This document shows, piece by piece, positions 1-32,215 of a stretch of DNA of 32,215 nucleotides. The stretch is from positions 1 to 32,215 of the forward strand of contig JAHQVX010000106.1 in NCBI GenBank assembly GCA_019634125.1, written 5' to 3'. Position 1 is the stretch's first letter. Each line of letters starts with the position of its first letter. The translations under genes were made by a program, and so were the position numbers. The notes under the pieces are model-generated. The model did no database searches. It was not told the origin of the DNA and saw nothing but the letters and a program-made list of their open reading frames with translations. The DNA is from Saprospiraceae bacterium. GTDB lineage: Bacteria > Bacteroidota > Bacteroidia > Chitinophagales > JAHQVX01.

Positions 1-56
1 CACAGATACACAGATACACAGATACACAGATACACAATTTCACAGATTCATTGATC
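1..56. repeat. 8-bp tandem repeat, CACAGATA family
   Basis: Four exact copies of CACAGATA (1-32) are followed by the degenerate units CACAATTT and CACAGATT, keeping the 8-bp register up to about position 56. The array may extend left of the window. A related 8-bp-period array lies at 14031-14102. It is non-coding and sits just upstream of the recQ-like gene. Confidence 0.85.
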
Positions 57-97
57 CTTCCTAATTTTAGCCTATGTCTGATTAGATTCAAGACGTA

Positions 98-1981
98 TTG
101 CACCGCTATTTGGGGTATTCGAGTTTCCGGCCTTTACAGGAAGACATCATTACTTCGGTATTGGATGGTCGGGATACGCTGGCTATCCTTCCCACCGGAG
201 GTGGGAAGTCTTTGTGCTTTCAAGTACCATCCATGGCTCGAGAAGGCATTTGCTTGGTGGTATCGCCCTTGGTCGCGTTGATGAAAGACCAAGTAGGCCG
301 ACTTCGAGAGAAGAACATCCGTGCCGCTTACATCGTAAGCGGCATGCTCCCTCGGGAAATCGACCATACGCTGAACAACTGCATTTTCGGCGATTATAAG
401 TTTTTATATGTCAGCCCGGAGCGCTTGCAGAACGATATGTTTCTCACGCGGTTTAAAGACATGCCTGTGAATTGCATTGCGGTTGATGAGGCCCACTGCG
501 TTTCGCAGTGGGGCTATGACTTCCGTCCGTCGTATTTGCAGATTCCTGAACTTCGGGAGTTCCATCCCAACGTACCTGTGTTGGCGTTAACGGCAACGGC
601 TACACCGCAGGTGGCGCATGATATTGTAGATAAGCTGGCGCTGAAAGCGCCGGCATCCTTCAAAGCCAGTCTCCTACGCGAAAACCTTTCCCTTAGCCTA
701 CGTCGGGAAGCAGATAAAATTCCAAAGCTCATCGAAATTGCCGATAATATCAACGGTTCAGGCATTGTCTACACCATGAGCCGTCGTAAAACAAAAGCAG
801 TTGCCGAAGCCCTTATAAGCCAAGGCCATAACGCCACTTACTACCACGCTGGTCTCGGCCATAAAGAACGTCAACTTCGCCAAAACCAATGGACTTCTGG
901 GCAAAAACGCATTATCGTAGCTACCAACGCTTTTGGGATGGGTATTGATAAGTCTGATGTACGTTTCGTAGTGCACTTTGATGTGCCAGAAAGCCTCGAA
1001 GCCTACTACCAAGAAGCAGGTCGGGCAGGTAGAGATGGACAAAATGCCTTTGCCATCCTTCTCTCCAACCAAAAAGATGAGGAACGCCTTCAGAATTCCG
1101 CCGAAATCAGCTTTCCAGATAAGCAAGTCTTACGTGCTGTACTGATTGGTTTATTTAACCACCTTCAAGTGGCCTTTGGGGAAGGAACATCAAGGCCGTA
1201 TCGATTTAACCTGCGGGCATTTTCAAAGTTCTATGATTTAGAGCCTATTCTTGCCCACAACGCTATTGGGAGTTTGAAACGCGATGGGTGGTTAGAACTC
1301 TCTGATGCCTTCTATTCACCATCTAAATTGTTGTTTAAAGTCAAGAATAAGGACTTGTACAAGTTTTTAGTGAAGCAACCTCAGTATGAGGAGTTGACCA
1401 AGTATATCCTACGGAATTACGGCGGATTGTTTGAGCAATATGTCACGATTGATGAAGCTCAAATTGCTCGACGGTTAAATTTTCCTCCAGAGAAAGTCGT
1501 GACTCAGTTGGAAGAACTCCACCGCCTTCAAATGGCGGCCTACTATGGGCAAAATGAATTGCCAACGATTTCCTTCCTTCGGGAGCGTCCACTTGGTGAT
1601 CGTATCGTGTTTGATGAGGAAAGCCTAAATTTCTTGAGAGACCGACATCAACTTCGAATTGATGAAGTCCTTCAATACATCGAGGGTCAACGAGTAGATT
1701 GTAGGTTCTCAACGATTATGAATTACTTTGGCGAAGTCCCTGCACAAGATTGTGGTGTTTGTGATTCCTGTAAACGCAATGCCTTCAATTCCGATAAGGA
1801 AGCTACGTTGTTGCGCATCCAACAAGATATTCTTTCCGCCTTGAAAGTAGAGTCCTTGGCCGATCAAGCATTACGAAAACACCTCCAAAAGTATCCCGCC
1901 GAATTCATTGAAGAAATGATGCGGTATTTAATCCAAGAAGAAAAAATTCGACTCGATGGATTAACATGGCGGCTTCGGTAA
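98..1981 (+). CDS. recQ: RecQ-family ATP-dependent DNA helicase
   Basis: A 3'-5' superfamily 2 DNA helicase, expected to unwind recombination and fork intermediates. Visible motifs (numbered from the TTG at 98): motif 0 FRPLQ at 10-14, Walker A PTGGGKS at 32-38, DEAH at 130-133, the motif VI string QEAGRAGRDG near 306-315, and the RecQ-Ct zinc site with a C...CGVCDSC cluster near 560-580. No HRDC domain follows, as is common for one of the Bacteroidota RecQ paralogues. The start is uncertain. The frame opens after a TAG at 83-85, and only ATT (86) or TTG (98) are available. An in-frame ATG at 74 lies three codons before that TAG, giving M-S-D-stop-I-Q-D-V-L-H-R-Y, and family proteins usually have this extra N-terminal helix. 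Either a non-ATG start is used or the ATG start has been lost to a point change. Confidence 0.93.
   Translation: MHRYLGYSSFRPLQEDIITSVLDGRDTLAILPTGGGKSLCFQVPSMAREGICLVVSPLVALMKDQVGRLREKNIRAAYIVSGMLPREIDHTLNNCIFGDYKFLYVSPERLQNDMFLTRFKDMPVNCIAVDEAHCVSQWGYDFRPSYLQIPELREFHPNVPVLALTATATPQVAHDIVDKLALKAPASFKASLLRENLSLSLRREADKIPKLIEIADNINGSGIVYTMSRRKTKAVAEALISQGHNATYYHAGLGHKERQLRQNQWTSGQKRIIVATNAFGMGIDKSDVRFVVHFDVPESLEAYYQEAGRAGRDGQNAFAILLSNQKDEERLQNSAEISFPDKQVLRAVLIGLFNHLQVAFGEGTSRPYRFNLRAFSKFYDLEPILAHNAIGSLKRDGWLELSDAFYSPSKLLFKVKNKDLYKFLVKQPQYEELTKYILRNYGGLFEQYVTIDEAQIARRLNFPPEKVVTQLEELHRLQMAAYYGQNELPTISFLRERPLGDRIVFDEESLNFLRDRHQLRIDEVLQYIEGQRVDCRFSTIMNYFGEVPAQDCGVCDSCKRNAFNSDKEATLLRIQQDILSALKVESLADQALRKHLQKYPAEFIEEMMRYLIQEEKIRLDGLTWRLR
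188..208. repeat. Intragenic perfect inverted repeat, 9-bp arms
   Basis: Arms CTTCCCACC (188-196) and its exact reverse complement (200-208) flank a GGA loop. The repeat lies over the Walker A codons of the recQ-like gene in codon register, so it is built by codon choice around invariant residues. Confidence 0.85.
322..344. repeat. Intragenic perfect inverted repeat, 10-bp arms
   Basis: Arm TGCCGCTTAC (322-331), loop ATC, exact complement 335-344, inside the recQ-like gene. It is one of three strong hairpins within the first 420 bp of this gene. Confidence 0.88.
492..512. repeat. Intragenic perfect inverted repeat, 9-bp arms
   Basis: Arm CCCACTGCG (492-500), loop TTT, exact complement 504-512. 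It runs through the DEAH-box codons of the recQ-like gene. Confidence 0.85.
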
Positions 1982-2004
1982 GCTTTCCTATCTTCACCCA
2001 TCAA

Positions 2005-3099
2005 ATGGCCAAAAAGCGAATCATCTGTACCGTGATCACGGATTTAAATTACGATCAGCGTATGCAGCGAATCTGTACTGCGCTGGCAGAGGACGGCTAT
2101 GAGGTGCTTTTGGTCGGGCGACGACTCAATTATTCCATTCCATTAAAGGAGCGACCGTATCAGCAAAAACGGTTTAAGTTGTGGTTTAACAAGGAGTTTT
2201 TATTCTATGCCGAATACAATATTCGGTTGTTTTTCTTCTTGCTCTTTTCGAAAGTAGATCTGATTTGTTCCATCGATTTGGATTCTATTTTGCCCGGATT
2301 TTTGGTGAGTAAACTGCGCGGTAAAACCTTTGTGCACGATGCGCATGAATTGTTCACCGAGATGCCCGAATTGAAAAACCCTATGGCTAAGAAAGTATGG
2401 TCGGGTTTAGAAGGTTTTATATTTCCACGAACGAAATATGCGTACACTGAGAGTGATGGCTATAAGGCCGTTTATGAATCGAATTACCCTACACCTTTTG
2501 AAGTGATTCGGAATGTGCCGTTTTATTGGAAGTTGGAAGATTATGAAAAACCTTCGTCTTCACGGTATTTGCTATATCAAGGGGCGTTGAATGTTGGGCG
2601 GGGCTTAGAACAATTACTAGCGGCCATGCAGCAGGTTGAGATGCCGTTGTGGTTATGTGGGGAAGGGGAGTTGTCTCAAGAATTACGCGCACTTGCTAAG
2701 TCACTGAATATTGAGCATAAAGTACGTTTCTTAGGCATGGTGACCCCGGAGGAACTCCGGGGAATTACAGCCAATGCCTTTATTGGCTTGAATTTGTTGG
2801 AACCCAGCAATCGCCATTATCAGTTGTCGTTTCCCAATAAACTTTTCGATTACATCATGGGCGGATTGCCCCAGATTAGCATGAATTTCGAAAGCTATCG
2901 AAGTATTTTGAAAGAAGAAGAAATCGGTGTGCTGATTGATGAAATGACGCCAGCAGCCATAGGAGCAGCAATCAGAAAGTTGATCGAAGATGAAGCCTTT
3001 TACTTGAATTGTAAAGCAAGTTGTATGCGCTTACGTGAAGTGCATAATTGGAATAAAGAGAAACAGAAATTACTGGAATTTTATAAGCGTATCCTATGA
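2005..3099 (+). CDS. Glycosyltransferase, GT-B fold (GT4-like)
   Basis: A 364-aa protein read as a sugar-nucleotide-dependent glycosyltransferase for a cell-surface glycan. The N-terminal half has the HDAHELFTEMPEL string at about 111-123, typical of the GT4-like acceptor domain in Bacteroidota. The C-terminal half has the GEGEL and FPNKLFDYI elements of the nucleotide-sugar-binding Rossmann domain. The start is placed at ATG 2005 (MAKKRIICTV). The frame is open from 1966, but that start would overlap the helicase and add a non-conserved leader. The stop overlaps the next start in an ATGA. The acceptor and sugar cannot be told from sequence. An 8-bp-arm perfect hairpin lies at 2744-2762. Confidence 0.85.
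   Translation: MAKKRIICTVITDLNYDQRMQRICTALAEDGYEVLLVGRRLNYSIPLKERPYQQKRFKLWFNKEFLFYAEYNIRLFFFLLFSKVDLICSIDLDSILPGFLVSKLRGKTFVHDAHELFTEMPELKNPMAKKVWSGLEGFIFPRTKYAYTESDGYKAVYESNYPTPFEVIRNVPFYWKLEDYEKPSSSRYLLYQGALNVGRGLEQLLAAMQQVEMPLWLCGEGELSQELRALAKSLNIEHKVRFLGMVTPEELRGITANAFIGLNLLEPSNRHYQLSFPNKLFDYIMGGLPQISMNFESYRSILKEEEIGVLIDEMTPAAIGAAIRKLIEDEAFYLNCKASCMRLREVHNWNKEKQKLLEFYKRIL
2744..2762. repeat. Intragenic perfect inverted repeat, 8-bp arms
   Basis: Arm CCCCGGAG (2744-2751), loop GAA, exact complement 2755-2762, inside the GT-B glycosyltransferase gene. Confidence 0.8.
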
Positions 3100-3947
3100 T
3101 TTCCGTTGCTATTCCCATATTTAATCGAAATGTAGACCAATTGGTTCAACAGCTTTTAGCTCGGCTGAATTTCGTTGATATTGATTTCGAGCTATTACTT
3201 TGGGATGATGGTTCGGATCAAGGTTTTAAGACGTTGAATGCGGCATTAGCACGTGAATTAGATAAGGTGCACTACTTTGAATTTACTTTGAATAAAGGGC
3301 GTTCTGCTGCCCGGAATAGACTAGCGGAACAAGCGAAATATGATTACATTCTTTTCCTAGACAACGATGTAGAAGTGCTTGGTGAAGATTTCTTTTCGTT
3401 GTACCTCGATCAAATTCAACAGAGAAAAGCGGTCATTTATGGTGGAATTACCTATCCCGATTATTTGCCTGCTGCTGATCAATTTCTACGTTGGAAGTAT
3501 GAACGAAGAAAAAAGAAAGGCCAACACCCAATTCGCTCTTTTGGAGCCTGCAACTTCATGGTAAAACGATCTATTATGACGGCCATTCCATTTGACGAAA
3601 GTTTGGAACAGTATGGCTTTGAAGATACATTGTGGTTGAAGCAAGTATTTAAAGCCGGGCATACGTTGACCCATATCCCGAATCCAGTATTTTGTAGTGA
3701 ATTGGATGATGATGCCACCTTTTTTAAGAAATCGGACTTAGCTATGCAGAATTTAGCCAAGTTGTATCAATCCAAGCATTTAATGGCATCAGATGGAATT
3801 CGGATTTTGGAAGTGTATGAAAACTTCAAAGCGGCGAATCGGTTTTGGTTAAGCCGTGCCCTAGAGAAGGTATTGCCCTTTCAGCTCTTTCCAGTTCAGA
3901 AGCTACAGTTATTTAAACTGAACCGGCTACATCAGTATTTAAAGTAA
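3096..3947 (+). CDS. Glycosyltransferase family 2 (GT-A)
   Basis: A 283-aa GT-A inverting glycosyltransferase. Visible are the N-terminal VAIPIFNR strand, the WDDGS nucleotide-binding site at 36-40, the NKGRSAARN helix near 66-74, the metal-binding LFLDND at about 87-91, and the acceptor-side element with FGACNFMV and YGFEDTLW. There is no membrane anchor, so it is probably cytoplasmic or peripheral. The start shares ATGA with the preceding glycosyltransferase, so the two are probably translationally coupled and act on the same glycan. The 3' end overlaps the convergent WbqC gene by 35 bp. Confidence 0.88.
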   Translation: MISVAIPIFNRNVDQLVQQLLARLNFVDIDFELLLWDDGSDQGFKTLNAALARELDKVHYFEFTLNKGRSAARNRLAEQAKYDYILFLDNDVEVLGEDFFSLYLDQIQQRKAVIYGGITYPDYLPAADQFLRWKYERRKKKGQHPIRSFGACNFMVKRSIMTAIPFDESLEQYGFEDTLWLKQVFKAGHTLTHIPNPVFCSELDDDATFFKKSDLAMQNLAKLYQSKHLMASDGIRILEVYENFKAANRFWLSRALEKVLPFQLFPVQKLQLFKLNRLHQYLK

Positions 3948-4566
3948 GTTCCTGGAGGTAGTTTTTGCTCCTCGGCCCGAGGTTAAACACCAGATCAAGT
4001 ATGCTTAAGTTGGGAATAAAGTCCAATTTATTCGAATAGACTTGTTGGTAGGCAGGTGGTTTTACTTGGAAGGTGTTTTTGGCGGCATTGGGGTGGATTT
4101 GCGAACGCAAATCCACAGTTCCTTTAACCAACTCAGCCACATAACTTTGGCTATTGTTGAATTCGACGCGTAAACCCACGTGATCTTTAAACCACTTCAG
4201 TGTGGCTTGGTTCAGTCCAACCAAATAAGCATACCGTTTCGAAAACAATTCCTTAAAATCATCTTCATAGTATTCAAAGTAAGGCGATCGACGGTATGCT
4301 GTTTCAATCGATTGCCAGTGTAGTTTCTGCCAGTCGTGATCGTAGGAGATTTGCACGTCTTTTACAGCCCTACGCTGGTGTTTGCCCTTGAGTAATGGAA
4401 CCGATAACCGTAATAAACCATTGGCTCCGCAAATGTGGCACCGATTTCGATAACTGCCTTTTACGAAGTGCTCGTGCACATCAAATACGACAGTTGTGGA
4501 CTGTTCTAAAACAGCCATAGTGGCGATGGGTGGGAAATACTGACTTTCAAGAATAATAGAAGACAT
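3913..4566 (-). CDS. WbqC family protein
   Basis: A 217-aa member of the WbqC-like family, which occurs in polysaccharide loci; some members act in amino-sugar modification, but this protein's role is unknown. The family core is visible: the N-terminal ESQYFPPIATM, the basic stretch SYRNRCHICGANG at 38-50, and YYEDDF further in. The start at 4566 (MSSIILESQYF) is preferred over a longer frame reaching 4734, which would run into the divergent protease gene. A perfect TAnnTTTG box lies 15-22 bp upstream of the chosen start. The gene converges on the GT2 gene with a 35-bp coding overlap. Confidence 0.88.
   Translation of the reverse strand: MSSIILESQYFPPIATMAVLEQSTTVVFDVHEHFVKGSYRNRCHICGANGLLRLSVPLLKGKHQRRAVKDVQISYDHDWQKLHWQSIETAYRRSPYFEYYEDDFKELFSKRYAYLVGLNQATLKWFKDHVGLRVEFNNSQSYVAELVKGTVDLRSQIHPNAAKNTFQVKPPAYQQVYSNKLDFIPNLSILDLVFNLGPRSKNYLQELTLNTDVAGSV
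4093..4116. repeat. Intragenic perfect inverted repeat, 11-bp arms
   Basis: Arm GTGGATTTGCG (4093-4103), two-base AA gap, exact complement 4106-4116, inside the WbqC gene. Confidence 0.9.
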
Positions 4567-4580
4567 AAAAAATATTCCTA

Positions 4581-4588
4581 CAAAAATA
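4581..4588 (-). promoter_or_regulatory. Candidate -7 box of the WbqC gene
   Basis: The minus strand reads TATTTTTG, an exact match to the Bacteroidota TAnnTTTG -7 element, 15 bp upstream of the ATG at 4566. I see no convincing -33 element. Confidence 0.5.
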
Positions 4589-4618
4589 GAAACATCCTTA
4601 TTTTGCGGCGACGTATTT

Positions 4619-5080
4619 ATGGCGAAAAGAAAGAAATCAAAAACACTGGGGCGAACCGATGTGGTCGACTTTCCAAGTTTAGAGCTGTATGGAATAGCTG
4701 TGAAGATTGATACTGGGGCGTATACCTCATCCATCCATTGTCACAACATACGCACGTATAAACGATGGGGAAAGGAATATTTAAGGTTTAACCTATTAGA
4801 CCCGGAACACCATTCGTATCATGAAAAAGAATTCCGTTTCACGGAGTTTACTAAGAAAGTGGTAAAGAATTCTTTTGGGGAGTCTGAAGAGCGATTTGTG
4901 ATAGAAACCGACATTGTGTTGTTCGATCAAAAATATAAGATAGAATTATCATTGAGCAACCGAGAAAATATGAGATTTCCGGTACTTTTAGGCCGAAAGC
5001 TGTTGGAAAAAGGCTTTGTAGTAGACGTCTCTAAAATCAACCTTTCATTTGAGCACCAATTGATCCGTTTAGAAGCATGA
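4619..5080 (+). CDS. RimB-like (ATP-dependent zinc protease family) retropepsin-like protein
   Basis: A 153-aa protein of the family annotated as ATP-dependent zinc protease / RimB, a pepsin-like single-domain protein encoded next to RimK-type ligases. The active-site-like motif [10 protein letters not shown] is at 31-40, and [18 protein letters not shown] near the C-terminus gives the second half of the fold. In Pseudomonas, RimB works with RimK on ribosomal protein S6 modification. The stop overlaps the rimK start (ATGA), so coupling is tight. The lysine/arginine-rich first 12 residues are usual for the family. The molecular activity of this copy is inferred. Confidence 0.88.
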
Positions 5081-5985
5081 GAATAGCTGTACTTTCTAGA
5101 AATAAGACCTTATACAGTACTCGACGTATTGTACAAAGCGCGATAAAGCGCGGACATCAGGTTTTGGTTATTGATCCGTTGAAATGTAATCTGGTGATGG
5201 AGAAAAACCATCCGCAAGTGTATTATGGCGATCATCGGTTAGATAATATCGATGCCATTATCCCGCGAATCGGGACTTCTATTACCTTTTATGGATCAGC
5301 GGTAATTCGTCAGTTCGAAATGATGAATGTGTTTAGTACGGTAGACTCGAACGCATTACTGCGTTCGAGAGACAAGCTGAGATCTATCCAACTTTTGTCT
5401 CGAGAAGGCATTGGTTTTCCAAAAACCGTATTCACGAACTACTCCCAACGTATCGATGATATTATTGAAGGAGTAGGCGGGACGCCTTTAATTATCAAGT
5501 CGTTGGAAGGCACGCAGGGGCTGGGAGTCATGTTGTTAGAGTCGAAAAAGGCAGCTGTATCAGTGATTCAGGCGTTTAATAGCATTAAGGCCAGAACAAT
5601 GGTTCAGGAATTTATCAAGGAAGCCAAGGGCGCGGATATTCGAGCCTTTATTGTCGATGGGAAAATTGTTGGCGCAATGAAACGTCAAGGCTTGCCAGGT
5701 GATTTCCGAAGTAATTTACACCGTGGCGGCACCGCAGAGCTAATTAAGTTGAACCGACGCGAATCGAGTTCGGCATTGAAAGCCGCCAAAACCATGGGGT
5801 TAGATGTTTGTGGCGTAGACTTACTTCAATCGAAGCGAGGTCCGTTAGTATTGGAAGTCAACTCTTCACCGGGTTTGGAAGGCATTGAAACCGCTACCCA
5901 AGAAGACATAGCTGGGGCTATTATTAAGTTTGTCGAGAAGAATGCAGCGTCTAAACCAAAACGTAAAAAGCGATCAAAAGGCTAG
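5077..5985 (+). CDS. rimK: RimK-type glutamate ligase (ATP-grasp)
   Basis: A 302-aa ATP-grasp ligase. The family adds glutamate residues to the C-terminus of ribosomal protein S6 or makes poly-alpha-glutamate. Visible: the N-terminal [18 protein letters not shown], the ATP-grasp lysine region [16 protein letters not shown], the [16 protein letters not shown] metal and nucleotide segment, [11 protein letters not shown], and the C-terminal [12 protein letters not shown] Mg-binding motif. The tail after about 290 is Lys/Arg-rich. It overlaps the upstream rimB-like gene by 4 bp, and the AstE-like gene begins 2 bp after its stop, so the three are an operon. A 10-bp-arm perfect hairpin sits at 5346-5369. 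The exact substrate (S6 or another protein or peptide) is not shown. Confidence 0.94.
5346..5369. repeat. Intragenic perfect inverted repeat, 10-bp arms
   Basis: Arm CTCGAACGCA (5346-5355), loop TTAC, exact complement 5360-5369, within rimK. Confidence 0.88.
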
Positions 5986-5986
5986 A

Positions 5987-6922
5987 ATGAAGATCAATAA
6001 AGAAAACATCGCGCCGGGCGAAGAGAAAACGATTCACTTAGAAGTGGCGAAGCTACCTACGCGAACAGCTATTGATATTCCGGTTACTGTGGCTCGTTCG
6101 GAAACGCCTGGGCCTACTTTGCTGGTTATGGGTGGATTGCATGGCGATGAGATTAATGGCATTGAGATTATTCGTCGGGTATTAGACAACGACTTGCATA
6201 TCCCGAAGCAAGGGACGGTGATAGCAATTCCTATCATTAATATTTTTGGCTTTATTCATTTTTCGCGGGAAGTGCCTGATGGTAAAGATGTAAACCGATC
6301 ATTTCCAGGAGCAAAGAATGGCTCCCTTGCAAGCAAGGTCGCCTACACGCTGATGAAAGAGATTGTGCCGCACATTGATTATTGCGTGGACTTTCACACT
6401 GGTGGAGATCAACGCACGAACTATCCACAAATCCGGACTGTATTAGATGATTCGGAAAATGCTCAGCTTGCTGAGCATTTTCACGCCCCAGTAACCATCA
6501 ATTCTAAGCTGATTGAGAAAAGCTTTCGTTGGGCAGCCAGTGCAAAAGGGGCTAAAATGTTAGTCTATGAAGGTGGGGAAAGTCTTCGCTTCGACGAATT
6601 CGCCATTCAAGAAGGCATTAACGGTTTACTCAGGTTAATGAAAGCACTTGGTATGCGGGATGATGCACCAGCACCTGTACAACCCACAACCATTATTCAG
6701 TCTTCAAAGTGGCTGAGAGCCTCGGCCTCCGGTTTATGGATCCCAAAAATTAACAGCGGCGATGCTGTTATTGATGGCCAAAAATTAGGCTACATCGCCA
6801 GCCCATACGGCGATTTTAGAGAACCCATTCACGCAAAAAAAGGAGGCGTAGTGTTCGGCTTGAATAATACACCCATCGTCAATCGCGGCGATGCTTTAGT
6901 GCATCTTGGCTTTCCAGGTTAA
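5987..6922 (+). CDS. Succinylglutamate desuccinylase/aspartoacylase family hydrolase
   Basis: A 311-aa zinc hydrolase of the AstE/AspA group (M14-like fold). The zinc ligands are visible: H52 and E55 in GGLHGDE and H137 in VDFHTGG. The DVNRSFPG motif is at 101-108 and the likely catalytic glutamate at 195 in VYEGGE. The C-terminal third is the usual beta domain. Start ATG 5987 lies 2 bp after the rimK stop; an ORF start at 5930 would overlap rimK by 56 bp and is rejected. The family removes acyl groups from amino acids. Because it sits with rimB and rimK, its substrate may be a glutamylated product rather than succinylglutamate; that is inference. The 3' end shares TTAA with the convergent lipoprotein gene. 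Confidence 0.92.
   Translation: MKINKENIAPGEEKTIHLEVAKLPTRTAIDIPVTVARSETPGPTLLVMGGLHGDEINGIEIIRRVLDNDLHIPKQGTVIAIPIINIFGFIHFSREVPDGKDVNRSFPGAKNGSLASKVAYTLMKEIVPHIDYCVDFHTGGDQRTNYPQIRTVLDDSENAQLAEHFHAPVTINSKLIEKSFRWAASAKGAKMLVYEGGESLRFDEFAIQEGINGLLRLMKALGMRDDAPAPVQPTTIIQSSKWLRASASGLWIPKINSGDAVIDGQKLGYIASPYGDFREPIHAKKGGVVFGLNNTPIVNRGDALVHLGFPG
6455..6482. repeat. Intragenic perfect inverted repeat, 13-bp arms
   Basis: Arm GAAAATGCTCAGC (6455-6467), two-base TT gap, exact complement 6470-6482, inside the AstE-like gene (residues about 157-166). It is the longest intragenic perfect hairpin seen in the window. Confidence 0.92.
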
Positions 6923-7506
6923 TAGACCTCAATTTCATATTGGCTGCCATCTTCAGGATAGGTGATGTTATAGCTTTCCCCTTCAGAATTGGTTATCATT
7001 CGAATATCAAAAGCCAACTTCCAAGTCCCTGCGCCAAATCTAGATTTACTCAACTGGAGTTCTCTCCCGGTACCATTTTTAAATTGAATTTCAGGAGGAT
7101 CCGTATCTCTCAACATTCCATTCATCCACACCACATTCGATACCCAATCTTTATGGTTCCACCAGTCTGGACTAGTAGCTACTTTCGGTGCTAATTCGGG
7201 TTGATTCGCGGGCCATTCCCCCAATTGGGCAGATACGTGCAAGTTCACGGGTTCAGAGAGGTCATCGGTATCTACGACTAGATCCAACGCCCCAAAGCTA
7301 TCCCCTGGAACAGTGTAACTTATCCATACATAGTGGGCATCCTGATAAATATAAAGGTCAACATCATCAGATAAAGCAATGGGCGCTATACCTAAGTCTG
7401 CATATTCGGTCATCCAGCCATCCACAATGGGCGGGGGCAGACTTGTTTCCGGGTTTTGGACGCAGCCAATAAATAAGAAAAGTAGGACGAGTGGTAAATA
7501 GTTCAT
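6919..7506 (-). CDS. Putative lipoprotein, unknown function
   Basis: A 195-aa protein with a short hydrophobic leader ending in a lipobox (LLFLFIGC, Cys about 15), so it is probably anchored in a membrane. The mature part is aromatic and Asp-rich with beta-like segments (DVDLYIYQDAHYVWISY, WNHKDWVSNVVWMNG, GTWKLAFDIRM). This pattern resembles carbohydrate-binding or DOMON-like sandwiches, but I cannot assign a family. It follows the SDR gene on the same strand after a 47-bp gap and ends within a TTAA shared with the convergent hydrolase gene. Confidence 0.75.
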   Translation of the reverse strand: MNYLPLVLLFLFIGCVQNPETSLPPPIVDGWMTEYADLGIAPIALSDDVDLYIYQDAHYVWISYTVPGDSFGALDLVVDTDDLSEPVNLHVSAQLGEWPANQPELAPKVATSPDWWNHKDWVSNVVWMNGMLRDTDPPEIQFKNGTGRELQLSKSRFGAGTWKLAFDIRMITNSEGESYNITYPEDGSQYEIEVY

Positions 7507-7553
7507 ACCTGTACTAACAACTTATTCATCAAGCTGTTACAGCTAGAACGACA

Positions 7554-8333
7554 CTAACTCACTTCTTGCATCTGACGGATTTGCTTTAACAATAGCTTCT
7601 TCGGTGTAAACGGAATACTAGCCATCATAAAGCGTTGCATGGGTTGTAGGCCTGAAATAATATTGAGTTTCCCAGTCAACATGGCGTTGTAACCGTCTTC
7701 AGCAACCGACCTTGCTGTCACTGCCTTTTTAAATAAATTCGTCTTGTCCATGTCGGATGTTTGGGCAAATTCAGTTTCAGTAGCACCAGGCAACAAGGCA
7801 GTTACTGTGATTTTTGTGTCGCTCAATTCTTCACTAATGGCATTACTGAACGAGGTGACATAGGCCTTGGTAGCGAAGTATACAGCTTGCAGTGGACCAG
7901 GCAGAAGACTGGCTGTGGAGGAGACATTCAAAATTTTCCCCGCATTCCGAGTCACCATACTTGGAAGAAACAAACGGGTTAATTCCGTGAGGGCAACGAT
8001 GTTGAGTTGAATCATGGCATGGTCTTTATCCCAATCACGCTCGTGGAATTTGCCACGACCTCCAAATCCAGCATTGTTAATCAGGTAATCAACTTGAAGG
8101 CCTTTTTGAGTCACTTCATCAAAGATACCTTTACAGGCATTCGGCTGTGTCAGATCTTTCGCGATCACATGTACAGCTATCTTATGTTGCGCTTCTAAGG
8201 ACGATTTTATTGCTTGAAGCTTTTCTTCCCGACGTGCCACGATTATGAGGTCACCTCCTCGCTCGGCGTGGATATGGGCGAATTCTTTTCCAATACCACT
8301 GGATGCGCCAGTGACTAGTGCAGTTGTTTTCAT
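7554..8333 (-). CDS. SDR family NAD(P)-dependent oxidoreductase
   Basis: A 259-aa classical short-chain dehydrogenase. The cofactor motif TGASSGIG is at 8-15, NNAG at 86-89, the catalytic Ser near 139 (NVSST), and the YxxxK pair at Y152/K156 (YFATK). The order resembles the DltE-like group of classical SDRs of unassigned substrate. A basic RR after the second strand (VARREEK) suggests NADP. It lies 23 bp downstream of the MBL hydrolase gene on the same strand, so both are probably on one transcript. Confidence 0.92.
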   Translation of the reverse strand: MKTTALVTGASSGIGKEFAHIHAERGGDLIIVARREEKLQAIKSSLEAQHKIAVHVIAKDLTQPNACKGIFDEVTQKGLQVDYLINNAGFGGRGKFHERDWDKDHAMIQLNIVALTELTRLFLPSMVTRNAGKILNVSSTASLLPGPLQAVYFATKAYVTSFSNAISEELSDTKITVTALLPGATETEFAQTSDMDKTNLFKKAVTARSVAEDGYNAMLTGKLNIISGLQPMQRFMMASIPFTPKKLLLKQIRQMQEVS

Positions 8334-8356
8334 GGTATAAATTTAAGGTCTAGTTT

Positions 8357-9406
8357 TTACTCCATGTTTTCCCACCAATGTTCATTGGTGGGAAGCTGAC
8401 CTAGATCCACAAGTTGGCCGATTTTCGGCGTGATGTACGGAATATGTTCAGCAGTTGCTGCCTTTACAAAGTCTTCAGCTGGGCCTTTCCAGGTATGTTG
8501 CGCCAATGCAAATCCCGCCCAGTGAAACGGCATAATCCGAGCGACCTGAGCATCCCTTGCTGCTTGCACACTTTCGGTTGGGAAGAGGTGAATTGGCCGC
8601 CAATTTTTATTGTATTGGCCGCATTCCATAAATCCAAAGTCGAAGGGGCCCAAGCGTTCACCCACTTCTTTAAAATGTTGGCCATAACCACCATCTCCAC
8701 TGAAATAAATGTTTTCATCTTCGGTTTTTAATACCCAACCACCCCAAAGACAGTGCTCTCTGTCGCGTAATCCCCGACCCGAGAAATGCCGTGTTGGGGT
8801 AAATGAAATCTCCAGATTATTGATGTTCACAGTGTCCCACCAGTCCATTTCAGTGATTTTTTGCGGGGCAATTCCCCATTTTTCAAGGTGGCGACCTACG
8901 CCGAGTGCAACAATAAATTGTTGCACTTTTCCCTGCAAGGCCTCAATAGAAACAAGATCTAAGTGATCGTAATGATCGTGGGTCATAAGCACGATATCTA
9001 TTTCGGGGAAAGCGTCGATGAGCGACAAGGTATTCTCAGAAAATCGCTTCGTCTCAAATGGGGCGATCGGCGAAGCATTCGGCCCTAACATCGGGTCGAT
9101 TAAGATGGTTTTATTCGCCATGCGGAGAAGCACAACGGCATGACCGTACCATATGAATTTCGTAGCGGTAGATTCGCTGAGAAACGCGGCTTTGTCGAAG
9201 GGCTCAACCGGTAATGGAGCTTTAGGTTCTCTGCCTTTTTTGGCGAAGAATTGTTTGTACAACAGTTCTGGAATGTTCTGCCAATTCAAGCCCATTTTCG
9301 TTTCCACCAAGTTTTCGAACTTTTTTCCATTCCATTGTGGCGATCGCGCATACTTCGCTGCGAGCTCCTCATTCATCTTTGCGCCAAATTGCTTCTTATT
9401 AAACAT
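8357..9406 (-). CDS. MBL-fold metallo-hydrolase, NAPE-PLD/UlaG-like
   Basis: A 349-aa metallo-beta-lactamase-fold hydrolase with the N-terminal extension typical of NAPE-PLD-like bacterial proteins. The metal motif HDHYDH (H143, H145, D147, H148) is intact, followed by PTRHFSGRG, FSGDGGYG and MPFHWAGF, which carry the remaining metal ligands. Members cleave phosphodiesters such as N-acyl-phosphatidylethanolamine, but the substrate here is unknown. No signal peptide is visible. It carries two strong intragenic hairpins (8369-8394 and 8904-8927) and is first in a minus-strand run with the SDR gene. Confidence 0.92.
   Translation of the reverse strand: MFNKKQFGAKMNEELAAKYARSPQWNGKKFENLVETKMGLNWQNIPELLYKQFFAKKGREPKAPLPVEPFDKAAFLSESTATKFIWYGHAVVLLRMANKTILIDPMLGPNASPIAPFETKRFSENTLSLIDAFPEIDIVLMTHDHYDHLDLVSIEALQGKVQQFIVALGVGRHLEKWGIAPQKITEMDWWDTVNINNLEISFTPTRHFSGRGLRDREHCLWGGWVLKTEDENIYFSGDGGYGQHFKEVGERLGPFDFGFMECGQYNKNWRPIHLFPTESVQAARDAQVARIMPFHWAGFALAQHTWKGPAEDFVKAATAEHIPYITPKIGQLVDLGQLPTNEHWWENME
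8369..8394. repeat. Intragenic perfect inverted repeat, 12-bp arms
   Basis: Arm TTCCCACCAATG (8369-8380), two-base TT gap, exact complement 8383-8394. It lies in the last codons of the MBL hydrolase gene. There is no T-run, so it is unlikely to be a simple terminator. Confidence 0.9.
8904..8927. repeat. Intragenic perfect inverted repeat, 11-bp arms
   Basis: Arm AGTGCAACAAT (8904-8914), two-base AA gap, exact complement 8917-8927, in the middle of the MBL hydrolase gene. Confidence 0.9.
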
Positions 9407-9469
9407 GCCTGAATTGGATATCTATTTTGAAAGGGAGTAAATATAATATCATTGCCTATTTTCGTGTCA

Positions 9470-10492
9470 ATGTCTATGGCACATCCATCGGTCGCAGTTG
9501 TTTTACTAAATTACAATTCTTTAAAGTATTTGAAGGAGTTTTTACCTGCCTTGGTGGCGCATACGCCTGAGTGGGTAGAGTTGGTAATTATCGACAATGC
9601 CAGTACACAGCAGGCTTGGGCTTGGGTTGCTGAGCACTATCCTCAGATTCGGTGGGTACAGTTTCATGAGAATTACGGCTATGCGGGCGGCTATCAACGC
9701 GGACTTCAAGAAGTACATGCCGACTATTATGTTTTGCTGAATATCGATGTGGAAGTGACTAAGAACTGGTTAGAGCCTGTTATTTCGGCATTTGAGGCAG
9801 ATTCGAGCATTGGCGCAGCCCAGCCGAAGATTTTAGCTCAAACAAACAAGGCGTATTTCGAGCACGCCGGCTCCGCCGGCGGCTTTATAGACCAGTTCGG
9901 TTACCCATTTTGCCGTGGCCGCGTATTTGACCACCTCGAAGTAGATACCGGCCAATACGACGAGGCCATCGACTGTTTCTGGGCCAGTGGGGCAGCATTG
10001 TTTGTTCGCTCCAACGTATTCAAAGAAGTGGGTGGATTTGATGAACGCTTCTTTGCACATATGGAAGAAATTGACTTTTGTTGGCGCGTTCAAAAAGCAG
10101 GCTATTCCGTGAAGTGCTTCCCAGAAAGTATCGTTTATCACGTTGGTGGCGGCGTATTGGATTATGCCCATCCCAGAAAAGCCTACCTCAACTTTCGGAA
10201 CAATCTCATCATGTGTTTTAAGCAGTGGAGCATACTGGCTATTCTCTGGAAACTGCCTATTCGCTTGTTCTTAGATGCTATTGCTGCTTGGCGATTCCTG
10301 CTCACAGGCAAACCAGCCGGGTTTTTAGCGGTGGCCAAAGCCCACCTCCATTTTTTTGCTGGAATTTTCAAGTGGCGACAGAAAGCTAACAATGCCACTT
10401 CACCGCGCCAAGTCCGAGGAATACTTAAAAAATCCATAGTTTTTCAATACTTTGTACTCGGAAAAAAAACCTACACTCAACTCACACGATGA
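9470..10492 (+). CDS. Glycosyltransferase family 2, rhamnosyltransferase-like
   Basis: A GT-A glycosyltransferase of about 340 aa. VAVVLLNYNS starts the fold, IIDNAST is the nucleotide-binding region, NYGYAGGYQRG and LLNIDVEV hold the metal site, and HMEEIDFCWRVQKAGY is the conserved acceptor/base element of the rhamnosyltransferase-like group. The C-terminal part has amphipathic, hydrophobic stretches that could associate with the membrane. ATG 9470 or 9476 are likely starts; the frame is open from a TTG at 9452. The stop overlaps the next start (ATGA), coupling it to an RmlD-like reductase, which fits a deoxysugar-containing surface glycan. Confidence 0.9.
   Translation: MSMAHPSVAVVLLNYNSLKYLKEFLPALVAHTPEWVELVIIDNASTQQAWAWVAEHYPQIRWVQFHENYGYAGGYQRGLQEVHADYYVLLNIDVEVTKNWLEPVISAFEADSSIGAAQPKILAQTNKAYFEHAGSAGGFIDQFGYPFCRGRVFDHLEVDTGQYDEAIDCFWASGAALFVRSNVFKEVGGFDERFFAHMEEIDFCWRVQKAGYSVKCFPESIVYHVGGGVLDYAHPRKAYLNFRNNLIMCFKQWSILAILWKLPIRLFLDAIAAWRFLLTGKPAGFLAVAKAHLHFFAGIFKWRQKANNATSPRQVRGILKKSIVFQYFVLGKKTYTQLTR
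9865..9881. repeat. Intragenic perfect inverted repeat, 7-bp GC arms
   Basis: Arm CGCCGGC (9865-9871), loop TCC, exact complement 9875-9881, inside the GT2 gene. It is short but has the same arm-TCC-arm form as the rlmH hairpin at 14290-14312. Confidence 0.65.
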
Positions 10493-11361
10493 AACTAGTT
10501 ATTATTGGTGCTTCCGGTCTAGTTGGAGGTAACTGCATGAACTATATGAACGATCGGGGATGGAAAACCATCGGCACCTATTTTTCATATCAAGCCTTAA
10601 ACACCTGTTTTTACGACACGTTAAATCCAAGCAATCCTAACAATTTTGATGTTATTGGTTTCGACCCCGATGTTATTATTCATTGTGGCGCACTTACACA
10701 TGTGGATTATTGCGAGCTGAATCAGGCAGAGAGTTGGCAGAAAACAGTTCAAAGCACAATGAATGTGATAAAACTGGCCAAAGAAGTGGATGCGAAAGTG
10801 GTGTATATTTCTACGGATTATGTTTTCGATGGCCTAGAAGGACCTTATGCAGAAGATGAAGAACCGAATCCCATCAATGTATATGGCAAGCACAAGCTGG
10901 AGGCCGAGAATTTAATTCTAGACAGTAAGTTAGACAGCTTGGTGGTGCGGGTTGCGAAGGTTTTTGGGGATGAAGAGCGGGGGAAGAACTTTGTTGCGCG
11001 GCTTGCCGCGCAACTCAAAGAAGGCTACCTCAAATGGAATGGCTTCACCGATCAATACACTACAGCCATTAATGCACACGATATCGCCCGAGCTATTTTT
11101 CACTTACTTTCCGATCAAAAAACAGGCGTTTACCACTTAAGTTATGGTGAATATTTTAATGCCTATGAATTGGTTATGAAAGTAGTAAGTGCATTTCCGC
11201 AAGCAGAAGCTCATGTTGGGAAAATTACAAAAGCCGACTTCAAACAAGAAGCCAATCGGCCACCGCTAGGCGGATTGAAAAACGATAAATTCGCCTCAGA
11301 ATACCCCGATTTTGAATTTACAAGCATCGAAAAATATTTGCATCAACACCTCCAATCATGA
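10489..11361 (+). CDS. RmlD-like SDR sugar-nucleotide reductase
   Basis: A 290-aa extended SDR close to dTDP-4-dehydrorhamnose reductase. GASGLVG (7-13) is the nucleotide loop, CGALTHVDYCE (66-76) and STDYVFDG (108-115) are hallmark motifs, and Y132-x3-K136 (YGKHK) is the catalytic pair. The family reduces 4-keto-6-deoxy sugars, e.g. the last step of dTDP-rhamnose synthesis. The other rml genes are absent here, so rhamnose is not proven, and related proteins act on other sugars. It is coupled to the upstream GT2 gene by ATGA. A GC-rich 10-bp-arm hairpin lies at 10993-11014. Confidence 0.88.
   Translation: MKLVIIGASGLVGGNCMNYMNDRGWKTIGTYFSYQALNTCFYDTLNPSNPNNFDVIGFDPDVIIHCGALTHVDYCELNQAESWQKTVQSTMNVIKLAKEVDAKVVYISTDYVFDGLEGPYAEDEEPNPINVYGKHKLEAENLILDSKLDSLVVRVAKVFGDEERGKNFVARLAAQLKEGYLKWNGFTDQYTTAINAHDIARAIFHLLSDQKTGVYHLSYGEYFNAYELVMKVVSAFPQAEAHVGKITKADFKQEANRPPLGGLKNDKFASEYPDFEFTSIEKYLHQHLQS
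10993..11014. repeat. Intragenic perfect inverted repeat, 10-bp GC-rich arms
   Basis: Arm GTTGCGCGGC (10993-11002), two-base TT gap, exact complement 11005-11014, inside the RmlD-like gene. Confidence 0.9.
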
Positions 11362-11411
11362 TAGTTTAAGCCGTTTTTAGCGTCTTTCAATTTAGTGTTG
11401 TATAAAACATT

Positions 11412-11439
11412 TTGGGGTGCAAAATCGTATATACTTTTA
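11412..11439 (+). promoter_or_regulatory. Candidate promoter of the M1 peptidase gene
   Basis: TTG (11412-11414), a 17-bp spacer, then TACTTTTA (11432-11439), which matches TAnnTTTG at 7 of 8 positions. It lies 41 bp upstream of the ATG at 11481, in a 119-bp AT-rich spacer after the RmlD-like gene. Confidence 0.4.
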
Positions 11440-11480
11440 CAACTGGCTTACTTTTTGATTTTTTGGTATAAAACAAGTTT

Positions 11481-13184
11481 ATGAAAAGATTATTTGTGAT
11501 CGCAACATTAGTATCAGCTTTTGCCTATAGTACTGATGCTCAGGAAGCAGCAATGCAGGAATTTGGTAGGGCTGACAGTCTCCGAGGAACGTTAAGTGAA
11601 TTCCGTTCCAATTATGATGTCCAGTTTTATGATTTAGAGGTAGAATTAGATATTCCAAACAAATCGTTAAAAGGCGCCAATACCATCGTATTCAAAGCGG
11701 AGGAAAGCATTACTAAAATGCAAGTGGATCTCTTTGAGAACATGAATATTAGTAAGGTTACGCATGGAAATGCCACTTTGCCGTTTACTAGAGAGTATGA
11801 TGCGGTATTCATCAATTTAGATAAAACCATTAAGCGCGGTGTTATCGATTCTATTCGTATTGAGTATGACGGAACACCTATTGAAGCCATTCGTCCGCCA
11901 TGGGAATCAGGTTTCGTATGGGCGCAAGATTCTTTAAATAACCCGTGGATTAGTGTAACCTCTGAAGGAGAAGGCGCTAGTTTATGGTGGCCCAACAAAG
12001 ACCATTTAAGCGATGAACCAGATAATGGGGTGAAAGTAAGCATTACGGTACCAGATTCGCTGAAAGCCATTTCTAACGGCCGATTAATTGGAAAGGAAGA
12101 ACTAGATGGCGGAAGGGCGAAATATATCTGGCGAAATAAAGCACCAATTAACAACTACAACGTCGCTTTGTATGTTGGCGATTATGTGACTTACAAAGAA
12201 TACTATAATCCACGCCCACAGTTAACTGCGGCCGGATCTTCTAACAACAATAGTCGAACACTGGACATGGACTTCTATGTGCTTCGATACAATTTAGACA
12301 AAGCCAAACAACACTTCGAGTTTACCGAAAAGATGTTTATGGTTTTTGAGACCTTCTTCGGGCCGTATCCATTTTATGAAGATGGGTATGCTGTGGTGGA
12401 AGCTCCATATTTAGGAATGGAACACCAAGCTGCTATCGCTTATGGAAATAATTATCAATTCGGCTGGAATGGCGAATTAGCTATTCCGTATATCGAGTTC
12501 GATTACTTACTGGTACACGAAACGGCGCACGAATGGTGGGGCAATAATGTGAGTGCGGCAGATATCGCCGATTTATGGATTCATGAATCGTTCACTACTT
12601 ATGCCGATGCAGCTTATGTATTTTCTTCTTTTGGTTTAGAAGGATACAAGAAATACATGGATCATTATAAGACGTTGGTGAAAAACGATAAGCCAATTAT
12701 TGGTCAGTACGATGTAAACGACCATAAAGCGAGCTTAGATGCGTATTACAAAGGTGCTTTAATGCTGGGTACGATTTCTCAACTCGTAGAAAGTAATCGC
12801 GATTGGTTTGGAACATTACAAAAGATTCAACAAGAATTTGCGGCGCCAAGAACGATTTCTACAGAAGAGCTACAAGCCTTCATGGAGCAGGAGTTGCGTA
12901 TTGAGCTGGATAAGATTTTCGACCAGTATTTACGTACAACAGAGGTTCCTACGCTTCGAGTGAAGTTGATGAAACAAGGTAAAGATCAGTATGCCGTATA
13001 TCGATGGGAAAATGTCGTGGAAGGCTTCGATATGCCTATAAAGATGAAAACAGGTCGCTACGATGATAAGTGGATTTATCCGACTGAGAAGTGGAAGAAA
13101 GCCAAAATATCTAAAAGTACTGATATGAACTTCTTCGGCATCGATGACCGCTCGTTTTATATCAACTTAATTATGGAGGAGTAG
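11481..13184 (+). CDS. M1 family zinc metallopeptidase (aminopeptidase-like), secreted
   Basis: A 567-aa gluzincin. An N-terminal signal peptide (MKRLFVIATLVSAFAYSTDA) suggests export to the periplasm or beyond. A beta-rich N-terminal domain covers about 40-240. The catalytic domain has GMEH at 312-315 (the GxMEN exopeptidase motif with His for Asn), HETAH-EWWG at 346-354 as the zinc site, and the third ligand E369 in WIHES. It ends soon after the thermolysin-like and helical part, so it lacks the long ERAP-type C-terminal domain of PepN. There is no lipobox or obvious sorting domain. The stop is 1 bp from the convergent rhomboid gene. Confidence 0.93.
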   Translation: MKRLFVIATLVSAFAYSTDAQEAAMQEFGRADSLRGTLSEFRSNYDVQFYDLEVELDIPNKSLKGANTIVFKAEESITKMQVDLFENMNISKVTHGNATLPFTREYDAVFINLDKTIKRGVIDSIRIEYDGTPIEAIRPPWESGFVWAQDSLNNPWISVTSEGEGASLWWPNKDHLSDEPDNGVKVSITVPDSLKAISNGRLIGKEELDGGRAKYIWRNKAPINNYNVALYVGDYVTYKEYYNPRPQLTAAGSSNNNSRTLDMDFYVLRYNLDKAKQHFEFTEKMFMVFETFFGPYPFYEDGYAVVEAPYLGMEHQAAIAYGNNYQFGWNGELAIPYIEFDYLLVHETAHEWWGNNVSAADIADLWIHESFTTYADAAYVFSSFGLEGYKKYMDHYKTLVKNDKPIIGQYDVNDHKASLDAYYKGALMLGTISQLVESNRDWFGTLQKIQQEFAAPRTISTEELQAFMEQELRIELDKIFDQYLRTTEVPTLRVKLMKQGKDQYAVYRWENVVEGFDMPIKMKTGRYDDKWIYPTEKWKKAKISKSTDMNFFGIDDRSFYINLIMEE

Positions 13185-13185
13185 T

Positions 13186-13821
13186 TTAGCCGATGAGGTT
13201 CTGAACTGCTGCTACTAACGTATTCACAAATTCTGGAAATACAGAAGGGATAAAAGCTACGGTAAGCAGCAATCCCATAACCGCTCCCACAAAATGGGCG
13301 TCGTGCCCGATATTGTCTCTTCCCCGCTTGGCCATGTAGGCAGAGTAGGCGAGATAGAGAAATGCAAATACAAATCCGGGTATGGGAATGGGTATGAAGA
13401 ATAAATATATGGGCTCTAAAGGGGCGAATAAAATGAAGGAGAACAATACGGCCGAAATCGCTCCTGATGCACCCAAGCTTCTGTAGTAAGTGTTATCTTG
13501 ATGTTTTACAAATGCTGGGATAGAACTCGCGATCATACTAATAAAGTATAAAGCGATAAAGAGTAGATTCCCTTTCTGAGTGCCAAAGTTTAACCTAAAA
13601 AATGCTTCCACATTAGGCCCAAAGAAAAAGAGGGTAAGCATGTTGAAGAGGAGGTGGTTAATATCGCCATGTAAGAAACCATGGGTGATAAACCGATACC
13701 ATTGTTTTTTCCGTTTCACCGTGTAGGGATGGAAAATAAAGTCATTGATGATGTTGGAGTTGTTAAAGGCTAAATAAGAGATGACTACCGTTACTCCAAT
13801 GATGATAAAGGATAAATCCAT
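13186..13821 (-). CDS. Rhomboid family intramembrane serine protease
   Basis: A 211-aa polytopic membrane protein with about six hydrophobic segments. The rhomboid signature HGFLHGDINHLLFNM is at 47-61, the catalytic serine S119 is in GASG (117-120), and the catalytic histidine is H176 in HDAHFVGAVMG. It cleaves transmembrane segments of other proteins; no substrate is implied by the neighbours. It converges on the M1 peptidase gene with a 1-bp gap. Confidence 0.93.
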   Translation of the reverse strand: MDLSFIIIGVTVVISYLAFNNSNIINDFIFHPYTVKRKKQWYRFITHGFLHGDINHLLFNMLTLFFFGPNVEAFFRLNFGTQKGNLLFIALYFISMIASSIPAFVKHQDNTYYRSLGASGAISAVLFSFILFAPLEPIYLFFIPIPIPGFVFAFLYLAYSAYMAKRGRDNIGHDAHFVGAVMGLLLTVAFIPSVFPEFVNTLVAAVQNLIG

Positions 13822-14030
13822 GGAGCGAAGATAGTGAATTCGGTTTGTGGTTGCTTGTTGTTGTTGAAGGAACGCGGATAACTGAGGTATTAGCCACTGG
13901 CACTAGCCACTAGTTGAATAGGTGACTAGGTTAATAGTTATTGGTTAAAAGGGAAAAGGAACACGGATAACGCGGATTGAGCTGATTTGCACAGATTTTT
14001 AGGATAATGGGGCTCCGACAGGTCAGCTTA

Positions 14031-14102
14031 ACACGAATTCACCAATTCACCAATTTACAGATTCACTAATTCACCAATTCACCAATTCACTGATACATTA
14101 AT
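14031..14102. repeat. Degenerate 8-bp tandem repeat, TCACCAAT family
   Basis: Nine consecutive octamers in register. Four are exactly TCACCAAT; the others are variants such as TCACTAAT, TTACAGAT and TCACTGAT. The ACAGAT variant links it to the CACAGATA array at the left edge of the window. Confidence 0.85.
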
Positions 14103-14107
14103 AACTA

Positions 14108-14120
14108 TCTGCGAAGCAGA
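14108..14120. repeat. Mini-hairpin with GCGAAGC core
   Basis: TCTGC-GAA-GCAGA is a perfect 5-bp-arm inverted repeat around GCGAAGC, a heptamer known to form an unusually stable DNA mini-hairpin. It lies 24 bp past the rlmH stop on the minus strand, with no T-run. Confidence 0.55.
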
Positions 14121-14143
14121 CCAATCACCAACTGCGCAGCAGC

Positions 14144-14617
14144 CTAATCATTATGATAGGGGTGATTATTGAGGATGGTAAACGCGCGGTAGAGTTGTTC
14201 GAGAAAAATGACTCGGATAAGTTGGTGTGAGAAGGTCATGTCGGACAAGCTGAGAAGGGCATGGGCTTTTTGTTTGAGTTCGTCGGAGAAGCCATAGGCT
14301 CCGCCTATGGCTAATACAATACTACCACTAGTCGTGTTTAACCACTTCTGAAGCTGACCCGCAAATGCGCGTGAACTCCAGCGCTTACCGTTTTCATCTA
14401 GGAGAATTAATATATCGTTGGGCTGAAGTACTTCCAAAAACTTCTGACCTTCCAAGCGCTTGAGCTCACTAGCAGATAGGTGACGCGCATTTTTAATATC
14501 AGCCAACTCGATTTTCTCTACCTTGTGAAAACGCCGAAGGCGTTTTAAATACTCCGCTTCCCCAGCTGTAACAAAGCCTTTGTCGCTCTTACCTATTACC
14601 AAAAGTTTAATACTCAT
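14144..14617 (-). CDS. rlmH: 23S rRNA (pseudouridine1915-N3)-methyltransferase RlmH
   Basis: A 157-aa SPOUT methyltransferase, full length for the family. It methylates pseudouridine 1915 in helix 69 of 23S rRNA using SAM. Visible: the N-terminal IKLLVIGK strand, the DENGKRWSSRAFA segment near 74-86, the SAM-binding knot loop IGGAYGFS at 104-111, and the C-terminal HQLIRVIFLEQLYRAFTILNNHPYH that forms the knot and dimer. It is divergent from nfeD with a 39-bp gap. It carries two perfect hairpins (14290-14312, 14528-14546); the first lies over the conserved GGAYGF codons. Confidence 0.97.
   Translation of the reverse strand: MSIKLLVIGKSDKGFVTAGEAEYLKRLRRFHKVEKIELADIKNARHLSASELKRLEGQKFLEVLQPNDILILLDENGKRWSSRAFAGQLQKWLNTTSGSIVLAIGGAYGFSDELKQKAHALLSLSDMTFSHQLIRVIFLEQLYRAFTILNNHPYHND
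14290..14312. repeat. Intragenic perfect inverted repeat, 10-bp arms
   Basis: Arm AGCCATAGGC (14290-14299), loop TCC, exact complement 14303-14312. It encodes the conserved SAM-binding GGAYG loop of rlmH. Confidence 0.9.
14528..14546. repeat. Intragenic perfect inverted repeat, 8-bp arms
   Basis: Arm AAAACGCC (14528-14535), loop GAA, exact complement 14539-14546, in the 5' part of rlmH. Confidence 0.8.
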
Positions 14618-14656
14618 ACTTCCTGAGATCTCATATTTTTCACCTAAATTTAAACG

Positions 14657-15118
14657 ATGATGTTAATATTCGGTTTATTGCTGGTGGGTCTAGTTTTCCT
14701 TGCTGTGGAAATTTACATGACACCAGGCGCTACTTTGTTTGGAATGATTGGCTTAGGCTTCTTCTTAGCATCCGATTGGTATGCTATCCAAAACTTCGAT
14801 AGTCCGTGGAACTGGATATACGTGGTGGGCTCTACAGCTCTTTTGATCTACCTGACTTTCATGGCGTTAAAAGCCCTGCAATCTAAGAAAGTAGCCCTTC
14901 AAAGTGCCATTACCTCCAAAGTGAATGTTTTAGAGGAGGATATTGCAGAAATCGGGCAAGTCGGTGAAACCATTACCGATCTTCGACCGAATGGCCGAGC
15001 ATTATTTGGCGAAAAAAAATTAGAAGTTTTCTCCTTGGGCGACTTCATCTCTTCTGGAGAAGCAGTCCAAATCACCAAGATTACTTCAGACAAAATATTT
15101 GTAAAAACGACTAACTAA
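14657..15118 (+). CDS. NfeD family membrane protein
   Basis: A 153-aa short NfeD without the N-terminal ClpP-like protease domain. Two to three hydrophobic helices span about 1-75 (MLIFGLLLVGLVFLAVEI, then ATLFGMIGLGFFLASDW and WIYVVGSTALLIYLTFMAL). A C-terminal OB-fold domain follows, with IGQVGETITDLRPNGRALF near 112-130. Short NfeD proteins are normally encoded next to flotillin-type SPFH proteins and are thought to help organise membrane microdomains. floA starts 6 bp after this stop, which supports the call. Confidence 0.9.
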   Translation: MMLIFGLLLVGLVFLAVEIYMTPGATLFGMIGLGFFLASDWYAIQNFDSPWNWIYVVGSTALLIYLTFMALKALQSKKVALQSAITSKVNVLEEDIAEIGQVGETITDLRPNGRALFGEKKLEVFSLGDFISSGEAVQITKITSDKIFVKTTN

Positions 15119-15124
15119 ACACTT

Positions 15125-16108
15125 ATGATCGAATTATTGATACCCATTGCGGCGCTCGTTCTTTTATTAATCCTATTGTACTTATTTCCACTCGGATTAT
15201 GGATTTCTGCTGCAGCCTCGGGTGTATGGGTGAATCCATTGCAACTGTTTTTCATGCGCTTAAGGAAAGTGCCTCCTGGAGCAATTATACGGAATCTTAT
15301 TACTGCTGAAAAAGCTGGAATCCGGCTCAATCGAGACGAACTGGAGGCCCATTACCTCGCAGGTGGAAATGTAACTTCAGTCGTGAATGCACTGGTTTCG
15401 GCCGACAAAGCCAATATCGATCTCGGTTTTGGCGCTGCTGCCGCGATTGATTTAGCGGGTCGAGAGGTTTTTGAAGCGGTACAGATCTCGGTGAATCCTA
15501 AGGTGATTAATACACCACCGATTGCTGCTGTGGCCAAAGATGGTATTCAACTTATCGTGAAAGCACGAGTGACCGTTCGAGCCAGTATTAAGCAACTCGT
15601 AGGTGGTGCCGGAGAAGACACCATCCTAGCTCGGGTAGGGGAAGGCATTGTAACCTCTATCGGTTCGGCATTAACCCATAAAGAAGTATTAGAAAATCCA
15701 GATAGTATCTCTCGATTAGTACTACAAAAAGGATTAGATAGTGGAACTGCATTTGAAATCCTTTCGATTGATATTGCCGACGTTGATATAGGAAAAAATA
15801 TTGGTGCAGAACTTCAAATCGATCAAGCGAATGCCGATAAGAACATTGCCCAGGCGAAAGCGGAGGAGCGAAGAGCCATGGCAGTTGCACAAGAGCAAGA
15901 GATGAAGGCCAAAGCCCAAGAAGCGCGTGCGAATGTGATTCAAGCGGAAGCTGAAGTACCTAAGGCATTAGCCGAAGCGTTTCGAAGCGGAAACCTAGGT
16001 GTGATGGACTACTATAAGTTCAAAAATATTGAAGCAGATACCACTATGCGCGATAGTATAGGAAAAGGTATGGATACCAGCAGTACGGAAGGCGGAGACG
16101 AACTCTAA
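15125..16108 (+). CDS. floA: Flotillin-like protein FloA
   Basis: A 327-aa SPFH protein matching FloA along its length. An N-terminal hydrophobic hairpin (about 1-35) is followed by [24 protein letters not shown] and a glycine/alanine-rich SPFH domain with [20 protein letters not shown] coiled-coil flotillin domain with repeated [22 protein letters not shown] spans about 235-285. FloA forms foci in functional membrane microdomains and is paired with NfeD, as here. It ends in a strong intrinsic terminator 27 bp downstream. Confidence 0.96.
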
Positions 16109-16134
16109 GTACTAATTGATAGCTGTGGAACTTG

Positions 16135-16161
16135 AAACCCACGCCTTTGGCGTGGGTTTTT
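16135..16161 (+). terminator. Rho-independent terminator after floA
   Basis: An 11-bp perfect stem (arm AAACCCACGCC at 16135-16145), TTT loop, complement at 16149-16159, then a short T-run to 16161. The convergent hypothetical gene stops at 16162, so the hairpin may serve both strands, but the T-run favours the plus strand. Confidence 0.88.
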
Positions 16162-16698
16162 CTATTCCATATACGTTTTTAAATCCGAATAAGTGAAGTA
16201 AGCAAACTCCCGACTTTTCGTGATACATTCAGGACTCAATCCATAGTCAACTACAAAGGCTACTTGATCGGGCTCTAACAACGACATCGAAAAGTCATTG
16301 AGCACGTAAGATTTTTCTTTCACTTCTTGTAAACATGTAGAAGGATTGGCTGCGAGTCGGGTTTGACGTGCTTTTTTGATTTCTTGGTTCAATATCGCTT
16401 CTAAATCGGCCGTGTTTTGCACAAATAATTCCGAAAGCTCAATCAACTGTGGCCCAGCCTTGGAATGCTTAATCAACTCATACGTCCAAGCGCAACGGCC
16501 TTGTGCATCTGGATAACAAATAGATACCGTTTCGATGTTTTCAATTCGGCAAGCTTGCTCAAAAATTTGCACATCTCGATTTTCAATGGGCTTGAATGTA
16601 CGCGTGCAGGTCACATCGTGGTGCGGATGATCAATAGTAGCATTCGGATTGTCCAACACAAACATCCAAGGGAAAAGGAAAAACAGCATGATTTTCAT
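16162..16698 (-). CDS. Hypothetical secreted protein
   Basis: A 178-aa protein of unrecognised family. The first 16 residues (MKIMLFFLFPWMFVLD) are hydrophobic and may be a signal peptide. There is no lipobox. The mature part has six cysteines (CTRT, ACRIE, ICYPDAQGRCAW, STCLQE, SPECIT), which suits a disulphide-bonded extracytoplasmic protein. It is followed upstream on the same strand by another small exported protein 39 bp away. I can assign no function. Confidence 0.7.
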   Translation of the reverse strand: MKIMLFFLFPWMFVLDNPNATIDHPHHDVTCTRTFKPIENRDVQIFEQACRIENIETVSICYPDAQGRCAWTYELIKHSKAGPQLIELSELFVQNTADLEAILNQEIKKARQTRLAANPSTCLQEVKEKSYVLNDFSMSLLEPDQVAFVVDYGLSPECITKSREFAYFTYSDLKTYME

Positions 16699-16737
16699 CG
16701 TACTAAACTAATTGAATAAAGGGAAACCAAACTGGAT

Positions 16738-17337
16738 TTAGTCTTCTTGGAATTGGGTGATTAGTAATTGTCCTATGGCCTTCATCTCTTCACTATTATC
16801 TGCTGGAAGTTCTCGCTGATCCTGTTCTACGAGGTAATTGGAAATGAGGATTTTCTGTTGGCTGTTGGGGTAGATCCGCAGCATATCCTTCGAAAGAAAT
16901 GCTCGAGTATTTTCCATAAAATCAATTTCTTGGAAGGCATTTCCAGCGATGTTCATGGCATTGCCGATAGGAATTTCTTGTTGAATTTGAGGATCGTTGC
17001 GAAAGACCACGGCATTCATTTTATACGCTTTATTGGCTTTACTGAAGTCGAATTGGGCATTCAGTAGCGCGATATCCGTGGCTTCAAATTCCACACATTT
17101 GCTGTATGTATCGGATTGTTCAGAAGCGATGACGGAGCAGATATTAAGGTCTGGCTGCTCGATCAATGTGATGCCTTCCCAAGCAGTGGGCAGTTCTATC
17201 GTGTTTACCGTATTAGGTTGTTGGAGAATGGTAGGGGCAGGACTTGGAGCCGATTCTTCATCTGTTGATGTTTGTTTTTCGGAGGAACAAGCGGTAAAAG
17301 CGAGTAAGATCAGCAAAGCGAGAAGCATCTTTTTCAT
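16738..17337 (-). CDS. Putative lipoprotein, unknown function
   Basis: A 199-aa protein starting at ATG 17337 (MKKMLLALL). A clean lipoprotein signal ends in LLAFTAC with Cys17, followed by a Ser/Thr/Glu/Pro-rich linker to about 45. The remaining domain is not recognised; it includes DLNICSVIASEQSDTYSKCVEF and FSKANKAYKMNAVVF. The frame is open to 17547, but that longer start would lie inside the divergent exported-thioredoxin gene. It is divergent from that gene with a 40-bp gap. Confidence 0.78.
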   Translation of the reverse strand: MKKMLLALLILLAFTACSSEKQTSTDEESAPSPAPTILQQPNTVNTIELPTAWEGITLIEQPDLNICSVIASEQSDTYSKCVEFEATDIALLNAQFDFSKANKAYKMNAVVFRNDPQIQQEIPIGNAMNIAGNAFQEIDFMENTRAFLSKDMLRIYPNSQQKILISNYLVEQDQRELPADNSEEMKAIGQLLITQFQED

Positions 17338-17377
17338 AAAGTCCAAAATACGGAACAGAATTTGCATTTTCGTAGTT

Positions 17378-17830
17378 ATGAAAATCTTGGGGCTAATTTT
17401 CGTGTTGATATTGTGGAGTACTTCGTTGTTTGGGCAGTCGATTCCGGATTTGCCTTTGCAAGACGTTCGCGGCCTTACTATTGATCTCACCGAAGCCAAT
17501 GAGAAGTGGTTATTATTAACAGCCAGCGAAGCTGGCTGTTCGTTCACACATACCGGAATAGATCAACTATTTGCCGAATTCAACCAGCAAAGCCACATTC
17601 AAGTCGTTGTGCTCGATTATGAAAGTGAAGCGCGTACCAAAGAAATCTATGAAGACTTCCTCGATGCAGAGAATTTCTTCTTCGTAGCCGATAATTCGGC
17701 CACCAAACAAGCCTTCAAGAAAAACTATTCGCCCCAATATGCGTTATTCAATCCGCAAGGGCAGTTGGTTTGGAAAGCCAAAGGCTTGAAGCGACTAAAC
17801 CTCGATAAAGTAAAGGCGAAAATGAATTAA
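17378..17830 (+). CDS. Exported thioredoxin-fold protein lacking the CXXC pair
   Basis: A 150-aa protein with a signal peptide (MKILGLIFVLILWSTSLFG, cleavage near Q20). The sequence follows the TlpA/redoxin layout: a DLPLQDVRG start, the active-site strand WLLLTASEAGCSFT at 44-57, VVVLDYESE, FFFVADN and a C-terminal YALFNPQGQLVWKAKG. Where CXXC is expected only C54 is present (C-S-F-T), so disulphide exchange by a resolving partner cysteine is not possible within the motif. It may be a one-Cys reductase, a peroxiredoxin-like protein or a non-redox relative. Codons of the active-site region form a perfect hairpin (17518-17540). Its stop shares TTAA with a convergent lipoprotein gene. Confidence 0.75.
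   Translation: MKILGLIFVLILWSTSLFGQSIPDLPLQDVRGLTIDLTEANEKWLLLTASEAGCSFTHTGIDQLFAEFNQQSHIQVVVLDYESEARTKEIYEDFLDAENFFFVADNSATKQAFKKNYSPQYALFNPQGQLVWKAKGLKRLNLDKVKAKMN
17518..17540. repeat. Intragenic perfect inverted repeat, 10-bp arms, GCGAAGC core
   Basis: Arm AACAGCCAGC (17518-17527), loop GAA, exact complement 17531-17540. It covers the codons of the active-site TASEAGC segment of the thioredoxin-fold gene. Confidence 0.92.
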
Positions 17831-18285
17831 TTACAATTCAAACTTCGAAACTCGTCGCAAATCCTTTTTAATTCTTGTTTGCTGCCAGTGAGTTCGCCGC
17901 ATTTCTCATCTGCTAAGACCATGCATAAACGCATACCTCCAGCCGGGAAACTACCGCCATACAAGTTCTTTTCGATGATACTGCATAGGGTTTCAGAACC
18001 GTCACAGTTTTCTTTAACCATGCGGTATAACTCGCAATAAATGTCCCTGCCTGCCTTACATTGGGCGGTAGAGTCCAAGCCTTTGGCTTGGTCTAATGCC
18101 TTGATAAAGCTTAAGAAATTTTTCGCTGATTCAGCTGCAGGCGCTTGTGTAATTACATCTTCCGTGAGTTTTTTTACCGCTTCTTTAGAGCTGCCGTCGT
18201 CGTCTTTGCAAGACGACGAGAAGAGTAGGGCTATGCCTATAAAAAAGAAAATAGCCCTTGATCGAATTGAAGTCAAGGAGTTCAT
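17827..18285 (-). CDS. Putative lipoprotein, unknown function
   Basis: A 152-aa protein with a basic N-terminus (SIRSRA), a hydrophobic segment and a lipobox-like LLFSSSC before an Asp-rich KDDDGSSK stretch. The rest is helical-looking with eight or nine cysteines (AQCKAGRDIYCEL, NCDGSETLCS, LCMVLADEKC, RICDEFRSLNC), suggesting disulphides in the periplasm. No family is recognised. A 10-bp-arm hairpin (18197-18219) lies on the lipobox codons. The stop overlaps the convergent gene by 4 bp. Confidence 0.75.
   Translation of the reverse strand: MNSLTSIRSRAIFFFIGIALLFSSSCKDDDGSSKEAVKKLTEDVITQAPAAESAKNFLSFIKALDQAKGLDSTAQCKAGRDIYCELYRMVKENCDGSETLCSIIEKNLYGGSFPAGGMRLCMVLADEKCGELTGSKQELKRICDEFRSLNCN
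18197..18219. repeat. Intragenic perfect inverted repeat, 10-bp arms
   Basis: Arm TCGTCGTCTT (18197-18206), loop TGC, exact complement 18210-18219, over the lipobox and poly-Asp codons of the lipoprotein gene. Confidence 0.88.
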
Positions 18286-18309
18286 GTTGTTGTTTTGGGT
18301 ACTACTAAG

Positions 18310-19515
18310 TTACAACCCTTGCTCTAAATCTGCAATAATATCAGCAACTCCCTCTAGTCCCACACTGATCCTTACCAGGCCGTCGGTGATTCCGTAGGCT
18401 TCGCGTTGTGCCTTTGGCACAACGCCATGTGTCATACTCGCAGGATGCGAAATCAACGTGTCTGTCGTGCCCAAAGAAGCAGTTAACGTCAATAACTGAA
18501 TCGAATCCATCAAGCGTTTCCCTGCTTCGAGACCGCCCATTAGCTCAAAACTGAGCATGCTACCAAAACTATGCATCTGGCGCTTCGCTAACGCATGATC
18601 AGGATGTGAAGCCAAGCCCAAATAATTCACTTTCTTTACAGCAGGATGATCCTCTAAAAACTCTGCAATCGCCTGTGCATTCGAAATATGTTTGCGCATT
18701 CGAAGCGGTAGTGTTTTTAACCCATTGTAAGTTAACCAAGCATCGAACGGGTTGCTGTTATGCCCCAGCGTTTTTCGTTTCTTCCAAAGCGAACTGATGA
18801 TAAATTCTCGATCATAACTGATCACTGCGCCACCCAATGCCGAACCATGACCGTTCAAAAACTTCGTGGCAGAATAGACCACATAGTCTACATCCAGCTC
18901 AAGCGGTTGTTGAACATATGCCGTGTTGAAGGTGTTGTCTAAAATGGTCTTGCAATCATATTGCTTTGCTAATGCTGTGAGGGCAAGAATATCTATACAA
19001 GACAAAGTAGGGTTGGCCGGACTTTCTAAATACAATAACTGAATCCCAGGATGGGCTTTCAAGAACGTTTCTACTTCATTCAAGTCACTTAAATCTGCAA
19101 CATGAGTGGTCACACCTTGATCGGCTAAAGTCGTCTGCAGAAACTCTGTAGTGGTGCCGTACAAATTGCCCTGAGTCAGTACTTCTGAGCCATGTTTTAC
19201 CAAAGCCATAATACAAGCTGAAATGGCCGCCATGCCCGAACTAAAGAACAAGCAAGCTGCCTCTTTCCCAGTATCAAACGCTTCAATTGCCGCCAACTTG
19301 GTCTCTAAGGCCATAACTGTCGGATTGCTCCAACGACTGTAAATATGCATGTACTTCTCGCTCTTACCCGCAAAGAAATCCATGGAAGCTTCAGCACTTT
19401 CGTAAACAAAAGTAGAACTGGCATAAATCGGTAAATTATGCGCCCATTGGTGTTCAGATGGATCGAAAATTTCTTTTGCACAAAGCGTTTCGAAAGCAGA
19501 ATGATTAAACGACAT
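18310..19515 (-). CDS. Trans-sulfuration family PLP-dependent enzyme
   Basis: A 401-aa fold-type I PLP enzyme of the cystathionine gamma-synthase / methionine gamma-lyase family. Visible: YSRWSNPTV near 58-66 (Tyr/Arg that bind the cofactor phosphate of the partner subunit), SSGMAAI, YLESPANPTLSCID, the aspartate region LDNTFNTAY, the PLP lysine in YSATKFLNGHG, and the C-terminal SLGTTDTLISHPASMTH. It makes or breaks C-S bonds in Met/Cys metabolism; the reaction cannot be set from motifs alone. Start 19515 (MSFNHSAFET) is chosen because the longer frame start at 19539 lies inside a -7 box. It carries a 10-bp-arm hairpin near its 3' end. Confidence 0.92.
   Translation of the reverse strand: MSFNHSAFETLCAKEIFDPSEHQWAHNLPIYASSTFVYESAEASMDFFAGKSEKYMHIYSRWSNPTVMALETKLAAIEAFDTGKEAACLFFSSGMAAISACIMALVKHGSEVLTQGNLYGTTTEFLQTTLADQGVTTHVADLSDLNEVETFLKAHPGIQLLYLESPANPTLSCIDILALTALAKQYDCKTILDNTFNTAYVQQPLELDVDYVVYSATKFLNGHGSALGGAVISYDREFIISSLWKKRKTLGHNSNPFDAWLTYNGLKTLPLRMRKHISNAQAIAEFLEDHPAVKKVNYLGLASHPDHALAKRQMHSFGSMLSFELMGGLEAGKRLMDSIQLLTLTASLGTTDTLISHPASMTHGVVPKAQREAYGITDGLVRISVGLEGVADIIADLEQGL
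18403..18425. repeat. Intragenic perfect inverted repeat, 10-bp arms
   Basis: Arm GCGTTGTGCC (18403-18412), loop TTT, exact complement 18416-18425, near the 3' end of the PLP enzyme gene. Confidence 0.9.
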
Positions 19516-19536
19516 TAAATTTGCAGCTTTATTGAC

Positions 19537-19544
19537 CAAAGCTA
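19537..19544 (-). promoter_or_regulatory. Candidate -7 box of the PLP enzyme gene
   Basis: The minus strand reads TAGCTTTG, an exact TAnnTTTG match, 21 bp upstream of the ATG at 19515. It supports that start over the one at 19539. Confidence 0.5.
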
Positions 19545-19604
19545 ATAAACGGAAGTGGAATTCTTCGATTTAGATTCGTTTACTCCATTACCAAGCCTAT
19601 TTAT

Positions 19605-20240
19605 ATGAACAAAGCCGAGAAAGCCCAATTTGTAGTCGATACTTTGGAAGACTTGTACCCAGAAACGCCTATCCCATTAGATCATTCCGATTCGTTTACG
19701 CTTCTCATTGCTGTGCTGATGAGTGCGCAAACCACCGATCTGAAAGTCAATCAAGTCACCCCTACATTATTTGAACGCGCTGGTAACCCTACAGAAATGG
19801 CTGCCCTAGATCCAGAGGAAATTCGACATATTATTAGGGAAGTCGGCCTAGCCCCTACCAAATCAAAAGCCATTCAGAAATTATCGCAAATCTTATTGGA
19901 TAAACACGATGGCCATGTACCTCAAACCTTTGAGGAATTAGAAGCCTTGCCAGGGGTCGGACATAAAACCGCTAGTGTGGTGATGAGCCAAGCCTTCGGC
20001 GTGCCTGCATTCCCAGTAGATACGCATATTCACCGTCTCTTGTATCGATGGGGCTTAACCAATGGCAAGAATGTGACTCAAACTGAGAAAGATGCCAAAC
20101 GGATTTTTCCAAAAGCACTTTGGAATAAACTCCACCTTCAAATTATCTTCTTTGGTAGAGAATATTGCAAGGCCAGAAACCATCGACGAGAAGAATGCCC
20201 TATTTGTTCGGTAATTGGACGTAAAACTAACTTTAGATAG
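19605..20240 (+). CDS. nth: Endonuclease III (DNA glycosylase/AP lyase)
   Basis: A 211-aa HhH-GPD base-excision repair enzyme for oxidised pyrimidines. The helix-hairpin-helix LPGVGHKTA gives the catalytic lysine K121, and VDTHIHR gives the catalytic aspartate D139. Length is normal. The C-terminal iron-sulfur motif is incomplete: C188, C198 and C201 are present, while the canonical C-x6-C-x2-C-x5-C would need cysteines at 195 and 204 (here Arg and Ile). Either the cluster is lost or bound differently. The stop is 2 bp from the convergent Arc-like gene. Confidence 0.94.
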   Translation: MNKAEKAQFVVDTLEDLYPETPIPLDHSDSFTLLIAVLMSAQTTDLKVNQVTPTLFERAGNPTEMAALDPEEIRHIIREVGLAPTKSKAIQKLSQILLDKHDGHVPQTFEELEALPGVGHKTASVVMSQAFGVPAFPVDTHIHRLLYRWGLTNGKNVTQTEKDAKRIFPKALWNKLHLQIIFFGREYCKARNHRREECPICSVIGRKTNFR

Positions 20241-20242
20241 AT

Positions 20243-20419
20243 TTACGACTTGTTTTCTTCTTTCTTTTTGGGGTTTCTACCTGCTTCTTTCAGGGCTTTG
20301 TCAATAATCCATTCCAGTTGGCCATTAATACTTCTAAATTCATCGGAAGCCCATTTTTCAATGGCTTTCTGCATTTCTGGACTAATCCGTAATATGATGG
20401 ATTTACGTGCTTTAGCCAT
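20243..20419 (-). CDS. Arc-family ribbon-helix-helix DNA-binding protein (small)
   Basis: A 58-aa ORF found by translating the minus strand. The protein starts MAKARKSIILRISPEMQ, the beta-strand of an Arc/MetJ ribbon-helix-helix fold. Helices follow (AIEKWASDEFRS, INGQLEWIIDKALKEAG), then a Lys-rich tail. Small Arc-like proteins of this type are often encoded downstream of SPFH genes. It is the last gene of the SPFH operon; its ATG overlaps the stop of the PH-like gene by 8 bp. A likely operator pair lies upstream of the operon (21970-21988), so it may autoregulate; that is inference. Confidence 0.85.
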   Translation of the reverse strand: MAKARKSIILRISPEMQKAIEKWASDEFRSINGQLEWIIDKALKEAGRNPKKKEENKS

Positions 20420-20885
20420 CTCGTTGGATTTCTTGTAATGCGCGTTCTAATACTTTTGGTTGCTGTGTTCCAATGAAAATTTGCTTTCCATTATGGAGTT
20501 GGAGCTTCAATCCGTAGTTGCCTTTTGTGGTGTATGAGCGGCTCTTCCCAAAGCCTTTACCATAGCCCCAACCACCAAAATCTTTAAGCAAGTCGCCTTT
20601 CATCACTTCCATAGATGCAACATCGTTGAAGGAAAACTCTTTCCAATTGTTTTTAAATGGAAAATACTTAAGGCGTATTCCTTCCCTGGTCAACTCTGTA
20701 GTCATTTTGATGGCAGAAATCAGCCAAGTAACTGCGCCCATAGTCGCTGCAACAATAAGGAAGGTGAATGGCGCCTCTTTCGATGCGCCATCACCCGCTT
20801 TACTTGCTTGTATCCAAAAGGCTCCTACCACCAATAACAAAATCAACGATTGAAATGCTACCAGATACTTGATCCAGTTACTCAT
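20412..20885 (-). CDS. Membrane protein with PH-like C-terminal domain
   Basis: A 157-aa protein from ATG 20885 (MSNWIKYLV). Two hydrophobic helices (about 5-25 and 38-58) lead to a beta-rich domain: TREGIRLKYFPFKNNWKEFSFNDVASMEV, a Gly-rich GGWGYGKGFGKS loop, then GNYGLKLQLHNGKQIFIGTQ and a final helix KVLERALQEI. This is the layout of bacterial PH-like membrane proteins. The alternative start at 20915 overlaps the upstream small gene. It belongs to the SPFH operon and overlaps the Arc-like gene by 8 bp. Function unknown; it may act with the SPFH protein at the membrane. Confidence 0.78.
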   Translation of the reverse strand: MSNWIKYLVAFQSLILLLVVGAFWIQASKAGDGASKEAPFTFLIVAATMGAVTWLISAIKMTTELTREGIRLKYFPFKNNWKEFSFNDVASMEVMKGDLLKDFGGWGYGKGFGKSRSYTTKGNYGLKLQLHNGKQIFIGTQQPKVLERALQEIQRDG

Positions 20886-20898
20886 GGTCTGAATTTCT

Positions 20899-21069
20899 TT
20901 AAAGAATACTTTCATGCTTTTCCATTACTGCTGTCAGCTTCCCGTCTGGAGCGCTGAATATTTGAACAATTCTCCAGCCTGAGCGCCCTTCAAAATTCAA
21001 GGTCTCTGTCCACTGCTCTAGACTGATATTATGCGGTTTGCGTACAAATTTGAATGTGAAATTTTTCAT
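20899..21069 (-). CDS. Small protein, DUF4177-like
   Basis: A 56-aa ORF found by minus-strand translation, from MKNFTFKFVRKP to HESIL. The order of a beta strand, a helix, GWRIVQIF and a short C-terminal strand ending in a Glu-Lys pair (VMEKHE) resembles DUF4177-type small proteins. It lies 9 bp after the SPFH stop and 13 bp before the PH-like gene, and it uses the same strand, so it is probably co-transcribed. Family assignment is tentative. Confidence 0.7.
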   Translation of the reverse strand: MKNFTFKFVRKPHNISLEQWTETLNFEGRSGWRIVQIFSAPDGKLTAVMEKHESIL

Positions 21070-21078
21070 ACCTTTTCT

Positions 21079-21951
21079 TTATTGATGAAGCGTTCCAGTA
21101 TTAACTACAGGGGTGGCATCTCTATCTCCGCACAGCACGACCATTAAATTGCTCACCATTGCCGCCTTCTTCTCCTCATCCAATTCAATAATGTCTTTTT
21201 TACTCAATTGTTCTAAGGCGTGCTCTACCATGCCCACTGCGCCTTCTACTATCTTGTAGCGCGCTGCAACAATGGCTGTAGCTTGCTGTCTTCGAAGCAT
21301 GGAGTTCGCAATCTCAGGCGCATAGGCTAAGTAACCGATACGCGCTTCCATCACTTCAATGCCTGCAATCGCTAAACGGTCGTCTAACATCTTCTCTAGA
21401 TTCTCATTCACCTCAGCAAAATCGGAACGTAAGCTCTTTTCCTGCTCCATATCGTCAAACGTATCATAAGGATAGCTGGCTGCTAACTCACGAACGGCAG
21501 CATCTGTCTGAACACGAACGAAGTGTTCGTAATCATCTACGTCGAATGCCGCTTTAAACGTGTCTAGTACACGCCAAACCAGAATGACGCTGATTAAAAC
21601 GGGATTACCCAGTTTATCGTTCACCTTCACACGTTCACTATCAAAATTGCGGGCACGTAAACTCACCTTCTTTTTGTTGTAAAACGGATTGGCCCAGAAA
21701 AAGCCGTTCTCGCGAACGGTACCCGTGTATTTTCCAAAAAGCGTAAGTACTTTGGACTGATTGGGGTTCACAATGAAGAATCCAGTCATCATCAATAGCG
21801 CAGCTAAGCCCGAAATAGCGGCACCAATTACTTTGATCACTACATCTAGGCTTGGTGAAGCCATAAAGAAAATGCTTAAGCCTAATAAGATGAAAAACAC
21901 TAATAGCATGAGGTAACCCGATGCGGCCTTTCGATTTGTTTCTTGTGTCAT
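21079..21951 (-). CDS. SPFH/Band 7 (prohibitin/slipin-like) membrane protein
   Basis: A 290-aa SPFH protein distinct from FloA. Two hydrophobic segments (about 12-32 and 35-60) precede [23 protein letters not shown], the usual entry into the SPFH domain. This is followed by [16 protein letters not shown], a [40 protein letters not shown] core and a helical C-terminal part with [22 protein letters not shown]. Such proteins form membrane-anchored cages that control membrane proteases or quality control; the partner here is unknown. It is first of four genes on the minus strand, with paired palindromes just upstream. Confidence 0.94.
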
Positions 21952-21969
21952 GGTATTGAATTTTTAGTT

Positions 21970-21999
21970 TGATATCATTTTGATATCATAAAAGTATCA
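21970..21999 (-). promoter_or_regulatory. Promoter and paired palindromic operator of the SPFH operon
   Basis: Two identical 8-bp palindromes TGATATCA (21970-21977, 21981-21988) lie 11 bp apart start to start, about one helical turn, and a GTATCA half-site is at 21994-21999. The minus-strand box TACTTTTA (21996..21989, 7 of 8 to TAnnTTTG) abuts them, so a bound repressor would cover the transcription start. The palindromes begin 19 bp upstream of the ATG at 21951. The spacing suits a ribbon-helix-helix regulator such as the Arc-like protein of the operon. Confidence 0.6.
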
Positions 22000-22029
22000 G
22001 AAAATCGAAAAACGTTACAGTTTAGGGAT

Positions 22030-22053
22030 AAAAAAAAGCTCGCGAAGCGAGCT
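22030..22053 (-). terminator. Rho-independent terminator of the second AstE-like gene
   Basis: On the minus strand AGCTCGC, a TTC loop and GCGAGCT form a perfect 7-bp stem followed by a T-run of eight (including the last stem base). It lies 26 bp past the stop codon of the minus-strand hydrolase gene at 22080 and upstream of the SPFH promoter. Confidence 0.9.
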
Positions 22054-22079
22054 AAGTCCTTGATTGTCATTATTATTTT

Positions 22080-23231
22080 TTAATCCCAAGGCCCTTTTAA
22101 ATCAAAGGCACGTCTACTCACCAATAAGGTTTTACCTACTTTCTTTTCTTTTCGAAAGCCCAACAAGTGCAAAATTTGCATGGTCTTTAAACTGGCAATG
22201 TTTTTATTGATCACATAAGTGTTGACTGACTCTGGATGTTTCTTTACTCCGGGTAAATAATGAACGAGTCGATCAGCATTGACTCTTCTCAACCATTCAG
22301 AAAACCTCAACCAAAACGGTGCTATTCGTTTGGTTAAGAAAAAACCATCATCGCCTTGCTTTTGATAGAGTGGCATGAAAATCTTCCCAGTAAAGGCAGC
22401 AGAAATCTTATGGCCATTATAGTGGGCTAGAAGCTGACCTTTCTTCACCGAGGAGAAGTTAGAGAATCCCGGTTCCATTTTGAACCTGTCTTCGTCTTTT
22501 AATCCAAAGCGTAGTCGTGTTTCTACAATTTTTGGTTTCGATTTTGTTGATGCTTCAAGTAGTGCTCTATAGGCCTTCATATCTACATTAGAAGTGTCGA
22601 CAACCTTTAATGCATCCAACAACATCCAAGTAGCTGCTTCGTGCCGATCTATGGAAGAAAGTGCATCGTGTTGACCAGCTTCGAAGACCAGCGTGGTAAC
22701 GCCATAGTTGGATAAATAGCCACTTAAAGTACCTTCCAGTTGTTCCAAAACACCAAGAACGAGCGTCACCGGCACCGATTGTGCAATCCGACGATTTCGA
22801 ATGGTGTCGTCGATGACCATAAATGGACTAGAATCACTAGAAGTGGTGTGTAAATCTACAAAGGTCACATCGGCTTTGCTATTGTAGATGATTGCTTCAC
22901 TAATGGAAAGAATATCTAAAAGTTCGTCCGTTTCGGACACGCCTAATCGACCTGCTTTAGCGGCATCTACTTTGGTTGGAGTCCAAAGTCTGTTTAAATC
23001 ATGATCAATAAAGCGTTGGCTACTTTGAATGGCCTTTAAGTTTCCGCGTAACGCATAGATGTTACCTAAGACAGGAATGTTCTCCGAGTTTATTTTTGAG
23101 AAGACACGCTCAATAGCAGTGATGCCAGATTGTTCGTTACCATGAAGCCCACCCACCAAGACAATAGAAGGAAATGTCGGGCCTTGTTCAATTTTCCCGA
23201 TCCATCTACTACTGTCTACTTTGGCCATCAT
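22080..23231 (-). CDS. AstE/AspA-family zinc hydrolase (second paralogue)
   Basis: About 383 aa. The zinc motif GGLHGNE gives H30 and E33, DHDLNRLWTP is the substrate arginine loop at 77-86, H128 is in VDLHTT, and the catalytic glutamate E184 is in FEAGQHD. These are intact, so it is probably active on an N-acylated amino acid or a peptide. The C-terminal part beyond about 240 is longer than in the rimK-linked paralogue and basic. The frame opens at 23252, but the -7 box at 23260-23267 puts the transcription start near there, so ATG 23231 or 23228 (MAKVDSS) is preferred. It ends in a clear terminator. Substrate unknown. Confidence 0.88.
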   Translation of the reverse strand: MMAKVDSSRWIGKIEQGPTFPSIVLVGGLHGNEQSGITAIERVFSKINSENIPVLGNIYALRGNLKAIQSSQRFIDHDLNRLWTPTKVDAAKAGRLGVSETDELLDILSISEAIIYNSKADVTFVDLHTTSSDSSPFMVIDDTIRNRRIAQSVPVTLVLGVLEQLEGTLSGYLSNYGVTTLVFEAGQHDALSSIDRHEAATWMLLDALKVVDTSNVDMKAYRALLEASTKSKPKIVETRLRFGLKDEDRFKMEPGFSNFSSVKKGQLLAHYNGHKISAAFTGKIFMPLYQKQGDDGFFLTKRIAPFWLRFSEWLRRVNADRLVHYLPGVKKHPESVNTYVINKNIASLKTMQILHLLGFRKEKKVGKTLLVSRRAFDLKGPWD

Positions 23232-23259
23232 TTTCGGTGAAGAAGTCATCATCAGCGGC

Positions 23260-23267
23260 CAAAGTTA
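23260..23267 (-). promoter_or_regulatory. Candidate -7 box of the second AstE-like gene
   Basis: The minus strand reads TAACTTTG, an exact TAnnTTTG match, 28 bp upstream of the preferred ATG at 23231 but only 7 bp upstream of the first ATG at 23252. Confidence 0.5.
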
Positions 23268-23359
23268 AAGTCTTTAATTTAGGTTTCCTACTTTTACGTT
23301 TACACAGAATTTGATTTTTTCCTAATACAGAATTCATTTTCTTTGCGCTAACAAATACT

Positions 23360-25024
23360 ATGAAACGCACCTTTGTTTTTCTCCTGAGTTGGATGTTACT
23401 GGGCTTTACGTACAGTCAAGTAGATAACGAACCTTTAGGTTCTGAAAATTATAGACTGATTGAGCGCCTAGAAATTAAGTCGGGCTCTCTGAAGAATGAC
23501 ATCCATTTGACCATGCGTCCGCAAACCAGAGAAGCATTGACCAATTACGGTTTGTATGTAGATACGGCTACATCTATTATTCTCTCCGATGTAGACTTTA
23601 AAAATTTAGAACACCTCTATAGAGACAACAATGATTTGGTGCCGGATAAATTCTTTCAAGAAAGTGCAGCACCTATTGCCAAGCATTTTTACAAAACGCC
23701 AGGTCATTTCTTTGAAGTCCATTCAGAAGACTTCCAACTTCATGTAGATCCGATTTTTTACGGCCATATCGGCTACGATCCTGATGTGCCTGATGATTAT
23801 GGCTATATCAATACGCGTGGGGCACAAATTCGAGCAACCATCGATAACAAAGTATCACTCTATACGAGCTTAACTGAAAATCAAGTTCGGTTCCCGAACT
23901 TTTTAACGCAACGTATCGACAGTACTGGGGCGATTCCTACCAAAGGCTTTTTCCAACGTTTTAAAGAAACAGGCTTTGACTATTTCGAACCAAAGGGATA
24001 TGTTTCAGTGAATGCCACAGAACACATTAATGCGCAAATTGGATACGACAAGCTATTTATTGGTGATGGCTACCGATCGCTACTACTTTCCGAGAATGCG
24101 AACAACTTCGCCTTCTTGAAATTCAATACGAAAATCTGGAAGTTCAACTATACAAACTTATATACCGAGCTCTTGCAAGATGGTCGCGTTGGGCCAGACA
24201 CGTTGAAAGATAAAAAGTATATGGTGAGCCACCATTTAAGCTTCGATGCCACCGATTGGTTGAATGTAGGCGTGTATGAAAACGTCGTTTTCTCTAGAGC
24301 GAATCAATTCGAGTTTCACTACTTAAACCCAATCATCTTCTACCGGGCGATTGAGCAACAAGTTGGTAGCCCAGATAATGCGGCTGTAGGATTGAACTAT
24401 TCCGCATTACTTAAAAAGCGTTTAAAGTTCTACGGACAAGCTTACATTGATGAGTTCCGTATCGATGATATACGCAGTGGGGATAAGAGCTGGGTCAACA
24501 AATTTGGCTTTCAGCAAGGCGTGAAGTACATCGATGCTTTTGGAGTAAATAATTTAGATACACAAGTAGAATTCAATTCAGTAAGGCCATATGCCTATCA
24601 GCACAACAATCGATTCACGAGTTTTACGCATTATGGCGAACCCCTGGCCCATCCCTTGGGGAATAACTTTCGAGAAGTTGTCGGTTTGGTGCATTATCAA
24701 CCCTTTGAGAAATTGCGTATGGATGGTATTTTCACTTATGCCAAGTACGGTCGAGATCAGGATGATACTTCCTGGGGAGGTGATTTAAATGATAAAGCCG
24801 ATCGGCCAAGACCATTTGACAATGGCGTTGAAATTGGACAAGGAATTGAAAATGACTTGTTGAATTTCCAAGGTAGAATGAGTTATGAATTCAAGCACAA
24901 CTTAACATTCGATATTCAAGGTTTGTACCGAAGTTTAGAGACAGAAGGTTTCGAGAGCGAGGATGAGTTTTATGCAGGTGCGTCTGTTCGATGGAATTTC
25001 CGAGCACTGGATTATAACTATTAG
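23360..25024 (+). CDS. Wzi-like capsule assembly / outer-membrane beta-barrel protein
   Basis: A 554-aa exported protein: signal peptide MKRTFVFLLSWMLLGFTYS, then a periplasmic part and many alternating aromatic beta-strands ending in an aromatic-rich C-terminus (ASVRWNFRALDYNY), typical of outer-membrane barrels. Segments such as NPIIFYRAIEQQVGSPDNAAVGL and LKFYGQAYIDEFR match the Bacteroidota proteins annotated as capsule assembly Wzi family, which have also been linked to gliding. The family role is attachment of surface polysaccharide to the outer membrane. The glycosyltransferase and WbqC genes in the window are over 10 kb away, so a direct link is only suggestive. Confidence 0.82.
   Translation: MKRTFVFLLSWMLLGFTYSQVDNEPLGSENYRLIERLEIKSGSLKNDIHLTMRPQTREALTNYGLYVDTATSIILSDVDFKNLEHLYRDNNDLVPDKFFQESAAPIAKHFYKTPGHFFEVHSEDFQLHVDPIFYGHIGYDPDVPDDYGYINTRGAQIRATIDNKVSLYTSLTENQVRFPNFLTQRIDSTGAIPTKGFFQRFKETGFDYFEPKGYVSVNATEHINAQIGYDKLFIGDGYRSLLLSENANNFAFLKFNTKIWKFNYTNLYTELLQDGRVGPDTLKDKKYMVSHHLSFDATDWLNVGVYENVVFSRANQFEFHYLNPIIFYRAIEQQVGSPDNAAVGLNYSALLKKRLKFYGQAYIDEFRIDDIRSGDKSWVNKFGFQQGVKYIDAFGVNNLDTQVEFNSVRPYAYQHNNRFTSFTHYGEPLAHPLGNNFREVVGLVHYQPFEKLRMDGIFTYAKYGRDQDDTSWGGDLNDKADRPRPFDNGVEIGQGIENDLLNFQGRMSYEFKHNLTFDIQGLYRSLETEGFESEDEFYAGASVRWNFRALDYNY
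23883..23901. repeat. Intragenic perfect inverted repeat, 8-bp arms
   Basis: Arm AAGTTCGG (23883-23890), loop TTC, exact complement 23894-23901, inside the Wzi-like gene. Confidence 0.8.
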
Positions 25025-25038
25025 CCTAAAGGCTTTTT
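25023..25038 (+). terminator. Weak terminator-like element after the Wzi-like gene
   Basis: AGCCT and AGGCT around an AA gap are followed by TTTT. The stem is only 5 bp (or 4 bp with a TAAA loop) and lies on the stop codon and within the convergent MerR gene, so it is a weak candidate. Confidence 0.3.
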
Positions 25039-25358
25039 CGAAGCGTTCTGAGGAAGGCTTTTACATCTTCCAGTTTTTCTATGAGGGCATATTTATCTGG
25101 CCCATCGGGTTTTCGTTTGCTAAGGATATTTTTAGCAGCTTCAATCTTATAGCCTTGTTCCTTCACTAGATTGTAGATGTTTTTGAGAAGCAAGATGTCT
25201 TTCTTGGTGTACAGCCTATCGCCTTTTCCGTTTTTACGTGGATTTAACTGATCGAATTGTTTTTCCCAATAGCGCAGGGTAGAGGTATTTACGCCCATGT
25301 AGGCAGCGACTTCCTTAATGGGAATGTACAGACGCTTATCTTCTTGAAGATCGGCCAC
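25026..25358 (-). CDS. MerR family transcriptional regulator
   Basis: A 110-aa protein with one N-terminal MerR winged helix-turn-helix: YIPIKEVAAYMGVNTSTLRYWEKQF (helix-turn-helix), then GDRLYTKKDILLLKNIYNLVKEQGYKIEAAKNIL. There is no ligand-binding domain, as in the short Bacteroidota MerR proteins next to M23 peptidases. The start is GTG (25356-25358), and its first base is the last base of the M23 stop (TAGTG), so translation is probably coupled to the peptidase gene. Its targets cannot be read from the sequence. Confidence 0.92.
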   Translation of the reverse strand: MADLQEDKRLYIPIKEVAAYMGVNTSTLRYWEKQFDQLNPRKNGKGDRLYTKKDILLLKNIYNLVKEQGYKIEAAKNILSKRKPDGPDKYALIEKLEDVKAFLRTLRKSL

Positions 25359-26332
25359 TAATCCAGGGATTTATTACTTAATTCGGCTTGCTCCAGAATT
25401 TCTTCGTATTGCTCGGGACTAAGGTCATTAAAGAAGAAATGGATCGGGTTAATTTTACTGCCGTTATAAATCACTTCGTAGTGTAAGTGCGGCGCGGTGG
25501 AAGTGCCTGTATTGCCGACCTTTCCAATTAATTCTCCCCGTTGAATTCTTTGCCCTTTTGTCACAAGAATTTCACTCAAGTGAGCGTACAAGGTTTCATA
25601 ACCATAGCCATGTTGAATGATCACATTATAACCATAGCCGGTTCGTTTTTTCTCTACGCGTTTTACTATACCATTTCCGGTAGCGAAAATATCCGCACCT
25701 ACCGGCGCAGAGAAATCTAATCCTGGGTGCATTTTACGCGTTTTATAAATGGGATGAAACCGGCGTCCGAAGCCAGAACTCAACCAATGATCTTCTTTGT
25801 CTTTAACGGGTCGAATGGCTGGGATAGAGGCTAGCATTTCTTCTTTGGAGGCCACTAGGGCTTTGAGTTCGTCATACGATTGCGACTGGATGGCCAATTG
25901 TTTTTCTAATTGATCTAATCGAGTGCGGCTTCGTTTGATGAGTTCTCCATTCCTTAGGCCATTCAGGTAGGAATAACGGTTCCCGCCTCCGAGTCCAGAC
26001 TTTCGTATTTCGTCAGAAATCGGTTCAGCTTCAAAGATGACTCGATAAATGTTTTCGTCACGTTGAGCCAGGTTTTCCAAGATTTCATCACTGTCTTGCA
26101 TGCGTTCTTCCATATCCAGGAATTCTTCTTGCATGCTTTGGAGTTCACGTTCGAGGAGTTTTTCTTTCGGTGTTTCGAAGAAGTTGATAAAGACGATAGA
26201 TAGTGCGCCTGCCAGAAATAAAATGGTGCCGAGGTATGCCGTTGCTTTCAGCAACCGCCAACGCCAAGAAGACCGCGCCTTCTCATAAGTCAACGACTCG
26301 GGATTGTAATAATATTTCTGTTTTTTCATCAT
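25358..26332 (-). CDS. Membrane-anchored M23 family metallopeptidase
   Basis: A 324-aa LytM-type peptidase. A cytoplasmic start is followed by one transmembrane helix (about 29-50, TAYLGTILFLAGALSIVFIN). Coiled coils cover about 55-92 and 130-167. The M23 domain has H202 and D206 in MHPGLDF, H251 in YAHLSE and the HLH motif at 282-284. These are the zinc ligands and catalytic His of an active endopeptidase that trims peptidoglycan cross-links. It overlaps the following MerR gene by one base and is divergent from alaS with 92 bp between starts. Confidence 0.93.
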   Translation of the reverse strand: MMKKQKYYYNPESLTYEKARSSWRWRLLKATAYLGTILFLAGALSIVFINFFETPKEKLLERELQSMQEEFLDMEERMQDSDEILENLAQRDENIYRVIFEAEPISDEIRKSGLGGGNRYSYLNGLRNGELIKRSRTRLDQLEKQLAIQSQSYDELKALVASKEEMLASIPAIRPVKDKEDHWLSSGFGRRFHPIYKTRKMHPGLDFSAPVGADIFATGNGIVKRVEKKRTGYGYNVIIQHGYGYETLYAHLSEILVTKGQRIQRGELIGKVGNTGTSTAPHLHYEVIYNGSKINPIHFFFNDLSPEQYEEILEQAELSNKSLD

Positions 26333-26344
26333 GGCCTAAATACC

Positions 26345-26352
26345 TACTTTTG
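26345..26352 (+). promoter_or_regulatory. Candidate -7 box of alaS
   Basis: TACTTTTG is an exact TAnnTTTG match, 72 bp upstream of the alaS ATG at 26425, giving an expected leader of about 65 nt. Confidence 0.5.
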
Positions 26353-26424
26353 CAGACGCAACTACGGATACTAATACGTAAGGCTTGTAAAGTTATTGTT
26401 TCTAACAGGAAATTGAAGAAAGAG

Positions 26425-29046
26425 ATGTCAACAGCTCCATGGACCGCCAGCCACATTCGGCAAACATTTTTAGACTTTTTCGAAAGTAAGGCACATAAAA
26501 TCGTGTCATCAGCTCCTCTAGTGTTAAAGGATGATCCTACGCTCATGTTCACCAATGCGGGCATGAACCAATTCAAAGACATTTTTCTCAATTACAAGCC
26601 CGCCACAGCTAAGCGCGTAGCTGATACGCAGAAGTGCCTTCGAGTAAGTGGAAAGCACAACGACTTGGAAGAAGTAGGCCTCGATACCTACCACCACACC
26701 ATGTTCGAAATGCTCGGTAATTGGAGCTTTGGTGATTACTTCAAGAAAGAATCTATAGCTTGGGCTTGGGAATTATTGACCGAAGTATACGGCATTCCAA
26801 AGGATCGACTCTATGTGACGATTTTCGAAGGCGACGAGACGGAAGACTTAGCTCGAGATATAGAAGCCTATGACTTTTGGAAAGCATTGATTGCTGAAGA
26901 CCGCATCATCAATGGAAATAAGAAAGACAATTTTTGGGAAATGGGCGAGACGGGACCTTGCGGACCGTGCTCTGAGATTCATGTAGATATTCGCCCTGAT
27001 GTCGACCGTGCAGCCACAGATGGTAAGGCGCTGGTGAATCAAGACCACCCTCAAGTGGTGGAGATTTGGAACTTGGTCTTTATGCAGTTTAATAGAAAAG
27101 CAGATGGTCGTTTAGAGTCGTTGGCCGAACAGCATATTGATACTGGAATGGGCTTTGAGCGCTTAGCTATGGTGCTTCAAGGTGTGCAAAGTAATTACGA
27201 TACAGATGTGTTTACGCCGTTGATCGATAAGGTGAAAAGCTTGTCGGGCAAACCGTATTCGGGCAGTATGGAGAAGTCGGATATTGCTATGCGTGTGATT
27301 GCCGACCATATTCGCGCCATTGCCTTTGCGATTGCCGATGGGCAGTTGCCGTCCAATACCGGAGCAGGCTATGTGATCCGACGGATTCTTCGGCGGGCCG
27401 TACGTTATGGCTATAGTTTTCTGGATTTGAAGCAGCCTTTTTTATTCGAATTAATCCCAGTATTACAAGCGCAGTTTAAAACTGTTTTTCCAGAGATTGA
27501 AAGCCAAGGAAGTATTATTTCTAAAGTCATTCAAGAGGAAGAAAACAGCTTCTTACGCACGCTGGAAAGTGGATTAAAACGCTTAGAGAGTCTATCCGGC
27601 AATATCACTGGAGAGCAAGCCTTTGAGTTGTATGATACGTATGGTTTTCCAATTGACTTAACTCGATTGATTGCTGATGAGAAAGGGGTTGACGTTGATA
27701 ATGCCGGCTTTGAAGCAGCCTTGAAAGCCCAGAAAGAGCGGTCAAGAGCAGCAGGGAAGATGGAAACTGGTGATTGGACGGAAATTGTCTCCAACGCCAC
27801 CTCTTCTTTTGTGGGCTATGATACACTCGAAGCTGAGGTTCAGGTGGTGAAGCATCGAACGGTAAAGCAGAAGAATAAAGAAATCCATCAAATAGTCTTT
27901 GATAAAACACCGTTTTACGCAGAAAGTGGAGGACAAGTGGGCGATAAAGGGACTTTAGAGATTGGTGGGAAGTCGATTCCGATTTACGATACGAAGAAGG
28001 AGAACGATCTTATCATCCATTTTATTAAGGAAATCCCTGCTGATTTGAGTGGAAAGGGCGTGGCCCGTGTAGATGCAACGAAGCGACTGCGCACGATGGG
28101 AAATCACTCGGCTACCCATTTATTGCATGCGGCATTACGCGATGTCCTCGGTACGCACGTACAGCAGAAAGGTTCGTTGGTAAATCCAGAGAAGTTACGC
28201 TTTGACTTTTCGCATTTTTCTAAAATGTCTGATGAAGAAATTGCACGAGTAGAAGCTATTGTGAATGAAAAGGTCTTAGCGAACATTCCAAAAGGCGAGG
28301 ACCGAAGTGTACCGTTTGATGAAGCGGTAGCGCGTGGGGCTATGGCTTTGTTTGGCGAGAAGTACGGCGATGAAGTGCGTGTGATTACGTTTGATCCGGA
28401 GTTTTCGGTAGAGCTGTGTGGTGGGACACACGTAGAAGCTACTGGTGAGATTGGCTTAGTGAAGATTGTGAGTGAAAGTGCTATTGCTGCTGGTGTTCGA
28501 AGAATTGAGGCTATTAGCGGAGCTGCTGCTAAAGCATACTATGATGGTCAAGCGGCTTTGGTTCAAGAGATTGCCGAAGTGGTGAATAATACGAAAGATC
28601 CTTTAGCTGCAGCGAAGAAGTTGGTGGAGGAGAATACTGCGCTGAAAGCGCAGTTAGACCAGTTAGTAGCCCAACAAGCCAGTCAGATCAAACAGACGTT
28701 GAAGGCTGGCGTGGAAGAAATTGACGGAGTCAATTTCATTGGTGCCAAGATAGACTTAAGCGATAGCGATGCAATTAAGAATCTGGCTTTCCAACTCAAG
28801 CAAGAAGTTAGCCATCTCTTTTTGGTATTAGGTGCTGAAGTCAAAGGCAAAGCCCAATTAACAGTCATGATGAGTGATGAATTAGTCGCCGAGAAGGGCT
28901 GGAATGCTGGACAACTCATTCGGGAGTTAGCGAAATCCATTAAAGGTGGAGGTGGAGGCCAGCCGTTTTACGCTACCGCTGGCGGTAGCGATGCAACAGG
29001 AATTCCTAACGCCATCGAGCAGGCTAAGGCGACTTTGGTTGGATAG
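26425..29046 (+). CDS. alaS: Alanyl-tRNA synthetase
   Basis: An 873-aa class II synthetase, full length. The N-terminal catalytic core shows TNAGMNQFKDIFL (motif 1), FEMLGNWSFGDYF, FWEMGETGPCGPCSEIH and GAGYVIRRILRRAVR. The editing domain has its zinc ligands in HSATH (H561, H565) and CGGTH (C665, H669). The C-terminal C-Ala domain ends with GGGGGQPFYATAGGSD. Start ATG 26425 (MSTAPWTASHIRQTFLDFF) fits the family, with GAAGAAAGAG just upstream; the open frame back to 26203 runs through the M23 start and is rejected. It carries two GC-rich hairpins, at 28636-28654 and 28971-28990. Confidence 0.98.
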   Translation: MSTAPWTASHIRQTFLDFFESKAHKIVSSAPLVLKDDPTLMFTNAGMNQFKDIFLNYKPATAKRVADTQKCLRVSGKHNDLEEVGLDTYHHTMFEMLGNWSFGDYFKKESIAWAWELLTEVYGIPKDRLYVTIFEGDETEDLARDIEAYDFWKALIAEDRIINGNKKDNFWEMGETGPCGPCSEIHVDIRPDVDRAATDGKALVNQDHPQVVEIWNLVFMQFNRKADGRLESLAEQHIDTGMGFERLAMVLQGVQSNYDTDVFTPLIDKVKSLSGKPYSGSMEKSDIAMRVIADHIRAIAFAIADGQLPSNTGAGYVIRRILRRAVRYGYSFLDLKQPFLFELIPVLQAQFKTVFPEIESQGSIISKVIQEEENSFLRTLESGLKRLESLSGNITGEQAFELYDTYGFPIDLTRLIADEKGVDVDNAGFEAALKAQKERSRAAGKMETGDWTEIVSNATSSFVGYDTLEAEVQVVKHRTVKQKNKEIHQIVFDKTPFYAESGGQVGDKGTLEIGGKSIPIYDTKKENDLIIHFIKEIPADLSGKGVARVDATKRLRTMGNHSATHLLHAALRDVLGTHVQQKGSLVNPEKLRFDFSHFSKMSDEEIARVEAIVNEKVLANIPKGEDRSVPFDEAVARGAMALFGEKYGDEVRVITFDPEFSVELCGGTHVEATGEIGLVKIVSESAIAAGVRRIEAISGAAAKAYYDGQAALVQEIAEVVNNTKDPLAAAKKLVEENTALKAQLDQLVAQQASQIKQTLKAGVEEIDGVNFIGAKIDLSDSDAIKNLAFQLKQEVSHLFLVLGAEVKGKAQLTVMMSDELVAEKGWNAGQLIRELAKSIKGGGGGQPFYATAGGSDATGIPNAIEQAKATLVG
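28636..28654. repeat. Intragenic perfect inverted repeat, 8-bp arms
   Basis: Arm ACTGCGCT (28636-28643), loop GAA, exact complement 28647-28654, inside alaS (TALKAQL codons). Confidence 0.8.
28971..28990. repeat. Intragenic perfect inverted repeat, 9-bp arms
   Basis: Arm CGCTACCGC (28971-28979), two-base TG gap, exact complement 28982-28990, near the 3' end of alaS over the conserved YATAGGS codons. Confidence 0.85.
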
Positions 29047-29063
29047 TGTTCAACACTAGGCTA

Positions 29064-29555
29064 TTAGTGTAAGCTTATAACTTTGGCGATTTGCCAGTTG
29101 CCGGTTTCGGTGTTGTTCCATACTGTAATAAACCTGCTGGAATCGGATGGTGCGTCGGGTTCTTGGTTATTATGGAATTTATGATAACCCATTTGCACGG
29201 CGCCATAATTTTTAATGGGGTAGACTTCTACACTACCTTCTATGAGGTGTCTTGTTACCTTTCCACATATGTACTTTTCGGTGGATGCCAGTATGTCTTC
29301 TTTTGAAGTGGTTAAGCCAGTATTGTCATGTAAGAACTCAATGTTATTGGCGAGGATAGTGGCTTGTGTTTCAAGGTCACAATGGTTGTAGGCATCGAAG
29401 AAGGTTTTATCCATAGCCATAATCTCATCAAAGAGTGCTTGGTCTACTGGCGTGTGGGCTGAGCTGGTTAAGGGCGTTGGTGTTTTCGTTTCTGAACAAG
29501 CGGTCAAGAAAAGTATACTTATGCCGGAAACTAGAAGATAAATGACTTGGTTCAT
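29064..29555 (-). CDS. NTF2-like (DUF4440-type) lipoprotein
   Basis: A 163-aa protein with a lipoprotein signal (SILFLTAC, Cys about 20) and a Thr/Pro/Ser linker to about 37. The single domain looks like the cystatin-like NTF2/DUF4440 fold: a first helix ALFDEIMAMDKTFFDAYNHCDLE, then ILANNIEFLHDNTGLTTSKEDIL, and end strands RFITVWNNTETGNWQIAKVISLH. Proteins of this group bind small ligands or act as unknown-substrate hydrolases. It converges on alaS 17 bp away. An exact TAnnTTTG box lies 26 bp upstream of its ATG. Confidence 0.85.
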   Translation of the reverse strand: MNQVIYLLVSGISILFLTACSETKTPTPLTSSAHTPVDQALFDEIMAMDKTFFDAYNHCDLETQATILANNIEFLHDNTGLTTSKEDILASTEKYICGKVTRHLIEGSVEVYPIKNYGAVQMGYHKFHNNQEPDAPSDSSRFITVWNNTETGNWQIAKVISLH

Positions 29556-29581
29556 GAAGTAGTAGTTGTTGCAATATCACC

Positions 29582-29589
29582 CAAAGGTA
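29582..29589 (-). promoter_or_regulatory. Candidate -7 box of the NTF2-like gene
   Basis: The minus strand reads TACCTTTG, an exact TAnnTTTG match, 26 bp upstream of the ATG at 29555. The inverted repeat at 29606-29633 begins 16 bp upstream of it, in the -33 zone. Confidence 0.5.
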
Positions 29590-29605
29590 GTGGCTGAAAG
29601 CGTAA

Positions 29606-29633
29606 CGCCTTCTTTTCATTCGAAAAGAAGGCG
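29606..29633. repeat. Intergenic perfect inverted repeat, 12-bp arms
   Basis: Arm CGCCTTCTTTTC (29606-29617), 4-nt ATTC loop, exact complement 29622-29633. It is intergenic, 31 bp past the stop of the plug-repeat gene and upstream of the NTF2-like promoter. No T-run follows on either strand. It could be a terminator-like element, an operator over the -33 region, or another copy of the hairpin architecture seen inside genes. Confidence 0.88.
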
Positions 29634-29664
29634 CGACAACGGAAACACGGAATTGAAAATCTAC

Positions 29665-30168
29665 TTACTTGCTTTTGTTTTTTTGCTTTTTCGTATGCAC
29701 AATTACTACTCCGTTAAGGGCATTGTACTTGGCCTTCGCCGCTTCGCCTTTTACGATGTCAATGCGTTCAATATCATCGGAAGATAGTTTTTTCAGTGCT
29801 TTCTGATCCGAGACTTCGCCATCAATAATAACCATAGGGACTTTATCTAGGTCGCCTTTGTTTTTGAACTTAAACTTGGTTTTATAATCTTTGGAGGATT
29901 TCGTAGTCACGAGCACTACACCATTTTCTGTGTTGTATTCAGCAAGCGCTTTTTCTCCTTTAATGACATTGACAGTCGCGATTTTATTCTTATCTAGCAA
30001 TCCAATCGGGAAGTCGAATTTTTTTCCATCCACATAGATATCGGGTTCTTGGCCTTCTTTAATTTCAATATGGATATCTCCATCCACATTTTTGGAATCT
30101 GTATCGTCTTGTGCGAAAAGGGCTGTGGCAAAGACTAGGCAAAAAGCTGTTAAAAGCAATTGTTTCAT
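29665..30168 (-). CDS. Secreted protein with two TonB-plug-like repeats
   Basis: A 167-aa protein with a signal peptide (MKQLLLTAFCLVFATALFA). Two similar modules follow: about 42-91 (DIYVDGKKF ... IATVNVIKGEKALAEYNTENGVVLVTTK) and about 109-162 (PMVIIDGEV ... IERIDIVKGEAAKAKYNALNGVVIVHTK). Each has the strand-turn-strand of the plug-like motif found in TonB-dependent receptors and at the end of many M56 peptidases, but there is no barrel or peptidase here. It lies 33 bp after the anti-sigma gene on the same strand. A role in sensing or receptor contact is inferred. Confidence 0.82.
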   Translation of the reverse strand: MKQLLLTAFCLVFATALFAQDDTDSKNVDGDIHIEIKEGQEPDIYVDGKKFDFPIGLLDKNKIATVNVIKGEKALAEYNTENGVVLVTTKSSKDYKTKFKFKNKGDLDKVPMVIIDGEVSDQKALKKLSSDDIERIDIVKGEAAKAKYNALNGVVIVHTKKQKNKSK

Positions 30169-30201
30169 AATTTCTATTTAAGTGTTGATTCGTAAAATGT
30201 T

Positions 30202-30624
30202 TTATTCTGAAGTGGTGTAGACCACAATGAGTTCATTTTCGTAGAAGACCTGTTGTACTTCTGTTTCTTGCGGCGCTTCAAATAGGTTGACTGCTTGTTG
30301 GAGCAATTGTTCTTTTTCGGCTGGACTTTGTTTTTTATTGCTTGTGCCGAGGAACACAGATACTAATAAAATCAATGAAGCTGCTACTGGAAGGATATAT
30401 GTTAATCGGAATTTGGGCTGGGCTTTTTTCCGTTGGAAACGAGTCCAAAGGTGTTCATTTATGGCTGCAGGTGGTTGGTTCTGATGAGCGTTCACGAATG
30501 TAGACCACGCTTCCATTCTAGAATCCCTTTGGTGCTCCGCGTTGAATAACTGCTGTTCCTCTTCGGTACTTGTTTTTCCCGCTCGATAATTTTCGAGCAA
30601 TTGCTTATAGTTTTCCGCTTTCAT
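30202..30624 (-). CDS. Putative anti-sigma factor (single-pass membrane protein)
   Basis: A 140-aa protein from ATG 30624 (MKAENYKQLL). A cytoplasmic N-terminal half, including the helical YRAGKTSTEEEQQLFN, is followed by one membrane helix near 82-98 (LPVAASLILLVSVFLG) and a short outer tail. No zinc-binding ZAS motif is visible. It overlaps the sigma gene end by 20 bp and follows it on the same strand, the classic arrangement for an anti-sigma partner. The role is inferred from position and topology. Confidence 0.75.
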   Translation of the reverse strand: MKAENYKQLLENYRAGKTSTEEEQQLFNAEHQRDSRMEAWSTFVNAHQNQPPAAINEHLWTRFQRKKAQPKFRLTYILPVAASLILLVSVFLGTSNKKQSPAEKEQLLQQAVNLFEAPQETEVQQVFYENELIVVYTTSE

Positions 30625-31120
30625 AGTTGTATATTTTTTCAAGTTCTGCGCTCACTTTCTTTCTGGCTCTGGAAAGCAGTACGCGTACATGCTCAATGTT
30701 TAATTGGGTGGCGGCCGCAATTTCTACAAACTCATAACCATCGAGATCGCGCAAAATGAGCACTTCTTTTTGCTGTTCGGGCAGTGTTTTGAGGACTTTT
30801 CGAACCATGGCATTTAAATCCTGCCATTCTAACGTGTTTGGGGCATGATTGCTTTCTATAAGTTGGAGGTGCAACGAGGCATCGTCGAGCTCAGGTTTTC
30901 GTTTCCGCAATTGGTCAATACAATAATTGCGTGTGGTTTGGAAGACCAGTGCCGGGATATTTGGGTGTTTGGCTACTTGATGCCGTTTGCCCCAAAGTTT
31001 CAACATGATTTCTTGGATGGCATCTTCAGCACTGGCTGTATTTCCCAACATCCGTGAGACCATAGGATACAAGCGGTCGGCCTGTGAAAATACCTTGTGT
31101 TTGAAATCAACTTCATTCAT
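30605..31120 (-). CDS. ECF-type sigma-70 family RNA polymerase sigma factor
   Basis: A 171-aa sigma factor. Region 2 covers about 12-80, with DRLYPMVSRMLGNTASAEDAIQEIMLKLW and the -10-recognition helix FQTTRNYCIDQLRKRKPE. Region 4 covers about 105-160, with LKTLPEQQKEVLILRDLDGYEFVEIAAATQLNIEHVRVLLSRARKKV as helix-turn-helix. Regions 1 and 3 are absent, which defines the ECF type. It is followed by a membrane protein (anti-sigma) overlapping by 20 bp and by a plug-repeat secreted protein. It is divergent from the large secreted-protein gene across a 512-bp region; that gene is a candidate target. Confidence 0.95.
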   Translation of the reverse strand: MNEVDFKHKVFSQADRLYPMVSRMLGNTASAEDAIQEIMLKLWGKRHQVAKHPNIPALVFQTTRNYCIDQLRKRKPELDDASLHLQLIESNHAPNTLEWQDLNAMVRKVLKTLPEQQKEVLILRDLDGYEFVEIAAATQLNIEHVRVLLSRARKKVSAELEKIYNYESGKL

Positions 31121-31246
31121 CCTATATTAATAACGAAAAATAGTGCGCCACATAACAGTAAGGAATAATTTTTTTGAATAGAGCCGATTGACTAACGTTT
31201 TTCATAAAACCTATTTAGCTATAAGTGGCTGAATTTTGATAGGATC

Positions 31247-31525
31247 TGTCGGAATTGTGATGGTGGAATGCTCTTGAATGTAGTTGTTTTACAGTTTTAA
31301 TTTCATCTTCTACTTGCTAGAACTAGAAGATGAAATTGGATGAATGGTTTCGTTGAAGAAACCGTAGTCCTCCTTATAGTGTTCCCAGGCACCCAGCCAA
31401 CCTTTGGTTGGCTGGGTGTTCTTAACAAAATCACCAATTAAGGCTTCGAAACCAAAACACAGCCCTATGTCGGAATTGTTATAAATGTCGGATTTTTAAT
31501 AACCAACATGACCGAATAGTTATAA
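31247..31525. repeat. Repeated TGTCGGAATTGT motif, three copies
   Basis: TGTCGGAATTGT occurs exactly at 31247-31258 and 31468-31479. The second copy extends to TGTCGGAATTGTTATAA (31468-31484), which matches TGACCGAATAGTTATAA (31509-31525) at 14 of 17 positions, 41 bp apart. A further TGTCGGA is at 31486-31492. They may be binding sites for a regulator. Confidence 0.6.
31299..31418 (+). ncRNA. Candidate structured RNA element (three successive hairpins)
   Basis: Hairpin 1: arm AATTTCATCTTCTA at 31299-31312 with its exact 14-bp complement at 31324-31337 (11-nt loop). Hairpin 2: GGTTTC/GAAACC, 31346-31363. Hairpin 3: 13-bp perfect GC-rich stem, arm CACCCAGCCAACC at 31390-31402, TTT loop, complement 31406-31418, followed by TTCTT. 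It is a terminator-like end in a region with no upstream gene on the plus strand, so a small RNA or leader is plausible. Transcription is not shown. Confidence 0.45.
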
Positions 31526-31632
31526 CATCTGTCGCCATTCTAACAGCCTTTCCTTTCAAGCTTTATTTGTTTTACAGCGTTGAATTACAAGTGAAATCAA
31601 CACGCAAATTGATAATATTAAAACAAACGGCC

Positions 31633-32215
31633 ATGAAAACAATCCGACTCATTTACCTTTTTATTTTTTTAGGTCTTTTAGCTTTTAGCCACAATGGCTT
31701 TAGTCAAGAAACCTGTGAAGCTACCGCCTCCCAAATTACATTTGAGGACGGCTCAACCGAACTCAGCTTTTGCGCAGGTAATCCAGCCTTGCTCTCCATT
31801 GGAGTAAACGTAGTAACGCCTGGTTTTCCGGAAGAACTCAATGTCATCTCTACCAATGCAAATGGAGATATTTTAGGTCTATTCGTTGACAATCCGAGTG
31901 ATGCAACGGGTTCATTTGCCGGCACCTTTACGCTCCAAGCCATTCACACGACGGAGACAGATTTGTTGGATAATATTGAATTCGGGACGAACATCTCTGA
32001 ATTAGAAGGGTGTTTCGCTTTATCTAACCCGTTAACCTTTACGATTGAAGCCCCAGGTGAAGGCGGTTGTCCAGAGATCAAAATTAATGAATTACTCCCT
32101 GTATCCGGAGATGGAGAAGAACAACTCAGCATCATTGAGTTAACAGGCGCGCCGAACACCGATTTTGTGGCCAACTTAATGACTATAGAGACGCGCAATT
32201 TAGCAGATACAAGCG
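31633..32215 (+). CDS. Secreted multi-domain protein, partial (3' end outside window)
   Basis: The frame opens at ATG 31633 and runs off the right edge (194 codons seen). A signal peptide (MKTIRLIYLFIFLGLLAFSHNGFS) is followed from about 27 by a CEATASQITFEDGS...CAGNPALLSIGV...NGDILGL...ISELEGCFALSNPLTFTIE domain. This belongs to a repeat seen in large secreted Bacteroidota proteins, marked by ILGL and LEGCF-LSNP. A second segment from about 147 (CPEIKINELLPVSGDGEEQLSIIE) resembles a lamin-tail-like start. It is probably a cell-surface or type IX-secreted protein, but the sorting domain, if any, is outside the window. Confidence 0.72.
   Translation, partial: MKTIRLIYLFIFLGLLAFSHNGFSQETCEATASQITFEDGSTELSFCAGNPALLSIGVNVVTPGFPEELNVISTNANGDILGLFVDNPSDATGSFAGTFTLQAIHTTETDLLDNIEFGTNISELEGCFALSNPLTFTIEAPGEGGCPEIKINELLPVSGDGEEQLSIIELTGAPNTDFVANLMTIETRNLADTS

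Follow-up and report, generated by a model that had tools for sequence, protein, structure and literature searches.

A candidate small RNA locus with a probable intrinsic terminator between divergent genes, in a genome rich in perfect hairpins

Small intergenic RNAs with normal terminators are common in bacteria. GibS of Bacteroides thetaiotaomicron is one example, which the relevant parts of its report (PMC7366714) describe as made up of two hairpins in the middle, a linear region and a Rho-independent terminator; the same parts of that report give 27 of 49 such RNAs in this species as strain-specific. For perfect short inverted repeats in DNA, the described mechanism, according to the relevant parts of PMC4060949, PMC8794818 and PMC6649704, is template switching. 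An excess of short inverted repeats was ascribed to quasipalindrome conversion by Ladoukakis and Eyre-Walker in 2008 (as cited in PMC4060949), and the excess in coding sequences as cited there is small but significant, and is for repeats of 6–9 bp.

The intergenic region and its neighbors

The window analyzed here is a whole contig (G000:C96, 32,215 bases) of a 2.2-Mb genome assembly that is 83% complete. The locus lies in the 512 bases that separate the start of an ECF-type sigma factor gene (31120, minus strand) from a secreted-protein ORF whose ATG is at 31633 on the plus strand, and the features of this part of the window are as follows.

30605..31120, minus strand: ECF-type sigma factor gene, 171 aa, matching Pfam Sigma70_r2 and r4 (regions 2 and 4)
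31246..31263, plus strand: direct repeat with TGTCGGAATT, upstream of the hairpins
31299..31337, plus strand: hairpin 1, a 14-bp perfect stem with an 11-nt loop, candidate 5′ stem-loop of the RNA
31338..31370, plus strand: hairpin 2 with flanking pairs; core GGTTTC/GAAACC at 31346–31363
31371..31387, plus strand: linker TCCTTATAGTGTTCCCA, 17 nt, C/U-rich, putative base-pairing region
31390..31418, plus strand: hairpin 3, a 13-bp GC-rich perfect stem with a TTT loop, probable intrinsic terminator by the genome's own pattern
31419..31426, plus strand: tail TTCTTAAC, with 4 T of 8 (1 T of 8 on the opposite side)
31467..31525, plus strand: three more copies of the TGTCGGAATT repeat, with starts 18 and 23 apart, upstream of the secreted-protein ORF
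31633..32214, plus strand: start of the secreted-protein ORF, which runs off the contig; signal peptide recognized by eye

A preliminary description had reported three hairpins of 14, 6 and 13 bp between divergent genes, one of which encodes an ECF sigma factor, and all of this is borne out: the three hairpins are present and above chance, the neighbors are the sigma gene on the minus strand and the secreted-protein ORF on the plus strand, and the Pfam matches confirm the former. The sigma-factor protein has 39 relatives in named genomes, with 34–65% identity and all with Bacteroidota names. The secreted-protein ORF, which the preliminary description called large, has 194 residues visible before the contig ends at position 32215 and matches no Pfam family over 31633–32214; its start resembles a repeated unit in relatives' open frames of about 600–4100 aa, with up to 18 matches in one relative genome. 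The hairpin set sits between the annotated genes, and no ORF explains it. All plus-strand frames in the intergenic stretch are shorter than 50 aa, and none of at least 20 aa lies wholly within it before the terminator; two frames that begin within the sigma gene, of 47 and 23 codons, stop at 31130 and 31168, and a 33-aa frame (31340–31441) crosses the terminator.

The stem of hairpin 1 is formed by 31299–31312 with 31324–31337, with two more pairs inside a C.C mismatch (17-nt arms, 94%). The 6-bp core of hairpin 2 pairs GGTTTC (31346–31351) with GAAACC (31358–31363), is lengthened in the fold to AUGGUUUC/GAAACCGU, and is closed by GGAU (31338–31341) with GUCC (31367–31370); the linker is unpaired in the full fold except for a few pairs around the terminator. 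For the 141 nt from 31290 to 31430 the folding energy is −60.1 kcal/mol on the plus strand (z −7.8) and −54.3 kcal/mol on the minus strand (z −7.9), and since the two are about equal the folding says nothing about the strand. With the terminator left out, 31293–31387 still folds at z −5.7 relative to shuffles. Hairpin 1 is no energetic outlier within its own genome; its region is absent from the 25 most stable of 2024 intergenic 60-nt segments (those with tight hairpins left out) and from the 15 lowest z-scores of 263 noncoding 96-nt segments (step 48). The most stable of the 2024 intergenic segments, at −44.7 kcal/mol, lie at 5256–5327 of stretch L138 (G000:C114). An anti-Shine-Dalgarno mimic, CCTCCTT at 31369–31375, is not relied upon, and its first CC is paired in the fold.

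The expected promoter for a transcript of the hairpins did not emerge from the sequence patterns searched. The sigma-A −7 box TAnnTTTG, a consensus taken from the pertinent part of a Flavobacterium psychrophilum paper (PMC9723704), has no exact occurrence, and five occurrences with at most one mismatch against 5.1 expected; sigma-70-type sites in 30900–32215 are at the chance level (4 against 3.2 expected); and TTTTACAG, located ahead of the hairpins, shows no enrichment in 140 regions upstream of genes (2 sense and 1 antisense occurrences). A duplicated promoter, from the resemblance of 31226–31303 to 31509–31586 at a distance of 283, was also set aside: the resemblance is weakly above chance, the best local score being matched by 19 of 1000 shuffles and the ungapped score by 8 of 200, and TTTTACAG, as just stated, shows no enrichment before genes. 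The three repeat copies at 31467..31525 might form an operator array, an idea to which we attach little weight. As a genome-wide operator TGTCGGAATT was rejected, with counts equal to those of the control (129 and 116 against 108 and 120; 3 against 3), and one of 147 other genomes has its paired form. Another TGTCGGAATT array, with spacing of 18–23, is present elsewhere in the genome (G000:C95:10309-10358) in front of an ORF judged by eye to encode an ECF sigma factor and downstream of a gene with, by eye, a helix-turn-helix at its end.

Hairpin 3 and the terminators of the genome

Hairpin 3 pairs 31390–31402 with 31406–31418, and nine of its 13 pairs are GC. When the window is shuffled 50 times with its dinucleotides preserved, hairpins of at least 10 bp (loop 3–8) occur at 0.28 per window and none reaches 13 bp, and the real window has 13 of them, 10 within ORFs; because it is so rich in hairpins, shuffles are an insufficient control and the genome's own other hairpins are the right comparison. 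We therefore compared perfect hairpins (stem at least 9, loop 3–8) in 13 stretches of the genome totaling 261,573 bases, window included and with ORFs of at least 100 aa counted as genes, in two classes: 20 at unambiguous 3′ ends of genes and 101 inside genes. Stems of at least 12 bp are found in 15 of the 20 gene-end hairpins, and none of the 101 coding hairpins has the 13 bp of hairpin 3. An excess of C over G of at least 5 in the 5′ arm, which is +7 in hairpin 3, is present in 10/20 gene-end but 2/101 coding hairpins. Stem length, base make-up and place thus put hairpin 3 with the terminators rather than with the coding hairpins.

The strand of hairpin 3 was judged from the T content of its tails; the C-rich 5′ arm gives no orientation, because a perfect inverted repeat presents the same 5′ arm on either strand. 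Among the 20 gene-end hairpins, 17 have a tail richer in T on the sense side than on the antisense side, two have equal numbers and one has fewer, and the tails hold 2–7 T of 8, a range that includes the 4 T of 8 in the plus-strand tail of hairpin 3. A generic consensus terminator scan makes no call at hairpin 3, where the tail is TTCTT without a T run. The earlier wording "terminator-like" accordingly fails by the generic scan and stands by the genome's own gene-end hairpins, whose tails are comparable, and we regard hairpin 3 as very probably a plus-strand intrinsic terminator. A terminator very like it is found at G000:C129:1418-1446, about 20 nt past the stop codon of a protein gene, with the stem CCCA-CCAACC / GGTTGG-TGGG.

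The preliminary description had further argued that a terminator where no gene ends points to an unannotated transcript. There are 33 divergent regions (6,701 bases) in the sampled genome, and they contain six terminator-like hairpins, hairpin 3 included. One (L140:15043) begins 6 nt after a tRNA-Met and another (L143:8038) 5 nt after a tRNA-Arg, a minus-strand tRNA-Asn is 119 nt upstream of a third (L142:11848), and the remaining two (L142:4419 and L139:8665) are without a known RNA; tRNA genes thus clearly explain two of the five other hairpins, and perhaps one more. No tRNA is present at the locus itself. The argument is strengthened by the gene-end hairpins and the tRNA cases, and finds no backing in conservation or in the promoter searches.

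The two divergent-region hairpins without a known RNA can be described a little further. At L142:4300-4447 (G000:C95) the terminator-like hairpin is likewise an orphan and follows a folded stretch (z −4.95 with the hairpin included). It precedes by 96 nt an ORF judged by eye to encode another ECF sigma factor; no Rfam family comes near its gathering score there, and the segment is another candidate for a small RNA or leader. At L139:8665-8686 (G000:C37) the hairpin is of 9 bp, its minus-side tail is 8 T of 8, and only short frames end at it. Among the regions searched is also a TPP riboswitch, on the minus strand of L144:3370-3468 (G000:C40).

Perfect tight hairpins inside genes

The sampled coding DNA of this genome contains 96 perfect hairpins with stems of at least 9 bp and loops of 3–4 nt in 238,434 bases, about 24-fold more than the 4.0 expected from synonymous-codon shuffles within genes. 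A sample of relatives' coding DNA, consisting of 37 stretches of 34 other genomes (three masked stretches excluded), has 13 in 587,412 bases against 4.3 in shuffles. The density per 10 kb is 2.7–5.0 in all 13 stretches of this genome and 0–1.1 in the 37 from relatives, and the rate is about 18 times that of the relatives, or one hairpin about every 2.5 kb. Examples inside genes of the window, with stems of 9–12 bp and loops of 3–4 nt, lie at 188–208, 322–344, 492–512, 5346–5369 and 6455–6482, with others in stretches L137–L148.

The excess is confined to short loops and largely to perfect stems. Among perfect repeats of at least 10 bp in 12 further stretches of the genome (229,358 bases), 79 have loops of 3–4 nt and 43 of 0–2 nt, but only one has a loop of 5 nt, five have loops of 6–8 and eight of 9–40; the corresponding numbers in relatives are 9, 5, 1, 6 and 18, from their 20 first stretches (273,312 bases including masked ones, three being wholly masked). 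With the window included, 60 of 92 own hairpins with loops of 3–4 nt lie in coding DNA, counting ORFs of at least 120 aa as genes, and terminators make up part of the total. Perfect 10-bp stems number 60 against 1.25 in shuffles, those with one mismatch 32 against 17.5, and those with two 119 against 139.5; in relatives the values are 4 against 0.75, 23 against 21.5, and 158 against 160. That the excess is mainly in perfect stems suggests a strong perfection of palindromes at the DNA level, a type of mutation already described. Selection for the coding hairpins at the RNA level was rejected, as single G.T and A.C mismatches on the coding strand number three and four and there is no sign of wobble pairing.

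The gene for RecQ illustrates the pattern, with two hairpins in the conserved motifs LPTGGGK and AHCVSQWG, each with 9/9 positions paired here. In relatives the pairing is at most 7/9 in 29/29 loci for LPTGGGK and in 28/29 for AHCVSQWG, these being the best 29 of 57 other genomes with a match, with one locus not yielding the second motif; in that motif 27 of 28 relatives carry I where this genome has V, and the change from I to V adds a pair. It looks as though near-palindromes have been converted to perfect ones and filtered by selection on the protein. Loss of exonuclease VII was considered as a cause and rejected: its large subunit, XseA, was not found in this genome (83% complete), but neither was it found in 59 of 98 others (E ≤ 0.001), and so its loss leaves the difference unexplained. 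The coding hairpins seem unlikely to stem from an assembly artefact, given that reading frames and protein motifs are intact.

We consider the chances about even that an exceptionally active DNA process in this lineage makes near-palindromes into perfect hairpins with 3–4 nt loops genome-wide, in genes largely by synonymous changes; the terminators of the genome, among them hairpin 3, may likewise have arisen or been maintained through it. Perfect short inverted repeats within coding DNA are a likeness to quasipalindrome conversion as described in the cited parts of the literature; the difference is in scale, with an excess of about 24-fold over codon shuffles and loops of 4 nt or less. To our knowledge the restraint of quasipalindrome conversion has been studied mostly with reporter constructs. 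If such a process is at work, the genome would be a natural mutator for quasipalindrome conversion, and if the hairpin excess holds it would matter more than the RNA, as it lets one ask which repair or replication factor curbs the conversion.

For the locus the consequence is twofold. Tight perfect hairpins are common in this genome, even inside genes, so that "three hairpins" is a weaker argument than it appeared; given the coding hairpins, a run of several hairpins counts for less, while the terminator counts for as much as before. Hairpin 3, being 13 bp long and intergenic, is outside the tight perfect coding class (loop 3–4, stem 9–12, in genes), and so is hairpin 1, with its 11-nt loop.

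Readings of the locus and comparison with known systems

Conservation of the hairpins in relatives, which the preliminary description had named as a test, was not found. A structure model built from one distinct sequence, and therefore weak, matches 0 of 147 other genomes of the same order at E ≤ 0.05 (with stricter filters beyond 40 genomes), and a DNA search at E ≤ 0.001 against 148 relatives, none of them from the same family as the source genome, yields in one of them a 33-base piece over 31284–31315 only, which takes in the left arm of hairpin 1 with flanking bases. The DNA search finds no paralogue in the genome itself. The 700 bases upstream of the 39 sigma orthologues contain no comparable hairpin set; eight perfect hairpins of at least 9 bp are present in seven of these loci, the longest being of 13 bp, AT-rich and alone in its region (L068). 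Rfam 15 gives no match above the gathering score in the window, and four matches far below it. Plasmids and phages have no match and viral contigs no exact copy of the hairpin 3 stem, and a mobile origin was dropped. With 27 of 49 of the B. thetaiotaomicron RNAs strain-specific, an absence of homologues is not unusual and does not refute a small RNA.

Several matches of the structure model were followed up and rejected. The full-length match on C129 (38 bits, own genome) turned out to lie at the 3′ end of the protein gene mentioned above, including its terminator. A match upstream of a sigma orthologue (L070, 28 bits) aligns well in the terminator only, with most of hairpins 1 and 2 left out; it has the same strand as the sigma gene, whereas the present locus is on the opposite one, and we do not count it as a homologue. 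The remaining matches (E up to 1) are the window's own arms and five weak ones of 14–24 bits in the same genome (L140, L141 twice, L142 and L147), three of them at gene-end hairpins.

A terminator with no tRNA, Rfam family or ORF ending at it and with a folded part before it is most simply read as the end of a small RNA, and an unannotated RNA of about 125–135 nt that ends near 31424 is the best reading, one that we hold with roughly even confidence. The same balanced judgment applies to the locus as a plus-strand, lineage-specific gene for a small intergenic RNA. The earlier proposal of a small RNA or leader is supported in part, through hairpin 3 as a terminator, and the searches for conservation and for a promoter lend it no support. 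Transcription would start near 31290–31300 on the plus strand, the RNA would fold into hairpins 1 and 2, the short C/U-rich linker would stay largely unpaired, and the RNA would end at the hairpin 3 terminator, near 31419–31424. From this anatomy the linker might base-pair with targets in trans and the 5′ hairpins might protect the RNA; the trans mode of action is considerably more doubtful than the RNA itself.

The terminator could alternatively belong to a leader of the secreted-protein gene, with a transcript that begins before hairpin 1 and hairpin 3 acting as an attenuator that is read through conditionally. The shared strand and the 215 nt from the end of hairpin 3 to the ATG suit this, but neither the minimum-energy nor the centroid fold has an antiterminator pairing, no Rfam leader family is matched and, as a weaker point, the repeats and a second TTGTTTTACAG lie between terminator and gene, where the gene's own promoter could be; we think a leader unlikely. 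About equally unlikely is that the terminator was left behind by a deleted or decayed gene and that hairpin 1 is unrelated to it. The lack of a homologue in the genomes, plasmids and phages searched agrees with such a remnant, as does the weak alignment, over the whole model, of the C129 protein-gene 3′ end with its similar terminator; against it, no ORF of at least 20 aa lies inside the stretch before the terminator, which is directly preceded by hairpins 1 and 2.

Still less probable, in our estimate, is an insulating terminator that stops antisense plus-strand transcription coming from inside the sigma gene or from beyond it before it reaches the secreted-protein gene: its position and orientation fit, but hairpin 1 is left unexplained, and RNA genes go with two or perhaps three of the five other hairpins in divergent regions. 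We give as little credence to the locus having no RNA feature at all, with hairpin 3 a product of the genome's DNA hairpin process and hairpin 1 due to chance or of the same origin. The roughly 18-fold commonness of tight perfect hairpins in the sampled coding DNA relative to relatives speaks for this, but 0/101 coding hairpins reach 13 bp, 2/101 have a C excess of at least 5, and the 11-nt loop of hairpin 1 falls in a class without excess. If the small RNA is real, it would be one more lineage-specific riboregulator beside ECF sigma and secreted-protein genes, and our guess is that it could tie the regulator to surface proteins.

Compared with described systems, the candidate is most like GibS, to judge from the relevant parts of its report, in being intergenic, in its similar length (GibS is 145 nt), and in combining two hairpins with a linear stretch and a Rho-independent terminator. 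GibS as described there differs in having a mapped start, a Northern band and known targets, whereas the candidate is a prediction from sequence, and the 5′ seed of GibS is conserved and single-stranded, whereas the 5′ end of the candidate would be a hairpin. The Rfp sRNAs of F. psychrophilum (e.g. Rfp18, PMC9723704), from a related group, are independent structured transcripts according to the pertinent part of that report; they were found by expression, and Rfp18 is conserved in its genus, and the likeness drawn here is by description only. The nearest comparison is with the genome's own intrinsic terminators, with which hairpin 3 shares the stem length, the C-rich 5′ arm, the TTT loop (9/25) and a short T tail, and from which it differs in that no protein gene or tRNA was found to end before it.
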